A stretch of 64,000 nucleotides of DNA. Origin: Lachnospiraceae bacterium P6A3. Lineage in GTDB: Bacteria; Bacillota; Clostridia; Lachnospirales; Lachnospiraceae. Position numbers and translations under genes: made by a program. The stretch spans positions 868,001-932,000 of the forward strand of contig JNKP01000001.1 of NCBI GenBank assembly GCA_000702085.1, in the 5' to 3' direction. Below the pieces are notes generated by a model that saw only the letters and a list, made by a program, of their open reading frames with translations, was not told the origin of the DNA and ran no database searches. This document shows, one piece after another, positions 1-64,000 of this stretch (the stretch's first letter is position 1; the number at the start of each line of letters is the position of its first letter).

Positions 1-674
1 ATGGATGAGGGGGCAATCTGATCTCGGAGTACGAAGATTCCGTCGGTCTGGATCTCGCCGTTATCCGTTACAAGCGTGTTTGCCTTCATGGCACCCTTGA
101 TCTCAACAGGGTTTGCTTTCACGGTTTCAACTCCTTCGATTTTCAGGTCGCCGGCATCATAAACAGGAATATAGATAACTTCGGAAGCATATTTTCTGAG
201 GAACTCAGCTTCCTCTTCAAATGCGGATGAGTATGATACCACAACCGCTTTCTTATCCTTATACATTGCGGCATCGCAGGTTGCACAATAGCTTACGCCC
301 CTTCCGAGATAATCGCTCTCTCCGGGAATGGTCTTTGCGGGAGCAACGCCTGCGCAGAGAATGACTGAAGTTGCTTCAAGTATCTCCTCTCCGCACTGAA
401 TCGCAAAATACTCTCCGTAAGGATAGATCATGCTTACTCTTCCTTCGGTGATCTCAACACCCATGGACTCCGCATGATCAAGCATCTTCTTTGCAAGATC
501 GTCTCCGCTTACCGCAGGGATTCCGAGATAGTTATCTATTCTCTCTGCGCTGCGCACTTTGGAGCTTGCGTCTTTTTTTCCGATGACGATAATGTTCTTT
601 TTTCTGATCTTAAGTGTTATTGCGGCTTCCAGTCCCGCAGGGCCTGTGCCGACTATCGCTACGTCGTATCTCAT
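1..674 (-). CDS. Thioredoxin reductase-like flavoprotein (3' end cut by window)
   Basis: The N-terminal 224 codons of an FAD/NAD(P)-dependent disulfide reductase of the thioredoxin-reductase family. The protein starts MRYDVAIVGTGPAGLEAA, a Rossmann FAD-binding motif (GxGxxG), and carries a CATC redox disulfide motif in the context VSYCATCDAAMY near residue 135, as in TrxB. It would pass electrons from NAD(P)H to thioredoxin or a related dithiol carrier in the cytoplasm. The ATG at 674 has GGGAG eight bases upstream. It lies 13 bases after the membrane-protein gene on the same strand, so the two are probably co-transcribed. The C-terminal part lies outside the window, so full length and the NADPH motif cannot be fully judged. 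It could be a TrxB paralogue rather than the main TrxB. Confidence 0.85.
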   Translation of the reverse strand, partial: MRYDVAIVGTGPAGLEAAITLKIRKKNIIVIGKKDASSKVRSAERIDNYLGIPAVSGDDLAKKMLDHAESMGVEITEGRVSMIYPYGEYFAIQCGEEILEATSVILCAGVAPAKTIPGESDYLGRGVSYCATCDAAMYKDKKAVVVSYSSAFEEEAEFLRKYASEVIYIPVYDAGDLKIEGVETVKANPVEIKGAMKANTLVTDNGEIQTDGIFVLRDQIAPSS

Positions 675-687
675 ATTTTTTCTCCCG

Positions 688-1242
688 TCAATTTCCGTAA
701 TTAAGGTTTCCGGTAAATAGAAGAACAGTTAAAACAAAAGCAGGAACAATGGCCACTGCCGAGGCATAGACCGCAGCCTTGGTGACAAATATCTCTACTT
801 CGGAATAAATACCCGATCTTTCAACCAGCTCAAGAAGTGAAGTAAGCCTGACCATTTTTATAATGGCATCCACCGTAAGAACCGCGCCACACCACATGGC
901 TCTGTTTCTGGTGACATTGTTTCCGAAGATATAGAGAAATATTGCTGCATAGCACACAACGCTTACCAGGGTATTTACGATCAAAGTGGTTGTGTGTACA
1001 CCGGTGATAAGACCGATAACTTCCGCTGCAAGCACGGCTCCTACCGCACCGAGAATGATCTCTCTTTCCCTGTCATGCGCCACAAAGCAGATAAAAGCCA
1101 GCAATCCGTTACCCAATGCAATTACCAGATTCAGCCATCCGAATAAGAAGCTGAGCACTAGTCCCGCAATTGCCGCAAGTCCGCACAGTATACCCATTAC
1201 TTTGGTAACCATGCTGTCTCTGTCCAGACCTTCGTTAAACAT
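688..1242 (-). CDS. Small multi-spanning membrane protein, function unknown
   Basis: A 184-residue hydrophobic protein with about five or six membrane segments, for example a stretch ILCGLAAIAGLVLSFLFG near residues 18-35 and a C-terminal one around AIVPAFVLTVLLF. I recognise no family or catalytic motif. The start is set by the ribosome-binding site: GGAGG at 1251-1255 lies eight bases before the ATG at 1242, whereas the longer reading begins at a TTG that overlaps this site. A good promoter lies just upstream (1278-1307). It probably heads a transcript continuing into the thioredoxin-reductase-like gene, which might suggest a link with redox or envelope stress, but that is only inference from position. 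Confidence 0.7.
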   Translation of the reverse strand: MFNEGLDRDSMVTKVMGILCGLAAIAGLVLSFLFGWLNLVIALGNGLLAFICFVAHDREREIILGAVGAVLAAEVIGLITGVHTTTLIVNTLVSVVCYAAIFLYIFGNNVTRNRAMWCGAVLTVDAIIKMVRLTSLLELVERSGIYSEVEIFVTKAAVYASAVAIVPAFVLTVLLFTGNLNYGN

Positions 1243-1277
1243 CTCTCCACCCTCCAATGCATAATGAATTTGAACTC

Positions 1278-1307
1278 ATTATACTTTTTATGGAAGCGAT
1301 ATAACAA
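1278..1307 (-). promoter_or_regulatory. Sigma-A promoter for the membrane protein/thioredoxin reductase transcript
   Basis: On the minus strand TTGTTA (1302-1307) is followed after 18 bases by a perfect TATAAT (1278-1283), about 35 bases ahead of the gene start at 1242. This separates the downstream genes from the repeat array to the right. Confidence 0.6.
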
Positions 1308-1349
1308 CTTAAAGATTTGTAAAAGATATGTACTGTTTATAAAGGCGGA

Positions 1350-1896
1350 GGCTTTACGTGCCTCCCGCTTCCTCGGCTTTAGCTCCATCTGCTTCACGGG
1401 CTTCGGGCCAATCCGCCTCCCGGGCTAATATTTCTTGCTTTTCCTCAGAATTATTAGCCTTTTATGATACTTTAGGCCGGCTTAAGTTTGTCGGGAGCTA
1501 ATAATTCCTCAGAAGCCTTTCCTTTATTAGCCTTTTCCCGCGTTTCAGTCCCGCTTCTGTATGTCCGGGGCTAATAACTCCTCAGAAACCTTTCCTTTAT
1601 TAGCCTTTTCTCGCGTTTCAGTCCCGCTTCCGTTCGTCCGGGGCTAATAATTCCTCAGAAACCTTTCCTTTATTAGCCTTTTCTCGAAATTAAAGCCCAG
1701 TTTTGCTTTCTTTCGGCTAATATTCTGTGCTTTTCCTCAGAATTATTAGCCCTTCGCCAGATCCAAGGTGTCTTCTGAAGGCGAAAGGCTATAATTCATT
1801 TTATTTCCTCGGAAATTATAGCCCCGAAGCCTGAATCCGGACCGCTTTCACCTACTCCGAGCTATAATTTACTTAGTTTCCTCGGAATTTATAGCC
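1350..1896. repeat. Array of eight 37-bp dyad-symmetric units at a 73-bp period
   Basis: Seven clear 37-bp units start at 1423, 1496, 1569, 1642, 1715, 1787 and 1860. An eighth, degenerate one lies in register at 1350. Spacers are 35-36 bp. Units A-E have arms GGCTAATA / TATTAGCC; the last two have GGCTATAA / TTATAGCC, so arm changes are compensated and pairing is kept. Each unit carries a same-strand TTCCTCAG or TTCCTCGG core, at offset 18 in units 0, A, E, F and G but offset 9 in B, C and D (CTCCTCAG in C). The spacers B-C and C-D are near identical, so the whole 73 bp is a tandem unit. The stretch 1243-1978 holds no convincing gene. See findings. Confidence 0.85.
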
Positions 1897-1915
1897 CGCG
1901 GGGCTACATAGGCAC

Positions 1916-1951
1916 AAAAAATCCGCACCCTCGTAAGAGAGTGCGGATTTT
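1916..1951 (-). terminator. Terminator of the butyrate operon
   Basis: An inverted repeat AAATCCGCAC / GTGCGGATTT, followed on the minus strand by a run of T, lies about 28 bases past the etfA stop codon. The stem is flanked by A/T runs on both sides and may work in both directions. Confidence 0.85.
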
Positions 1952-1978
1952 GGTTTTGCTTATAAGCTGTGGCGGAAA

Positions 1979-3022
1979 TTATTTCTCAGCCATTGCCTTC
2001 TTGATGGACTCGGTGAGCTCGGGAACGATCTTGTTGAGGTCGCCTACGATACCGTAGTCTGCTACGTCGAAGATGGGAGCATCCTCATCCTTGTTGATAG
2101 CGATGATGATGTCTGACTCTTCCATACCTGCAACGTGCTGGATAGCACCTGAGATACCGATTGCGAAGTATACGTGAGGTCTTACGGTCTTACCGGTCTG
2201 ACCAACCTGGAGATCCTTAGGCTTCCAGCCGCTGTCTACAACAGCTCTTGAGCAGGAAACTTCTCCGCCGAGTACTGCTGCGAGATCCTCAAGGATCTTG
2301 AAGTTCTCGGGTGATCCTACTCCACGTCCGCCGGATACGAGGATCTTAGCGTTCATGATGTCAACGGTATCGGAAACTGCTTTAACAACTTCCTTAACGG
2401 TTACATAACGATCATTGGGAGTGAAGCCGGGATTGTAATCTACAACCTCTGCCTTAGCACCCTTGATGGGCTCGATCTTCTGCATAACGCCGGGACGAAC
2501 GGTTGCCATCTGAGGTCTGTTGTCAGGGCAAGCGATGGTAGCGATGGTGTTTCCACCGAATGCAGGACGGGTCATGAGGAGCTGATTGTGCTTCTGCTCT
2601 TTTCCGGGAACTGCTACGAGAGGGAAATCACCGATGTCAAGCTGTGTGCAGTCAGCGGTAAGTCCGGTAGCAACTCTTGCGGAAACGGTAGGTCCGAGGT
2701 CACGTCCGATAGCGGTAGCGCCTACGAGCATGATCTCAGGCTTGAACTCATTGATAACGGAAGCAAGTCCGTGTGCATAGGGCTCGGTTCTGTAAACTTC
2801 GAGCTCTTTGTCATCAACAACGATGACCTTGTCTGCGCCGTACTCAGCGAGAGAATCAGCGAGACCCTTAACATTATATCCGAGAAGGACTGCAACTACC
2901 TTCTGTCCGAGGTCAGCTGCGAGATCCTTAGCTTTGCCGAGCAGCTCGTAGGAGATTCCGCTGATCTCACCGTCAACCTGCTGAGCAAAGACATATACGT
3001 CTTTATATTCTTCTAAGCTCAT
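1979..3022 (-). CDS. etfA: Electron transfer flavoprotein alpha subunit
   Basis: 347 residues, usual length. The C-terminal half carries the ETF-alpha FAD-binding domain: SGGRGVGSPENF, then VGQTGKTVRPHVYFAIGISG and a final AINKDEDAPIFDVADYGIVGD block. With EtfB and butyryl-CoA dehydrogenase it forms the soluble complex that in clostridia couples crotonyl-CoA reduction by NADH to ferredoxin reduction (flavin-based electron bifurcation, known from Clostridium kluyveri and Acidaminococcus). Bifurcation here is inferred from operon context. It is the last gene of the thl-crt-hbd-bcd-etfB-etfA operon, 17 bases after etfB, with a terminator behind it. The start ATG has an AGGAGGAAG-type ribosome site. 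Confidence 0.95.
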   Translation of the reverse strand: MSLEEYKDVYVFAQQVDGEISGISYELLGKAKDLAADLGQKVVAVLLGYNVKGLADSLAEYGADKVIVVDDKELEVYRTEPYAHGLASVINEFKPEIMLVGATAIGRDLGPTVSARVATGLTADCTQLDIGDFPLVAVPGKEQKHNQLLMTRPAFGGNTIATIACPDNRPQMATVRPGVMQKIEPIKGAKAEVVDYNPGFTPNDRYVTVKEVVKAVSDTVDIMNAKILVSGGRGVGSPENFKILEDLAAVLGGEVSCSRAVVDSGWKPKDLQVGQTGKTVRPHVYFAIGISGAIQHVAGMEESDIIIAINKDEDAPIFDVADYGIVGDLNKIVPELTESIKKAMAEK

Positions 3023-3039
3023 TTGTCTTCCTCCTACTA

Positions 3040-3825
3040 TTAGATAACGTGCTTCTCAGAAAGCTTCTCTACGATGTACTTAACTCCGTCCGAAGGTGAA
3101 TCGGGAACGATCTTCTCACCTGCTCCCTTACGAACCTTATCGGAAGCCTTAGCAATCTTGGTGGGTGATCCTGCAAGACCGATGTTGGAATCATCAACAT
3201 CCTTAAGGTCTGCTCTTCCCCAGGTGGTAACTTCTGCTTTGCAAGCATCGAAGATTCCGCCGGGAGTCATGTATCTGGGAGGATTGAGCTCTGAAAGAGC
3301 AGTTACGAGGCAGGGCATCTTAGCTTCAACAACATGATATCTGTCATCATACTGTCTCTGAACGATAACCTTGTCGCCTTCAACCTTGAGATCCTGTGCA
3401 TAGGAGATAACGGGGATCTGAAGGTGCTCAGCAATCTGAGGTCCAACCTGTGCGGTATCTCCGTCGATTGCCTGACGTCCGGTGATGATGAGATCATACT
3501 CAAGATTTCTGATAGCGCCTGCGATGGTGGTGGAGGTTGCCCAGGTATCGGCACCGCCGAGAACTCTGTCGGTTACAAGGACTGCTTTATCAGCGCCCAT
3601 TGCAAGAGCTTCTCTTAATGCGTCTGCTGCCTTGGGAAGTCCCATGGTAAGAACTGTTACCTCAGCACCGTACTGGTCCTTAAGACGAAGGGCAGCCTCA
3701 AGACCGGCCTTGTCATCGGGATTCATGATAGCGAGCATTGCTGCTCTGTCCAGAGTACCGTCGGGATTAAACTTAACGCCGCCCTTTGTATCCGGAACCT
3801 GCTTTATACAAACTATAATTTTCAC
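3040..3825 (-). CDS. etfB: Electron transfer flavoprotein beta subunit
   Basis: 261 residues. It begins MKIIVCIKQVPDT, typical of EtfB, and contains NPDDKAGLEAALRLKD and the nucleotide-binding signature GRQAIDGDTAQVGPQIAEHL. In bifurcating ETFs this subunit holds the beta-FAD that receives electrons from NADH; that role is assumed from the gene order with bcd and etfA. It lies 41 bases after bcd and 17 bases ahead of etfA on the same transcript. Nothing is truncated and base composition looks like the neighbours. Confidence 0.95.
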   Translation of the reverse strand: MKIIVCIKQVPDTKGGVKFNPDGTLDRAAMLAIMNPDDKAGLEAALRLKDQYGAEVTVLTMGLPKAADALREALAMGADKAVLVTDRVLGGADTWATSTTIAGAIRNLEYDLIITGRQAIDGDTAQVGPQIAEHLQIPVISYAQDLKVEGDKVIVQRQYDDRYHVVEAKMPCLVTALSELNPPRYMTPGGIFDACKAEVTTWGRADLKDVDDSNIGLAGSPTKIAKASDKVRKGAGEKIVPDSPSDGVKYIVEKLSEKHVI

Positions 3826-3866
3826 GGTTTATCTTCCTTTCTGGATTTATTTAAAGTGGCGGGTGA

Positions 3867-5033
3867 TTATTTAAGAAGTCCCGCAGAGATTACCATACGC
3901 TGAACTTCTGAAGTTCCTTCGTAGATCTCGGTGATCTTGGCATCTCTCATCATACGCTCAACTTCGTACTCTCTGATGTATCCGTATCCGCCGTGAAGCT
4001 GTACAGCCTTGGTGGTAACTTCCATTGCAACTTCTGCTGCATAGAGCTTAGCCATAGCTGCTTCTACAGAGTAGGAAACCTTATTGTTGGTAACATACTC
4101 CTGCTTCTTCATAGCTGCCTTGTAAACGAGCATCTTAGCTGCTTCTACCTTGGTAGCCATGTCAGCAAGCTGGAACTGAGTGTTCTGGAATGCGGAAATT
4201 GACTTTCCGAACTGCTTACGCTCTTTGGTGTAAGCGATGGTTCTCTCAAGAGCACCCTCAGCGATTCCGAGTGCCTGAGCAGCGATTCCGATACGTCCGC
4301 CGTCAAGGGTGTGCATTGCGATGTTGAATCCCTTGCCCTGCTGTCCGAGGAGATTCTCCTTGGGGATACGGCAGTCGGTGAAGATAAGCTCATAGGTGGA
4401 TGATCCGCGGATACCCATCTTGTTCTCTTTGGTTCCGAAAGTAAATCCGGGAGTTCCCTTCTCTACGATGAAAGCAGAGATCTCTTTCATTACACGGCCC
4501 TTCTTCTCGATCTTTCCGGTAACTGCGAAAATGACATAAACGTCAGCTTCCTTACCGTTGGTGATGAAGCACTTGGATCCGTTGAGAACCCACTCATCTC
4601 CGTCGAGAACAGCCTTGGTCTGCTGTCCCTGAGCATCGGTACCTGCGCCGGGCTCGGTAAGACCGAATGCGCCGAGCTTCTCGCCCTTTGCAAGGGGTAC
4701 AAGGTACTTCTCTTTCTGCTCGGGAGTTCCGAATGTCATGATGGGATCAACACACAGTGAGGTGTGTGCGGAAACGATAACTCCGCTGGTGCCGCAAACT
4801 TTTGAAAGCTCCTCAACACACATTACGTAAGTGAGAATATCGCATCCCTGTCCGCCGAACTCCTTGGGAACGGGTATTCCGAGGAAACCGTACTTAGCCA
4901 TTTTGTCTACGGTCTCTCTGGGGAACATTTCTTTCTCGTCAACTTCCTGAGCAAGGGGCTTTGCTTCGTTCTCAGCGAACTCCTTGAAGAGGGTACGAGC
5001 CATTTCATGTTCTTTGTTCAAAGTAAAATCCAT
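3867..5033 (-). CDS. bcd: Butyryl-CoA dehydrogenase (short-chain acyl-CoA dehydrogenase)
   Basis: 388 residues. Reduces crotonyl-CoA to butyryl-CoA in the cytoplasm, receiving electrons from EtfAB. Seen in the sequence: the acyl-CoA dehydrogenase signature [17 protein letters not shown] in the middle domain, the second family signature around [12 protein letters not shown], and near the C-terminus [16 protein letters not shown], whose glutamate (E372) is the expected catalytic base. The position between hbd and etfB matches the butyrate operon of Lachnospiraceae. The start ATG at 5033 has an AAAGGA site ten bases upstream. Confidence 0.95.
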
Positions 5034-5086
5034 GACTTATTAATCCTTTCGTTTAAATTATTTTCAAAACGCATTAAGCGTTAATA

Positions 5087-5959
5087 TCAAAGCTTATCTA
5101 CAGCAGTCTTGGTTCTGTCTGCGTTGTAAACGTAGAATCCCTTGCCGGATTTGCATCCGAGGTTTCCGCCGCGAACCATCTTACGGATAAGAGGGCATGC
5201 TCTGTACTTGCTGTCGCCGGTCTCTTTGTAGAGAACGTCCATGATTGCAAGGCAGATATCAAGTCCTACATAGTCGCCGAGTTCAAGGGGTCCCATGGGA
5301 TGATTAGCACCGAGCTTCATTGCGGAGTCGATACCCTCGATATCGGATACGCCTTCCATCTTGATGAAAGCTGCTTCGTTGATCATGGGGATGAGGATAC
5401 GGTTTACTACGAAACCTGCTGCCTCGTTAACCTGAACGGGAGTCTTGCCGATCTCTTCGGAGATCTTCTTGATCTTCTCTACGATGTCAGCGGGAGTGTT
5501 AACACCTGCGATAACCTCGATGAGCTTCATTCTGTCTGCAGGATTGAAGAAGTGCATTCCTACAACGGGACGATTTACTCCCTTTCCGATCTCGGTGATG
5601 GAAAGTGAAGAGGTATTGGATGCGAAGATGCAGTCAGCCTTGCAGATTGCATCGAGCTCCTTGAAGGTGGTCTGCTTAACAGTCATATCTTCAAATGCTG
5701 CTTCAACGATGAGGTCGCAGTCAGCACAGATATCCTCTTTAAGTCCGGGAGTGATAGATCCGGTGATCTTATCAACTTCTTCCTGAGTGAGCTTTCCTTT
5801 CTCTACGAGCTTTGCATAGCCCTTAACGATCTTGTCCTTTCCGCCCTCTGCCCATTCCTGCTTGATGTCGCAGAGTGCTACGGTGTAGCCGTCAATCTGG
5901 GCAAATGCCTTTGCGATGCCCTGGCCCATTGTTCCTGCGCCGATAACACCTACCTTCAT
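5087..5959 (-). CDS. hbd: 3-hydroxybutyryl-CoA dehydrogenase
   Basis: 290 residues. Reduces acetoacetyl-CoA to 3-hydroxybutyryl-CoA. The N-terminal NAD(P)-binding motif is VGVIGAGTMGQGIA (residues 3-16). The active-site region SNTSSLSITEI is followed by GMHFFNPADRMKLIEVI, with H136 and N139 as expected catalytic residues. The C-terminal domain has NRILIPMINEA and GANHPMGPLELGDYVGLD. It is preceded by AAAAGGAGG and sits between crt and bcd. A strong hairpin lies in the crt-hbd gap and a weak one (around 5070-5084) in the hbd-bcd gap. Confidence 0.95.
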   Translation of the reverse strand: MKVGVIGAGTMGQGIAKAFAQIDGYTVALCDIKQEWAEGGKDKIVKGYAKLVEKGKLTQEEVDKITGSITPGLKEDICADCDLIVEAAFEDMTVKQTTFKELDAICKADCIFASNTSSLSITEIGKGVNRPVVGMHFFNPADRMKLIEVIAGVNTPADIVEKIKKISEEIGKTPVQVNEAAGFVVNRILIPMINEAAFIKMEGVSDIEGIDSAMKLGANHPMGPLELGDYVGLDICLAIMDVLYKETGDSKYRACPLIRKMVRGGNLGCKSGKGFYVYNADRTKTAVDKL

Positions 5960-6005
5960 ATGTGCCTCCTTTTAATATAAAAAATTATTCTTTAAAACGT
6001 CGGAA

Positions 6006-6033
6006 AGTCAGGACCCCCTACAAGGCCCTGACT
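6006..6033 (-). other. Intercistronic hairpin between crt and hbd
   Basis: Arms 6006-6015 and 6024-6033 form a 10-bp stem (one G-U pair) around an eight-base loop. No T run follows, so it is more likely an mRNA-stability or processing element, or a partial attenuator, than a terminator. Confidence 0.6.
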
Positions 6034-6038
6034 ATTGA

Positions 6039-6833
6039 TCAGGCGTTCTTAAATTCTACTTTCTTAACCTTTGCGGGGTCGTCTTTCTTACGAAGGAAAT
6101 TAGCCATGCCTTCCTTCTGGTCGTAGCTTTCGAAGCAGTCACCGAAGAGCTTCTCTTCGATAACAAGTGCAGCATCAATGTCTACCTGAAGACCATCATT
6201 GATCGCCTTCTTGCAGTTTCTTACTGCGATGGGAGCATTGCCTGCGATGGTTGCTGCCATCTTAAGTGCTTCGTCCATAAGCTCAGCCTGAGGATATACT
6301 GCATTTACAAGACCGATGCGAAGTGCTTCGTCTGCCTTGATGTTTCTTGCGGTATAGATAAGCTGCTTAGCCATTCCTACGCCAACTGTTCTTGCAAGTC
6401 TCTGGGTTCCGCCGAATCCGGGAGTGATTCCGAGGCCAACCTCGGGCTGTCCGAACATAGCGTTGTCAGAGCAGATACGGATATCACAGCTCATTGAGAG
6501 CTCACATCCGCCGCCGAGTGCGAATCCGTTAACAGCTGCGATTACGGGAACGGGAAGAGTCTCAAGCTTTCTGAAAACATCATTTCCCTTCTTACCGAAT
6601 GCCTCACCCTCAGCCTTGGTAAGGGTGCTCATCTCTCCGATATCAGCTCCTGCAACGAAGCTCTTCTCGCCTGCGCCGGTAAGAACAACGGCTCTTACGA
6701 CACCGGTGTCAATTCCGTCAATGACTGCATTGAGTTCATCGAGAACGTCAGAGTTAAGAGCGTTGAGTGCTTCGGGTCTGTTGATGGTGATAACAGCTAC
6801 GCTGTCTTTTACCTCATATAAAACAAAAGCCAT
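6039..6833 (-). CDS. crt: 3-hydroxybutyryl-CoA dehydratase (crotonase)
   Basis: 264 residues. Dehydrates 3-hydroxybutyryl-CoA to crotonyl-CoA. Crotonase fold with the oxyanion-hole segments SFVAGADIGEM and NGFALGGGCELSMSCDI. The two expected catalytic glutamates are E111 (GGCEL) and E131 (GQPEVGLGITPGFGG). The ATG at 6833 is chosen because AAGGAG lies seven bases ahead; the longer reading starts at a TTG two codons upstream inside that spacing. The gene lies between thl and hbd, with hairpins in both flanking gaps. Confidence 0.95.
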   Translation of the reverse strand: MAFVLYEVKDSVAVITINRPEALNALNSDVLDELNAVIDGIDTGVVRAVVLTGAGEKSFVAGADIGEMSTLTKAEGEAFGKKGNDVFRKLETLPVPVIAAVNGFALGGGCELSMSCDIRICSDNAMFGQPEVGLGITPGFGGTQRLARTVGVGMAKQLIYTARNIKADEALRIGLVNAVYPQAELMDEALKMAATIAGNAPIAVRNCKKAINDGLQVDIDAALVIEEKLFGDCFESYDQKEGMANFLRKKDDPAKVKKVEFKNA

Positions 6834-6850
6834 ATTCAATCTCCTTATTA

Positions 6851-6878
6851 CGCGGGACCTGTCGTGGCAGGACCCGCG
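6851..6878 (-). other. Intercistronic hairpin between thl and crt
   Basis: CGCGGG-A-CCTG pairs with CAGG-A-CCCGCG around a six-base loop, ten GC-rich pairs with one mismatch. There is no T run behind it. It lies just upstream of the crt ribosome-binding site and could set mRNA stability or relative expression within the operon. Confidence 0.65.
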
Positions 6879-6888
6879 TCAAGTTATA

Positions 6889-8085
6889 TTAGTCTCTCTC
6901 AACGATAGTAGCGCATCCCATTCCGCCGCCGATGCAGAGGGTAGCAAGTCCCTTCTTTGCATCCTTAGCTTCCATCTCATGGAGAAGGGTTACAAGGATA
7001 CGAGCGCCTGATGCTCCAACGGGATGTCCGAGAGCGATTGCGCCGCCGTTAGGATTGAGCTGCTTATCAACATCGATTCCGAGATCCTTGCCTACTGCTA
7101 CTGACTGTGCAGCGAATGCCTCGTTAGCCTCGATGATGTCGAAGTCTTCGATCTTGTATCCTGCCTTAGCCATAACCTTCTTGGTTGCAGCAACGGGTCC
7201 GATACCCATTACTTCGGGACGAACACCTGCAAGAGCGCCTGCTACGAAAGTAGCCATGGGCTTAACGCCGAGCTCCTTAGCCTTCTCTTCTGACATAAGG
7301 ATCATAGCTGCAGCACCGTCGTTGATTCCGGATGCATTACCTGCGGTTACGAATCCGTCGGGATTGAGGGGCTTAAGCTTCTGAAGTCCTTCGATGGTTG
7401 ATCCTGCTCTGGGGCCTTCATCGGTATCGAAGATAATGGTCTCTTTCTTCTTCTTGATCTCTACGGGAACGATCTCCTTCTTGAATGCGCCGTTCTCGAT
7501 TGCTGCGCAAGCCTTCTGCTGAGACTTAAGTGCGAACTCATCGAGCTCTTCTCTGGTGAGGTTCCACTCTCTTGCAACATTGTCAGCGGTTGTGATCATG
7601 TGATAATCATTGAATGCATCCCAAAGAGCATCGTTTACCATGGTGTCTACAAGACCGCCCTTGCTCTGGCTGGGCCACATCATTCTGTATCCGTATCTTC
7701 CGTTGGGAAGTGCGAAAGGAGCCATGGACATGTTCTCCATACCGCCTGCTACGACAACATCGGCATCGCCTGCCATGATCATCTGTGCAGCCTGGTTAAC
7801 GCAGTTGAGACCTGATCCGCAAACTACGTTCATGGTAACAGCGGGAACCTCGATGGGAAGTCCTGCCTTAATAGTTGCCTGACGGGCAACGTTCTGTCCC
7901 TGTCCTGCCTGGATAACGCATCCCATGTAAACCTGGTCAACGTCTGAAGGCTTAATTCCTGCACGATTTACAGCCTCCTTGATTACGATAGCTCCGAGCT
8001 CAGCTGCGGGAATTCCTGAAAGGGATCCTCCCATTGTGCCGATTGCGGTACGACATGCACCTGCGATTACAACCTTCTTTGACAT
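6889..8085 (-). CDS. thl: Acetyl-CoA C-acetyltransferase (thiolase)
   Basis: 398 residues. Condenses two acetyl-CoA to acetoacetyl-CoA, the entry step of butyrate formation. The catalytic triad is visible: acylated Cys C89 in [11 protein letters not shown]354 in [10 protein letters not shown] and C384 in CIGGGMGCA. First gene of the operon, with GGAGG ahead of the ATG at 8085 and a promoter at 8171-8199. The downstream crt, hbd, bcd and etf genes complete the acetyl-CoA to butyryl-CoA route. The terminal step (butyrate kinase or butyryl-CoA:acetate CoA-transferase) is not in this window. Confidence 0.95.
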
Positions 8086-8170
8086 TTGTTTACCTCCGAT
8101 TTTTATCTCATTAAATTAGTTTAACTATAGCCTTTTTTGAGATTGTTATTTTTTTGTCAGACCATCTTGA

Positions 8171-8199
8171 ATTGTACCATAGCCTTACCTTAAATACAA
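8171..8199 (-). promoter_or_regulatory. Promoter of the thl-crt-hbd-bcd-etf operon
   Basis: On the minus strand TTGTAT (8194-8199), 17 bases, then TACAAT (8171-8176), about 86 bases before the thl start. The rest of 8086-8302 is AT-rich and shows no convincing gene. Confidence 0.55.
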
Positions 8200-8302
8200 T
8201 TGAAAAATATCGCGAATAGTAGTCTGAAACTATAACGGACACTATATTTTGTTTTTTTGCAAAAAAGCCTTCGATAAATATTTTTTTCACAAAAGAAAAC
8301 AT

Positions 8303-8336
8303 AAAAAAAGGCAGCCTTCACACTGAAGACTGCCTT
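8303..8336 (-). terminator. Terminator after hpf
   Basis: On the minus strand GGCAGTCTTCA and TGAAGGCTGCC form an 11-bp stem with a three-base loop, followed by seven T residues. It separates hpf from the thl promoter. Confidence 0.9.
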
Positions 8337-8360
8337 ACAAATTCTATTCGGTTTTATGAG

Positions 8361-8885
8361 TTATACCTCGGGCTCGATAAGTCCGTATGTATCGCCCTTT
8401 CTCTTATAAACCACATTGACCTGGTCGGTCTCTGCGTTGATGAATACGTAGAAGTTATGTCCGAGGAGATCCATCTGCATGCATGCATCTTCGGGATACA
8501 TGGGCTTGATCTCGAATTTCTTGCTTCTAACGATCTTGATGCCGTCCTCATCAACGGTTTCAGCGGGAGCGAAGTCTGCGAGGTCGCCGGAAGCCTGATG
8601 TCTGTCGATGATCTTGTTGCGATACTTCTTGAGCTGTCTTTCGATGATCTCTTCTACCAGATCGATGGAGACATACATATCGCTGCTTGCCTGCTCGGAA
8701 CGGATGATAGTTCCTTTTACGGGGATCGTTACTTCAACCTTCTGCTCTTCTCTTACGACTGAGAGAGTTACATGAGCTGTTGTATCCTCGTCAAAATATT
8801 TTGACAGCTTGCCGATCTTATCTTCTACGGCAGCTTTGAGTCCGGGTGTTACAGTGGTGTTCTTACCGATGATGACAAATTTCAT
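8361..8885 (-). CDS. hpf: Long-form ribosome hibernation promoting factor
   Basis: About 174 residues. Binds the decoding centre of the 30S subunit and drives 100S ribosome dimer formation in stationary or stressed cells. The N-terminal domain (residues 1-105) has the HPF/RaiA fold pattern KFVIIGKNTTVTPGLKAAVEDKIGKL. A linker leads to the C-terminal dimerisation domain with KPMYPEDACMQMDLLGHNFYVFINAET, the mark of the long form (YvyD) found in Firmicutes. Two ATGs lie two codons apart (8891 and 8885). AGGTGAGGG abuts the first, so the second has the better spacing. A strong promoter lies at 9015-9043 and a terminator follows the gene. Confidence 0.93.
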   Translation of the reverse strand: MKFVIIGKNTTVTPGLKAAVEDKIGKLSKYFDEDTTAHVTLSVVREEQKVEVTIPVKGTIIRSEQASSDMYVSIDLVEEIIERQLKKYRNKIIDRHQASGDLADFAPAETVDEDGIKIVRSKKFEIKPMYPEDACMQMDLLGHNFYVFINAETDQVNVVYKRKGDTYGLIEPEV

Positions 8886-9014
8886 ATACATCCCTCACCT
8901 TCTATGTGATTTTTCGCATAGGCTTTCAGGTGCACGCTTTACGGTCTTTGTCTTTTTCCGGCCATCAGTGCGGGAAGGTTTGATGCCTGCCTTTTTGCTC
9001 TTTGCGTTGAAAAT

Positions 9015-9043
9015 ATATTACCATATTGGAAAACGTTTTTCAA
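9015..9043 (-). promoter_or_regulatory. Promoter of hpf
   Basis: TTGAAA (9038-9043), 17 bases, TAATAT (9015-9020) on the minus strand, giving a leader of roughly 120 bases ahead of hpf. Confidence 0.7.
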
Positions 9044-9070
9044 TTAAAAGAGGCATTTTTCAGAGAAACT

Positions 9071-9448
9071 TTAATCCTCGAAATATCCCTTGAATACAGC
9101 TCTTATTCCTTTTTCAAAATCCTCAAATCCCTCGGGAAAAGAACCCGCTCCCTGAGCCCAGAGAATGTTTCCGTCTTCATCTTCCGCTTCAAAAGAAAAA
9201 CCGGAAACCGATGATTCGTCAAACTCGTCGAATCCGTCCCATTTTCTGACTCCGCAGTCATTTATCAGTTTAACGACTTCATCCCACTCAGCCTGTGAAA
9301 TACCGACCTCGATTATCGGGTCGCCCATTTCGTCATACCAGACCATCTCGGGTCCTTCGTCGCTCTGTGCGAGAAATACCGAATAAGTGTCTTCCTCGGT
9401 CTCAGCCATATTCTCAAATCTTATGGAAAAAAAGCCTGTATCAGCCAT
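9071..9448 (-). CDS. Small acidic cytoplasmic protein, function unknown
   Basis: 125 residues, strongly acidic, with no signal peptide or membrane segment. It reads as a compact alpha/beta protein with phrases such as FSIRFENMAETEEDTYSVFLAQ and GFSFEAEDEDGNILWAQG, which suggests an immunity-protein or SMI1-like small domain, but I do not recognise the family. GGGAGG precedes the ATG at 9448 at good spacing, and an extended -10 (TG-T-TATAAT, 9485-9490) lies upstream. It stands alone between hpf and the divergent chemoreceptor gene. Confidence 0.65.
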   Translation of the reverse strand: MADTGFFSIRFENMAETEEDTYSVFLAQSDEGPEMVWYDEMGDPIIEVGISQAEWDEVVKLINDCGVRKWDGFDEFDESSVSGFSFEAEDEDGNILWAQGAGSFPEGFEDFEKGIRAVFKGYFED

Positions 9449-9484
9449 GTAAACCTCCCGGGAATCCCGTTTTCTTTTTTATAA

Positions 9485-9490
9485 ATTATA
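9485..9490 (-). promoter_or_regulatory. Extended -10 element for the acidic protein gene
   Basis: Minus-strand TGTTATAAT (TG-N-TATAAT) lies about 37 bases before the start at 9448. No good -35 is visible, as is common with extended -10 promoters. Confidence 0.4.
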
Positions 9491-9551
9491 ACACACGGTA
9501 CATACTATAATGCGACGGAATATGCGAATCCTTGTTAATTATTTATTTATG

Positions 9552-9580
9552 TAGACATTGCTATAAAATTATCAGATAAT
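9552..9580 (+). promoter_or_regulatory. Promoter of the first chemoreceptor gene
   Basis: TAGACA (9552-9557), 17 bases, GATAAT (9575-9580). The same two hexamers at the same spacing precede the second chemoreceptor (11473-11501). Confidence 0.6.
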
Positions 9581-9618
9581 TATAGGACCAGTTATAAAAA
9601 GCAAAGAGAGGGTAAAGT

Positions 9619-11367
9619 ATGAACATAATTAAAAATGCTTCAATGAAAGTAAAACTATTTGCTCTGTCACTGCCTCTAATTATTGCCGTAATCCTGTCCG
9701 TCTTAATGGCCAGTTATAAGATTGACAACACTGCCAAGGAAGTAACCGGGCTTTATTATGACAAGCTTTATACCATTAACACAAATCTGATCAACGCCGA
9801 CAGAGATTTCTATCAGGCAATGTCAGCAGCTGCAAAATATCATGAAGCATCTGCCGGTTTCGTATACATACCCGAAGAAATAGTCGCAGCCGCACTTGAT
9901 GATTTTGACAATAATGTCAATCAGGTAGCGGATAGAACCCGGACTGCAATCGAAATCGCAAAATCCGTAGACGAGCTCTACACCGGCACCACCAACGAAG
10001 GAGGAAGCACCTTCAAGGAAGCAGCCGAAGGATTCGAGAAAGCCTTTGCCGATTGGCAGAAGACATACGGTCTCAGAACCGGTGAAGGTTCCTGGGAAGA
10101 TTTCATGAACTCCTTTGAACCTGCAAGAGAATACCTCGACACAATGCAGGAAGTAACCGAAGTGTGGGCTGAGAATACCAACGCCGCTCTTACCGCTAAA
10201 AACAGGGCATCCAATATTGCGTTCATCGTTGTATATCTGATAGTCATTGTCTGCCTTGTCATATTCGTACTGCTCATCCTTCGCCAGATCACATCTTCAA
10301 TCGGTGAAGTTACTGTAGCACTCGACAATCTTGCATCAGGAAATCTCGGGCACACCTTCCCCGATGCCAAGGATATGGGCAGGGATGAACTGGGCAAGAT
10401 CCATCTCGCATCCAAGAACCTTTCGGACAAACTCAGCGATATCATAGGAAGCACCAAGGATATGTCGATACAGCTGTCCGCTTCCGGAAGCGAACTTGCT
10501 AACTCCGCAGACCAGGCATCACTGGCATCCGGCCAGGTATCCGATGCTGTAGGTGAAATCTCACAGGGTGCGGTTACCCAGGCTGAGAGCGTTGAAGTTG
10601 CGGCTCGTAACACTTCCGATATCGGCGACAATATCGATAAGATCAATGCGGTAATCAAGTCACTCTCCGATAAGACTGAGGACATGAAGTCCAGATGTAA
10701 CGAGACCATGGAGACCATGCGCGGACTCCTTGCTCAGAACGCTGAAGTTGTTAACAGCATGAAAGAGATCCACACTCAGATCTCCGCTACCAACGAAGCT
10801 GTTAAAAATATTGCGGAAGCTTCACAGATCATCACTGACATTTCATCACAGACCAATCTCCTGTCCCTTAACGCTTCCATAGAGGCAGCAAGAGCAGGTG
10901 AATCCGGAAGAGGTTTCGCGGTAGTCGCTACCGAGATCGGTAACCTTGCAGATCAGTCCGGTAACGCTGCGGTCAAGATCTCACAGATCGTTAAGAACCT
11001 TGTTGAAGAGTCAGAGAAGTCCGTTGCCACCATCGAAGAGATGAGCGTAGGCTTCGAGAAACAGAACGCACAGATCAACTCCACCGGAGACGACGTCAAG
11101 GCAATGGTTTCCGAGGTTAACGCTATCGCAAATGAGACAGATGTCATCTCCAATCAGGTTAACGATCTTAACTCCGCTAAGGAATCACTGGTCAACATCA
11201 TCTCCGAACTCTCCGCAGTTTCGGAAGAGAACGCAGCATCCACTCAGGAGACCAACGCTTCCATGGAAGAGCTCAATGCGACCTTCAGCCTCATCAGCGA
11301 TTCCGCAGGACAGCTCCGCCAGCTTGCCTCCGATCTCCAGGACAAGATCAGTTTCTTTACAACCTAA
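9619..11367 (+). CDS. Methyl-accepting chemotaxis protein 1
   Basis: 582 residues. Membrane chemoreceptor that controls CheA/CheW. One membrane segment near residues 10-30, an extracytoplasmic helical sensor region of about 165 residues (four-helix-bundle type, with DRDFYQAM and [13 protein letters not shown]), a second membrane segment near 195-217 ([22 protein letters not shown]), a HAMP domain to about 270, then a long coiled-coil signalling domain. The highly conserved tip reads [22 protein letters not shown], followed by [18 protein letters not shown]. It ends in SFFTT without a CheR-tethering pentapeptide. The ligand cannot be told. AGAGAGGG precedes the ATG. It is a close paralogue of the next gene, from which it is separated by a terminator. 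Confidence 0.93.
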
Positions 11368-11398
11368 GCTTATTCGAGGGGAAAATATTCTTTCTTTT

Positions 11399-11427
11399 GC
11401 CGGCTGCCGTTTGGCGGCCGGCTTTTT
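11399..11427 (+). terminator. Terminator after the first chemoreceptor gene
   Basis: GCCGGC-T-GCC and GGC-G-GCCGGC form a GC-rich stem around GTTT, followed by TTTTTG. Confidence 0.85.
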
Positions 11428-11472
11428 GTTTGGTTACAATTTTTTCATCTTTGTTAAATTTTTATGATTGTA

Positions 11473-11501
11473 TAGACAAGACGGGGGTCTATAAAGATAA
11501 T
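11473..11501 (+). promoter_or_regulatory. Promoter of the second chemoreceptor gene, with an inverted repeat
   Basis: TAGACA (11473-11478), 17 bases, GATAAT (11496-11501), identical hexamers to the first chemoreceptor promoter. A perfect inverted repeat TATAGAC (11471-11477) / GTCTATA (11487-11493) overlaps the -35 and spacer and could be an operator. The first promoter lacks it. Confidence 0.6.
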
Positions 11502-11557
11502 GAAAGCAAGTATTGACGCATAGGAAAACGGTACACGAAATTTGGAAAGGATAAAAA

Positions 11558-13303
11558 ATGAAAGCATTAAAAAATGTAAAGATTGGATGGAAACTTTTTG
11601 CTCTTGCACTTCCTCTTGTCATTGCAATCGTAATATCCGTTGTTGTAACGGGTCTTAAGATAAAAGATACCGAAGCCGAAGTAACTTCGGTTTATTACGA
11701 CATGCTCTATCAGGTTAACAACAATCTCGTCAGTGCGGACAGAGATCTGTACAGAGCCCTGAACGGAGCTACATATTATTACAATTATCACGGAACCGCA
11801 GGAATGTTCGAGAGCATGGTTTCCACAAACCTTCAGGAATATAAAGACGGAAAAGAAGGACTTGTAGATAAGGTTGCTGCGGCAGCAGAGATCGCATCCG
11901 CCAATGAAACTCTCTACAGAGGCATTACCTGTGAAGAAGGAGAAACCTTCGAAGAAGCCTATCAGGCATTTGTAGAGTCTTTCGAAAGATGGGACAGTCA
12001 GTATGACATCGAAGCGGATACCGGTTCATGGTTCCATTACCAGACAACATTCATCACCGCCAGAAGACATATGGCTAACATGATGGAGATCACAGAGATC
12101 TGGGCAGAACAGGAACATGAAGCACTCATGGCAAGAAATGCTGCAGCGATAGTTTCTTACTCCGCCGTATATGCGGTTGTTATCGTATTACTGATCCTCC
12201 TGGTTGTTCTTATATTAAGACAGATCACTTCCGGCATTAAGGAAGTGACCAAATCAATCGACGAGCTTTCAAACGGAAATCTCAGACACAGCTTCCCCGA
12301 TGAAAAGGATATGGGCAAGGATGAGATAGGCCAGATTCACAGAGCAGCGAAGAATCTTTCTGTTAAGCTTGATGAGATCATAGGACGCACCAAGGAAATG
12401 TCCGATCACATAAACATTGCGGGAACCGATCTTGCGGAATCATCCAATCAGGCAACACAGGCTTCCGAGCAGGTTCTCCAGGCAGTCGATGAAGTATCCC
12501 AGGGTGCAATAAACCAGGCTGAAAGCGTAGAAACCGCATCTAACAATACCAAGGATATCGAGGCCAACATCGGACGCATTACTTCCATTGTCTCCGCTCT
12601 TGCAGATAAGACCGAGACCATGAAGGATAAGTGTAACGAGACCATGGAGACCATGCGCGGACTCCTTGCACAGAATAAAGAAGTCGTAAACAATATGCAG
12701 GCGATCCATTCACAGATTTCCGCAACCAATGATGCGGTCAAGAATATCGCCGATGCATCCAAGATCATTACGGACATTTCTTCACAGACCAATCTTCTCT
12801 CACTCAACGCTTCCATTGAAGCCGCAAGAGCAGGTGAAGCAGGAAGAGGATTCGCAGTCGTTGCGGAGGAGATCGGTAATCTGGCAGACCAGTCCGGTAA
12901 TGCAGCGGTTCAGATCTCAAAGATTGTTAAAGAGCTTGTTGATGAATCCGCCAAGTCCGTTGCAACCATCGAAGAGATGAGTGTAGGATTCGAAAAACAG
13001 AACACTCAGATTGATGCCACCGGCAAAGATGTTCAGGAAGTTGTTGATGAAGTGATCGATATCACAAATCAGACCGAAGAGATCACTTCACAGATAAAGA
13101 GTCTCATCGATTCCAAGGAATCACTTGTGGGAATCATTAATGAACTATCCGCAGTATCCGAAGAGAACGCAGCATCAACCGAAGAGACCAACGCGGCAAT
13201 GCAGGAACTCAATGCAACATTCAGTCTTATCAGCGAATCCGCGGAGCAGCTCCAGCAGCTTGCCGAGGAACTCAAGGACAATATCAGTTTCTTCAACGAC
13301 TAA
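11558..13303 (+). CDS. Methyl-accepting chemotaxis protein 2
   Basis: 581 residues with the same architecture as its upstream neighbour: membrane segment near 12-32, helical periplasmic-side sensor, second membrane segment near 195-217, HAMP, and a signalling coiled coil with the tip [26 protein letters not shown] split over the usual hairpin. The HAMP and signalling parts are nearly the same as in the first receptor, while the sensor region differs clearly. This points to tandem duplication followed by divergence of ligand specificity. AAAGGATAAAAA precedes the ATG. A bidirectional terminator follows. Confidence 0.93.
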
Positions 13304-13313
13304 GATTACGGCA

Positions 13314-13350
13314 AAAAAGAACTCACCCCATGCGGGTGGGTTCTTTTTTT
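13314..13350. terminator. Bidirectional terminator between convergent chemoreceptor and sugar transporter operons
   Basis: AAAAAAGAACTCACCC and GGGTGGGTTCTTTTTTT pair around CATGC, with A and T runs on both sides. It can end both the plus-strand chemoreceptor transcript and the minus-strand ABC transporter transcript. Confidence 0.85.
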
Positions 13351-13434
13351 ATATGACAAAGGAACGATTCTTCATGCCTGCGAGGGGTGGAAGGCAATCG
13401 AACCGTTCCTAAGTCAAACTGTTGTCACTTGCGA

Positions 13435-14463
13435 TTATTTCTTGCTCTTGTTTCTTTTATTCAGAACAACGCTCTGAAGGAGGATAAAGAAACAAAGCAT
13501 TCCGCCTGTGGTGATACTCTGCCACCAGGGATCGTTAAGTCCGCTGGATACAACGATCTTCTTGATGGTGGTAAGAGTCAGGGTTCCGAAAAGTGTTCCG
13601 AGCACGTTACCTACACCGCCTGTAAGAAGCGTTCCGCCTATGATGGAGGATGCAATCGCATTCATTTCCATTCCTGCTGCATTCGTAGCATTTCCCGCAC
13701 CGGTATGCATCATAAATACATAACCTGAAATTCCGCTGAGGAGTCCGCTTATCACATAACTTGCAAAGCGGGTTCTTTTTACGTTGATACCGAGCATGAG
13801 TGCGCTCGTCTGGTTTCCGCCGATAGCATAGAAGTTACGGCCGAGGCGTACATACTTAAGAAGGATAAATATAACTACCACGCATACAAGAGCGACCACT
13901 ACGCCCAGTTCCATACGGGCGGGAACGAAATTGCCGTTCTTGGCGGTATATCCGAGTGCATCTATCTCTATCTTAATATCGCGAAGTCTTGCAAATCCTT
14001 CATGTTCAACCTTCTGGGGATTAACAGAGAGGATCGTGGTCATACCTCTTGCAAAGAACATTCCCGCAAGTGTTACTATGAAGGGCTGGATCTCAAGATA
14101 ACTTATCAGAAATCCGTGTACAAGTCCGAAAGCAAGTCCGATGCCAAGAGCAAGGAGTATCGAACCGGCGATGCTTCCTCCGCCGTTCAGATACAGTACA
14201 CAACTCATTACTACGAGTGATGTCACCGCACCGACACTGATGTCAATTCCTGCGCCGATCATTACGATGGTAAGTCCGCATGAAACGATTATGAGTGAAG
14301 CATTATCGTTGAGCATATCAAAGATCTGCTGTGCATGCAGGAAGCCTCCCTGCAGGAGTGCCATTGCCAGAAGATACATTGCCACGAAAATGACAATGGT
14401 GATACTCATCAGAAGTTGTGCGTCCGTAAGCGGCTCACGTTTAAAACCTGTTTTGCTTTTCAT
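13435..14463 (-). CDS. yjfF: Sugar ABC transporter permease, YjfF type
   Basis: 342 residues, about eight to ten membrane segments, in the BPD_transp_2 (RbsC-like) permease family. Diagnostic stretches are SCGLTIVMIGAGIDISVGAV near residues 60-80 and NAIASSIIGGTLLTGGVGNV near 270, the loop that contacts the ATPase. In E. coli YjfF pairs with YtfT as a heterodimeric channel for galactofuranose. Substrate identity here is by analogy with that gene set. The ATG lies one base after the stop of the YtfT-like gene (TAA-C-ATG), so translation is coupled. It is the last gene of the operon. Confidence 0.85.
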   Translation of the reverse strand: MKSKTGFKREPLTDAQLLMSITIVIFVAMYLLAMALLQGGFLHAQQIFDMLNDNASLIIVSCGLTIVMIGAGIDISVGAVTSLVVMSCVLYLNGGGSIAGSILLALGIGLAFGLVHGFLISYLEIQPFIVTLAGMFFARGMTTILSVNPQKVEHEGFARLRDIKIEIDALGYTAKNGNFVPARMELGVVVALVCVVVIFILLKYVRLGRNFYAIGGNQTSALMLGINVKRTRFASYVISGLLSGISGYVFMMHTGAGNATNAAGMEMNAIASSIIGGTLLTGGVGNVLGTLFGTLTLTTIKKIVVSSGLNDPWWQSITTGGMLCFFILLQSVVLNKRNKSKK

Positions 14464-14464
14464 G

Positions 14465-15544
14465 TTACTGAGCTCCTTTCAAAGACGTCTTCGGCTTGCT
14501 TACAAGAATCTTCGAAACAAACCTGCCGAATTTCTCTTTAACGACCGGAGATCCTATAACAACAAGAAGGATTATTACTATCGCCTTGTATGCCTTAACA
14601 TCCGTGGATGAAACCTTCATGGCATAGAGTGTAATGGTGAGCATCTGGATTACGTAAGCACCCATAATACTTCCGCCGATTTTAAACTTACCGCCTCCGA
14701 GATTGTTTCCTCCGATTGCAACTGCAAGGATCGTATCCATCTCGATATCAAGAAGAAGTGTTTCATGGTTGATAAGTCCGAGACGGCTTACACCGATACT
14801 TCCGGATACCGCTACGCAGACACCGAGGATGATGAACGAAAGCAGCTTGATGAATGTTGAATTGATACCGTTTAATCTTGCAGCGCTTCCATTGATACCT
14901 ACGGACTGAGTAAGAAGTTCAAGTGATGTGAACTTGAATAACAGTTTAAAAACAATCGCCATTGCGATAACGATAAGAACCGGTGTCGGAACGGGAATAC
15001 CCGGGATGAAACTTCCGATAGCGGAAATAATGGGACTGCTGAGAGTGGGCGTTGCACCGCCGTTGATCCAGTATGCGATCGATCTTCCGCATGTATAAAG
15101 TATCAGCGTCGCTATCATCGGCTGAATCTTAAAAACGGCAACGAGTGTTCCGTTGAACGTTCCGAAGATCATGGCGACCAGACATGCACAGATGAAAGCC
15201 AGAAGAACTTTGCCGCCGTTTATGTCGGGAGAAGTCTTTAGTACCTTTACAAATACGCTTCCTGCGATCGCTGCAGCAGCACCTACGCTTATGTCCTGTC
15301 CGCCGCAGGCTGCGGTTACGAGTGTCATTCCCATTGCGAGTATCGCAAGCTCGCTCGCGCCGTTTATGATACTGATAAGGTTTCCGGCCAGAACTATATT
15401 GCCGTCATTGTTATGAGAGATTCCTACACTGAAAAAGGAGGGATCTCTTATGAGATTGAAGATTACCAGCAGGGCTATTGCGATAAGTGGTATGGTAAGC
15501 TGCCCGAGGCCTTTGCCGAATATCTTTTTATTTACTTTTGACAT
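14465..15544 (-). CDS. ytfT: Sugar ABC transporter permease, YtfT type
   Basis: 359 residues of the same permease family: GMTLVTAACGGQDISVGAAAAIAG in the first half and MDTILAVAIGGNNLGGGKFKIGGSI in the ATPase-contact loop. Partner of the YjfF-type permease next to it. The ATG directly follows the TAA stop of the ATPase gene (TAAATG), and its ribosome site (GGGAGGTGAGG) lies inside the end of that gene. The set of one binding protein, one fused ATPase and two distinct permeases is typical of the YtfQRT-YjfF galactofuranose importer. Confidence 0.85.
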   Translation of the reverse strand: MSKVNKKIFGKGLGQLTIPLIAIALLVIFNLIRDPSFFSVGISHNNDGNIVLAGNLISIINGASELAILAMGMTLVTAACGGQDISVGAAAAIAGSVFVKVLKTSPDINGGKVLLAFICACLVAMIFGTFNGTLVAVFKIQPMIATLILYTCGRSIAYWINGGATPTLSSPIISAIGSFIPGIPVPTPVLIVIAMAIVFKLLFKFTSLELLTQSVGINGSAARLNGINSTFIKLLSFIILGVCVAVSGSIGVSRLGLINHETLLLDIEMDTILAVAIGGNNLGGGKFKIGGSIMGAYVIQMLTITLYAMKVSSTDVKAYKAIVIILLVVIGSPVVKEKFGRFVSKILVSKPKTSLKGAQ

Positions 15545-17044
15545 TTAAGCCTCACCTCCCGCAATTGTCTTCATGACCTGAGTCTGGTTAAGATCCGCAC
15601 CCTTAAGTTCGCCTACGATATGTCTGTCACGCATTACGATAAGTCTGCTGCATGTTCTGAGCATTTCTTCTACTTCGGATGAAATGAAAGTTACGCTCAC
15701 GCCGTCTTCGGCAAGTTTCAAAACCAGTTTCTGGATCTCAAGCTTGGTACCTACATCGATTCCTCTTGTGGGTTCATCAAGGATCAGGTAATCGGGATGA
15801 GTAAGAAGCCATCTTGCAAGGATAACCTTTTGCTGGTTACCGCCGCTTAAGGATCCGACAGGAGTTTCACGGCTCGCGGTCTTTATGTTCAGAACCTTGA
15901 TGTATTCATCAGCAAAAGCTTCCGATTCGCTTCTGCTGATGGGTTTGAACATACCGTTCATGACCTGAAGCGCGAGAATGATATTCTCTCTTACGCTGAG
16001 CTCGGCAATGATACCGTCGCGTTTTCTGTCCTCTGCCAGATATCCGATACCGTTCTTCATAGCCTCGATCGGTTTGGTTATCTTAACGGGCTTGCCCTTG
16101 ATCTTAACTTCACCGCCGTTTACTTTATCCGCACCAAAGATCGCTCTTACGCTCTCACTTCGTCCGGAACCGAGGAGTCCGGTAAAACCGTTAACCTCAC
16201 CTTTTCTTATCGAGAAGTCAAACGGCATCGCGTCGCTGCTTGAAAGTCCCCTTGCTTCGTAGAAGACTTCCTTTTCCTTAACTTCCTTCACATCGGACTC
16301 ACCAAGATCATTAAGCTCGTCGAGTTCTTTACCGATCATCTTGGAGACAAGCTCTACCTGGGGAAGTTCCTCGGTAAGATATTCACCGACAAGTTCTCCG
16401 TTTCTGAGTACCGTTATTCGGTCGCTTACTTCGTATACCTGCTCAAGGAAATGAGTTACAAATATTATTCCTACACCCTGTGACTTCAGATCCCTCATCA
16501 GTTTGAAAAGCATGTTGACTTCCTTGTCATCAAGTGAGGATGTTGGCTCATCGAGTATAAGAACCTTACACTTCATGTCAACGGCACGGGCTATGGCGAC
16601 CATCTGCTGAACCGCGAGAGAACAGTCACCAAGCTGCTGCGTGCTTCTTGCGGGAATATTCAATCTTCCGAGGATCTCATCCGCTCTTTTTTCATACTCT
16701 TTATGTTTAATCCATGCCCTGTCTTCTCTTCCGATGAACATATTCTCGGCAACCGTCAGATTGGGGCATAAGGTTATTTCCTGATATACTGTGCTGATTC
16801 CGTTATTCTGTGCATCCTGAGGAGAATGGATGGAAATGCTCTGTCCTTCGACAGTGATCTCTCCGCCGTCCATTCTGTAAACACCTGTAAGAACTTTAAT
16901 AAGAGTCGATTTTCCCGCTCCGTTTTCTCCCATCAGAGCATGGATCTCGCCTTTTCTGAGTGTAAAATCCACCCCGTTAAGTGCCAGCACTCCGGGGAAT
17001 GTTTTATTGATATGACGCATTTGCAGTAATACTTCGTCCTGCAT
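15545..17044 (-). CDS. ytfR: Sugar ABC transporter ATP-binding protein, two fused ATPase domains
   Basis: 499 residues, the usual length of RbsA/MglA/YtfR-type tandem ATPases. The first domain has Walker A GENGAGKSTLI, a weak signature (CSLAVQQMVAIARA) and Walker B ILDEPTSSL. The second has a degenerate Walker A around GLLGSGRSES, a good signature SLSGGNQQKVILARW and Walker B LILDEPTRGID. Such asymmetry is normal in this family. GGAGG precedes the ATG. A terminator-like hairpin separates it from the upstream binding-protein gene, so it may be made at a lower level than the binding protein. Confidence 0.9.
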   Translation of the reverse strand: MQDEVLLQMRHINKTFPGVLALNGVDFTLRKGEIHALMGENGAGKSTLIKVLTGVYRMDGGEITVEGQSISIHSPQDAQNNGISTVYQEITLCPNLTVAENMFIGREDRAWIKHKEYEKRADEILGRLNIPARSTQQLGDCSLAVQQMVAIARAVDMKCKVLILDEPTSSLDDKEVNMLFKLMRDLKSQGVGIIFVTHFLEQVYEVSDRITVLRNGELVGEYLTEELPQVELVSKMIGKELDELNDLGESDVKEVKEKEVFYEARGLSSSDAMPFDFSIRKGEVNGFTGLLGSGRSESVRAIFGADKVNGGEVKIKGKPVKITKPIEAMKNGIGYLAEDRKRDGIIAELSVRENIILALQVMNGMFKPISRSESEAFADEYIKVLNIKTASRETPVGSLSGGNQQKVILARWLLTHPDYLILDEPTRGIDVGTKLEIQKLVLKLAEDGVSVTFISSEVEEMLRTCSRLIVMRDRHIVGELKGADLNQTQVMKTIAGGEA

Positions 17045-17057
17045 ATCTGTTCCTCCT

Positions 17058-17101
17058 AAAAAACGGCGCAGCCATTACTGTTTATACAGCACAGCTGCGC
17101 C
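17058..17101 (-). terminator. Attenuator-like hairpin between binding-protein and ATPase genes
   Basis: GGCGCAGC pairs with GCTGCGCC (17065-17072, 17094-17101), with an inner CTGT/ACAG helix, and on the minus strand GTTTTTT follows. It lies inside the operon, just before the ribosome site of the ATPase gene, so read-through rather than full stop is likely. Confidence 0.75.
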
Positions 17102-17119
17102 ATTTATCAGATCATGAGA

Positions 17120-18100
17120 TTATTCGCCCAAACCGTAAGTGTCGATATCTGCCTGGGTAAGAGTGGTTGCATCAAATCCCTTTTCTTCATTGATGATAAC
17201 CTTGGTGGTAACAGTGGTCTTTCCCTGAATGATGTCGCTGATGATCTGTGCCTGGAAAGGTGAGCACTGTCCGTCATAGTTCCAGTTTCCTGCAAGGAGC
17301 TCTCTGAGTGCCCATCTGTTGCAGTCGAATCCCATAACGATAACTTTGCCGTTTACGCCATGGGTAATTCCTGCTTCGTCAAGTGCTGCTACAGCGCCCT
17401 TAGCCATTCCGTCGTTCTCTGCATAGATTACGTTGAAGTCTGCGCCGCTGTTGATAACGGATTCAACGATCTTCTTAGCTTCTGCTTCGTCCCAGGTAGC
17501 GGTCTGCTGAACTACGCAGTTCATAGCGCCTGATGCGAACTGAGCGTCAAGAGCACCGGTACGTCCGATCTGAGCGTCGGAACCCATAGCACCCTGGATA
17601 TGGATTACGTTGTAGGTGTCAAGCTTCTGATCAAGGAGCCACTGAACTGCGGTATCGCCTTCAGCTGCCATGTCGGAAACAACTGCTGCCTCATAAAGGC
17701 TCTCATCTACATCGATCATACGGTCGAAAAGGAAAACTTTGATTCCGGCTTCCTTAGCCTTCTTAAGAACTTCGTCCCAGCCTGTGGTCTCGGCTGCGGA
17801 AATAAGAAGATAGTCAACGCCTTCGGTAATGAATCCCTGAGCTGCCTGAAGCTGCTCATCATTCTTGATGCTGTAGAAGGTCTTGAGCTCATAGCCGTTA
17901 GCCTCTGAGAAAACTGCCTCCATGTCCTTAACGTTAGCTTCACGATAGCCTGACTCTGAAGGGGGATTATTGATTACGCCGACTTTGATGAGTCCGTCGC
18001 CGCTTCCGGAATTTCCGGATCCTCCTGAGCTTCCGCAAGCAGTAAGTACGAGCGATAACGCAAGTACTCCTGACATTAACAATGCCTTAAACCTTTTCAT
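17120..18100 (-). CDS. ytfQ: Sugar-binding lipoprotein, YtfQ type
   Basis: 326 residues. The lipoprotein signal ends in LSLVLTAC22, so it is anchored at the membrane outer face, and a Gly/Ser-rich linker follows. The body is a periplasmic-binding-protein type I (ribose-binding-like) fold: IKVGVINNPPSESGYREANVKDM, FLFDRMID, VIHIQGAMGSDAQIGRTGALDAQF and YAENDGMAKGAVAALDEAG. These phrases match the YtfQ galactofuranose-binding group. The first gene of the transporter operon, preceded by GGAGG. Expression is probably controlled by the adjacent two-component system. Confidence 0.87.
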   Translation of the reverse strand: MKRFKALLMSGVLALSLVLTACGSSGGSGNSGSGDGLIKVGVINNPPSESGYREANVKDMEAVFSEANGYELKTFYSIKNDEQLQAAQGFITEGVDYLLISAAETTGWDEVLKKAKEAGIKVFLFDRMIDVDESLYEAAVVSDMAAEGDTAVQWLLDQKLDTYNVIHIQGAMGSDAQIGRTGALDAQFASGAMNCVVQQTATWDEAEAKKIVESVINSGADFNVIYAENDGMAKGAVAALDEAGITHGVNGKVIVMGFDCNRWALRELLAGNWNYDGQCSPFQAQIISDIIQGKTTVTTKVIINEEKGFDATTLTQADIDTYGLGE

Positions 18101-18198
18101 AATGCATTTCCTCCATTTCTCCCCGCACCATCGCGGGTTGTATTAACCATAATCCACACAGCGCAAGGAGTAAATTGAGGTTTATTTTGTCTTGGTAC

Positions 18199-18227
18199 AA
18201 AATAATCCTGCTTTTGGCAGGATTATT
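18199..18227 (-). terminator. Terminator-like hairpin after the response regulator gene
   Basis: AATAATCCTGC pairs with GCAGGATTATT around five bases, followed on the minus strand by TTGT. It separates the regulator operon from the transporter operon. Confidence 0.65.
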
Positions 18228-18269
18228 GGAAAACGGGTGATTTTGATTTTACGAAGGTTGATTTTTATT

Positions 18270-19526
18270 TTATTCGGATTGATTTTGATACTGGGCTCTG
18301 TATTCGGAAGGGGTGATTCCCACATTCTTTTTGAAAATATAACTGAAATAGTGAGAGTCGTTATATCCCGACTCCCTTGCTATCTGGGAACTCTTGATAC
18401 CGGTAGTTCTGAGCATTTCCTTAGCCTTATTGAGTCTGAGGTAGATCAGATACTCGGTAAATGTCTGTCCGGTCTGCTGAGAGAATACGGTTGAGAATCT
18501 GCTGTTACTCATGCCCACGGCTTTCGCAACATCCTGAAGCATGAGATTCGGATCCGTAAAATGTCCCGACATATAAACCTTGGCTTCACCGATAACTCCG
18601 GGGGTACTTGCATCGTCCGAGATCTCACCCATCTCTCTTGTTCCGAGTATCATGGATTTTTCATCGGCTCTTTCAACAAGAATATGTCTTATGTGACGCG
18701 CGGTCTTAAAGCTTCTGAGTATCTCTTCGGGAGCACCGACGATCTCTCCGATTCCGACACGTATCTCTTTGCATCCGCATCTTTCAAGTTCCCTTACAAG
18801 AGAAGTTGCAAAAGCGTACGCACGCTCTTCCGCATCTTCCGCGGTATCTCCGAGAACAAGAAGCGCGGAACCTGTTCTTGTCGATGATGCATGCATTATG
18901 CCTCCGCTGCTCTCGGCAAGTTCGTACGCAATATCCTGTCCGTTACCTGCAGGTTTAAATGCAGCATCAACAACCGCATAATATGGAGCGATAACATTGC
19001 ATCCCATGGACTGGAGATGATTTAACACGCCCTTCGAATCCTCTGCTGCGGCATCTTCCGAATAAAGAGAAGCGATAAGCTTTTCCTTAACAAGCTGCTC
19101 ATCATTTCCGATGCGTGCTCTTAAGCTTGCGACATGCTCGAGAGTTTTTCTTTCATCCAGGATCTGCCTGCTTACTTTATCGAGTGCTTCCCTTAAATTC
19201 TCCGAATTGATTGGTTTTACGAGATATTCGCGGACGCCGAGCTGAATACACTGACGTGCATATTCAAACTCATCATATCCGCTGAGAACTATTATCGCGA
19301 TCCAGGGCATCTGTGCTCTTAAGATCCTGCAAAGTTCGATACCGTCCATGAACGGCATTCTGATATCGGTTATGACAATATCGGGATTGGTATCACGGAT
19401 CATGGGAAGTGCCATCTCTCCGTCGGGAGCTTCTCCCACAAGAGTGTAGCCGCTTTCTTCCCAGGGGAATGATTCTCTTATACCTTCTCTGACAACGACT
19501 TCATCATCAGCCAGAAACACTTTCAT
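18270..19526 (-). CDS. Response regulator with AraC-type DNA-binding domain (YesN type)
   Basis: 418 residues. The receiver domain (about 1-120) starts MKVFLADDEVVVREGI, has the phosphoacceptor D54 in VITDIRMPFMDGIE and the switch lysine in EYLVKPIN. A divergent middle region of about 170 residues follows, then a C-terminal pair of AraC helix-turn-helix motifs with GMSNSRFSTVFSQQTGQTFTEYL and SGYNDSHYFSYIFKKNVGITPSEYR. It overlaps the histidine kinase gene by 20 bases, which makes the pair certain. The likely target is the sugar transporter operon immediately downstream. Confidence 0.92.
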   Translation of the reverse strand: MKVFLADDEVVVREGIRESFPWEESGYTLVGEAPDGEMALPMIRDTNPDIVITDIRMPFMDGIELCRILRAQMPWIAIIVLSGYDEFEYARQCIQLGVREYLVKPINSENLREALDKVSRQILDERKTLEHVASLRARIGNDEQLVKEKLIASLYSEDAAAEDSKGVLNHLQSMGCNVIAPYYAVVDAAFKPAGNGQDIAYELAESSGGIMHASSTRTGSALLVLGDTAEDAEERAYAFATSLVRELERCGCKEIRVGIGEIVGAPEEILRSFKTARHIRHILVERADEKSMILGTREMGEISDDASTPGVIGEAKVYMSGHFTDPNLMLQDVAKAVGMSNSRFSTVFSQQTGQTFTEYLIYLRLNKAKEMLRTTGIKSSQIARESGYNDSHYFSYIFKKNVGITPSEYRAQYQNQSE

Positions 19527-20973
19527 CTTCGAATATCTCCTCCCTGACTTTGCACGGTACCTTAAATGATACTTCCGTGCCTTCGGTACTGCTTTCTATT
19601 TTCAGACCTGCTTCCAGATTATAGTACAGACGTATCCTTAAGTTGACGTTGACCAGTCCGAATCCGCCGCTTCCTTCACTTACCGTGGGCAGTCCGTTCT
19701 TCATCCTGTCACTTAGATTCTTCAGCTGATCTTCCGTCATTCCCAGACCGGTATCTCTTACGCTGAAGATAAGGTTCCCGTCTTCAAGCCTTCCGGTAAC
19801 TGTGATCTTACCGCCGCCTCTTTTTATCTTGATCCCGTGATAGATGGCATTTTCGACAAGAGGCTGGAGAAGGAGTTTCAGAATATAGTACTCTCCGATC
19901 TCATCGGGTATATCTATCTCGTAACGTAAGATGTCACGGTATCTTGTCTGCTGGATCTTCAGATAGCCTTCGATGTGTTTCTTTTCCTGGCTTATCGGTA
20001 TCCAATCCGCACCGGATGACAGACTTATCCTGAAGAAATCACTGAGCGAACTTGTAAGTCCGATTACTTCATCCTTATCTCCGGCTTCCGCTTTCCATAC
20101 GATCGCATCAAGGGTGTTATACAGAAAGTGAGGATTGATCTGTGCCTGAAGAGTTCTGAGTTCTGCTTTTCTCAGATTCTTCGCATCCTGATGACTCTTT
20201 CTCATCATGGATGTAAGTTTCTCGGCCATGATGTTAACCTGAGCAGTAAGATTTCTGAGTTCGGTAACTTCGGTATCCACTATCCTCTCATCAAGAGATC
20301 CTTCAGCGATCCTTGCGGCTGCTTCCTCAAGTCTTTCGATGGGCTGCTTTATGGACATTTCGGTTGCCATAACGGATCTGTTTCTGACAAACATAGCCAT
20401 GATGACTATGAGAACTTCGAAAATTGCCGTAATGATAACACCGATCATCAGGCTCACACTCATCTTTGCGGATGAATTGATCTCCTGCGCGATATAATCA
20501 TTGAGCATGCTGTCTACAAGAACCGCACAGCTTCTTACTTCTTTTAATACCTCTTCATTTTCGACAACGGGAACCTCGGCATCAATATTGTCCCGGATCA
20601 TATCGACATAGTTTTGAAGAGTCTGCATCGTACGGCTTGCGACTATAAGTGAGAGTCTGTTTTCTTCACCGGTCTGCTCGGTAATAAGATCTATCGTCTC
20701 GTTAACATTTTTTATTTTTCCGTAGATATTACTTTCGGGAAAAGACTCTCTTCCGCTTACAATATTCCACGCACTTCCGGGAATATCCTCCGTCACTACT
20801 GTCTTTAAACTGGTAATTGTCTCCATTCTGACGATGGCGCTGTGATACTTGGCGGCATATACCAGCATCAGAACAAGGCTTATTATGATGGGGATCACCA
20901 GCATGATAACCAGTTTATGGCTGAGGTCACTTATCTGGCCGAGAATGCTTTTTTCCTTCTTGATCTTCTCCAT
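19507..20973 (-). CDS. Sensor histidine kinase (YesM/LytS type)
   Basis: About 488 residues from the ATG at 20973. The longer reading begins at a GTG inside the upstream gene and is less likely. A membrane segment lies at LVIMLVIPIIISLVLMLVYA, then an extracytoplasmic region of roughly 150 residues, a second segment SLMIGVIITAIFEVLIVIMAMF, a HAMP domain, and the His_kinase block LRTLQAQINPHFLYNTLDAI with the phospho-accepting histidine. The ATPase domain has LLLQPLVENAIYHGI (N box) and FSVRDTGLGM (G1). It sits between a sugar-binding lipoprotein gene and the response regulator, the usual arrangement for sugar sensing in Lachnospiraceae. Confidence 0.92.
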   Translation of the reverse strand: MEKIKKEKSILGQISDLSHKLVIMLVIPIIISLVLMLVYAAKYHSAIVRMETITSLKTVVTEDIPGSAWNIVSGRESFPESNIYGKIKNVNETIDLITEQTGEENRLSLIVASRTMQTLQNYVDMIRDNIDAEVPVVENEEVLKEVRSCAVLVDSMLNDYIAQEINSSAKMSVSLMIGVIITAIFEVLIVIMAMFVRNRSVMATEMSIKQPIERLEEAAARIAEGSLDERIVDTEVTELRNLTAQVNIMAEKLTSMMRKSHQDAKNLRKAELRTLQAQINPHFLYNTLDAIVWKAEAGDKDEVIGLTSSLSDFFRISLSSGADWIPISQEKKHIEGYLKIQQTRYRDILRYEIDIPDEIGEYYILKLLLQPLVENAIYHGIKIKRGGGKITVTGRLEDGNLIFSVRDTGLGMTEDQLKNLSDRMKNGLPTVSEGSGGFGLVNVNLRIRLYYNLEAGLKIESSTEGTEVSFKVPCKVREEIFEDESVSG

Positions 20974-20983
20974 ACTTATCTCT

Positions 20984-21961
20984 TTAATATCCTCTGGGTT
21001 CGATATCCGAAAGATCCTGTTCGTCACTGAATATACGCTCGTCCGGGTGGATCACCGCATCGACCTCTTCACCGTTTTTAAGTTTGAGCGCCGTTTCCAT
21101 GAGCTCGTTTCCGAGATTGGGAGTGCACTCAACCACGCAGTTGATCCTGCCTTCTTTTAAAACGTCGATGGCTTCCTGACCCGCATCGATGGATATGATG
21201 ATCATATCGCTTCCCGGTGCAAAGCCCGCACTTTCAATCTCAGGCAATGCTCCCAGAGTCATTTCGTCATTATGGCTGTAAACGACATCGATGTCATCTC
21301 CGTATGTATCAAGCAGATATCTCATACACTCGGCGCCGCGGCTTTTTAGGAAATCTCCGTCTATGCTTTCGAGAATGCACATGCGCTCATCACCGGCTAT
21401 GGTATCCGCAAAGCCCGCCTGACGCTGTCTCATGGGAGTCGAGTTTTCGGTACCTGTTATTTCGACGATGTTGACATGTTCAAGTCCCAAAGAGTCCGCT
21501 TTTCTGATAAGATACTCCGCAGCCATGACTCCTTCGTTATAAAAATCCGCTCCGATAAGGCAGGTGGTAAGTCCTTCCTTTTCCGTTTCGATATCTCTGT
21601 CAACAAGAATAACGGGAATGCCCGCTTCCTTGGCTTCCATAAGCACATTATCCCATCCGTCTTCAACGATGGGAGAAAATGCTATTACATCCACTTTATA
21701 TGCAATGAAGCGTCTTATAGCTGCGATCTGGTTTTCCTGACTCTGATTTGCGTTTTCCAGCATGAGGCTGACACCGTAGATTTCCGCGGAATTTTCAATA
21801 TCTCTGGTGTTTCCGATCCTCCATGCGCTTTCCGCACCGATCTGGCTGAATCCCAGAAGAAGCGCAGGTTCGGTTGTATCATCTGCGCCGGATGCGCATC
21901 CTGCCGTCAGCAGAATGGCCATAATGATTCCCAATAATCTTATACGTTTTGCTTTAAACAT
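20984..21961 (-). CDS. Second sugar-binding lipoprotein, probable sensor for the kinase
   Basis: About 325 residues. The lipoprotein signal is MFKAKRIRLLGIIMAILLTAGC. The ATG at 21961 gives a standard signal and has GGCGGGG upstream; another ATG lies five codons earlier. The body is a type I binding-protein fold related to the YtfQ-type protein: LLLGFSQIGAESAWRIGNTRDIE, AIRRFIAYKVDVIAFSPI, GIPVILVDRDI and YSHNDEMTLGALPEIE. It lies ten bases ahead of the kinase gene and away from the permeases. A role in presenting sugar to the kinase, as in other binding-protein/kinase pairs, is inferred from position and is not shown by sequence alone. Confidence 0.85.
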   Translation of the reverse strand: MFKAKRIRLLGIIMAILLTAGCASGADDTTEPALLLGFSQIGAESAWRIGNTRDIENSAEIYGVSLMLENANQSQENQIAAIRRFIAYKVDVIAFSPIVEDGWDNVLMEAKEAGIPVILVDRDIETEKEGLTTCLIGADFYNEGVMAAEYLIRKADSLGLEHVNIVEITGTENSTPMRQRQAGFADTIAGDERMCILESIDGDFLKSRGAECMRYLLDTYGDDIDVVYSHNDEMTLGALPEIESAGFAPGSDMIIISIDAGQEAIDVLKEGRINCVVECTPNLGNELMETALKLKNGEEVDAVIHPDERIFSDEQDLSDIEPRGY

Positions 21962-22054
21962 GTTTTTCCCCGCCATGTAAAATACAAAATTATTTTTTTA
22001 CCCCAGTACAGATAATTATACTTGCTTCAAAGATTTTTTCATATCATTTAATAC

Positions 22055-22088
22055 AAAAAAGGAACGGTACATTAGCCGTTCCTTTTTT
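22055..22088. terminator. Terminator after the acidic lipoprotein gene
   Basis: AAAAAAGGAACGG and CCGTTCCTTTTTT form a strong stem around an eight-base loop. It ends the minus-strand lipoprotein transcript about 20 bases past its stop. Confidence 0.88.
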
Positions 22089-22108
22089 CTTATCCGTATT
22101 TATATGTT

Positions 22109-23134
22109 TTAAAAATCCTCACTCGGTTCGACCGTAACAGTCTCGATATCGTTCCAGGTCATGGTCTTGCTCTCATCGATGTTATTTTCCGTGAGCCTTT
22201 CCATCTCGGCTTCATCAACGACTATTGCGCCCAGATCTTCAAGAGTCTGTACATAAGCTTCTTCCTGTTCTTTAACGGACTTGTTGCCACTCCACGAAGA
22301 TACGCAGATATAAACCTTGCCGTCCTTGGTCACTCTGGTCATCTCAAGTTCGGATGAAGGGTCAAGTTCGGGGATAAGTAAATAATCGTATTCGGGATCA
22401 AGTTCGTAGAAAACGTCGTTACACCAGCTTGCATACAGATATGCGGATTCATAAACGACGTCAGCGCTTGAATCGGGATTAATAACTATATAATCCTGGT
22501 AATGAGCACCTGCTCCGCCGGATCCGCCGTAAAGAATATCTCCGCTGTAATACAGGTCAAGATATGATCTGTAACCGAACCCTGCGAAATATTTAAGTTC
22601 AAGCTTTCCGTTATTGTATGCGATGAAACCGATCCAGTTATTGCCTGCAGCACCTTCTTCGCTCTCAACATACATTACAAGTACGTCATCACCTTCCTGA
22701 CCTGAATCGGGAGTAAAAAGGGCATACTTGATATCAAAATCTCCGCCGATGTAATATCCGAGTTCTGAGGTAACTGCATCACGGAGTTCTTCATAAGAAT
22801 AAGTTCCGGGATCGGGTGAAGTGTATTCATCATCCTCATCATTGATAAGGGTTACGTCCATCTCTCCGGCAAGGAACATTTCATAAGCATCGGATCTGGG
22901 CATTGCCTCTGCAGGTTCTTCTTCCGAGGCAGGTTCTGCTTCAGGCTCTGCTTCCGCATCATCCTGCTCATCCGCATCTTCGGTATCGGTCTCGTCTTCC
23001 TCTTCGTCTTCCTCATCATCCTCGTCTTCAACAGTGGTACGGGAATCTTCGGGAGCAGTGTTGTTTGCACATCCGGCAAGCACGGATGCCGAAAGGGCAA
23101 AACACATCAACAACATAAGGATCTTCTTTTTCAT
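22109..23134 (-). CDS. Lipoprotein with acidic linker, function unknown
   Basis: 341 residues. The signal peptide MKKKILMLLMCFALSASVLAGC ends in a lipobox, so the protein is membrane-anchored outside. Residues about 35-80 are an almost pure Asp/Glu linker, a spacer common in Lachnospiraceae lipoproteins. The folded part (about 85-341) is rich in Tyr, Asp and Gly (YYSGDILYGGSGGAGAHYQDYIVINPDS) and shows no motif I can assign. Its ribosome site overlaps the end of the deacetylase gene, so it is the last gene of the sigma-factor operon, which suggests an envelope role. Confidence 0.75.
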   Translation of the reverse strand: MKKKILMLLMCFALSASVLAGCANNTAPEDSRTTVEDEDDEEDEEEDETDTEDADEQDDAEAEPEAEPASEEEPAEAMPRSDAYEMFLAGEMDVTLINDEDDEYTSPDPGTYSYEELRDAVTSELGYYIGGDFDIKYALFTPDSGQEGDDVLVMYVESEEGAAGNNWIGFIAYNNGKLELKYFAGFGYRSYLDLYYSGDILYGGSGGAGAHYQDYIVINPDSSADVVYESAYLYASWCNDVFYELDPEYDYLLIPELDPSSELEMTRVTKDGKVYICVSSWSGNKSVKEQEEAYVQTLEDLGAIVVDEAEMERLTENNIDESKTMTWNDIETVTVEPSEDF

Positions 23135-23148
23135 TTTAAATAATCTCC

Positions 23149-23778
23149 TTAATCTTCCAAAGTATAAGTATATATATCCCTCTTTGCATTTTCGGGGGTA
23201 ATACCTGCTCTGTCAAAAAGCTGTCTGAGCGTTACAAATTCATATCCCTGCTTCTTAAGCTCGGGGATAATAATATCAAGGGCATCGACGGTATTGTCAT
23301 TACCTTCCATATCATGAAGGAGAACCAGCGCGCCGTCTTTTGCACCTTCAATGGCTTTACGTGCTCGTTCCTGAGCACTTACTTCGGGAACCCAGTCATC
23401 GCATGCAATTCCGCAGATAAATATATACGGAATGGTTTCAAACATAAGATCGTTAATATTGATATAAGGAGGCCTGAAAAAGACAGGCTCTTTTCCGGTA
23501 ACGGAAACGATCCTTCTTGTGGTCTCCTCAATCTCTGCTCTTATTGTTTCGGCATCAAGCTCCCTCATATCGGAATGAGTAAGAGAATGATTTTCGATAT
23601 CGCACCCGTATTCAAACTCGGCTCTTACGATCTCTTCCCTCTCGGGAGTGATCTCGTTTCCGATGAGGAAAAAGCTGGCTTTAACGTCGTACTTTTTTAA
23701 TTTCTCAAGAACCTTGAGACTTGTGGTATCGGAAGGGCCGTCATCGAATGTAAGTGCGATATATTTCCTGTCACTCAT
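23149..23778 (-). CDS. Polysaccharide deacetylase family protein (NodB fold)
   Basis: About 209 residues from the ATG at 23778, which has AGAGG six bases ahead; the longer reading would run into the preceding gene. NodB-fold motifs are complete: TFDDGPSD (D12, D13), NHSLTHSD with metal ligands H64 and H68, FFRPPY, and LVLLHDMEG. It should remove acetyl groups from an amino-sugar polymer such as peptidoglycan or exopolysaccharide. Unlike most secreted members it has no signal peptide with this start. It lies downstream of an ECF sigma/anti-sigma pair, which fits an envelope-stress regulon. Exact substrate unknown. Confidence 0.85.
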   Translation of the reverse strand: MSDRKYIALTFDDGPSDTTSLKVLEKLKKYDVKASFFLIGNEITPEREEIVRAEFEYGCDIENHSLTHSDMRELDAETIRAEIEETTRRIVSVTGKEPVFFRPPYININDLMFETIPYIFICGIACDDWVPEVSAQERARKAIEGAKDGALVLLHDMEGNDNTVDALDIIIPELKKQGYEFVTLRQLFDRAGITPENAKRDIYTYTLED

Positions 23779-23804
23779 ATAGTGCCTCTGTTTTAAGACT
23801 GTTA

Positions 23805-24695
23805 TTACTTTTCCATCATCATATTGATGATTCCGATCATGGTTGCTTCGGGTAAGGGTTCTTCGCAGGTTATGGAATAAGCATATGTGCCGTCGTTCCA
23901 TCTTGCCATCATCATCTCGGATTCGGAATTACCAAGCAGCTCGGCTTCACATCCCGCTGCGATAACTGCAGACGATGTATTATATTCGTTGTAATCTCCG
24001 CTGATATCTTCACCGAATTCGGATACAAGTCCCTTGCGGATACGATAGACTTCCTCATCGCCGTCCATAAAGATGACTTCTATCATTTTGTCATTCATCG
24101 CTCTGTAGATCCTGGTCAATCCGAAATCGTAATCATCGGGAATGGTCAGATCAATACCCGCGATCACACAGGCCTCTTCAAGAGTCTCGCAATCTGTAAA
24201 CGGATTGGGCATTCCGTCAATAACCATAGATTCTCCTTCATCGGAATATGTTCCGGCAGTATCGGGTTTGCCTGTAGCTTCATTATCGGAATCAGCGATA
24301 TAAGCGGCATCCATACTGAGGTCGGCACAGTCCGCTTCCTCACATGATTCGTCGTTTGCAGCCTCCATGGGCGCATAAGCTATGGGAGAATTAGCCTCGG
24401 GAGCCGCAGCACAGTCTGCCGACGCGGCATTTCCGGTGCTTGAACTTGTATTCCTGGAAAACAGAAATGCTTTTACAAATACCGCGCAAAGAAGCAACGC
24501 GGCGGCCGCGGGCAGATAATACATCATGAACTTCTTAACCCCGGAGGCTTTCTTCTTGGCGTTTGTCGAAGCCTTTGCGGCATCGAAACTTTTTATCACC
24601 GACATACCCGAAGCGTCTTCTTCGAGTATCTCGCTGACATATTTTTCATCAATTTCACCGATTGCCCTAAAGAGCGTATTCTTATCAGTCTTCAT
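23805..24695 (-). CDS. Probable anti-sigma factor, membrane-anchored
   Basis: 296 residues. A cytoplasmic N-terminus (about 1-55, IGEIDEKYVSEILEEDA), one membrane segment (YYLPAAAALLLCAVFVKAFLF), a low-complexity Ala/Glu/Asp-rich stalk, and an extracytoplasmic domain of about 130 residues (DCETLEEACVIAGIDLTIPDDY onward) resembling the DUF4367-type sensor domain. The start codon overlaps the stop of the ECF sigma gene (ATGA). The arrangement and topology are those of anti-sigma factors, but no classical zinc anti-sigma motif is seen, so the call rests on context and topology. Confidence 0.75.
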   Translation of the reverse strand: MKTDKNTLFRAIGEIDEKYVSEILEEDASGMSVIKSFDAAKASTNAKKKASGVKKFMMYYLPAAAALLLCAVFVKAFLFSRNTSSSTGNAASADCAAAPEANSPIAYAPMEAANDESCEEADCADLSMDAAYIADSDNEATGKPDTAGTYSDEGESMVIDGMPNPFTDCETLEEACVIAGIDLTIPDDYDFGLTRIYRAMNDKMIEVIFMDGDEEVYRIRKGLVSEFGEDISGDYNEYNTSSAVIAAGCEAELLGNSESEMMMARWNDGTYAYSITCEEPLPEATMIGIINMMMEK

Positions 24696-25249
24696 ACCGT
24701 GACACCCTCTTCCTCAAGGCATACTTTAAGTCTTTCCCTGCTGCGGGCAAGACTCATCTTCACCTTGCTTTCCCCTATTCCGTAAAATTCAGCTATTTCT
24801 TTGACATCGCTTCCGAAAAAGTATCTTCTGACAAAGATCTTCCTGCTTTCCGGCTTTTCTTTTTCAAGGAAAGAATTCAGGATCTCCCGAAGTTCCATTC
24901 CCTCACCGGGTACAGGCATCCTATTGTCTGCGATACACTCTTCGAGCTCGTCCAGAATGGCGGGAATCATTCCCGCGCCCCTTTTATCCGCATGCATTGA
25001 ATCAAGCTTATCAAGAGAAACGTTTCTGATGATCTTGGTCAAAAAAGCGGAAAAGATATTGGGCCTCGTGGGAGGTATGCTGTTCCATGTCTTCATATAA
25101 GTATCGCTTAACGCTTCTTCCGCATCCTCGATACTGCGAAGTATACGAAGAGAGACGCCTTTGAGCATCTTTCCGTACTTGGCCGCAGTTTCTTTGATTG
25201 CTTCTTCCGATCTTGCAAAATAAAGATCGATTATTGCAGAATCTTCCAC
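24692..25249 (-). CDS. ECF-type RNA polymerase sigma factor
   Basis: 185 residues. Region 2 (about 10-75) has LRILRSIEDAEEALSDTYMKTWNSIP, matching the sigma-70 r2 core. Region 4 (about 125-180) has FVRRYFFGSDVKEIAEFYGIGESKVKMSLARSRERL, a helix-turn-helix for -35 recognition. GTG start with GAGGAGG eight bases ahead. It overlaps the anti-sigma gene by four bases. A likely self-recognised promoter lies at 25274-25300. Downstream genes of the transcript are the deacetylase and the acidic lipoprotein, both plausible envelope targets. Confidence 0.92.
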   Translation of the reverse strand: MEDSAIIDLYFARSEEAIKETAAKYGKMLKGVSLRILRSIEDAEEALSDTYMKTWNSIPPTRPNIFSAFLTKIIRNVSLDKLDSMHADKRGAGMIPAILDELEECIADNRMPVPGEGMELREILNSFLEKEKPESRKIFVRRYFFGSDVKEIAEFYGIGESKVKMSLARSRERLKVCLEEEGVTV

Positions 25250-25273
25250 GTTTTTTACCTCCTCATATATGAA

Positions 25274-25300
25274 GACGGATTAGGGGGAATAAAGGTCACA
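25274..25300 (-). promoter_or_regulatory. Candidate ECF-sigma autoregulated promoter
   Basis: On the minus strand TGTGACC (25294-25300), 16 bases, CGTC (25274-25277). This resembles the TGAAAC-N16-CGTC type used by ECF sigma factors, and it lies 25 bases before the sigma gene start, inside a 53-base gap after the GH5 stop codon. Confidence 0.45.
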
Positions 25301-25302
25301 GA

Positions 25303-26664
25303 TCAGTTTTTATATACTGCGGTGATTGCATCAACGCACTCACGGCAGACAACATTTCCGGTAGCTCTGTCGAAAAGTCCGAATTTCTCGGCCTGGGGAG
25401 AGCCGGAATTGTTGAATTCATTGTTGTCCCATACGATAAGAGGGATGGTGTAAAGAGCCGAGCACTCGCCCATGAACTGATAATATGTGACTCTGGCATC
25501 GGTATTGCACTTATCGGTAGCACCATACTCTCCGATAATAACGGGAATTCCGTTTGCTACAAATCTGTCATAGAGAGATGAGAAGATCTGTTTGTTTTCT
25601 CTTTCTTCACCTGCTCCGAAAAACGTGGTTCCCGTTGCATCTCCCGCAAAAGCATAAGGAGTGTAACTATGAACCGTAACTATAAGCCTGTCCTTGGCGG
25701 AATCCCAGGGAAGCTGGAAATCGTCGGATGTTGTGGATGAAGGCATGTCGCAATATCCGCATACCATAAGGAATCTGTCCGCATTGTTTCCGCCGGTGGC
25801 TCTTACGGTATCAACAAAGGTCTGGTTGGCCTGTGCCAGGGCATTGTAGGAATCACGTACGGTGGAATCTACGGTAGAAAACCACCACTCATAGCTTGTA
25901 TCTCTGAGTCTGGGCTCGTTGATGCACTCGAATATCAGCTTGTTGCTGCGGTCCTTAAAATGCTCCGCAAGCTGGGTCCATACGGTCTCGGTATACTTCA
26001 AAGTGTTGTCGAGATGAGCGGAATCGGGATAGAAATAATCCGTTTTTACATCGTGATGAACATTGATAATGACGTACATGTCTTTGCTAAGGCAGTAGTC
26101 AACAATCTCACTTACTCTGTTAAGCCAGGGCTCGCTTATCTGATAGTTGGCATCCACATGATCATGCCACGAAACGGGAATACGGATAACATTGAATCCC
26201 TCGTTGCAAAGAGAATCGATGAATGCATATGTGGTACGAGCTCCGCACCAAGCCGATTCGAACGCCATCTCATCGGTAAGCCAGTCACAGTCATTGGCAT
26301 CAAATGCATTTCCCAGGTTAAAACCGGGGCCCATTCCGGTAACGAATTCAAAAGCCTCATTGTCGGGAATAGGCTTTACGGTATATCCGTGAAGGGTTGT
26401 GGTTCCCGCATCGGTAATAAATGTAAGAGGTTCATCCGGCTCATCGGGTACGGGCTCGGGTGAAGGCTCGGGAGAGCTTTCCGGAGAAGGCTCCGCATCC
26501 TGAGGATCAGCGTTATTCTGATCATCAGCAGTCTCGTCACCTGTCTGCTGCTCCTCGATAACTTCTGTGGGTGAAGGTTCGGGCTGAGGGTCATTTCCGC
26601 CGCCCGCACAACCTGCAAGGGTCAATACAAGACCTGTCATAATTACAAATTTAAATAATTTCAT
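25303..26664 (-). CDS. GH5 family endoglucanase, membrane lipoprotein
   Basis: 453 residues. Lipobox LTLAGC19, then a Pro/Glu/Ser-rich linker (residues 20-78) that holds the enzyme off the surface. The catalytic domain (about 95-450) has GFNLGNAFDA, VIRIPVSWHDHV, NVHHD (201-205), the acid/base E250 in FECINEP, VHSYTPYAF, and the nucleophile E379 in VIIGEYGA, all as in clan A GH5 cellulases/beta-glucanases. It probably cleaves cellulose, beta-glucan or xyloglucan at the cell surface; the subfamily cannot be fixed by eye. No carbohydrate-binding module is attached. A possible promoter and a palindrome lie upstream. Confidence 0.92.
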   Translation of the reverse strand: MKLFKFVIMTGLVLTLAGCAGGGNDPQPEPSPTEVIEEQQTGDETADDQNNADPQDAEPSPESSPEPSPEPVPDEPDEPLTFITDAGTTTLHGYTVKPIPDNEAFEFVTGMGPGFNLGNAFDANDCDWLTDEMAFESAWCGARTTYAFIDSLCNEGFNVIRIPVSWHDHVDANYQISEPWLNRVSEIVDYCLSKDMYVIINVHHDVKTDYFYPDSAHLDNTLKYTETVWTQLAEHFKDRSNKLIFECINEPRLRDTSYEWWFSTVDSTVRDSYNALAQANQTFVDTVRATGGNNADRFLMVCGYCDMPSSTTSDDFQLPWDSAKDRLIVTVHSYTPYAFAGDATGTTFFGAGEERENKQIFSSLYDRFVANGIPVIIGEYGATDKCNTDARVTYYQFMGECSALYTIPLIVWDNNEFNNSGSPQAEKFGLFDRATGNVVCRECVDAITAVYKN

Positions 26665-26697
26665 ATAACCACCTCGCGTAAATGTAAAACACTGCCT

Positions 26698-26727
26698 ATT
26701 TTACCATTAAAATGCCGAAAATGTCCG
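26698..26727 (-). promoter_or_regulatory. Possible promoter of the GH5 gene
   Basis: Minus strand CGGACA (26722-26727), 18 bases, TAAAAT (26698-26703) with an extended TGG before it. The region 26665-27017 is AT-rich and gene-free; apart from this promoter, the palindrome at 26767 and the terminator at 26961, I see nothing in it. Confidence 0.4.
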
Positions 26728-26766
26728 TTCTTAAGGGAAAAATAAGAAGTTGTACGAAAGCTTTAG

Positions 26767-26781
26767 AATTGTCTGACAATT
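26767..26781. promoter_or_regulatory. 15-bp palindrome upstream of the GH5 promoter
   Basis: AATTGTC-T-GACAATT is a perfect seven-base inverted repeat with one central base, about 40 bases upstream of the -35. It may be a binding site for a dimeric regulator; no cognate regulator is identified. Confidence 0.35.
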
Positions 26782-26960
26782 AAGAAAAAACAAGAAAGTT
26801 TATGCAAAATGAGTATTTTTTACCAAAACATATTTTCGGTGGTTTCCATAAAAATATGGGGTAAATAACGTTATTTTATGGTGGATAACGTGTATAACTC
26901 CGTGCATAAACCCCTTTTAAGGGCTTTTTTAGCCGTTTTTCGGTGGAAAACTAAATTTCA

Positions 26961-27003
26961 AAAAAATGTTACGTCCAATGTTGACAATCACTTCATTGGT
27001 AAC
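26961..27003 (-). terminator. Probable terminator of the TPR/nucleotidyltransferase-like gene
   Basis: On the minus strand GTTAC-CAATG and CATTG-GAC-GTAAC pair imperfectly around about 13 bases, followed by ATTTTTTT. It lies just past the stop codon at 27018. Confidence 0.5.
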
Positions 27004-27017
27004 TTTTTACAAATCGG

Positions 27018-29369
27018 TCATCTGGACATAAACTTTTCAGCATCCTCAATAGTGTCATATCCGTAAAGGCGCGCCGTGATCTGCATGGTTTCATATGCAA
27101 GGTTCTTGCCTTCGCCCGATAATCCCACGATAAAACGGGCATAAAGCTCCAGCATTTTATCGGAATAGGTGCCCAGCTCCCCGCGCAGATATGTCTCATA
27201 AGAAGTATCGTATGCACTGTCATCCGCGGTCCTTATCCTGCGTGCTCTTTCGCCCATTGCGGGATATTTGGACGCAAATTCTTCCATCCATCCGACCTGG
27301 ATAGCCACAATCTGCTCTATTATGGTTTTCTTTTCCTCCGAAAGGACGGGGAAATTATCCTTGATCTCGGCATATTTTTCGGGCGCGGTATGCTCCATCA
27401 TGCGTCCGTATTTCTCGGTAATAAGATTGTGTCCGAGTCTCATCTCACGCTCAAAATCGTAAATATACTGAAGAAGCATGGTCTTGTTCCAGGTCATATA
27501 CTGGCTTCTTCTCATGATGCTGAAGGTTCTCCAGTCATCCTGGCAATAAGCCCTTCCGCCCTCATTTACCACCTTGTCGAAGGCATCAAATTCATCCTTT
27601 GCTATCTTCATGGAAAGTTCATCGACGGAATCCGCGGACCAAAGGGATTTCTGCAACAGCTCTTCGGTCTGATTGTCGAGATAAGGATCGATGTCGCTGA
27701 TATAATCCCTGCGATAGAGTTCCATGGCAAGAAACGCACCCACATCCTCGGCCTTTTCGGTGTCATCTATCATCGATACAAGCAGGCTGTCCAAAGTATC
27801 CCCGCCTTCAAGATCCTTAAGCCCGTATCTGAGCCACTTGTCGTGGGGATAGAATTTACCGTTTGCAAGATACAAAAGCTTCATTGCTTCCCGGGCTGCA
27901 TCATATATGAACATACGCGAAGTGAGATCATCCCCGCGGGCGGAGACTCTCTTTGCATTGTACTGTCCCTCTCTTGAAAAGCGAGCGCAGCTTTCCGCAA
28001 GGTGTTTAAAAAGAATACTCTCGGGATATCCCTTGCCCAGTTTATTTCTGAATCCGGTCACAATTCCTTCGTCGTCTCTCCAGACCTGTCCGTTAACCGC
28101 AGCGGCAAGAAGAGGAGACGTGGTTTCGCTCCAGTTGATTTCTTCATATTCGGACGCTCCGGTAAGACGTATGAAGAATGCGGGAATCACCTGAACTCCC
28201 CTTCTGCTCATACCGCGGACGTATGGCGCTCTCTTGATCCCGTCCATCTCATCGGGCAGTTCTTCATAAGCTTTTCTGAGCTCGTCACCGATCTTCTCAT
28301 CGGTTTCTTTGGTGATCCACAGGCACACGGAAGGTCCCCAGTCGTGATCTCTGGATAAAGCATCATCATATCCGAAGGCATCGGATCCCTCACCCGCAAG
28401 TCCGCACGCTATCTTGGATGCGTACTCCGGAAACTTCTCATCGATCATAGGTCTGACATATCTGTCATAATATTTCCTGCAGATGTCTATACCTTTTTCC
28501 GAAGAATTCCGGTTTTCGGGCTTTGCCTTTACGCCTGCTGCCTCTCCGCTTCCTTGGGCGAAAGGTGCACTTTGCGCAGCCTTCATTGCGGCAAGACACG
28601 CATTGTAGTTTTCGTTTAATCTGTTGTAATATCCGTTCTTTCCAAGGACGGACTCCATTATCTCCATGCCCTGCTTAAAGCATGCGGCAGCGGGCTCGAA
28701 CTTGCCCTTTATGTAATAGTAAGATCCCATGGCGGAAAAAGCCGCACACAGATGCTGGTCCTTCACACCCAGGCTTTCAAACAGAGCAACTGATCCTTCA
28801 GCCGCTTTAAGAGCCTCTTCGTGCTCTCCGGTCTGTATCATGGTAGCCGCGATATTTGCAAGGGATACCGCTTCTTCGTATTCTTTTCCGTTTGCACGGT
28901 CGATATCAAGCGCCTTGAGAAGCAGGGCCTTGGCCTTGGAAAACTCTCCTTCTTCCTGACAGAGAAGTGCTTCGTTGTTGTAGAGCGAAGCATAGAGCAT
29001 GTCGTCCGCCTTAAGGTTTACGGCATAGATCTTCTCCACATCACGGTAAACACTGCGGGACCTTTCAAGATCCCCCGCAGCCCTGTACATGGATGCGGCA
29101 TTGAGAAGAGTCGTTGCATAGGGAATGGACTCCGTAGGGAATATACGGCCTGCGATAAAAACAGCCCGTTCCGTTATCTCATAAGCCTTCTCCCACTCGC
29201 TTGTTTCACGGTAGTGTCCGATGAGCTCGTTTAATATCTGAAGTAGCAGGTGATCGTCACCCTCCTCGGCAGCAGCTCCGGCCGTACTTAAGAGAACGTC
29301 CTCGGCTTCAAGGGATCTTCCCTGCTCATAAAGCCTGTCTATTGTTTCCCTGATGGTTTCGATATCCAT
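27018..29369 (-). CDS. TPR, DUF4037 nucleotidyltransferase-like and DUF4125 fusion protein
   Basis: About 783 residues from the ATG at 29369, which has AAAGG seven bases ahead; the longer reading starts at a TTG. Residues 1-265 are helical TPR-type repeats (YNNEALLCQEEGEFSKAKALL, ANIAATMIQTGEHEEALKAA). Residues about 290-580 match my memory of DUF4037, with a nucleotidyltransferase-like GEGSDAFGYDDALSRDHDWG: G-S at 328-329 and carboxylates D341 and D343. Residues about 583-783 match DUF4125 (VNEGGRAYCQDDWRTFSIMRRSQ, LITEKYGRMMEH). Cytoplasmic, no signal. Substrate and role are unknown; transfer of a nucleotide to a protein or RNA partner bound through the TPR is a guess. A strong terminator lies right before its ribosome site. 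Confidence 0.8.
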   Translation of the reverse strand: MDIETIRETIDRLYEQGRSLEAEDVLLSTAGAAAEEGDDHLLLQILNELIGHYRETSEWEKAYEITERAVFIAGRIFPTESIPYATTLLNAASMYRAAGDLERSRSVYRDVEKIYAVNLKADDMLYASLYNNEALLCQEEGEFSKAKALLLKALDIDRANGKEYEEAVSLANIAATMIQTGEHEEALKAAEGSVALFESLGVKDQHLCAAFSAMGSYYYIKGKFEPAAACFKQGMEIMESVLGKNGYYNRLNENYNACLAAMKAAQSAPFAQGSGEAAGVKAKPENRNSSEKGIDICRKYYDRYVRPMIDEKFPEYASKIACGLAGEGSDAFGYDDALSRDHDWGPSVCLWITKETDEKIGDELRKAYEELPDEMDGIKRAPYVRGMSRRGVQVIPAFFIRLTGASEYEEINWSETTSPLLAAAVNGQVWRDDEGIVTGFRNKLGKGYPESILFKHLAESCARFSREGQYNAKRVSARGDDLTSRMFIYDAAREAMKLLYLANGKFYPHDKWLRYGLKDLEGGDTLDSLLVSMIDDTEKAEDVGAFLAMELYRRDYISDIDPYLDNQTEELLQKSLWSADSVDELSMKIAKDEFDAFDKVVNEGGRAYCQDDWRTFSIMRRSQYMTWNKTMLLQYIYDFEREMRLGHNLITEKYGRMMEHTAPEKYAEIKDNFPVLSEEKKTIIEQIVAIQVGWMEEFASKYPAMGERARRIRTADDSAYDTSYETYLRGELGTYSDKMLELYARFIVGLSGEGKNLAYETMQITARLYGYDTIEDAEKFMSR

Positions 29370-29382
29370 TCCGTATCCTTTC

Positions 29383-29414
29383 AAAAAAAGACCGCACCCG
29401 AAATAGGCGCGGTC
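29383..29414 (-). terminator. Terminator after the EAL-like/HDOD gene
   Basis: On the minus strand GACCGCGCC pairs with GGTGCGGTC (one G-U) around seven bases, then seven T residues. The T run ends only a few bases before the ribosome site of the next gene. Confidence 0.9.
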
Positions 29415-29429
29415 CCTTTAAGTATCTTT

Positions 29430-30662
29430 TTATTTCTCTTTTCCGTAGAAGAGATCCCTGAACCAGCTCAGCGCACTGGTATAAGCCTCGTAGATATCGG
29501 AATCCTTGCCGTTTACAAGGATCAGCTGTCTGGATACTTCGGACCAGTTCGCATCTCCGTAAGCGTTCATGAATTCCAGAACGGGAGCATATTTTCCGGT
29601 TCCTTCAACAAGGGCGTTTGCGATGTCCTTGGAAACCTTGACCATCTCCAGAGCCTCTTTCATGGGCTTATCGAGCATGGCATCGATTACGGAGAACAGC
29701 CCCATCAGGAATAGCTCGGAAGAACTTGCGGAAAGTCCGAATGTGGGAGCAATGAGCTCCGCAAATCTTGCCCTGATAAGGGATACTCTGGTAATCTCAC
29801 CGGGCTTGTCGGAGCAAAGCTCTTTGGTGACCGCGGTATTGATCCAGCGCTTAAGCTCTTTCTGACCCAGCATTGCAGCTGCATGTCCGACTGTGGAGAT
29901 TCCGGAATTGACCGTCATACGGTTAACCATCGCAAGTAGTGAGATAACCAGTGCGGTATCATGCTCGATGACCGCCGCAGCCTTGTCCAGGTCAAAGTCG
30001 GGATCGTTTACGATATTAAGAAGCTCGACGTAAGTAGCCTTCATCGGGCTTATATCTTCTTTTGCATTAACTACGGGGATTCTGAAGAACTTACCTTCAT
30101 AGAGGTTATATCCTCCGTCCTGGGTAAGCGCATCATAATCTTCCTGAGTATTAACGTTAACCGCAACGAGTGATACGTTGGGATAAACTTTCTGGAAATA
30201 GATCTTAGCCTTTGTGATATCGATCTTCTTATGGTCGAGTAGAACGAAGTCAACGAGACTTAAGATGCTCTTGTACTCCTCAAACTGCTTAACCTGAAGC
30301 TTTCTGATCGCAAGCTTATATCCGGAAGCCTTAAGCTCCTTCAGCCTGTTCACATACATATCGGTGGGAGTTACATTATGATCGAAGAGAAGGACCAGCT
30401 TCTCGTGTGAATCGGTAAACTGCTCATCGATGTTTGAGAATATTGATACATTGTTGACTTCTACAAAGACATTTTTATCATCGGCTACTGTCTCGAGACC
30501 CATGCTCTCGACAATATCGATTCCAAGAACGGAACCCGATCCGTCAAGCGAACCGGTACCCAGGATACTGGGATTCATGTAAGAATTGTATTTCTGTGCA
30601 AAAATGGAATACGCTTTTACCTGTGTCTTGGAATCAAAAAGCGGTATTAATGCTCCCAACAT
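29430..30662 (-). CDS. EAL-like/HDOD domain signalling protein
   Basis: 410 residues. The N-terminal half follows the YuxH/CdgJ layout: a degenerate EAL domain starting MLGALIPLFDSKTQVKAYSIFA, where the usual family pattern AYELLYR is replaced by AYSIFAQ and the Glu-Ala-Leu and metal-binding residues are missing. It ends at YNLYEGKFFRIPV. Residues about 200-400 form an HDOD domain (LLNIVNDPDFDLDKAAAVIEHDTALVISLLAMVNR, GISTVGHAAAMLGQKELKRWI). Such proteins act in c-di-GMP or motility signalling as non-enzymatic adaptors. Here catalysis looks lost, so a protein-interaction role is likely. AAAGGAG precedes the ATG. Confidence 0.88.
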   Translation of the reverse strand: MLGALIPLFDSKTQVKAYSIFAQKYNSYMNPSILGTGSLDGSGSVLGIDIVESMGLETVADDKNVFVEVNNVSIFSNIDEQFTDSHEKLVLLFDHNVTPTDMYVNRLKELKASGYKLAIRKLQVKQFEEYKSILSLVDFVLLDHKKIDITKAKIYFQKVYPNVSLVAVNVNTQEDYDALTQDGGYNLYEGKFFRIPVVNAKEDISPMKATYVELLNIVNDPDFDLDKAAAVIEHDTALVISLLAMVNRMTVNSGISTVGHAAAMLGQKELKRWINTAVTKELCSDKPGEITRVSLIRARFAELIAPTFGLSASSSELFLMGLFSVIDAMLDKPMKEALEMVKVSKDIANALVEGTGKYAPVLEFMNAYGDANWSEVSRQLILVNGKDSDIYEAYTSALSWFRDLFYGKEK

Positions 30663-30755
30663 AGGCTTCTACTCCTTTATAAACACCGTGATTTATGGTG
30701 CCACACATATACATAAATTTTACAATAAATACCCCCAAAAAACAACAAAATCCCG

Positions 30756-31502
30756 TCAAGTCCACCCGCCGTCGAGGGTAATTACCTGACCTGTCATATA
30801 CAAGGGCGCCTTAAGGACCAAAGAAACGAGTTTTGCCACCTCTTCCGGGGTTCCGATACGGTCCGCGGGGATTTCTTTTTTGAGTTCATCCATATCCTCG
30901 GCGGAAAATCCCGAATTCATGTCGGTATCGATCACGCCGCAGGCAATGGCATTTACCGCTATCTGGGAAGGTGCAAGTTCCTTGGAAAGAGCCCTGGTGA
31001 AAGCATTCATGCCGCCCTTGGAGGCCGAATAGGCAACCTCTAAGGATGCTCCCACATTTCCCCATACTGAGGATATGTTAAGGATCCTTCCGGACTGTTT
31101 TTTCAGCATAAGGGGTATCGCGCACCTGCAGGTATAGAAGGCCGAGGACAGGTTGGTGCCCATTACATCGTCCCATTCTTCATCCGTCATATCCTGCAAA
31201 AGCCCTATATGGGAAATACCCGCATTATTAACCAAAACGTCAAGGTCGTGTATTCCCTCAAAAAGCTCCCTTACATCGGCAGATGAGGACATATCCACTC
31301 TTTCGGTGCATACGCTGATACCGTATTTATCGGCCAAAGTGCCGGCATATGTTTCAAGGTCTCCGATTGAGTGTTTGCATGTAAGTATCAGATCGTAGCC
31401 GTCGGCCGCGAGCGCTTCCGCAATGGCTCTTCCTATTCCTCTTGAAGCTCCGGTTATAAGAGCATTGGGTCTTTCGGAATCTACCAGAAATTTAGCTGAC
31501 AT
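30756..31502 (-). CDS. Short-chain dehydrogenase/reductase, FabG-like
   Basis: About 248 residues from the ATG at 31502, which follows GGGAGGGAG; the longer reading would overlap the upstream gene. SDR motifs: cofactor loop TGASRGIGRAIAE, NNAG in LDVLVNNAGISHIG, the catalytic Ser in NISSVWGNVG, the YxxxK pair in YSASKGGMNAF, and the C-terminal MTGQVITLDGGWT typical of FabG. It could be 3-oxoacyl-ACP reductase or another ketoreductase; no fatty-acid genes are adjacent. It lies 25 bases after the cation transporter gene in the TPP-riboswitch transcript, with no link to thiamine evident. Confidence 0.85.
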   Translation of the reverse strand: MSAKFLVDSERPNALITGASRGIGRAIAEALAADGYDLILTCKHSIGDLETYAGTLADKYGISVCTERVDMSSSADVRELFEGIHDLDVLVNNAGISHIGLLQDMTDEEWDDVMGTNLSSAFYTCRCAIPLMLKKQSGRILNISSVWGNVGASLEVAYSASKGGMNAFTRALSKELAPSQIAVNAIACGVIDTDMNSGFSAEDMDELKKEIPADRIGTPEEVAKLVSLVLKAPLYMTGQVITLDGGWT

Positions 31503-31527
31503 ATATCTCCCTCCCTTAATACTTATT

Positions 31528-32637
31528 TCAAAGATCGGATGCATCTATATCCAGGACTATTCTGGGTGTGAAGTCCGGATAGCTTTCCGCGATATCTTCC
31601 ACGATATGTTTGTATAATCCTTCTCTGTCAGGTGACGCAAAATCTATAATGATGTCCGCCATTATCAGCTTATTTTCAAAATCGACTCTGAAGCCGTGCA
31701 TCTGAAGAACCATATCATGTGAAAAGATAATATCGGAGACTTTTCCTCTCATCTCGGATACCTCGGGATGAATATCGTCTCTCGCATAAACTCCCACCGC
31801 CTCTATGACAACTCCGTACTTGGCATATACGGTATGAGTGATCCTGCGGGAAAGAGTATCTATCTCATCCGCATTTTTGGATGCATCGATCTCTACATGA
31901 ACGGATCCCATATATTTATCGGGTCCGTAATTGTGGAGTATCAGGTCATAGACTCCGTATACTCCGTCAAATTCACAGATTGATTCTTTGATCTGTCTGG
32001 TAAGCTCAGCATCCGGTCTGTGACCTATGATGTCATCCATTGTATGCTTAAGCATTCCGAAACCGGCTTTGATAATGATAACGCCGATCAGAACACCTAC
32101 GTAGCCTTCTATTGAGAGTCCTTTGAAAATATAGATGAATGCAGCCAGAACCGTGGCTGCCGAGACAAAGACGTCACTGAGGGCATCTTTTCCCGAATCG
32201 ATAAGAGAATCGGAGTTGACTTTTTCTCCGACTTTTTTGAAATAGAATCCCAGAAACACCTTGACCAGGATCGCACCGATCAGGATTCCCACCTGAATAT
32301 ATTCATAAGAGATATCCCCGGGATTTAAGATCTTTTTGCCGGATTCAACAAAGGCTGTGACGCCGGCATATAAAACAAGGACAGAGATCACGGCTGCACT
32401 TATGTATTCAGCTCTGCCGTGTCCCAAAGGATGCTCTTTGTCGGGCTTTTTGCCCGCGTACTTGGCGCCGATTATGGTAATGACGCTGCTGAGAACATCA
32501 GTCAGATTGTTGACCGCATCAGTGATTATCGCAACGGATCCGCTGGTAAATCCGATGACCGCCTTAAAGAAAGCCAGCACCAGATTGGCTGCTATACCGA
32601 TAAAACTTGTACGTACGATCGTTTTCTCTCTGTCCAT
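31528..32637 (-). CDS. Cation diffusion facilitator family transporter
   Basis: About 369 residues. ATGs lie at 32643 and 32637; GGAG is three bases from the first and nine from the second, so the second is preferred. Six membrane segments (about 10-210) carry the CDF metal-site motifs ITDAVNNLTDVLSS (TM2) and DSGKDALSDVFVS (TM5), with HPLGHGRAEYI between TM2 and TM3. A long cytoplasmic domain of about 160 residues follows, longer than in minimal CDFs. It should export a divalent metal by proton antiport. The Asp/Asn-rich TM2 site resembles manganese or iron members more than zinc ones, but specificity is uncertain. Downstream of thiT by 19-25 bases. Confidence 0.88.
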   Translation of the reverse strand: MDREKTIVRTSFIGIAANLVLAFFKAVIGFTSGSVAIITDAVNNLTDVLSSVITIIGAKYAGKKPDKEHPLGHGRAEYISAAVISVLVLYAGVTAFVESGKKILNPGDISYEYIQVGILIGAILVKVFLGFYFKKVGEKVNSDSLIDSGKDALSDVFVSAATVLAAFIYIFKGLSIEGYVGVLIGVIIIKAGFGMLKHTMDDIIGHRPDAELTRQIKESICEFDGVYGVYDLILHNYGPDKYMGSVHVEIDASKNADEIDTLSRRITHTVYAKYGVVIEAVGVYARDDIHPEVSEMRGKVSDIIFSHDMVLQMHGFRVDFENKLIMADIIIDFASPDREGLYKHIVEDIAESYPDFTPRIVLDIDASDL

Positions 32638-32662
32638 ATTCATTTACTCCGGATTAGGATTT

Positions 32663-33346
32663 TTATGCCTTATCCGCCATAACTCTGACACTGCCGATCG
32701 CTTTCTTAACGGGAGGAAGCATGATGACAATAACAGTCAGTATAGCTTCGGGGATAAGGTATGCGAAATTATAGCAAATGGGATAAACCGCTCTGAGGGA
32801 AGCAGGGAAATTTTCGGGCATATACTCCATCCAATAAATGTATCCGCCTATAGTATGGAAAATTCCTCTTGCAAGCACCGCTACAATATATCCCGTAACA
32901 AGACCGTTCTTTTTTCCCTTGAAGAAACCGCTCAGGCCAAGAGCCGTGAAAGCGAGAAAATAGTCACAGCAAACCTGGAAGGGAGTGAGCATGTAAGTTC
33001 CTCCGTCCTGCATAAATTCAAGAACACTGAAAATAAATGCTGCGGAAAAACCCACGCCGGGTCCGTACAAATAACCTACAAAAGTGATGAAAAACATGGA
33101 TAAAAGTGTAATCGATCCGCCCCAGGGCATCTGATAGATCTTGATAAAAGAAAGAACAAAAGCAAGTGCGATCGATACACCCGCAAAAGTTATGGTAGAA
33201 ACGGAGAATTTCGAAGAGGTCTTCTCGGAACCTTTTCTACTCTTCATAAATCCGATGAGCGCAAGCACGATGACTGCGATCACCGCAAGGGCAACATAGC
33301 CCGCTGTTGTCAGGACATAATATCCGTCGGTAAAACTCCAAAACAT
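32663..33346 (-). CDS. thiT: Thiamine-specific ECF transporter S component
   Basis: 227 residues, six membrane helices, with the ThiT hallmark KIYQMPWGGSITLLSMFFI and the YGPGVGFSAAFIFSVLEF and DYFLAFTALGLSGFFKG segments. An extra N-terminal helix (LTTAGYVALAVIAVIVLALIG) is typical of clostridial ThiT. It binds thiamine at nanomolar level and works with the shared EcfAAT module, which is not in this window. A TPP riboswitch directly precedes it, confirming the substrate. The ribosome site GGAGG lies at the riboswitch end. Confidence 0.95.
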   Translation of the reverse strand: MFWSFTDGYYVLTTAGYVALAVIAVIVLALIGFMKSRKGSEKTSSKFSVSTITFAGVSIALAFVLSFIKIYQMPWGGSITLLSMFFITFVGYLYGPGVGFSAAFIFSVLEFMQDGGTYMLTPFQVCCDYFLAFTALGLSGFFKGKKNGLVTGYIVAVLARGIFHTIGGYIYWMEYMPENFPASLRAVYPICYNFAYLIPEAILTVIVIMLPPVKKAIGSVRVMADKA

Positions 33347-33353
33347 CTTAGCC

Positions 33354-33448
33354 TCCTTACGCCGGTATTACCCGGATCAAGTTCGAATCCTATAGGGATC
33401 CATGGGTTCCGGTCCTTTGACCGATCTCAGCTGTAGTTAAGCACCCCA
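33354..33448 (-). ncRNA. TPP riboswitch (THI element)
   Basis: The minus strand reads GGGGTGC (33441-33447), GCTGAGA (33425-33431), then GAACTTGATCCGGGTAATAC and CGGCG, all conserved THI-box blocks in the right order. The thiT ribosome site AGGAGG follows at once without a T run, so control is probably at translation initiation: TPP binding would hide the ribosome site. Confidence 0.95.
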
Positions 33449-33450
33449 TT

Positions 33451-33456
33451 ATTATA
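33451..33456 (-). promoter_or_regulatory. -10 element of the TPP-riboswitch transcript
   Basis: A perfect minus-strand TATAAT sits about four bases before the first riboswitch stem, which would place the transcription start at the riboswitch 5' end. No good -35 is visible. Confidence 0.5.
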
Positions 33457-33535
33457 TTGTTACCGGGATTTCGACCATCCGTTTGCAGCCCGAATTCCCG
33501 ATTCAATACATATTACCACATTTTGGAATTTATGG

Positions 33536-34228
33536 TTAGTTTTTTATAAGCTCAAGCTCTTCGAGAGTAAGCTTTCTGTACTCTCCTTCGCCTAAGTCCG
33601 GATCCAGTGAAAGCTCCCCCATTTTAAGTCTTTTAAGGTAAGTTACTTTATTACCTACGGCTTCCAGCATTCTTTTTACCTGATGGAATCTTCCTTCGTA
33701 TATGATCAGGTGAAGCCCGTCTTCTTCCATATGGGCTTTTGCGGGAATCGTGGGCTTGTCGTCACCTATATCAACACCCTCTTCGAGCTTTTTCAGATCA
33801 TCATCCGTAAGTGAGTGTTCGGGAACAACAAGATATTCCTTACCCACATGCTTCGAAGGTGATATCAGATCATGAAGAAGTGCTCCATCGTCGGTAAGAA
33901 GAAGCAGTCCCACCGTATCTTTATCAAGCCGTCCTATGGGAGAGAGATTCTTTACGCCTTCATCCGAAAGGAGTTCAACCACGGTCACGGAAGCACCTTC
34001 TCTTGTCGAGGAAACAACTCCCGCAGGTTTATTCAGCATGTAATAGTGAAAACGTTCGTAAGTTATGACACTTCCGTCACATATTACCTCATCCTTTTCA
34101 GGGTCTATGTGCATGCCCGGATCACTTACTTGTTTATCATTAACAAGAATGCGTCCGGCTTTTATGATAGCCTTAATTTCCTTACGCGTTCCTATTGAAT
34201 TGTCTGCAAGAAATTTATCTATTCTCAT
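33536..34228 (-). CDS. rsuA: 16S rRNA pseudouridine synthase, RsuA type
   Basis: 230 residues. An N-terminal S4 RNA-binding domain (MRIDKFLADNSIGTRKEIKAIIKAGRILVN) and a catalytic domain with GRLDKDTVGLLLLTDDG, whose D102 is the nucleophile, followed by EGRFHQVKRMLEAVGNKV. By family it isomerises a uridine in 16S rRNA (U516 in E. coli). Its start shares a base with the stop of nnrD (TAATG), so they are translationally coupled in the GNAT-fRMsr-YwaF-nnrD-rsuA transcript. Confidence 0.92.
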   Translation of the reverse strand: MRIDKFLADNSIGTRKEIKAIIKAGRILVNDKQVSDPGMHIDPEKDEVICDGSVITYERFHYYMLNKPAGVVSSTREGASVTVVELLSDEGVKNLSPIGRLDKDTVGLLLLTDDGALLHDLISPSKHVGKEYLVVPEHSLTDDDLKKLEEGVDIGDDKPTIPAKAHMEEDGLHLIIYEGRFHQVKRMLEAVGNKVTYLKRLKMGELSLDPDLGEGEYRKLTLEELELIKN

Positions 34229-35133
34229 TAATATATGAATTCCGCTATATCGCCCGCCATAAGTCCGTGTTCGCCTCTCACCTTTGCCGCATTATCACCT
34301 GCAAGGGCATGTATCCTTACTCCGTATGAGGCAGCATTAAATGCATCAAGTCCCTGTGCAAGAAGTCCTACGATAATACCTGCAAGCACATCTCCGCTTC
34401 CTGCTGTTCCCATTCCGGAATTTCCGCAATCGTCGTTACATACGATATCTTTGCCCGGTGATATGGTATATGTGACCGCGCCCTTGGAGGCAACGGTACA
34501 TCCGAGATAATCCGATACAGCAACCGCAAGAGGAATCCTGTCATCGTCCGCAGGCGCATCGGTCAGATTGTTTGTAAGCTTGTTAAGTCCGGAAGACTCG
34601 TAAGGAAGAATATTCATAAGTCTGTGAAGTTCACCGCCGTGAGGTGTAAGGATAATCTCTCTTCCTTCTTCAGTCTGTCTTTTAATATCCTCTATAAGAT
34701 ACCTTCCGGCATCCGAGGAAATAATGGTCAGTGCATCCGCATCAAGTACAAGCGGCTTAAGACCGCTTCCGTTAATAAGTGCATCCAGCTGGGCTATGGA
34801 TTCGCCACCGGTCCCTATTCCCGGGCCTGCCAGATACACGTTGCTCCATTTATCGAGTATGTGCATTCTTCCCGCAAATGAACCCGTATCATAAAGAGCT
34901 TCGGGAAGAGCTGTCTGAATGATAATACGGTTACATTCGGGAGATGATATCTTAACCATTCCGGCGCCCGTTCTGTATGCTGCGCGTCCCGCAAGAAGCG
35001 CACATCCCGCACTTCCGTAGCTTCCGGAATAGATGAATACTTTCCCGAAGGTACCTTTGTGTCCCGCAGGATCTCTTTCGGGAAGCATCTCGGAAATATT
35101 CTTTTTAATATGAATTATTTTTCTCTGATTCAT
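34228..35133 (-). CDS. nnrD: ADP-dependent NAD(P)H-hydrate dehydratase
   Basis: 301 residues. Ribokinase-like fold of the YjeF C-terminal family: GHKGTFGKVFIYSGSYGSAGCALLAGRAAYRTGAGMV split over the N-terminus, PLVLDADAL, ILTPHGGELHRLM and the anion-hole motif GTAGSGDVLAGI. It repairs the damaged cofactor NAD(P)HX. The partner epimerase domain NnrE is not fused here and not seen in the window. The start overlaps the preceding YwaF-type gene (ATGA). GHKGTFG and GTAGSGDVLAG make the call safe. Confidence 0.92.
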   Translation of the reverse strand: MNQRKIIHIKKNISEMLPERDPAGHKGTFGKVFIYSGSYGSAGCALLAGRAAYRTGAGMVKISSPECNRIIIQTALPEALYDTGSFAGRMHILDKWSNVYLAGPGIGTGGESIAQLDALINGSGLKPLVLDADALTIISSDAGRYLIEDIKRQTEEGREIILTPHGGELHRLMNILPYESSGLNKLTNNLTDAPADDDRIPLAVAVSDYLGCTVASKGAVTYTISPGKDIVCNDDCGNSGMGTAGSGDVLAGIIVGLLAQGLDAFNAASYGVRIHALAGDNAAKVRGEHGLMAGDIAEFIY

Positions 35134-35888
35134 TTCTTTTCACCGTGAAAAATCTTCTTCATCAGATATAATACCATATACTCCGCAAGTATTACCGATA
35201 CGGTAAGGATACCGTAACCGATCAGATAACCTTTGCCCCCCGTTATGTTGTAGATCCACTCAAGTGGCGTACTGACTTCGGGTCTGTTTACAAAGAAATA
35301 ATTGTAACCTGTCTTTTTATCGAAGGCATATATGGGCGGCACCACCACGCATAAGAACAGGAGCACATAATGGATATGCTTAATACCGGGCTCAGACTCT
35401 CCTTTTATAAGCAGTAGCAGAGGATAAAGCACCAGAAGTCCGTGCCACATGAAGCTGTGAAGATTTATGAAATTAAGCACGGGATACAGATATGTCCAGT
35501 CAGGGAAAATAAGTGCCGCAAGTGCGCCGGGCATGATCAGGATAACAGCCACTTCTCCGAAGATTTCTTTTGCTTTTTTCCAAGGAAGAAATTCTCTGAA
35601 CAGAAATACAAATATACCTATGCTGCATACATGAAGGGGAAGGTATCCCAATCCGAATCTGTGAACATGTACAAGAAACAGATCTTTAAAGATCTCAAGC
35701 CCTGCCATAAAGAGAGGTATGGCTTTAAGGATTCTTCTCTGCTTCTTTTCATCAGCCCTTCCGAATAAAAAAGCAAAAAGTACCACCATAACCAAAGTTA
35801 CGGCAGTACTTGCAATGTGCTCTTTTCCGAACAGGGGATATCCGTTTCCGTAAGGGATATCGTCCTGCTGTTTCCAGAAGTATTCCAT
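35130..35888 (-). CDS. YwaF/TMEM164-type integral membrane protein
   Basis: 252 residues, about seven membrane segments. The phrases FGKEHIASTAVTLVMVV, RILKAIPLFMAGLEIFKDL, LPLHVCSIGIFVFLFREF and NFINLHSFMWHGLLVLYPL match the TIGR02206/YwaF family. Conserved polar residues within helices (H of LPLHVCS, H of NLHSF and MWHG) suggest an enzymatic or transport role; vertebrate TMEM164 relatives are reported as acyltransferases. The bacterial function is not established. It overlaps nnrD by four bases. Confidence 0.8.
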   Translation of the reverse strand: MEYFWKQQDDIPYGNGYPLFGKEHIASTAVTLVMVVLFAFLFGRADEKKQRRILKAIPLFMAGLEIFKDLFLVHVHRFGLGYLPLHVCSIGIFVFLFREFLPWKKAKEIFGEVAVILIMPGALAALIFPDWTYLYPVLNFINLHSFMWHGLLVLYPLLLLIKGESEPGIKHIHYVLLFLCVVVPPIYAFDKKTGYNYFFVNRPEVSTPLEWIYNITGGKGYLIGYGILTVSVILAEYMVLYLMKKIFHGEKK

Positions 35889-35928
35889 ATGGTTATATAC
35901 ATCACGCGATAGTGGTCGGCACGTCAGT

Positions 35929-36372
35929 TCACACCGATTCTATTATCTCCACAATCTTCGCCAGGCCCTTCTCATCTTCTTCCGAGAATCTGTTCTTTAT
36001 GGGGCTGTCGATGTCGAGAACGCCGATAACTTCACCGCCTTTGTGAATGGGAAGAACTATCTCGGATTCCGATGCACTGTCACAGGCGATATGTCCGGGG
36101 AATAAGTGAACATCCTCTACCCGGATGATCTCATTCTTCCCTACCGCCGTTCCGCATACGCCTTTTCCCACGGGAATTCTTGTGCAGGCCACCTTCCCCT
36201 GAAAAGGTCCGAGTCGGAGTTCACCGTCTCTCATGAGATAAAAGCCCGCCCAGTTCAAGTTTTCAAGGCTGTCATATATAAGTGCGGAGAGATTTGCATA
36301 GAGGGTTATATCCCATTTATTGTCCTTAGCCATCTCCTCGGCCTGACATATAAGAAGTTTGTAATCAGTCAT
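35929..36372 (-). CDS. Free methionine-(R)-sulfoxide reductase (GAF domain)
   Basis: 147 residues from the ATG at 36372, preceded by GGAG at eight bases. Single GAF domain: NWAGFYLMRDGELRLGPFQG, VACTRIPVGKGVCGTAV, HIACDSASESEIVLPI and GVLDIDSP. Three cysteines C63, C73 and C97 have the same spacing (10 and 24) as the catalytic set of E. coli fRMsr (YebR). It reduces free methionine R-sulfoxide using thioredoxin and protects against oxidative damage. The start overlaps the GNAT stop (ATGA). Confidence 0.93.
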   Translation of the reverse strand: MTDYKLLICQAEEMAKDNKWDITLYANLSALIYDSLENLNWAGFYLMRDGELRLGPFQGKVACTRIPVGKGVCGTAVGKNEIIRVEDVHLFPGHIACDSASESEIVLPIHKGGEVIGVLDIDSPIKNRFSEEDEKGLAKIVEIIESV

Positions 36373-36887
36373 AACACTTTCTCCATCATCCAAAATTCTC
36401 TTGTTCCGACCACCTCATAATACATCTTAATGCAGGATACTTCCTTATATCCGTCACCGATATACATTTTATAGGCAGGAATATTGGTATCTATAACATC
36501 CAGATGAATTGCCACGTCTCCGCCGTCTTTACAGATGTCATCAATATCTTTCAGGAACGCTTTTCCGACACCGCTTCCCTGTTTATCCGAAGAAACCGCA
36601 AGTGCATGGATTGTGGCTATTTTTTCCTTTGGTCCTTTTACTTTCCAATCTACACCATCATACTCGGGATTGACCTTATGATTTACAACAGCTGCAGCGA
36701 TAATCTGCTCTCCATCACGCAAAACATACATTTCATCGTTTTTAATAGCTGTATCTATAAAAGCCCCATCAGGATATGTATTAATGTTCCATCCTAGTTT
36801 TACTGAAGTAGTATTTACTTTTTCTATTGCCGATTCATATAAACGGAGAATTGCCTTTTTATCATTCGTTTTTGCAACTTCTGTCAT
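36369..36887 (-). CDS. GNAT family N-acetyltransferase
   Basis: 172 residues. The GNAT fold is seen in EQIIAAAVVNH (beta strand 3), IHALAVSSDKQGSGVGKAFL (motif A, acetyl-CoA pyrophosphate loop Q-x-x-G-x-G) and NIPAYKMYIGDGYKEV (motif B). Substrate is unknown. It heads the minus-strand transcript with fRMsr and has an extended -10 promoter upstream. That promoter lies back to back with the mgtE promoter. Confidence 0.88.
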   Translation of the reverse strand: MTEVAKTNDKKAILRLYESAIEKVNTTSVKLGWNINTYPDGAFIDTAIKNDEMYVLRDGEQIIAAAVVNHKVNPEYDGVDWKVKGPKEKIATIHALAVSSDKQGSGVGKAFLKDIDDICKDGGDVAIHLDVIDTNIPAYKMYIGDGYKEVSCIKMYYEVVGTREFWMMEKVL

Positions 36888-36917
36888 ATATATCCTTTCC
36901 TTTTTCAGATGCTAATG

Positions 36918-36923
36918 ATTATA
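36918..36923 (-). promoter_or_regulatory. Extended -10 of the GNAT operon
   Basis: Minus-strand TGGTATAAT (TG-N-TATAAT) about 30 bases before the GNAT start. The -35 region is poor and lies next to the divergent mgtE -35 (36946-36951). Confidence 0.5.
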
Positions 36924-36945
36924 CCATTTTTATGCCCAAAAAGCC

Positions 36946-36974
36946 TTGACTTTCGAGGTACATGAAAATAGAAT
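36946..36974 (+). promoter_or_regulatory. Promoter of mgtE
   Basis: TTGACT (36946-36951), 17 bases, TAGAAT (36969-36974). A start near 36981 gives a leader of about 190 bases before the mgtE ATG. Confidence 0.75.
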
Positions 36975-36980
36975 TAGGGC

Positions 36981-37173
36981 GGAAATCAAACTGATTTCAA
37001 ATCTATCGGAAGGGTGGTGATCATATGACAGGTGACAGTCGAAGTACTGATTCTGTTCCCCGAAGTACACATTATATGATCACGGCATTTTCTCGCCTCA
37101 CCACCCGGAACTCCCTTTAAAAGAGCATTCCCTGATATGGGGCGGGCTTTGCCGTCTCGAAGGGTGATGCAAA
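36981..37173 (+). promoter_or_regulatory. Structured mgtE leader, candidate translational switch
   Basis: A first hairpin GAAATCA-AAC-TGATTTC (36982-36998) opens the leader. A long-range helix follows: GGGTGGTG (37012-37019) with CACCACCC (37099-37106), stacked on ATCATAT (37020-37026) with ATATGAT (37074-37080). The same CACCACCC strand can instead pair with GGGTGATG (37162-37169), which is the mgtE ribosome site, with one mismatch. No M-box riboswitch blocks are recognisable. No T run precedes mgtE, so control would be on translation. See findings. Confidence 0.65.
37025..37120 (+). CDS. Leader peptide ORF of mgtE (31 codons)
   Basis: ATG at 37025 preceded by AAGGGTGG at eight bases, reading MTGDSRSTDSVPRSTHYM and continuing to TAA at 37118-37120. 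The start lies inside the long-range leader helix and its ribosome site is one strand of that helix. It has acidic residues and a proline in the first 12 codons, as in the Mg-sensing leader peptides of enterobacteria, but no sequence similarity is claimed. It may be regulatory rather than making a working peptide. It could be chance, since 31 codons is short. Confidence 0.5.
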   Translation: MTGDSRSTDSVPRSTHYMITAFSRLTTRNSL

Positions 37174-38523
37174 ATGGAAGAAAAGAAAGTATTTGACGAG
37201 CTTCTTACTCTCCTTGAAGGAAAAGAGTACGCGAAGCTCCGTGAGATTTTGTCCGAACACAACGATGCGGATATCGCCGCATGGATCGAAGAGCTGGACG
37301 AAGAACACATGCCTAAACTATTCCGTATACTGACCAAAGATCAGGCAGCGGATGTTTTCTCATACCTGGATGTTGATCTCCAACAGAAGATCATAAGTGT
37401 CATGTCCGATAAGGAAGCTGCGGGGATCATTGATAACCTGATGGCCGATGACGCTGCCGACCTGATGGAAGAAATGCCCGCTAACATCGTAACCAGGATT
37501 CTGGCTAAGGCAAGTCCCGACACAAGGCGTGAGATAAACCAGCTTCTGCGCTATCCCGAGGACAGCGCCGGAAGCATCATGACCGTGGAGTATGTTGACC
37601 TGAAGGAAAGCTCTACGGTAAAAGAAGCCATCGAGCGTATTAGAAGAGTCGGTGTTGATTCCGAGACCATCAATGTATGTTACGTTCTCGACAGCGGAAG
37701 GCACCTGATCGGAACCGTTGCACTCAGATATCTCCTCCTGTCAAAAGATGATGAGATCATCGGGGACATAATGCATGAGAATGTCATCGCGCTTAATACA
37801 CTGATGGACCAGGAGGAAGTTGCAAGGCAGTTCAAGAAATACGACTTCACCACCATGCCTGTTACGGATAATGAGAACAGACTGGTTGGAATTATCACGG
37901 TCGACGATATCGTGGATATTCTGGAAGAAGAGGCTACCGAGGACATGGAAAAGATGGCAGCTATTCTCCCTTCCGACAAGACATATATGAGGACCAGCGT
38001 TCTCGAGACATATAAAAAGAGAATCCCCTGGCTCCTGCTCCTCATGGTAAGTGCAACATTTACCGGAGCCATTATCAAATCATTTGAAGACGCATTAAGT
38101 GTATGTGCGGTTCTGGTTGCTTACATACCGATGCTGATGGATACGGGAGGAAATGCCGGAGGTCAGGCATCCGTTACCGTCATCCGTGGACTTTCACTCG
38201 GTGAGATAGAATACTCGGATGTACCGGGAGTTATCTGGAAAGAAATAAGAGTTGCGGTCTTCTGCGGACTTACATTGGCAGCTGCAAACTTCGTAAAGCT
38301 GCTTGTATTTGACAGACTTGCAATCCCCGTAGCGCTGACTATCTGCCTTACTCTTATAGCCGCCGTACTCATGGCAATGCTGATAGGATGTATGCTTCCC
38401 GTGGGAGCAAAGCGACTTGGATTTGACCCCGCGGTCATGGCAAGTCCCTTCATCACAACCATCGTCGATGCTCTTTCACTTCTTGCATATTTCAGAATAG
38501 CAACGATGATACTTAAACTATAA
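37174..38523 (+). CDS. mgtE: Magnesium transporter MgtE
   Basis: 449 residues, normal length. An N-terminal superhelical domain (about 1-130, EELDEEHMPKLFRILTKDQAADVFSYLD), two CBS domains (about 130-255, EDSAGSIMTVEYVDL and IIGDIMHENVIALN, then FTTMPVTDNENRLVGIITVDDIVDI), a plug helix, and five membrane helices (about 280-449) with YIPMLMDTGGNAGGQASVTVIRGL, the conserved pore region. It conducts Mg2+ inward and is gated by cytoplasmic Mg2+ through the CBS/N domains. Additional control through the leader is likely. AAGGG lies nine bases before the ATG. A bidirectional terminator follows. Confidence 0.95.
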   Translation: MEEKKVFDELLTLLEGKEYAKLREILSEHNDADIAAWIEELDEEHMPKLFRILTKDQAADVFSYLDVDLQQKIISVMSDKEAAGIIDNLMADDAADLMEEMPANIVTRILAKASPDTRREINQLLRYPEDSAGSIMTVEYVDLKESSTVKEAIERIRRVGVDSETINVCYVLDSGRHLIGTVALRYLLLSKDDEIIGDIMHENVIALNTLMDQEEVARQFKKYDFTTMPVTDNENRLVGIITVDDIVDILEEEATEDMEKMAAILPSDKTYMRTSVLETYKKRIPWLLLLMVSATFTGAIIKSFEDALSVCAVLVAYIPMLMDTGGNAGGQASVTVIRGLSLGEIEYSDVPGVIWKEIRVAVFCGLTLAAANFVKLLVFDRLAIPVALTICLTLIAAVLMAMLIGCMLPVGAKRLGFDPAVMASPFITTIVDALSLLAYFRIATMILKL

Positions 38524-38560
38524 AAAAAGGCTCCGGCTAATTGCCGGAGCATTTTCATTT
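38522..38560. terminator. Bidirectional terminator between mgtE and nrdD
   Basis: GGCTCCGGC and GCCGGAGC pair around TAATT, with an A run on one side and a T-rich stretch on the other. It ends mgtE (plus) and nrdD (minus). Confidence 0.88.
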
Positions 38561-38577
38561 TTCCCGAACCTGTTTCA

Positions 38578-40749
38578 TTAAAGATGGAGAACTCTTTCTT
38601 TGATCTCCTGAGTTCTGCCCTGATTCCAGAACTGTGTTCCGATGTATCCGCATGTTCTGCGCGCTACATTCATCTTGTTCTGATCGCGGTTTCCGCAGTT
38701 GGGGCATTCCCAGATAAGCTTTCCGTCTTTATCGCTAACGATCTTGATCTCACCGTTGTATCCGCAAACCTGGCAGTAATCGCTCTTGGTGTTGAGCTCT
38801 GCGTACATGATGTTGTCATAGATGTACTGCATTACGGAAATGACGGCATCAATGTTGTCCTGAAGATTGGGAACCTCAACATAGCTGATAGCTCCTCCGG
38901 GCGAAAGTGCCTGGAACTGTGATTCGAACTTAAGCTTCTCGAATGCATCAATCTTCTCGGTGACATGTACGTGATAGGAATTGGTGATATAACTCTTATC
39001 GGTAACACCGGGAATGATTCCGAAACGCTTCTGGAGACATTTCGAGAACTTGTAAGTAGTGGACTCGAGAGGAGTTCCGTAAAGTGAGAATGCGATGTTG
39101 GATTCGCCTCTCCACTTCTTACAAGCATCATTAAGCTTCTGCATTACTTCAAGTGCGAAAGGAGTTGCGGTGGGATCGGTATGTGACTTGCCTGTCATAT
39201 ATCTGGTACACTCGCAAAGTCCGGCGTATCCCAATGATATGGTTGAGTATCCGTCATAAAGGAGCTTGTCGATCTTCTCACCCTTCTGAAGTCTTGCAAG
39301 AGCACCGTACTGCCAGAGGATGGGAGCTACATCTGAAAGGGTTCCCTTAAGTCTGTTGTGTCTTGCCATGAGAGCTCTGTGACAAAGCTCGAGTCTCTCA
39401 TCGAAGATGCTCCAGAACTTATCCATATCTCCGCCTGATGAACAAGCGATATCAACAAGGTTAAGAGTTACGACACCCTGGTTGAATCTTCCGTAGAACT
39501 TGGGAGTTCCGTCAACATTCTGTACACCGGGCTCGTAGGTAAGGAAGCTTCTGCATCCCATACAGGTATATACATTGCCGCCCTTGAGTTCCTTCATAAC
39601 CTTTGCGGAGATATAATCGGGAACCATACGCTTTGCGGTACACTTGGCAGCAAGCTCCGTAAGATAGAAATATCTGCTGTCCTTGGTTACATTGTCTTCA
39701 TCAAGAACATAAATAAGCTTGGGGAATGCGGGAGTGATGTAAACACCCTTCTCATTCTTGACACCCTTTATACGCTGCTTGAGCATTTCCTCGATGACGA
39801 TTGCAAGGTCATCCCTTGTCTGTCCTTCGGGAACTTCGTCAAGATACATGAATACGGTAATGAAAGGAGCCTGACCATTTGTGGTCATGAGGGTGATGAC
39901 CTGATACTGAATGGTCTGGACACCGGCCTTGATCTCATCAAGGACTCTCATCTCCGCAACCTTGTTGATCTCTTCCTCGGTTACGTTGATTCCGGCATCT
40001 TCCATTTCCTGTTTTACGGTTGCTCTGAATTTCTCACGGCTGATCTGTACGAAAGGAGCCAGGTGAGAAAGAGAAATGCTCTGTCCGCCGTACTGTGAAG
40101 ATGCAATCTGTGCGATAGCCTGAGTTGCAACGTTACATGCGGTTGAGAATGAATGAGGCTTCTCAATCATGGTCTCGCTGATAACGGTTCCGTTCTGAAG
40201 CATATCCTGGAGATTGACAAGGCAGCAGTTATGCATATGCTGTGCAAAATAGTCCGCATCATGGAAATGAATAAGACCTGCTTCATGTGCTTCAACGATA
40301 TCCTGATCAAGAAGGAATCTCTTGGTGATATCCTTACTTACCTCACCGGCCATATAGTCACGCTGAACGCTGTTTACGGTAGGGTTCTTATTGGAATTCT
40401 CCTGCTTAACCTCTTCGTTGTTGCACTCGATGAGGGACAGGATCTGCTCGTCGGTGGAATTGGACTTACGGACAAGCTGTCTCTTGTATCTATATGTAAT
40501 GTAAGAGCGGGCTACGGCAAAAGCCCTCTGATTCATGATCTCATTCTCTACCATATCCTGGATTTCTTCGACGGAAAGAGATCTGGGAATCCTGGAACAC
40601 TGGGTAAGCATATTGTCCGCAATGACCTCCATCTGCTTGTCGGTCATTCTCTCGGACTCGATTACGCTTTCATTAGCCTTCTTGACTGCCGCAACGATCT
40701 TCTCTATGTCAAAAGGCACCTCTGTTCCGCTTCTCTTGATGATTTTCAT
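38578..40749 (-). CDS. nrdD: Anaerobic ribonucleoside-triphosphate reductase
   Basis: 723 residues. Class III ribonucleotide reductase, making dNTPs with a glycyl radical under strict anaerobiosis. An N-terminal ATP-cone (MKIIKRSGTEVPFDIEKIVAAVKKANESV) is followed by the barrel with HNCCLVNLQDML, and the C-terminal zinc site CQVCGY with CPNCGN. The radical site RRTCGYIG has G701 as the expected radical glycine. The activase NrdG, often next door, is not in the window: the gene is followed at once by a terminator. The upstream region holds two NrdR-box-like sites overlapping the promoter. Confidence 0.95.
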   Translation of the reverse strand: MKIIKRSGTEVPFDIEKIVAAVKKANESVIESERMTDKQMEVIADNMLTQCSRIPRSLSVEEIQDMVENEIMNQRAFAVARSYITYRYKRQLVRKSNSTDEQILSLIECNNEEVKQENSNKNPTVNSVQRDYMAGEVSKDITKRFLLDQDIVEAHEAGLIHFHDADYFAQHMHNCCLVNLQDMLQNGTVISETMIEKPHSFSTACNVATQAIAQIASSQYGGQSISLSHLAPFVQISREKFRATVKQEMEDAGINVTEEEINKVAEMRVLDEIKAGVQTIQYQVITLMTTNGQAPFITVFMYLDEVPEGQTRDDLAIVIEEMLKQRIKGVKNEKGVYITPAFPKLIYVLDEDNVTKDSRYFYLTELAAKCTAKRMVPDYISAKVMKELKGGNVYTCMGCRSFLTYEPGVQNVDGTPKFYGRFNQGVVTLNLVDIACSSGGDMDKFWSIFDERLELCHRALMARHNRLKGTLSDVAPILWQYGALARLQKGEKIDKLLYDGYSTISLGYAGLCECTRYMTGKSHTDPTATPFALEVMQKLNDACKKWRGESNIAFSLYGTPLESTTYKFSKCLQKRFGIIPGVTDKSYITNSYHVHVTEKIDAFEKLKFESQFQALSPGGAISYVEVPNLQDNIDAVISVMQYIYDNIMYAELNTKSDYCQVCGYNGEIKIVSDKDGKLIWECPNCGNRDQNKMNVARRTCGYIGTQFWNQGRTQEIKERVLHL

Positions 40750-40831
40750 GTGAACTCCCCTGATTTTGAACGATTTTTATATTTTCAGGCCCAATATTTA
40801 CGGAATATATGGTATTAATTCCTATGGCCGT

Positions 40832-40880
40832 GCACTACATATTGTATTCCCGTATTTTATATTTCGTCAAGATATTGTAG
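40832..40880 (-). promoter_or_regulatory. nrdD promoter overlapped by two NrdR-box-like sites
   Basis: Minus strand TTGACG (40865-40870), 18 bases, TACAAT (40841-40846). Two sites with a shared TACAATAT core lie at 40832-40847 and 40865-40880, 33 bases centre to centre. The first matches the ACACwATATwTwGTGT consensus at 13 of 16 positions by my count, the second at about 10. Both cover promoter hexamers, as for NrdR repression of nrd genes. The rest of 40750-41099 holds the glgP terminator and one more such site. Confidence 0.55.
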
Positions 40881-40978
40881 GAAATAATAATTTAAGAATG
40901 ATTAACATAATTTTTGTGAAAATTGTTCAATAGAACCCGCAAGCCCTTGAAAACACTGGATTTTTGTCCAAGAATGCA

Positions 40979-41010
40979 ATAAAAGACACGGTTTGCACCG
41001 TGTCTTTTAT
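40979..41010 (-). terminator. Terminator of glgP
   Basis: Minus-strand AAAAGACACGGT and ACCGTGTCTTTT pair around GCAA, with a short T-rich tail. It lies about 90 bases past the glgP stop codon. Confidence 0.8.
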
Positions 41011-41021
41011 GATTATGTAAA

Positions 41022-41037
41022 CCCCAATATATTGTGG
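41022..41037 (-). promoter_or_regulatory. Isolated NrdR-box-like site
   Basis: Minus-strand CCACAATATATTGGGG matches the NrdR-box consensus at about 13 of 16 positions and is followed by a copy of the TTCCCGTATT segment also found at the nrdD promoter. It lies between the glgP stop and terminator, about 290 bases from nrdD. It may be a relic duplicate. Confidence 0.35.
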
Positions 41038-41099
41038 TTCCCGTATTAAAATAACACATTGAACCCTTATAACGCCCGTTAATACTGGGTTTTTGCTTT

Positions 41100-43409
41100 T
41101 CAGGTAAGATGCCAGATATCTTCGTTATACTGCCTGATGGTTCTGTCCGAAGAGAAGAATCCTGCCTTGGCAATGTTGACGAGACACATTCTTACCCATC
41201 TGTCCCTGTCTTCGTATGCCGCAAATGCTTCATCCTTAACCTTGATATAGTCCTCAAGATCGATCAGGGTCATGAACCAGTCCTTGTTAAGGAGTTCCTT
41301 GGAAAGTCTCTCGAGACGGACCTTATCGCCGATCTTAAGAAGCTGGGGACCGGTTATGAAGTCTACGGCTGCCTTTATGGTCTTGCTCTTCTTGTAATAA
41401 TCCTTTGATACATAATCAGCCTTCTCGTAGTGAGCGATGACCTGATCGGATTTAAGGCCGAATTCGAAGATGTTTTCTTTTCCGACAAGTTCGGCAATCT
41501 CCACATTCGCTCCATCGGCAGTTCCGAGAGTTACCGCACCGTTGAGCATGAACTTCATGTTACCGGTTCCTGATGCCTCTTTGGAAGCAAGGGATATCTG
41601 CTCGGAGATATCACAGGCGGGGATCATCTTCTCGGCATAGCTTACATTGTAATTCTCAACCATGAGAACCTTGATGTAGGGGCTGACATCGGGATCGTTG
41701 TTTATAAGCTCCTGCAGGCAGAGGATAAGGTGAATGATATCCTGAGCGATGACATAAGCAGGAGCGGCCTTGGCACCGAATATAAATGTGATGGGTCTTA
41801 CGGGCTTCTTGCCGGCCTTGATCTCCAGATACTTATGGATGATGTAAAGAGCATTCATCTGCTGACGCTTGTACTCGTGAAGTCTCTTGGACTGAATGTC
41901 GAAGATGGAGTTAACATCAAGCTCAATTCCTTCTTTTGCCTTAACGTACTCTGCAAGCTGCTCTTTCTTAAGCTTCTTGATCTTATCGAGGGACTCGAGA
42001 ACTTTATCGTTATCTTTAAACTCCAGGAGTTTCTCAAGATCATCCGCATTTTTGGTATAACCGTCGCCGATGGTCTCCGAAAGGAACTGAGCCAGCTCCT
42101 TATTACAGGAGATAAGCCATCTTCTGAAGGTAATACCGTTTGTCTTGTTGTTGAACTTCTCCGGGTAGATCTTATAGAAGTGATTGAGCTCCGTTGACTT
42201 AAGGATCTCGGTATGGATAGCTGCAACACCGTTGATGGAATGTCCGTAGTGAATGTCGATGTGAGCCATGTGTACCTTATCATCCTTATCGATGATGGCA
42301 ACCTTGGGATCCTTGTACTTTGCTTTAACTCTCTTATCAAGTTCCTTGATATAAGGAATGAGATGAGGAACAACCTTCTTCAGATACTCAAGAGGCCACT
42401 TCTCGAGAGCCTCGGCAAGTATGGTATGGTTGGTGTATGCGCAGGATGCCGATACTTCCTTGATTGCTTCGTCCATGGAGAAATGTTCTTCCTCAACCAG
42501 CAGTCTGATAAGCTCGGGAATTACAAGCGTGGGGTGAGTATCGTTGATCTGAACTGCGGCATGCTTTGAAAGCTCGTGAAGATCAAACTTCTTATCGGCC
42601 ATATCCTTAAGGATAAGTCTTGCCGCATTTGCGCACATAAAGTATTCCTGATAGATTCTCAGGAGGTTTCCGTCCTTGTCGGAATCATCGGGATACAGGA
42701 AAAGAGTAAGGTTCTTCTTGATTGCTTTCTTATCGAAATCGATTCCCTTCTCAACGATGGATTCGTCAACCGTTTCAACATCGAAAAGATGAAGCTTGTT
42801 TACTCCGTTTTCATATCCTATGACATCAATGTCATACATTTTGGAGACCACTTCGAAATCGGCATACTTAACCTTGAATGAAGTCTTGGTCTTTCTGAGC
42901 CAGCTCTGTTCTTCGATCCAGTCATTCTTTTCAGCGGTCTGCGCATTCTTTTTAAATACCTGTTTGAAAAGACCGAAGTGATAATTGAGTCCGATTCCGT
43001 CTCCGGGAAGTCCGAGACTTGCGATGGAATCAAGGAAACATGCCGCAAGTCTTCCGAGTCCGCCGTTACCCAGTGAAGGCTCGGGTTCGATCTCTTCGAT
43101 AGCGGAAAGGTCTTTTCCGTTCTTCTCAAGTATCTCGGAAAGCTTTCCGTAGATACCGAGGTTTATGAGATTGTTTGAGAGAAGCTTTCCGATGAGGAAT
43201 TCCATCGAGATGTAATAAACCTTCTTCTCTCCGGATATAGGCATCGATACATCCATCAATGTCTTTACCAGTGAAAGTATCGAATAGTAAAGCTCCTTGT
43301 CATTACAGTCCGCTATAGACTTTCCGTACTCTTTCTGAGTTATCTGTCCAAGCTGTTCTTCGAGATTCATAATAATGACATCCCTGCCCAGATTACGATT
43401 GCTCTCCAT
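41100..43409 (-). CDS. glgP: Glycogen/alpha-glucan phosphorylase
   Basis: 769 residues. Releases glucose 1-phosphate from storage glycogen or maltodextrin. GT35 motifs: [21 protein letters not shown] near residue 110, [21 protein letters not shown], and the pyridoxal-phosphate signature [20 protein letters not shown] with the cofactor lysine. Cytoplasmic. The start at 43409 is the longest ATG; another ATG at 43370 is possible, and the ribosome sites do not decide clearly. It lies 38 bases after a LacI-family regulator gene on the same strand and is probably controlled by it. Confidence 0.93.
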
Positions 43410-43447
43410 TTCCTGTTACAGTCTCCTTCCCCAATCTTTATCAAAAG

Positions 43448-44443
43448 TTACACTAATACATCTTCGTATCTGACCTGCATGAGCGAATAAGGCATCCTGA
43501 TGGATCTTCCTTTTTCGCCGCTCATAAGTCTGCAGCATTCTCTCAGCGCTTCTTCGCCGATCTCTTTGAAATCCTGTCTTACGGTGACCATGTTCTTTCC
43601 CGCATAGCCCATGAGTGTAATGCCGTCAAATCCGCATACGGGATGGAACACGTTCATATCGGTAAGAGCCTTCATCGCACCGATTGCCATAAGATCCGAA
43701 CCGCAGGCGATGATGTCCTTGTCTCTTCCGTATTTCATCGTAAGCTCGCGCGCATTCTTTTCACTGAACGCGCCGTTCTTGACGGTAAGATCAAATCCCA
43801 GTTCCTCGGAAAGTTCTCTGGCTCCGCGGATTCTCTCTTCCGTAACATAACTGTTTGTTCTTCCGGAAATATAAAGTACGGAATCGCTGGGACCGGTGTT
43901 TTCGGTTATGGTCTTACGCAGTATATCCTTCTGAGCCTGTGCATGATCGACACCGATATTTGAAATGTTGTCGCTCTGCAAAGGCATGTCGACAACTACG
44001 GCTTTGAATTTCTCGTTTTCGATAACCGCAGTGAGCTCCTTCATATCACGGTCAAGACCGCATACGATGATACTTCTGATATTCTGGGCTTCCAGTCTGT
44101 GCTCAATCTCGGCAGCCTTCATTCCCGCAAACATTGAAAAGAATAAAGGCACCACATCAAGTCTTGCTTCATTGCCCGCTTTAACGGCACCCATAATGTA
44201 CTGCATCATGATCTCCGATGATGCAAGGGTCTGTCCGTCGGGATCGGTAAGAACAGCAACTCTGCCCGACTGTTTTGACGAAAGTGAAGCAGCAACCGAA
44301 TTTGGGATAAAGTGAAGTTCTTCGATAGCTTCATTTACCCTTATTATCGTATCCTCAGACACACTGGGATAATTGTTGATGACCTTGGATACAGTCGAGA
44401 CGGCTACTCCCGCTCTCTTGGCAACATCTCTGATGGTAACCAC
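43448..44443 (-). CDS. LacI-family transcriptional regulator
   Basis: 331 residues. N-terminal helix-turn-helix and hinge (VTIRDVAKRAGVAVSTVSKVINNYPSVSEDTIIRV, then PNSVAASLSS), then a type I binding-protein-like sensor domain. GTG start with GGAGGG nine bases ahead. A perfect GAAAACGTTTTC palindrome lies just downstream of its own promoter, which is the usual operator form for this family, so it likely represses itself and the co-transcribed glgP. The effector is probably a sugar or glycogen breakdown product; CcpA-like global control is less likely given the position. Confidence 0.9.
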   Translation of the reverse strand: MVTIRDVAKRAGVAVSTVSKVINNYPSVSEDTIIRVNEAIEELHFIPNSVAASLSSKQSGRVAVLTDPDGQTLASSEIMMQYIMGAVKAGNEARLDVVPLFFSMFAGMKAAEIEHRLEAQNIRSIIVCGLDRDMKELTAVIENEKFKAVVVDMPLQSDNISNIGVDHAQAQKDILRKTITENTGPSDSVLYISGRTNSYVTEERIRGARELSEELGFDLTVKNGAFSEKNARELTMKYGRDKDIIACGSDLMAIGAMKALTDMNVFHPVCGFDGITLMGYAGKNMVTVRQDFKEIGEEALRECCRLMSGEKGRSIRMPYSLMQVRYEDVLV

Positions 44444-44481
44444 CCTGAATCCCTCCTTTTCTGATATCGAAAAAGACTTCC

Positions 44482-44525
44482 GAAAACGTTTTCTTTATCG
44501 TACCACCCTTAAAATAATTTGTAAA
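44482..44525 (-). promoter_or_regulatory. Promoter and LacI-type operator of the regulator-glgP operon
   Basis: Minus strand TTTACA (44520-44525), 17 bases, TACGAT (44497-44502), then the palindrome GAAAACGTTTTC (44482-44493) at the expected start site. Binding there would block initiation. Confidence 0.7.
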
Positions 44526-44539
44526 GGTTTCGCATGTAT

Positions 44540-44570
44540 AAAAAAAGAGGATTGCGTTATGCAATCCTCA
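44540..44570 (-). terminator. Terminator of the small lipoprotein gene
   Basis: Minus-strand GAGGATTGC pairs with GCAATCCTC around five bases, then seven T residues. Confidence 0.88.
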
Positions 44571-44595
44571 TAATTTCGATATTACTCAGGGTTTA

Positions 44596-45171
44596 TTATT
44601 TCTCATCCGCAGAGAAATATACTCTGAAAGCATCTCCCTCGGTATTATCCTCATAATACTCGATGAATGCAATGCTGAAATCTTCCTCTCCTGCAGGTGC
44701 CTCGAAGATAAGAAGTCCGTCTACGGTCTCGTTAACCTTCATGTCGAACTCATTAGGGAACTGATCGTCAAGAAGGGGCTCGGATACTTCTACGGGATAT
44801 GAATACTCATCCTCTACTTCTTCGGTCCAGAGAAGAACGAAGTCGTCCTGCCACATGGGAACGCTCTCGGTGAAAGTGTTCTTAAGGGTAAGATCTACAA
44901 CCACAAGAATATTTCCGTTTGAAGGGGTGTATCCTCCGATGGAATCCTCGGTGTAGTATGCGCCGTTTACGGTGAAGTCGAACCATGCGGTTTTCATGGT
45001 CGATCCTTCTCTTCCCTCATAGAGGTAAGTTCCGTCATCATACTTATATGCTTCGATGTTGTCATCCTCTTCAACCCAGTTGCTTCCTGCACCGGCAATA
45101 CCGGTCTTTCCGCAAGCTGCGAGGGACATCATCATAATGCCTGCAAGAACTGCTGCGATAAATTTTTTCAT
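44596..45171 (-). CDS. Small lipoprotein with DUF4352-like domain
   Basis: 191 residues. Signal MKKFIAAVLAGIMMMSLAAC with lipobox, so it is anchored outside the membrane. Residues about 55-190 look like a beta-sandwich of the DUF4352/telokin-like type: WFDFTVNGAYYTEDSIGGYTPSNGNILVVVDLTLKN runs as two strands (words split for length), then ESVPMWQDDFVLLW and FEAPAGEEDFSIAFIEY. Such domains are widespread in Gram-positive lipoproteins with no fixed function. It lies downstream of tuf and may receive read-through transcription. Family assignment is tentative. Confidence 0.75.
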   Translation of the reverse strand: MKKFIAAVLAGIMMMSLAACGKTGIAGAGSNWVEEDDNIEAYKYDDGTYLYEGREGSTMKTAWFDFTVNGAYYTEDSIGGYTPSNGNILVVVDLTLKNTFTESVPMWQDDFVLLWTEEVEDEYSYPVEVSEPLLDDQFPNEFDMKVNETVDGLLIFEAPAGEEDFSIAFIEYYEDNTEGDAFRVYFSADEK

Positions 45172-45191
45172 AATAATCTCCGTTTCAAGAA

Positions 45192-45220
45192 ATATGCCGG
45201 AGATTAAATCTCCGGCATAT
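45192..45220 (-). terminator. Perfect hairpin after tuf
   Basis: Thirteen-base arms ATATGCCGGAGAT and ATCTCCGGCATAT around TAA form a perfect palindrome, followed on the minus strand by TTTCTT. It is a weak terminator or 3' stabiliser; the lipoprotein gene downstream may depend on read-through. Confidence 0.6.
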
Positions 45221-45259
45221 ATGTTAATTAATTAAATCCTGAAAAGTCCCGTCTTCAAA

Positions 45260-46447
45260 TTACTCGATGACAGTTGCAACTCTTCCTGATCCAACGGTAC
45301 GTCCACCTTCTCTGATAGCGAAGGTAAGTCCCTGCTCCATAGCGATGGGGTGGATGAGCTCGATGGTCATCTCAACGTTGTCGCCGGGCATGCACATCTC
45401 GGTTCCTTCGGGAAGGGAGATAACGCCGGTAACGTCAGTTGTTCTGAAATAGAACTGAGGTCTGTAGTTATTGAAGAAAGGAGTGTGACGTCCACCCTCG
45501 TCCTTGGTAAGAACGTAAACCTGTGCGGTAAACTTCTTGTGGCAAGTAACGGTTCCGGGCTTAGCAACAACCTGTCCACGCTCGATGTCTTTTCTGTCTA
45601 CACCACGAAGAAGTGCTCCGATGTTGTCGCCGGCCTGAGCCTCGTCAAGCATCTTACGGAACATCTCGATACCGGTGATAACTGACTTACCCTTCTCTTC
45701 CTTGATTCCAAGGATCTCAACTTCGTCGTTGAGGTGAAGAGTTCCTCTCTCTACACGGCCGGTAGCAACAGTACCACGTCCGGTGATGGTGAATACGTCC
45801 TCGACAGGCATAAGGAAAGGCTTGTCGGTGTCACGCTGAGGATCGGGAATGTAAGAGTCAACGGTAGCCATAAGCTCCATGATCTTGTCTCCCCACTCGC
45901 CCATGGGATCTTCAAGAGCCTTAAGAGCGGAACCCTTGATGATAGGGCAATCCTTGAATCCGTACTCTTCAAGCTGCTCGGTAACTTCCATCTCAACGAG
46001 CTCGATAAGCTCGGGATCGTCAACCATGTCGCACTTGTTAAGGAATACTACGATGTAAGGAACGCCAACCTGTCTGGAAAGGAGGATGTGCTCCTTGGTC
46101 TGAGCCATAACACCGTCGGTAGCAGCTACTACGAGGATAGCGCCGTCCATCTGTGCAGCACCGGTGATCATGTTCTTTACATAGTCAGCGTGGCCGGGGC
46201 AGTCAACGTGTGCATAGTGTCTGTTCTCGGTCTGATACTCAACGTGAGCGGTAGAGATGGTGATTCCTCTCTCTCTCTCTTCGGGAGCCTTATCGATGTT
46301 GCTGAAATCGGTAGCAGTATTTCCTGAAACTCTCTCTGCAAGAACCTTGGTGATTGCAGCGGTAAGAGTGGTCTTACCATGGTCAACGTGGCCGATGGTA
46401 CCAATGTTACAATGGGGTTTTGTTCTTTCAAACTTTTCTTTAGCCAT
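45260..46447 (-). CDS. tuf: Elongation factor Tu
   Basis: 395 residues. GTPase that delivers aminoacyl-tRNA to the ribosome. G1 [14 protein letters not shown], effector loop ERGITIST, G3 [13 protein letters not shown]4 NKCDMVD and the C-terminal [11 protein letters not shown] are all standard. AGGAGG precedes the ATG. It follows fusA in the str cluster but has a promoter of its own within the fusA-tuf gap, so its high level need not depend on read-through. Confidence 0.98.
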
Positions 46448-46534
46448 TTCAACTTTCCTCCTGAAATGAAGTGTTTATACTGCGCCGTACGCTCGCGCCT
46501 ACGGCGCCTGATTTTCGTTACACGGCTACCGACT

Positions 46535-46563
46535 ATTATATTAAAAGCGTAGCCGTAATTCAA
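46535..46563 (-). promoter_or_regulatory. Internal promoter of tuf within an inverted repeat
   Basis: Minus strand TTGAAT (46558-46563), 17 bases, perfect TATAAT (46535-46540). The -10 lies in the loop between ACGGCTAC and GTAGCCGT arms (46522-46529 and 46549-46556). A second GC-rich hairpin GCGCCGTA / TACGGCGC follows at about 46478-46505 in the leader. Confidence 0.75.
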
Positions 46564-46577
46564 GCATTTTTGGGGCT

Positions 46578-48740
46578 TTATTTATCCTTGCCTGCAAGAA
46601 CCTTCTCCTGAACATTCTTGGGAACGGGCTCGTACTTTTCGAAGAACATTGAGTAGTTACCACGGCCCTGGGTTCTGGAACGAAGGTCTGTTGAATATCC
46701 GAACATCTCTGCAAGAGGAACGAAAGCTTTAACCATCTTGCCTCCGCCGATGTCTTCCATACCTTCAACACGTCCACGTCTTGAGTTAAGATCGCCGATA
46801 ACGTCTCCCATGTATTCCTCGGGCATTGTTACCTCAACCTTCATGATGGGCTCAAGAAGAACGGGAGCAGCCTTGCTCATAGCTTCCTTGAATGCCATTG
46901 ATCCGGCAATATGGAATGCCATTTCGGAAGAGTCTACTTCGTGGTAGGATCCGTCGTAAACGTTGGCGTGAACGCCGAGTACGGGGAATCCGCCGAGAGT
47001 ACCTGCCTGCATTGCTTCCTTGATACCGTCTCCGACTGCAGGTACGTACTCCTTAGGAATAGCACCGCCGACGATGGTGGACTCAAAGAGAAGCTGAGGG
47101 GGCTCGTTGAGAAGGATGTTAGCCTTAGGATCAAATTCGAAATGGTCGCAGTTAGCTTCCATGGGCTCGAACTTAACCTTACAGTGTCCGTACTGACCAC
47201 GTCCACCGGACTGCTTAGCATACTTCATATCAACGTCGCAAGGCTTGGTGATAGCTTCCTTGTATGCAACCTGAGGTGCACCAACGTTAGCCTCAACCTT
47301 GTACTCACGAAGAAGTCTGTCTACGATGATCTCGAGGTGAAGCTCACCCATACCTGCGATGATGGTCTGGCCGGTCTCGGTGTTGGTATGAGCTCTGAAA
47401 GTAGGATCTTCCTCAGCAAGCTTTGCAAGAGCGTCTGCCATCTTGTCCTGACCTGCTTTGGTCTTGGGCTCGATAGCAAGCTCGATAACGGGCTCGGGGA
47501 ACTCCATGGACTCAAGGATGATAGGATGCTGCTCGTCGCAGATGGTATCACCGGTTGAGGTGGACTTGAAGCCTACTGCTGCAGCGATATCGCCGGAGAA
47601 AACTTCATCGAGCTCGGATCTCTTGTTAGCATGCATCTGAAGGATACGTCCGACTCTCTCTTTCTTACCCTTAGATGAGTTATAAACATATGAACCGGAT
47701 TTAAGAGTTCCGGAATAAACTCTGAAGAACGCAAGTCTTCCTACGAAAGGATCGGAAATGATCTTGAATGCAAGAGCTGAGAAAGGCTCATCATCGGATG
47801 ACTTTCTGGAAAGCTCATTTCCTTCCTCATCGGTACCGGTTGCATCAGCAATGTCGGTAGGAGCGGGCATGAAGTCGATGACTGCGTCAAGGAGCTTCTG
47901 AATACCCTTATTCTGGTGAGCGGATCCGCAGCAAACGGGAACACCGGTGTTCTCGATGGTAGCCTTACGAAGTGCAGCCTTCATCTCAGCGATGGTAGGC
48001 TCTTCGCCGTCAAGGTACTTCATCATGAGATCATCATCAAACTCACAGATCTGCTCTACGAGCTTGGTGTGCCACTCATCAGCCTCAGCCTGCATATCCT
48101 CGGGGATATCGGTGATGGATATGTCCTCACCCTTGCTGTCGTTATAGATATAAGCCTTCATCTCGAAGAGGTCGATGATTCCCTTGAAGTAATCTTCCTT
48201 ACCGATGGGGAGCTCGATAACAACGGGGTTCTTGCCCAGCTTGGTACGGATCTCCTTAACGGTATTCATGAAGTTTGCTCCGAGGATGTCCATCTTGTTG
48301 ACAAAAGCCATTCTCGGTACGTGATAGGTGTCAGCCTGTCTCCAAACGTTCTCGGACTGGGGCTCAACACCACCCTTAGCGTCAAATACACCTACTGCTC
48401 CGTCGAGGACTCTGAGTGATCTCTCAACCTCTACGGTGAAGTCAACGTGACCCGGGGTATCAATGATGTTGATACGATGCTCAAGTGCACCGGGCTGGGT
48501 CTTGCAGTTCTCCTGGTGAGTCCAGTGACAGGTGGTAGCTGCGGAGGTAATGGTAATACCTCTCTCCTGCTCCTGCTCCATGTAGTCCATGGTAGCGGTT
48601 CCTTCATAAGTCTCACCGATCTTGTAGTTAACGCCGGTATAATAAAGAATTCTCTCGGTAAGAGTGGTCTTACCTGCATCGATATGCGCCATGATACCGA
48701 TGTTTCTTGTTCTCTCGAGGGGATATTGTCTCTCTGCCAT
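46578..48740 (-). CDS. fusA: Elongation factor G
   Basis: 720 residues, slightly longer than the usual 690-700. Translocation GTPase: [22 protein letters not shown] (G1, split by function), [31 protein letters not shown] and [10 protein letters not shown], then domains II-V ending with [19 protein letters not shown]. Extra length sits mainly near residues 60-80 ([18 protein letters not shown]) and around 300 ([18 protein letters not shown]). It lies 13 bases after rpsG in the str cluster with GGAGGG ahead of the ATG. Confidence 0.97.
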
Positions 48741-48753
48741 TTATATTCCCTCC

Positions 48754-49224
48754 TTAAAAACGATAATGCGCAAACGCCTTGTTTGCCTCGGCCATCTTGT
48801 GCATATCTTCCTTACGCTTTACAGCACCTCCGGTGTTGTTTGAAGCATCGAGGATCTCGTTAGCGAGTCTCTCGATCATGGTCTTCTCACCACGCTTGCG
48901 AGCAAACATGGTAAGCCATCTAAGGCCGAGGGTCTGTCTTCTCTCGGGCTTAACTTCAAGAGGAACCTGGTAGGTTGCTCCGCCGACTCTTCTTGCCTTA
49001 CACTCCAAAGTAGGCATGATGTTGTTCATAGCTGCCTGAAATACTTCAAGTGCGGGCTTGCCGGACTTTTCTTCAACTTCTGCAAATGCTCCGTAAACGA
49101 TCTTCTGGGCTACGCCCTTCTTACCGTCGATCATGACATTGTTTACAAGCTTTGTAACAATCTTGTCATTATACAAAGGATCTGCAAGAACGTCTCTTTT
49201 TGCAATATGTCCTTTTCTTGGCAC
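48754..49224 (-). CDS. rpsG: 30S ribosomal protein S7
   Basis: 156 residues, standard. Starts [31 protein letters not shown] (two phrases) with a GTG start codon after GGAGGGAAGTAAC. The core [20 protein letters not shown] and the C-terminal [10 protein letters not shown] are typical. It nucleates assembly of the 30S head. A gap of about 190 bases upstream, after rpsL, holds a GAACTG/CAGTTC hairpin (around 49384-49402) but no gene. Confidence 0.98.
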
Positions 49225-49418
49225 GTTACTTCCCTCCTTAACAAATATAAGTTAATTCATCGGTACTCACATGTGTTTCCCCAAGTGTTCGTGCGGACGG
49301 TAGGTCCTATCTTTATGTAAAGATGAACTACTAACTTTCCAACACTATTTCTCAGTTACGTTTTTGTATTTACCGAAAACCTAAGAACTGTTTTCTCAGT
49401 TCCCGACCTCATAAGAAA

Positions 49419-49841
49419 TTATTTCTTATCGGCCTTAGGTCTCTTGGCACCGTACTTGGAACGGGCCTGTCTGCGGTTTGCTACGCCTGCGGTATCAAGG
49501 GTTCCACGGATGATGTGATATCTGGTACCGGGAAGATCCTTAACACGTCCGCCACGGATCAGCACTACGGAGTGCTCCTGGAGATTATGTCCTTCACCGG
49601 GAATGTAGCTGGTAACTTCAATTCCGTTGGAGAGACGTACTCTCGCGATCTTACGAAGTGCGGAGTTAGGCTTCTTGGGGGTCGCAGTCTTAACAGCAGT
49701 ACATACGCCACGCTTCTGGGGTGAGGAGTTCTCTACTGCCTTCTTGTGAAGAGAGTTGAAGCTTCTCTGAAGAGCGGGAGCGGTAGACTTCTTAACGCTG
49801 GTCTGACGGCCCTTTCTTACTAACTGGTTAAATGTGGGCAT
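49419..49841 (-). CDS. rpsL: 30S ribosomal protein S12
   Basis: 140 residues from the ATG at 49841, chosen because AAAGGTGAAC precedes it and S12 proteins start [12 protein letters not shown]. Conserved [20 protein letters not shown] contains the lysine linked to streptomycin sensitivity, followed by [22 protein letters not shown]. It belongs to the decoding centre of the 30S subunit and is the first gene of the str cluster, with a strong promoter at 49932-49960. Confidence 0.98.
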
Positions 49842-49931
49842 TTCGTTCACCTTTCCTTTCTTAATATTTACGTTTATCAAAGGTTACTGCGCCGTAAGGG
49901 CATAGTAAGTCCTTTGTACGCACGCTAAAAT

Positions 49932-49960
49932 AGTATATGTGCTTGTAAAGCCTTTGTCAA
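49932..49960 (-). promoter_or_regulatory. Promoter of the rpsL-rpsG-fusA cluster
   Basis: Minus strand perfect TTGACA (49955-49960), 17 bases, TATACT (49932-49937), about 90 bases before rpsL. The leader contains a short TTACT...AGTAA hairpin. Confidence 0.85.
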
Positions 49961-49976
49961 ACATTATTTTGCCGAA

Positions 49977-50005
49977 TTGATAACATGTACTATATATGGT
50001 ATAAT
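49977..50005 (+). promoter_or_regulatory. Promoter of the YeaQ-type membrane protein gene
   Basis: TTGATA (49977-49982), 17 bases ending in TGG, perfect TATAAT (50000-50005). It is divergent from the rpsL promoter. Confidence 0.8.
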
Positions 50006-50050
50006 CTGCCCTGTTGAACAAGATATTTAGATCCTGAAAGGAGATCATTT

Positions 50051-50299
50051 ATGGGCATTCTCGGCAACCTGATCCTGTCACTTGTTATCGGAGCTTTATG
50101 CGGATTCCTGGCAGGAGTCATCATGAAGAGTAACAATAACCTTCTTATCAATATTATCCTGGGTATCGTAGGAGGCGTCGTAGGAGGTTTTATTTTCAGC
50201 ATTCTCGGTTTTGCCGCAACGGGCATTATCGGCAACATCATCAGCGGTGTCGTCGGAGCATGCATCCTCATCGCCGTATTCAGACTCCTGAAAAAATAA
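50051..50299 (+). CDS. GlsB/YeaQ/YmgE-type stress membrane protein
   Basis: 82 residues, almost wholly hydrophobic, with three Gly-rich membrane helices: MGILGNLILSLVIGALCGFLAGVIM (two parts), LLINIILGIVGGVVGGFIFS and GIIGNIISGVVGACILIAVF. This is the transglycosylase-associated (PF04226) family pattern, found in stress regulons of many bacteria; the molecular function is not known despite the name. AAAGGAG precedes the ATG and a clear promoter and terminator make it a one-gene unit. Confidence 0.88.
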   Translation: MGILGNLILSLVIGALCGFLAGVIMKSNNNLLINIILGIVGGVVGGFIFSILGFAATGIIGNIISGVVGACILIAVFRLLKK

Positions 50300-50312
50300 A
50301 ACGACTGAAGGC

Positions 50313-50355
50313 AAAAAATTACCGCTTCCCTCAAAGCAGAGAGAAGCGGTTTTAT
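50313..50355. terminator. Bidirectional terminator between the YeaQ-type gene and rmlD
   Basis: ACCGCTTC and GAAGCGGT arms with an inner CTC/GAG helix. A run of A lies on one side (T on the minus strand) and TTTATT on the other. Confidence 0.82.
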
Positions 50356-50373
50356 TATGCGCATTTTTCCGGT

Positions 50374-51288
50374 TTATTTTTCTATCTCTTTAAGATATCT
50401 CCTGAGTGCATCTCTCCAGTCGGGGAGAGGGGTAAATCCGTTCTTTACAAGCTTTGACTTATCAAGTCTCGAATTAAAAGGTCTTGCAGCCTTGCTGAGG
50501 CCGTATTCTGCGGTGGTAACTCTCTTTATGACCGTCTTTTTGCCCGCTTCCTGCATAATGGCTTCGGCAAAATCGGCCCATGAGATATATCCGCCTTCAT
50601 TTGTCGCGTGATATGTTCCGTACTTGTCGGTAAGGATCATGTCCACAAGAAGTCTGGACAGATCATATGTATAAGTAGGTGTTCCAATCTGATCGCATAC
50701 GACGGAAAGCTCGTCATGGGTCTCGGAAAGTCTGAGCATGGTTGCAATGAAGTTCTTGCCGTTAAGTCCGAACACCCAGGCAATACGTACGATAAAATAC
50801 TTCTCCAGCTTTTCTCTTACCGCAAGTTCTCCGCCGAGTTTTGATCTTCCGTATACGGAAAGCGGAGCATAGTCCGTGCAGTCGGGATCCCAGGGAGTTT
50901 CGCCCTGTCCGTCAAAAACATAATCGGTACTCAGATACAGCATCTTTGCACCTGTCTTTGCACATGCATCGGCAATATTGGCGGTTCCTTTTACATTGAC
51001 CGCTTCGACAATATCTTTCTTGTCTTCATCCTCTGCGGCATCCACAGCGGTCCATGCGGCGCAGTGTAAAACCGCATCCGGAGCATAGTCTTCTATAGCC
51101 TTCATTACCGCATCGGCATCCGTGATATCCACGGATACATAAGGTGCCGATGTTGCGGCACTTCCGTCCTGTACACCGTTATAGGAAGGTGCAAGGTCTG
51201 AACCCATGCACTCTATATTTCTCTTGGAAAGTTCGTTTATAAGATCATGGCCAAGCTGTCCGCAGGCACCCGTCACAAAAACTTTCAT
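50374..51288 (-). CDS. rmlD: dTDP-4-dehydrorhamnose reductase
   Basis: 304 residues from the ATG at 51288, which has GGAGA six bases ahead; the longer reading adds an unlikely N-terminus. Extended SDR fold: MKVFVTGACGQLGHDL (NAD(P) loop), MLYLSTDYVFDG, the catalytic YGRSKLGGE (YxxxK) and VRIAWVFGLNGKNF. It makes dTDP-L-rhamnose for cell-surface polysaccharide. The other rml genes are not in the window, so it is a lone copy here. A related sugar reductase cannot be excluded. Confidence 0.88.
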   Translation of the reverse strand: MKVFVTGACGQLGHDLINELSKRNIECMGSDLAPSYNGVQDGSAATSAPYVSVDITDADAVMKAIEDYAPDAVLHCAAWTAVDAAEDEDKKDIVEAVNVKGTANIADACAKTGAKMLYLSTDYVFDGQGETPWDPDCTDYAPLSVYGRSKLGGELAVREKLEKYFIVRIAWVFGLNGKNFIATMLRLSETHDELSVVCDQIGTPTYTYDLSRLLVDMILTDKYGTYHATNEGGYISWADFAEAIMQEAGKKTVIKRVTTAEYGLSKAARPFNSRLDKSKLVKNGFTPLPDWRDALRRYLKEIEK

Positions 51289-51353
51289 TGCATTCTCCAA
51301 AAATAATATATTAAAGACTTTACTATTATATAAAAAAATATCCGTAAATGCAC

Positions 51354-51389
51354 GTTCCCGGCAAAGGTATTTTCGCCTCTGCCGGGAAC
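51354..51389 (-). terminator. Hairpin after rpoC
   Basis: Minus-strand GTTCCCGGCA pairs with TGCCGGGAAC, with an inner AGG/CCT helix. The T run (ATTTTTTT) comes only about 14 bases later, so it is an imperfect intrinsic terminator. Confidence 0.6.
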
Positions 51390-51414
51390 CGTTATCTGTC
51401 ATTTACTTTTCGGA

Positions 51415-54400
51415 TCATTCTGCGTCGCTGTTATCAACCGCTTCAGCCTGAGCGCTTTCGAATACTTCGTCTGCGTTCTGTGCTTCATTGATCGAGTTCT
51501 TGTTGTTAAGGTCGGTTGAAAGAGAAATGGTTCTGTATCTCTTAAGACCTGTTCCCGCAGGAATGAGCTTACCGATGATGACGTTCTCCTTAAGTCCGAT
51601 AAGGGGATCGGTCTTTCCTTTGATTGCTGCATCGGTGAGAACCTTGGTGGTCTCCTGGAATGATGCTGCAGACATGAAGGAATCGGTTGCAAGGGCTGCC
51701 TTGGTAATACCGAGGATGATGGGAGTTGCTTCGATCTGCTTCTTGCCCTCTGCGGCAAGCTGCTCGTTGATGTCATCGAGGTCAAGCTTGTCGATCTGGG
51801 TTCCTGCAAGGAGCTGGGTATCTCCGGGATCATCGATGCGAACCTTGCGGAGCATCTGACGAACGAGAACTTCGATATGCTTATCTGCGATATCAACACC
51901 CTGCAGACGGTAAACTCTCTGTACCTCTTTGAGGAGGTAATCCTGAACGGATCTGATACCCTTGATCTTGAGAAGATCGTGGGGATCGATACTACCTTCG
52001 GTAAGATAATCACCGGCCTCAACATGCTGGCCTTCTTCTACCTTAAGGCTTGAACCGAACTTGGCAAGATAATCTCTCTTCTCGCCGGTCTCGGAATTTT
52101 CAACATAGATCTTTCTGGATCTCTTGATGTCTTCGATCTTGGTGATGACACCGTCGATCTCGGAAATGATAGCAAGTCCCTTGGGCTTTCTTGCTTCGAA
52201 GAGCTCTTCGACTCTGGGAAGACCCTGGGTAATATCGCTACCTGCGACACCACCGGTATGGAATGTTCTCATGGTAAGCTGTGTACCGGGCTCACCGATG
52301 GACTGTGCAGCGATGATACCGACTGCTTCACCGATCTGAACCTTCTCGCCTGTTGCCATGTTAGCGCCGTAGCACTTAGCACAGATACCGTTCTTGCAAC
52401 GGCAGGTGAGGATGGTACGGATTCTTACCTTATCGAGGGGCTTTCCGTCTCCGCCTACTCCGCTCTCCATGATACGCTCTGCTCTTGCGGGAGTGATCAT
52501 GTGATTTGCCTTAACAATGATGTTGCCATCCTTGTCCTTGATATCAACGCAGGTAGTACGTCCGACAAGTCTGTCCTTAAGCTTCTCGATGGTTTCTTTT
52601 CCATCCATGAATGCCTTAACACTCATTCCGGGGATTTCATCTCTGCCTGCAGAGCAATCCTCTTCCTGAATGACAAGCTGCTGTGATACGTCAACCATTC
52701 GTCTGGTGAGGTAACCGGAGTCTGCGGTACGAAGTGCGGTATCGGAGAGACCTTTACGTGCACCGTGTGCCGACATGAAGTACTCGAGTACGTCGAGACC
52801 TTCACGGAAGTTGGACTTAATGGGAAGCTCGATGGTGTGTCCCGAGGTATCTGCCATGAGTCCGCGCATTCCGGCAAGCTGCTTGATCTGCTGATTGGAA
52901 CCACGGGCTCCGGAGTCAGCCATCATGTAAATATTGTTGTACTTATCAAGTCCCTTGAGAAGTGCGTTGGTAAGATCTTTATCGGTCTTGTTCCAAACTT
53001 CGATAACGGATCTGTATCTCTCGGGCTCGGTAATAAGTCCGCGGTGATAGTTAAGTGCGAGCTTATCAACGGTCTCCTGTGCCTTAGCAAGAAGCTCGGG
53101 CTTTTCAGGGGGAACGGTCATATCCGAAATGGATACGGTCATTGCCGCTCTGGTAGAGAACTTATATCCGATGGACTTAACATCGTCAAGAACCTCAGCG
53201 GTCTTGAAGATTCCGTGTGTATTGATGACCTTTTCGAGGATCTGCTTAAGCTGCTTCTTTCCTACGAGGAAATCAATCTCAGGCTTAAGGAATTCTTCGG
53301 GGTTGGTTCTGTCTACATAACCGAGATCCTGAGGAAGGATTTCATTGAAGAAGAGTCTTCCGAGAGTGGTCTCAACCATTCCGCTGACTTCTTCACCCTT
53401 GGAATTCTTCTTGGTTATTCTGACCTTAATCTTGCTGTGAAGAGTGATGATTCCGTTCTCATAAGCAAGGATTGCTTCGTTCATATCCTTGTAGATATTT
53501 CCTTCACCCTTCTCACCGGGTCTCTCCTGAGTCAGATAGTAAATACCCAGAACCATATCCTGTGAAGGAACGGCAACGGGACCGCCGTCCGAAGGCTTAA
53601 GAAGGTTGTTGGGAGAGAGCAGTAAGAATCTGCACTCTGCCTGAGCCTCTGCGGAGAGAGGAAGGTGTACTGCCATCTGGTCTCCGTCGAAGTCTGCGTT
53701 GAACGCGGTACATACGAGGGGATGAAGCTTAATAGCCTTACCTTCTACGAGAATGGGCTCGAATGCCTGAATACCGAGTCTGTGAAGCGTAGGAGCACGG
53801 TTGAGCATAACGGGATGCTCTCTGATGACGTCCTCGAGAACGTCCCATACCTTGTCGTCCCAACGCTCGACAAGCTTCTTAGCATTCTTGATATTCTGGC
53901 TTATTCCACGGCCTACAAGCTCCTTCATAACGAAAGGCTTGAAGAGCTCAAGTGCCATCTCCTTGGGAAGACCGCACTGATAGATCTTGAGTTCGGGTCC
54001 TACGACGATAACGGAACGTCCGGAATAGTCAACACGCTTTCCGAGAAGGTTCTGACGGAAACGTCCTGCCTTACCTTTGAGCATATCGGAAAGAGACTTG
54101 AGAGATCTGTTTCCGGGGCCGGTAACGGGGCGTCCTCTTCTTCCGTTGTCGATAAGGGCATCAACTGCCTCCTGGAGCATTCTCTTCTCGTTTCTGACAA
54201 TGATATCAGGTGCGCCGAGCTCGATAAGTCTCTTGAGACGGTTGTTTCTGTTGATGATACGGCGATACAGATCGTTGAGATCTGAGGTTGCAAATCTTCC
54301 GCCGTCGAGCTGTACCATTGCACGAAGCTCAGGGGGAATAACAGGAAGTGCATCCATGATCATCCACTCGGGCTTGTTGCCTGACTCGCAGAAAGCTTCG

Positions 54401-55059
54401 ACAACTTCGAGTCTCTTGATGATATGAGCACGCTTCTGTCCGCTGGACTCTGCAAGCTCTGCTCTTAATGTGGTTCTCTCCTCTTCGAGGTCAACCTCGG
54501 AAAGAAGTTCCTTAACTGCCTCTGCACCCATTCCTACGCGGAAGGTCTGACCGAACTCCGCTCTTGCGTCCTGGTACTCTTTTTCGGAAAGCAGCTGCTT
54601 CTTGGAAAGAGTGGACTCTCCGGGATCGAGGACAATGTATGATGCAAAATATATAACTTTCTCAAGCTGTCTGGGTGACATATCAAGGATAAGTCCCATA
54701 CGGCTGGGGATACCCTTGAAATACCAGATGTGAGATACGGGAGCCGCAAGTTCGATATGACCCATGCGCTCACGTCTGACGCTTGACTTAGTAACTTCGA
54801 CTCCGCACTTATCGCAGACGATTCCCTTGAAACGGATCTTCTTATACTTGCCGCAGTGGCACTCCCAGTCCTTGCTGGGTCCGAAGATTCTTTCGCAGAA
54901 GAGACCGTCTCTCTCGGGCTTGAGGGTTCTGTAGTTGATGGTCTCAGGCTTGGTAACCTCACCGTGTGACCACTCCCTGATCTTCTCGGGAGAAGCAAGT
55001 CCGATCTTGATGGAATCAAATGTTACAGGCTGATATGACTCATTTATTGATTCAGGCAT
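51415..55059 (-). CDS. rpoC: RNA polymerase beta' subunit
   Basis: 1214 residues. The N-terminal zinc finger ([20 protein letters not shown], four cysteines), [16 protein letters not shown], the catalytic metal-binding [16 protein letters not shown] near residue 460, the trigger-loop/bridge region [19 protein letters not shown], and a second zinc cluster [13 protein letters not shown] are all present. It ends in an acidic tail. It lies 58 bases after rpoB with AAAAAGGAG ahead of the ATG. No insertion or damage seen. Confidence 0.98.
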
Positions 55060-55117
55060 CTGATGATACTCCTTTTTTAAGCATTGACAGATTTACGGTA
55101 ACAGCCGTTTATACGGA

Positions 55118-58100
55118 TCAGATATCATCGTCCGAGAAATCATCCTCGTCGAAAGATTCATCTAAGTCATCAACGGTTTCGAGCTCTTCGTTCTCGTTGA
55201 ATTCCTGTGTCTGATATCCGTTAGCGGCAAACTTATCGCCTTCCCTGTCGGAAGTCGAAGTTCTGTCGCCTTCCATTACCGAGCGATAATCGGTCTCGCC
55301 GTAGTCAACGTTCTCTTTGAGTTCAACCTCGCTTCCGTTCTCATCAAGTACCTTCATATCGAGTCCGAGTGACTGGAGCTCCTTGAGAAGGACTTTGAAT
55401 GATTCGGGAATACCTGCAGCAGGTACGTTCTGGCCCTTGATGATTGCTTCGTAGGTCTTAACACGTCCGAGAATATCGTCGGACTTGACTGTGAGGATCT
55501 CCTGGAGGGTGTAAGATGCACCGTATGCCTCCAGAGCCCAAACTTCCATTTCTCCGAAACGCTGTCCGCCGAACTGTGCCTTACCGCCGAGAGGCTGCTG
55601 AGTAACAAGGCTGTACGGGCCGGTGGAACGAGCATGGATCTTATCATCAACCAGATGGTGAAGTTTCAGGTAATGCATGTGTCCGATGGTTACGGGGCCG
55701 TCGAAATACTCACCGGTACGTCCGTCGCGGAGACGAACCTTACCGTCGGCATTGATGGGAACGCCTTCCCAAAGCTTACGGTGATCTCTGTGCTCGGAGA
55801 GATAGTCATATACCCCCTTGTCGAGATCTGCTTTGTGGAGTGAGGAGAAATCTCCCTTTCCGTTCTCTGCCCAGGTCTCATATTTCTTGCCGTACTTATC
55901 GGGATCTTCGCACTTCTTCTCCCAATCCTTAACTTCCTTCTCATCGAAGGGAAGATTTACATAGTCATTGGCGAGCTTAAGAGTTGCGGTGATATCGGAC
56001 TCGGTAGCTCCGTCGAAAATAGGAGTTGCAACATTGAATCCGAGTGCCTTCGCTGCAAGGGACAGATGAATCTCAAGGACCTGTCCGATGTTCATACGGG
56101 AAGGAACGCCCAGAGGATTGAGTACGATATCGAGAGGTCTTCCGTTGGGAAGGAAAGGCATATCTTCAACGGGAAGTACGCGGGAAACGACACCCTTGTT
56201 TCCGTGACGACCTGCCATCTTATCACCGACGGAGATCTTTCTCTTCTGTGCGATATAAACTCTTACCGACATATTTACTCCGGGTGAAAGCTCATCGCTG
56301 TTCTCCTTGGTAAATACCTTGGTATCGATAACTGTTCCGTATTCTCCGTGAGGAACCTTAAGGGAAGTATCTCTTACTTCTCTTGCCTTCTCGCCGAAGA
56401 TTGCGCGAAGCAATCTTTCCTCTGCGGTAAGCTCGGTTTCTCCCTTGGGAGTAACACGTCCTACAAGAATGTCACCTGCTCTAACCTGTGCGCCGATACG
56501 GATGATTCCGCGCTCATCAAGATCCTTGAGAGCTTCCTCACCTACACCGTGAACGTCACGGGTGATCTCTTCGGGTCCGAGCTTGGTGTCACGTGCTTCT
56601 GCCTCATACTCCTCAATGTGAATAGAGGTATATACATCTTCACGAACGAGACGCTCTGAGATAAGAACAGCGTCCTCGTAGTTGTAGCCTTCCCAGGTCA
56701 TGAATCCGATAAGAGGATTCTTACCGAGTCCGAGCTCTCCGTGATAAGTGGAAGGACCGTCGGCGATAACTTCGCCCTTGAAGATCTTCTCACCCTTATC
56801 AACGATGGGTCTCTGGTTGTAGCAGTTGCCCTGGTTGGAACGTGCAAACTTGCTTACTTTATAGTCAACGTCGGTTCCGTCATCGTTCTTAACCTTAATG
56901 ATGGAGGAATCAACATATGTAACGGTTCCGTTCTCTTTTGCAACAACGCAGACACCTGAGTCAACCGCGGTCTTAACTTCCATACCGGTTCCTACTGCGG
57001 GAGCATCGGTAGTCATGAGAGGAACTGCCTGTCTCTGCATGTTCGATCCCATCAGAGCACGGTTAGCGTCGTCGTTCTGAAGGAAAGGAATAAGTGCGGT
57101 AGCTACGGAGAAGACCATCTTGGGAGATACGTCCATGTAGTCGAAACGAGCCTTGGGATATTCCTGGGTCTCATCTCTGTGACGTCCGGAAACGTACTTC
57201 TTAACGAAATGACCTTCCTCGTCGAGCTGCTCGTTAGCCTGGGCAACATAGTAGTTGTCCTCTTCGTCTGCAGTCATGTAAACAACGGTATCGGTAACCT
57301 TGGGATTCTCGGGATCGGTCTTGTCGACCTTTCTGTAGGGAGCCTCAACGAATCCGTACTCATTGATACGTGCATAGCTTGCAAGTGAGTTGATAAGTCC
57401 GATGTTGGGACCTTCGGGGGTCTCAATGGGACACATTCTTCCGTAGTGAGAATAATGTACGTCACGGACTTCGAATCCTGCACGATCTCTTGAAAGACCG
57501 CCGGGTCCGAGTGCGGAAAGACGTCTCTTGTGAGTAAGCTCACCGAGAGGGTTATTCTGGTCCATGAACTGAGACAGCTGTGAAGATCCGAAGAACTCCT
57601 TAACTGCTGCGGTTACGGGCTTGATATTGATAAGGCTCTGAGGTGTAACATCCTCAGCGTCATGTGTGCTCATTCTCTCTCTTACCACACGCTCAAGTCT
57701 GGAGAGACCGATGCGGTACTGGTTCTGGAGAAGTTCGCCTACGGCTCTGATACGACGGTTTCCGAGATGGTCGATATCATCATCGTGTCCGATGCCGTAC
57801 TCAAGGTGCATGTTGTAGTTGATGGATGCGAAGATATCATCCTTGGTAATGTGCTTGGGAACAAGTCTCTGAACATTACCTCTGATGGCACGTGAAAGCT
57901 CTTCGGGATCGTCTCCGTAAGTGTCGAGGATCTCTCTGAGAACAGGATAGTAAACTCTCTCCTTGATTCCGAAATCCTTGGGATCGCAATCAACGAAGTG
58001 AGCCATGTCAACCATCATGTTGGAAAGAACTCTCTCGTTCTTCTCTTCGGTCTGGATAACAACATACTCAACCGCGGAATCCTGAATGACATCAGCAAGG

Positions 58101-59071
58101 TCTGCGGTTACGGTGGTTCCTGCGGTAGCAATAACCTCACCGGTCAAAGGATCGATAACATCCTCTGCAAGGATGTGTCCTCTGATACGGTTCTTGAGAG
58201 CCATCTTCTTATTGAACTTATAACGTCCTACTCTTGCGAGGTCGTATCTCTTGGGCTCGAAGAAAAGTCTTCTCAGATCGTTCTCGGCGTTCTCTTTATT
58301 AATGATGTCGCCGGGGCTGATCTTCTTATATAATTCGTGAAGTCCGCCTTCATAACTTCCCTCGGGGTTCTCGGGAGTGATGGATGCGTCCTTCTTAAAG
58401 GTCTCTTCAAGTTTGATCTCTTCGCCGAATTTCTCGATGATCTCGGTGTTGGTTCCGAGTCCGAGAGCACGCAAAAGAATGGTCACAGGAACCTTACGGG
58501 TCCTGTCGACACGTACATAGAAAACATCATTGGCATCGGTCTCATACTCAAGCCATGCACCACGGTTGGGGATAACCTGGCATGAGAAGAGTTCCTTACC
58601 TACTTTATCATTTGAAATCCCGTAATACATTCCGGGAGAACGTACAAGCTGAGAAACGATGACACGCTCCGCACCGTTTATAACAAACGTGCCGGTATCA
58701 GTCATAATGGGAAGATCTCCCATGAATATCTCATACTCCTGAATGTTCTTGTCTTCATTGCTGTGAAGACGTACGGTCACGAACAAAGGAGCCGAATAAG
58801 TCGTATCCCTCTCCTTGCACTCTTCTATTGTATACTTTGCTTCTTTGGTCTTGAGTTCATGCTTTACAAACTCAAGGCTGAGTGCACCCGAGAAGTCCTC
58901 GATGGGAGATATATCATCGAAAGCTTCCTTGAGGCCTTCCTCAAGAAACCATTTATAGGAGTTCGTCTGAACTTCTATAAGATTGGGCATTTCAAGCACC
59001 TCGCCGCGTCTGGCATAGCTCATACGCATGGCTTTGGCACTCTGCTCCGGGCGGATCCTGTTCTTACTCAT
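55118..59071 (-). CDS. rpoB: RNA polymerase beta subunit
   Basis: About 1317 residues from the ATG at 59071, giving the usual clostridial start [21 protein letters not shown] longer reading adds 23 residues and is less likely; GGTGAAAG precedes the chosen start. Rifampicin-pocket motifs [22 protein letters not shown] and [21 protein letters not shown] are complete and look sensitive-type. The C-terminal [21 protein letters not shown] is typical. The gene has its own promoter at 59174-59202 rather than following rplL directly. Confidence 0.98.
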
Positions 59072-59173
59072 TGACACTTTCACCCCGTTCTTTCTGTTGA
59101 CTTTTTCCGGTTTATGCGCAGCCCGTTTTTTGCCGTGCAAAAAAAGAGCTCGTCGCAGAAACGTGCATCATCC

Positions 59174-59202
59174 ATAGTATCATTATGAATTCAAGCGGTC
59201 AA
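59174..59202 (-). promoter_or_regulatory. Promoter of rpoBC
   Basis: Minus strand TTGACC (59197-59202), 17 bases, TACTAT (59174-59179), about 100 bases before rpoB. It lies in the short gap after the ABC permease gene, so rpoBC is uncoupled from rplJL. Confidence 0.75.
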
Positions 59203-59234
59203 GTGAATTTTTAAAAAGAATTGAAAAAAATTGA

Positions 59235-60599
59235 TTACTCTGCCCTGATCGCAGCAAGAGGTGAGAGCTTCATGGCCCTTAAGGAAGGGAGGAAGCCCGC
59301 AAGCATAGCGATAAGAGCGGCAAATGTGATGGCAAGAAGCGCAAGCCAGGGGGGAATGACCGAAAGCTTAGCCCCATCGTCGAACATCATTTCGCCAAGT
59401 CCCAGAACTTTGTTCATGACATAGGATATGGCATAGGAAAGGACCATTCCGATTCCGCCTCCTATGAATCCTATGTAACCCGCTTCTATCAGAAAGAGGA
59501 GCTGAATGTCCCTGATACGGCATCCGATAACCTTCATGATACCGATCTCCTTGGTCCTCTCATAGATTGACATCATCATTGTATTCGTAATTCCGATGGC
59601 AGCGACAAACAGAGAGATACCGCCGATACCTCCCAGCACTGCCTGGATAATATTCATGATCTTCATGTCAGACTCGATCCACTCCGCATTGGAATATGCA
59701 TTGTATCCCATATCGGATATGATCTGCTGGACCATTGTTACATTGTCCATCTCGTCCACATTTACCACAACCGATGAATAAAACAGATCCTTATAAGGCT
59801 TTCCGTTTTTCCTGGTAGGCTGTCCGGGAATGACTCTTCCCTTAAACTCTCTCTGAAGAACTTCCCTTAAAGCATCTATGTCACAGTAAATGCTGTATGA
59901 ATCCATAGTCCACTCACCGGGCTCTCCCGCAAAGATACCGGCAGTTTCTATGATATATTTCTTGGGTGCTGCCACGGGAGCGGAATCTCCGGAAGGATTT
60001 TTGGAAGCATAGTATTTTTCGGTATCAAAAATAACGAAAACCTGATCGTTCATCAGATCTATGTTCGGAAGCTCTCCGGTATCCCAATATTCATACTGGT
60101 TAGTCTTGGAGTTCATGAAATCCGCAGGGATCATATTGCCGTATATGAGCTGAAGCTCGCCGCCCTCCACGGGAATACTCCCCTGTCCGAGGGATTCGGC
60201 CTTCTCTTCGAGAACGGATCTGCTCACCCCTTGAAGGGTGAAGTTGCCTTCATATATACCGCATTTGATGATGACCTGGGCCTGAAGGCAGGGATCGACG
60301 CTCGTAACATGTTCCATTGATTCAAAATCCGCGATCCTCGAATCCGTCAGCAGAGTTTCCTCCGGGTCCTTATCCTTGGCACTGTCATCGTATCTGCCCG
60401 GGCTGCTTACCTCGACACTCTTAAGGCCGCCGTAAGATTCATACTCGGAAAGGAGGGCAGTCTTCATTCCGATACCCAGCGAGATCATGACAACTATGGA
60501 AGTTGTTCCTATAACAACTCCCATAATGGTCAGAATGGTACGCACTTTTCTTTTGAACAGACTCTCCAGGCTCATCCGGAGAAGATCGATTACTTTCAT
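59235..60599 (-). CDS. MacB-type ABC transporter permease
   Basis: 454 residues. One N-terminal membrane helix (RTILTIMGVVIGTTSIVVMISLGIG), a large extracytoplasmic MacB-PCD-like domain (about 45-300), then three C-terminal membrane helices of the FtsX fold (GGIGGISLFVAAIGITNTMMMSIYERTKEIGIMKVIGCR in consecutive phrases). Such mechanotransmission permeases pass force to extracytoplasmic partners to expel peptides, antibiotics or lipids. It forms a set with the ATPase and the exported protein upstream. Its substrate is unknown. Confidence 0.9.
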   Translation of the reverse strand: MKVIDLLRMSLESLFKRKVRTILTIMGVVIGTTSIVVMISLGIGMKTALLSEYESYGGLKSVEVSSPGRYDDSAKDKDPEETLLTDSRIADFESMEHVTSVDPCLQAQVIIKCGIYEGNFTLQGVSRSVLEEKAESLGQGSIPVEGGELQLIYGNMIPADFMNSKTNQYEYWDTGELPNIDLMNDQVFVIFDTEKYYASKNPSGDSAPVAAPKKYIIETAGIFAGEPGEWTMDSYSIYCDIDALREVLQREFKGRVIPGQPTRKNGKPYKDLFYSSVVVNVDEMDNVTMVQQIISDMGYNAYSNAEWIESDMKIMNIIQAVLGGIGGISLFVAAIGITNTMMMSIYERTKEIGIMKVIGCRIRDIQLLFLIEAGYIGFIGGGIGMVLSYAISYVMNKVLGLGEMMFDDGAKLSVIPPWLALLAITFAALIAMLAGFLPSLRAMKLSPLAAIRAE

Positions 60600-60621
60600 T
60601 TATATATCTGCCTTCTTAGGA

Positions 60622-62415
60622 TCATTCAAAATCATCTTCGTCGAATGATTCAAGCATTTTCTTGTTTCTGCGCTTTCTTGCAATCACCCGCCATACAACG
60701 ATTCCGATAATTGCAAGGATCACGATGGTGATAATTACGGGCTTCCAGAAAAATCCTCCGCCCTGCTCTTCTTCGTAACCGTCGTCTACGTAGAATCCGT
60801 CATCGTATCCAAAGTCATCTTCGGGATAATAGGGTTCCATAACGAAAAGGTTGATCTCTTTTTCTATATACGAAACATTTCCGGCTTCATCTTCATAGGA
60901 GACTCTGGCAATGATGATTCCGTCATCCATGGTGGGAGCAATACCCGTAACCATGGCATCAACATTACCGGTAGCACCGGGCTCAAGCTTTCCGAGGAAA
61001 GTAGAACCGCCTTCAACGGAGTCGCCGATGAAATCTACCTGTACATTGTAAAGAGTAGTCTTTCCCTTGTTATAAACAGGGAACATAATATTGGTCTGAT
61101 TTCCCACCTCGATGGTATCGGGAAGGATCTCGTACTCACCGGTATCGATTCTCGCTTCCTGCTTAACGGGGATGGAGATGTTGGAAGACATGGTATAGGG
61201 ATTCTTGTCGTTGTCTTCGTAAGCCGCATTAAGAGTGATGACATAAGGCTTCTGCATCAGATCGCTTCTTGCGGTCATCTCAATGGAGATGTTTGCGGTC
61301 GCTCCGGGTGTGATCGAAGGAACAAATATGGTAGCCGAACCCGATGTGGGCAGGAATGCCTCATAAGTCGTCTCGTTGTTATTTCCTTCTTTCGCAGCGG
61401 TAAGATCGAACTGAATATTCGAAACACTTGTAGTCATGGAAGTGTTCTGAACGGAGATGGTAAGGTTAAAGGTATCTCCGGCAAATACAACTTCGGGATC
61501 CGTCCTGAATCCGGTAACAATAATTCTGGGAGTCGATACCTTGTCATCCTTGCCGGCACTGTCGTTAAGATTTCCCGCACCGGGTGCACCGTTGATATGA
61601 ATGTATGTTGTAATGGTGGTCTTCTCAGCCGATCCTCCGCGGTAATAGATAACATCAAAAGTCAGAGGATAGGTTCCGGTCTTGGCATCCTTGGAAACAA
61701 GGAATACCCATGTTGCATTCTGTGCAAGAGTATGTGCTGTGTGAATATCACTTGATGCCTGGATCTTGGGAATAACAAGAGCATTGGATGCGGTGGTTAT
61801 CTCGAAGGGCCATTTGTTGATATCGGTGCTCTCCTGAGGAGTGATAACAACGTCGGTGACATCGCTCTTTCCGAGATTGATAAGCGAAAGTGTAAGATAT
61901 GTATATTCTCCGTAATTAGCGGAAGTAACTATGGAGTTGTTGTTGATAAAAAGGAAGTCCTGGGTGTTCGCATAGGATGTAGGCTTCTGTGCCGCAATAC
62001 TGTCCATTCTGCTTGCAATATCGTTTACGTAAGAAATGAGTCTTGCAACGGTCAGTGAATTATTTGCGATATAAACATTTGCCTCATACCAGGTATCTTC
62101 AAGCTTCTGTGAAATTTCGGGAGCAAGGCCCTGAACGCTTGAGTTCTTGATCTTGTCTTTATAAGAGATCAGGTAGCTGTATGCATCCTGTCTGTCCGCA
62201 TCGGTAATTACTTCGTTTCCGCTTGCGTGAACGGTTGTAAGATATGAGGTTCCGAAGCCTGATCCTCCCGAGACATAATTTGCGGGAGTCGAATCATTTC
62301 CGGACACATCATTTGCTGCCTTAACAGGCATAGCCCCGATAAGTACGGCAATAAAAAGTGCCGCGATCATTGTAATAAGTCGAATACTGTTTGATTTGAT
62401 GTTATGCATTTTCAT
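60622..62415 (-). CDS. Exported, membrane-anchored protein with CARDB-like repeats
   Basis: About 597 residues from the ATG at 62415, which has GAGGAG ahead; the start overlaps the end of the ATPase gene. Signal peptide MITALF-type (ITMIAALFIAVLIGAMPVKAA), a helical region (about 60-160), then several Ig-like beta-sandwich modules with CARDB/NEW3-like phrases: YTYLTLSLINLGKSDVTDVV, FAGDTFNLTISVQNTSM and NQTNIMFPVYNKGKTTLYNV. A C-terminal membrane helix (VIITIVILAIIGIVVWRV) with basic and acidic tail follows. It probably serves as the extracytoplasmic partner of the MacB-type permease. The family name is not known to me. Confidence 0.8.
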   Translation of the reverse strand: MKMHNIKSNSIRLITMIAALFIAVLIGAMPVKAANDVSGNDSTPANYVSGGSGFGTSYLTTVHASGNEVITDADRQDAYSYLISYKDKIKNSSVQGLAPEISQKLEDTWYEANVYIANNSLTVARLISYVNDIASRMDSIAAQKPTSYANTQDFLFINNNSIVTSANYGEYTYLTLSLINLGKSDVTDVVITPQESTDINKWPFEITTASNALVIPKIQASSDIHTAHTLAQNATWVFLVSKDAKTGTYPLTFDVIYYRGGSAEKTTITTYIHINGAPGAGNLNDSAGKDDKVSTPRIIVTGFRTDPEVVFAGDTFNLTISVQNTSMTTSVSNIQFDLTAAKEGNNNETTYEAFLPTSGSATIFVPSITPGATANISIEMTARSDLMQKPYVITLNAAYEDNDKNPYTMSSNISIPVKQEARIDTGEYEILPDTIEVGNQTNIMFPVYNKGKTTLYNVQVDFIGDSVEGGSTFLGKLEPGATGNVDAMVTGIAPTMDDGIIIARVSYEDEAGNVSYIEKEINLFVMEPYYPEDDFGYDDGFYVDDGYEEEQGGGFFWKPVIITIVILAIIGIVVWRVIARKRRNKKMLESFDEDDFE

Positions 62416-63193
62416 ATGGATTAATCTCCTCACCGGGTACTGCCAATGTTCCGCCCGGATAATAACCGGCTTCAGCCTCTCCCTCATTTACTTTCGCGCC
62501 GCCGGGATGTTCATCTATTCCGGTTATCTTGCCGTCGCGAATATGTATTACTTTATCTCCGAAAGATGCCAGGTAATTGTCATGGGTTACCATTACCATT
62601 GTCTGGCCCTTTTCATGAACTATCTTCTGCATGAGCTTAAGCACTTCAAGCGTCGTATTGGAATCAAGATTTCCCGTAGGCTCATCCGCGAATACTATCT
62701 CGGGATTTACGACCAGTGCTCTTGCTATACCGACTCTTTGCTGCTGACCTCCGGACATCTGTCCCGGTCTGTGATTCATAAACTTCCCGAGGCCTACCAG
62801 TTTAAGCATCCGCCTCGCTCTCTTTTCCCTCACAGCTTTCGGAACTCCCTGGAAGGTAAGCGGAAGCGCCACATTCTCCACAGCGGTCAGATTCGGCATC
62901 AGATTATATGACTGGAAAATAAAACCGACATGCTCCTGCCTGAATACTACAAGCTTGGCTTCATTCTTTTTCTCAATGTGCTCACCGGCAATGATTATCT
63001 CTCCTCTTGTGGGAGGTTCAAGACCGGCCATCATATTCAAAAGAGTGGATTTACCCGAACCGGATGTACCGACAATGCAACAGAATTCGCCTTTTGAGAT
63101 TGTGAAGTCTACACCGTTTAAAGCTTTGACTTTATTCTCTCCTATGCGGTAGATCTTATATAGATTTTTAACCTGAATAACAGGTTTTTCCAT
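62402..63193 (-). CDS. MacB/LolD-type ABC transporter ATPase
   Basis: 263 residues. Walker A GTSGSGKSTLL (residues 42-52), Q-loop FIFQSYNLMPNLTAVENV, signature MSGGQQQRVGIARAL, Walker B IVFADEPTGNLDS and the H-loop VMVTHD. The C-terminal tail ends in EEINPYENA, overlapping the next start. It powers the adjacent permease. GGAG precedes the ATG, and a promoter is possible at 63241-63268, after the rplL terminator. Confidence 0.92.
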   Translation of the reverse strand: MEKPVIQVKNLYKIYRIGENKVKALNGVDFTISKGEFCCIVGTSGSGKSTLLNMMAGLEPPTRGEIIIAGEHIEKKNEAKLVVFRQEHVGFIFQSYNLMPNLTAVENVALPLTFQGVPKAVREKRARRMLKLVGLGKFMNHRPGQMSGGQQQRVGIARALVVNPEIVFADEPTGNLDSNTTLEVLKLMQKIVHEKGQTMVMVTHDNYLASFGDKVIHIRDGKITGIDEHPGGAKVNEGEAEAGYYPGGTLAVPGEEINPYENA

Positions 63194-63240
63194 AGAACTG
63201 TTTCTCCGAACTGTATTAAATCAAACCATACACCTTGTTC

Positions 63241-63268
63241 ATAATATCACACAGGCTAAAAAAGGCAA
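63241..63268 (-). promoter_or_regulatory. Possible promoter of the ABC export cluster
   Basis: Minus strand TTGCCT (63263-63268), 16 bases, TATTAT (63241-63246), about 48 bases before the ATPase gene. Confidence 0.45.
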
Positions 63269-63376
63269 CGATGTTAAAGAAATCATAAAGAGTTTAAATC
63301 TATCTTAATATTTTGTCTTTACGTGCCTCTACACTATAGACGCATAAGCACCAAGCAAGGTCACGTTTATAAATAT

Positions 63377-63410
63377 AAAAAAACAGGGACGCGAATGTGA
63401 TTGCGTCCCC
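63377..63410 (-). terminator. Terminator of rplJL
   Basis: Minus-strand GGGACGC pairs with GCGTCCC around ten bases, then TGTTTTTTT. It cleanly ends the ribosomal-protein transcript before the ABC cluster. Confidence 0.88.
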
Positions 63411-63432
63411 GTAATGATTAAAGATATCGGAA

Positions 63433-63804
63433 TTATTTAAGGGTAACCTTAGCTCCAACTTCCTCGAGCTTCTTCTTGATATCCTCAGCCTCTGCCTTAG
63501 CAGCTGCCTCTTTGATAACCTTGGGAGCAGCTTCAACTGCGTCCTTAGCTTCCTTAAGTCCAAGTCCGGTGATCTCACGAACAACCTTGATAACCTTAAC
63601 CTTCTCAGCGCCTGCCTCAGTAAGCTCAACGTCGAACTCGGTCTTCTCCTCTGCAGGGCCTGCTGCGGGGCCTGCTGCTACTACAACGCCTGCTGCTGCA
63701 GATACACCGAACTCATCCTCAACAGCCTTTACAAGATCATTGAGCTCAAGAACGCTGAGCTCCTTAATTGCATCAAGAATTTCCTGTGCAGATAATTTAG
63801 CCAT
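63433..63804 (-). CDS. rplL: 50S ribosomal protein L7/L12
   Basis: 123 residues. The N-terminal dimerisation domain is [34 protein letters not shown] (in phrases), followed by an Ala/Gly hinge and the C-terminal domain [36 protein letters not shown], which recruits elongation factors. GGAGG precedes the ATG. It follows rplJ across a gap with two short hairpins. A terminator ends the transcript before the ABC cluster. Confidence 0.98.
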
Positions 63805-63819
63805 TTTATTCCTCCATTC

Positions 63820-63865
63820 GCCGCTTAAGCGGCATTAATTTAGTTTGCGAAAGCAAAGCTTTCGC
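63820..63865 (-). other. Two short hairpins between rplJ and rplL
   Basis: GCCGCTTAAGCGGC (63820-63833) is a self-complementary palindrome next to the rplL ribosome site, and GCGAAAGC-AAA-GCTTTCGC (63847-63865) forms an eight-base stem. No T run follows. They may adjust the high L7/L12 to L10 ratio. Confidence 0.5.
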
Positions 63866-63917
63866 CATGCCTCCATAAAAGATTTAGATATTTACAAAAT
63901 TAAGATTGCCGAAACAA

Positions 63918-64000
63918 TTATGCTTCAGCGGGAGCCTCAGCGGGTGCTGCTTCTTCAGCAGGTGCTTCAGCGGGAGCTGCTTCTCCACCTTTTTCTGCAA
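63918..64000 (-). CDS. rplJ: 50S ribosomal protein L10, C-terminal tail (cut by window)
   Basis: Only the last 26 or so codons lie in the window, reading AEKGGEAAPAEAPAEEAAP and ending in EA before TAA at 63918-63920. The Ala/Glu/Pro-rich tail is a low-complexity extension as found on L10 of several clostridia. The call rests mainly on position directly before rplL; the conserved L10 body is outside the window. Confidence 0.7.
   Translation of the reverse strand, partial: AEKGGEAAPAEAPAEEAAPAEAPAEA

Follow-up and report, generated by a model that had tools for sequence, protein, structure and literature searches.

A leader open reading frame upstream of mgtE in Lachnospiraceae and its candidate role in a translational switch

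Introduction

Short leader open reading frames (ORFs) that govern Mg2+ transporter genes have been described in enterobacteria. In Salmonella, mgtB translation is described as dropping when mgtQ is not translated, while the acidic residues of mgtQ lower its own translation, raise that of mgtB, and a helix formed between strands 2 and 3 frees the ribosome site (PMC8092293). In E. coli, dissociation of ribosomes at low Mg2+ has been described for the EPDP motif found early in the leader peptide MgtL (PMC11282234). A review of RNA polymerase pausing describes an mgtE riboswitch (PMC12288461).

The locus described here lies upstream of mgtE in Lachnospiraceae bacterium P6A3 and was analyzed within a 64,000-nucleotide stretch of contig JNKP01000001.1, hereafter the window. 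It resembles mgtQ-mgtB, as that system is presented in its report, in having a short ORF before a Mg2+ transporter gene and in its predicted arrangement of helices 1:2 and 3:4 opposed to a helix 2:3, with 3:4 hiding the transporter ribosome site; acidic small-ORF residues are needed there and control is translational (PMC8092293), and here an Asp is kept and control is presumably translational too. It differs in that mgtQ has 8 codons and mgtB is a P-type ATPase gene in a Salmonella operon (PMC8092293), whereas the Lachnospiraceae mgtE leaders run to ~29-69 codons, carry a Ser/Asp/Pro/Arg-Ser core and often extend out of frame over the start of their target gene. With E. coli mgtL-mgtA, as described, it shares an early acidic/Pro motif in the leader peptide and a downstream Mg2+ importer; mgtL, however, acts via a Rho-dependent terminator (PMC11282234), whereas here both ribosome sites are predicted to be masked, which suggests translational control. 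The window motif is also less acidic than the EPDP of MgtL.

Unlike leaders governed by the M-box (ykoK) riboswitch (RF00380), the window and its whole genome contain no M-box, as the original prediction had stated for the leader, the genome search having matched 2 of 14 control genomes. A conserved small ORF is likewise described in the M. tuberculosis pe20 M-box leader; its Mg2+ link is known, where ours is presumed, and it is riboswitch-driven (PMC12810186), where the window lacks an M-box. The Thioalkalivibrio mgtE motif SRC-65-1 is also a structured leader with the mgtE ribosome site in a stem (in SRC-65-1 the start as well), but it is presented as a riboswitch candidate from Thioalkalivibrio only, the text devoted to it mentions no leader ORF, and it is set apart here on that description (PMC11109978). 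No description of such an mgtE leader was found in the titles and abstract openings of the papers listed from the open-licence PubMed Central literature, preprints being outside this scope. By analogy, the leader looks as if it works like the enterobacterial Mg2+ leader ORFs at a different transporter; that likeness had been proposed from the window sequence and is upheld by the comparisons below. In sequence it is confined to short motifs and is probably convergent.

Results

Organization of the mgtE locus

The features from the putative promoter to the transporter gene were as follows.

36946 to 36974, + strand: promoter-like site TTGACT-17-TAGAAT (10/12 matches; 1.1 such sites expected by chance in the scan)
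36982 to 36998, + strand: small 5' hairpin, GAAATCA-AAC-TGATTTC, close to where the transcript is expected to begin (folding)
37010 to 37017, + strand: leader ORF ribosome site AAGGGTGG (sequence)
37025 to 37120, + strand: leader ORF MTGDSRSTDSVPRSTHYMITAFSRLTTRNSL, 31 codons (ORF list; codon-position bias)
37049 to 37066, + strand: codons 9-14, D-S-V-P-R-S core, proposed slowing or destabilising motif (core kept in relatives; effect on the ribosome presumed)
37174 to 38523, + strand: mgtE, Mg2+ transporter with MgtE_N, CBS and MgtE domains (domain search)

Both the promoter-like site and the 31-codon ORF with its own ribosome site had been called in the original prediction and are present at these positions, the ORF showing third-position bias across species. 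Strings resembling TTGACTTT...TAGAAT repeat upstream in relatives (judged by eye), which also have a strong purine-rich site in the position equivalent to the leader ribosome site. Folding placed hairpins of differing sequence where the 5' hairpin lies in several, not all, of 15 relatives, and this hairpin is perhaps a stability element. The leader peptide matched no NCBIfam or Pfam family, and the folding energy of the whole leader was unremarkable (z = -1.17; 29 of 200 shuffles folded equally well). A second MgtE-domain gene in the same genome (L002) has no such leader ORF in the ~400 bases upstream, as judged by eye.

Distribution among relatives

The window assembly was searched together with 30 others of its genus, and mgtE loci from relatives were drawn from the best 80 matches, 77 of which were used because L034, L038 and L094 came without upstream sequence; mgtE starts in relatives were set by rule rather than by annotation, and each distinct peptide or sequence entered the leader, frame and compact-folding tallies a single time. 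A leader ORF with the same core lies upstream of mgtE in 42 of these 77 related Lachnospiraceae loci (41 by rule plus L082, whose leader is plain to see), and no leader ORF was found by rule in 35 of the 77. At several of these 35 loci the coding end of another gene reaches up to mgtE, as judged by eye.

A covariance model, R1, was built from 17 compact leaders (alignment A2, 17 of 18 leaders; the compact layout is described below). In two strictly filtered scans that consequently under-count (the window itself scores just 25 bits), R1 matched 25 of 299 family genomes once each, with mgtE directly downstream in all 25, and gave 5 matches in 293 class genomes, three from the same family and two from outside it and away from mgtE. 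The L137 and L138 matches of the class scan (E = 1.5e-4 and 7.7e-4) have no MgtE at either locus and were treated as chance. Among 160 sampled family genomes, 81 encode an MgtE protein and 21 contain M-boxes. This leader class precedes 12 of the 70 mgtE loci examined from that sample (14 by rule, minus L190, which has another leader type, and L156, which is doubtful), the 70 being part of the sample's mgtE matches and the remainder mostly more distant or truncated ones.

Other leader-like ORFs were seen in the same searches. Nine loci from other Lachnospiraceae (L187, L195, L197-L200, L203, L205, L206) have a different leader ORF with an MDAGASYH-like start shortly upstream of mgtE, and an M-box lies ~140-440 nt upstream of the same mgtE in 8 of the 9, so that riboswitch and leader ORF may work in tandem there. 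A third type, beginning M-[DE]-G-x-S-x-R-S or similar and with a longer spacer to mgtE, occurs at L175, L176, L181, L189, L190, L192 and L194. At L166 and L168 the leader-like ORFs MDADSSGTAQVPIR and MDTDSCSGTTKVPIH lie upstream of mgtE, again with an early Asp and Val-Pro-Ile.

Two layouts of the leader

The same-core leaders occur in two layouts. Compact leaders (n = 50) start 67-127 nt upstream of mgtE, and 48 of 51 distinct R1-derived leaders cross the mgtE start, the other 3 ending upstream of it. All but one of the crossing leaders (47 of 48) are out of frame with mgtE, 24 in +1 and 23 in +2, and most of them stop 16-50 nt within the gene. Window-type leaders stop 48-65 nt upstream of mgtE, in any frame. 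The single in-frame leader (L128) would yield an N-terminally extended transporter.

Coding selection and the peptide core

Codon-position differences were counted over a 24-base stretch at the motif, using pairs at least 60% identical over that stretch and leaving out L005 (longer start called) and L009. The 50 compact leaders gave 251, 250 and 616 differences at codon positions 1, 2 and 3, with 46% of changed codons synonymous in the true frame compared with 9% and 11% in the other frames; the 16 window-type leaders gave 87, 30 and 183, with 54% synonymous compared with 23% and 6%. No stop interrupts the true frame within the first 60 nt in any of the 50 + 16 leaders, which is partly by construction since leaders were chosen by their motif, while the other two frames contain a stop in 49/50 and 45/50 compact and in 16/16 and 15/16 window-type leaders. 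Judged from these substitution patterns, the leader ORF is under selection as a peptide.

The core approximates Asp-x-Pro-x-Pro-(Gly)-Arg-Ser in many leaders (for example STDNPLPGRS, SDIPLPRRS, VDVPLPGRS and STDIPPHERS, with STDSVPRST in the window). An Asp or Glu is followed by Pro, the last Pro falling at codons 8-18 in 49 motif-chosen compact leaders; in the window these residues are D9 and P12. Such a core could serve in attenuation by amino acids or EF-P, in which the Pro (and Ser, Arg) codons would respond to the supply of proline or to the activity of EF-P and not to Mg2+. The repetition of Pro and Arg-Ser codons within it would fit, as would the reported EF-P control of Salmonella mgtA translation (PMC6460261). 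Nevertheless, the number of Pro codons is low and variable (one in the window), an acidic residue is retained beside the Pro, and the gene downstream is mgtE at each of the 25 R1 matches, so that we regard attenuation of this kind as quite improbable.

Helices covering the two ribosome sites

Three helices, P1 to P3, were defined in the window from the following strands.

37012 to 37026, + strand: P1 5' arm, spanning the start codon and ribosome site of the leader (arm permutation, alignment)
37074 to 37083, + strand: inner part of the P1 3' arm, ATATGATCAC, whose start lies 16 nt downstream of the first Pro12 codon base
37099 to 37106, + strand: outer part of the P1 3' arm, CACCACCC, pairing with the leader ribosome site (arm permutation)
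37125 to 37133, + strand: P2 5' strand GCATTCCCT, masking the mgtE ribosome site (arm permutation, alignment)
37161 to 37170, + strand: P2 3' strand AGGGTGATGC, containing the mgtE ribosome site (arm permutation, alignment)
37082 to 37099, + strand: P3 5' strand, ACGGCA plus CTCGCCTC (arm permutation)
37139 to 37155, + strand: P3 3' strand, GGGGCGGG plus TGCCGT (arm permutation)

Arms from the same species were compared with arms mismatched between species in 18 window-type leaders, in permutation tests that keep shared ancestry in but whose control pairings were flat (714 and 1029 of 2000 for two controls). The own-species energies were -17.2 versus -15.8 kcal/mol for the outer P1 arm, -12.4 versus -9.2 kcal/mol for P2 and -21.2 versus -18.8 kcal/mol for P3, with 0 of 2000 permutations in each case, and 0 of 2000 likewise matched own-species pairing of the inner P1 arm. 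In compact leaders P1 joins the leader ribosome site and start codon to the segment directly upstream of the mgtE ribosome site, and P2 joins the segment directly upstream of the leader ribosome site to the mgtE ribosome site and spacer; the corresponding energies were -13.9 versus -10.6 kcal/mol for P1 and -10.6 versus -6.7 kcal/mol for P2 (0 of 5000 permutations for both, with n = 50 or with 39 less redundant leaders), and five control pairings showed no own-species excess.

An alignment of 16 of the 18 window-type leaders (A3; the close copies L011 and L037 were left out) was also examined. P1 and P2 together paired in 81% of cells, compared with at most 60% when slid, and column shuffles equalled them in 9/500 cases on score, 2/500 on cells paired and 259/500 on double-change pairs. 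For P2, 6 of 9 pairs were changed on both sides and 67% of cells paired, in columns that are uncertain. Taken as comparative evidence, these data argue that P1 masks the leader ribosome site and that P2 does so at the mgtE ribosome site. P3 paired in 85% of cells compared with at most 54% when slid, and its ACGGCA/TGCCGT pair is ATGGCA/TGCCAT in L008 and L009, but against column shuffles it showed no excess (53/500 on covariation score, 151/500 on cells paired).

The original prediction had CACCACCC pair either with GGGTGGTG (37012-37019), the leader ribosome site, or, with one mismatch, with GGGTGATG (37162-37169), the mgtE ribosome site. The first pairing is the outer part of P1, for which own-species pairing was best in all 2000 permutations, and the comparison of relatives supports both this pairing and a conserved ORF. 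The second is present in the window but not conserved across relatives: own-species energy was -8.1 and mismatched -8.7 kcal/mol in 18 leaders, 1837 of 2000 permutations were equal or better, and 61% of cells paired on the 16-sequence alignment with no excess covariation. P3 is the likelier alternative to P2, albeit with the mixed support given above; since it crosses both outer P1 and P2, two states are predicted, though not the proposed pair. Mutually exclusive predicted foldings thus survive from the proposed two-state switch, and a single strand choosing between both ribosome sites does not. The extension of the helix by ATCATAT (37020-37026) and ATATGAT (37074-37080) was similarly only half right, both segments being present but not as parts of a single helix: GTG at 37017-37019 can pair alternatively with 37081-37083 or with CACC, so that what was called an extended helix consists of two helices separated by a small GGC/GCC hairpin.

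In 31 of 49 compact leaders the last core Pro codon starts 14-21 nt upstream of the P1 3' arm, and in the window the distance is 16 nt; in the other 18 of the 49 it falls outside this range. A distance of 14-21 nt is about the reach of the ribosome's leading edge, and the agreement favours slowing as the active event. An anti-Shine-Dalgarno role of the Pro codons was rejected, the ORF arm showing no own-species excess in its pairing with the mgtE site (own -6.97, mismatched -7.22).

In most compact leaders both ribosome sites lie in one long hairpin, whose purine-rich internal loop repeats among these leaders and could be taken as the mark of a riboswitch that binds a ligand or folds with Mg2+, the leader ORF being incidental. 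The conserved loop letters, however, are the two ribosome sites themselves, conserved letters overall are codons and ribosome sites, and differences within the ORF, read in its true frame, sit at third codon positions. The Rfam scan that had been suggested for excluding an M-box or another metal riboswitch was run with Rfam 15, and it returned no match in the window at the gathering score, nor any in the leader stretch (36880-37250) at E up to 10. We therefore consider a riboswitch of this kind very unlikely indeed.

Predicted behavior of the switch

A translational switch for mgtE controlled by the leader peptide is the best explanation of the locus and, in our judgment, a probable one. According to this model, a leader translated rapidly or not at all would leave P1 (1:2) and P2 (3:4) closed and mgtE off. 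If the leader ribosome slowed down or dropped off at the Asp/Pro motif, ribosomes would keep strand 1 occupied, so that P1 would stay open, strand 2 (37082-37099) would pair with strand 3 (37139-37155) as P3, P2 would be excluded and mgtE would be translated. In the compact type, halting at the motif would place the ribosome directly upstream of the P1 3' arm and leave the mgtE site uncovered. That Mg2+ is the signal we infer from the motif and the identity of the target gene; the sign of the response is presumed as well.

Folding was calculated with and without ribosome occupancy. In 18 window-type leaders without a ribosome the mean unpaired probability was 0.22 at the mgtE site and 0.24 at the leader site; occupation of the 5' region brought the mgtE value to 0.45 (a rise of >0.1 in 11/18). 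Masking in 49 compact leaders was only partial without a ribosome (mean 0.47 at the mgtE site), and occupation of the 5' region gave 0.65, higher in 32/49. A halted ribosome by itself changed little in either layout (0.20 versus 0.22 in window-type leaders with the 5' strand free; 0.47 versus 0.47 in compact leaders); because it does not open the mgtE site, the model needs queued or repeated initiation. Leader translation is thus predicted by folding to open mgtE, and the same calculations do not discriminate between slowing and completion as the event that matters.

The mgtE site of the 18 window-type leaders was most open (mean 0.69) when the ribosome was placed at the stop codon of the leader, so leader completion could be the on state. 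This is what translational coupling would entail, with the ribosome that completes the leader ORF opening P2 and completion, not slowing, turning mgtE on: a finishing ribosome would cover the start of the P2 5' strand in the window type, and in the compact type it would cross the mgtE start and reinitiate there. The positions of the leader stops are compatible with it, lying 48-65 nt upstream of mgtE in the window type, while 48 of 51 leaders cross the mgtE start and most end 16-50 nt inside, from where reinitiation is plausible. On the other hand, if efficient leader translation turned the importer on, this would not of itself answer a Mg2+ shortage, and the conserved Asp/Pro core would then need some other reason; we judge coupling to be unlikely, and retain the leader-peptide-controlled switch as the preferred explanation.

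Discussion

The comparisons above lead us to a broader proposal, which we offer tentatively as one that may well be wrong but is a serious possibility: that Lachnospiraceae, independently of enterobacteria, evolved Mg2+-sensing nascent leader peptides for mgtE, in which, when Mg2+ is low, Asp-x-Pro-x-Pro-Arg would destabilise or halt ribosomes a fixed distance upstream of a masking helix. In the compact form the ORF would be maintained out of frame where it crosses the mgtE start, and a single ribosome would thereby both sense Mg2+ and occupy or clear the target site. The arrangement would work without an M-box, while other lineages would pair an M-box in tandem with different acidic leader peptides.

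If this is true, Mg2+ sensing by the ribosome via destabilising leader peptides would not be confined to enterobacteria but would have had a further origin, at an unrelated transporter, in a family of major importance in gut and rumen. The family would then offer dozens of natural variants for learning which nascent sequences render ribosomes Mg2+-sensitive, and the leader would hint at how mgtE is controlled where the M-box is absent.
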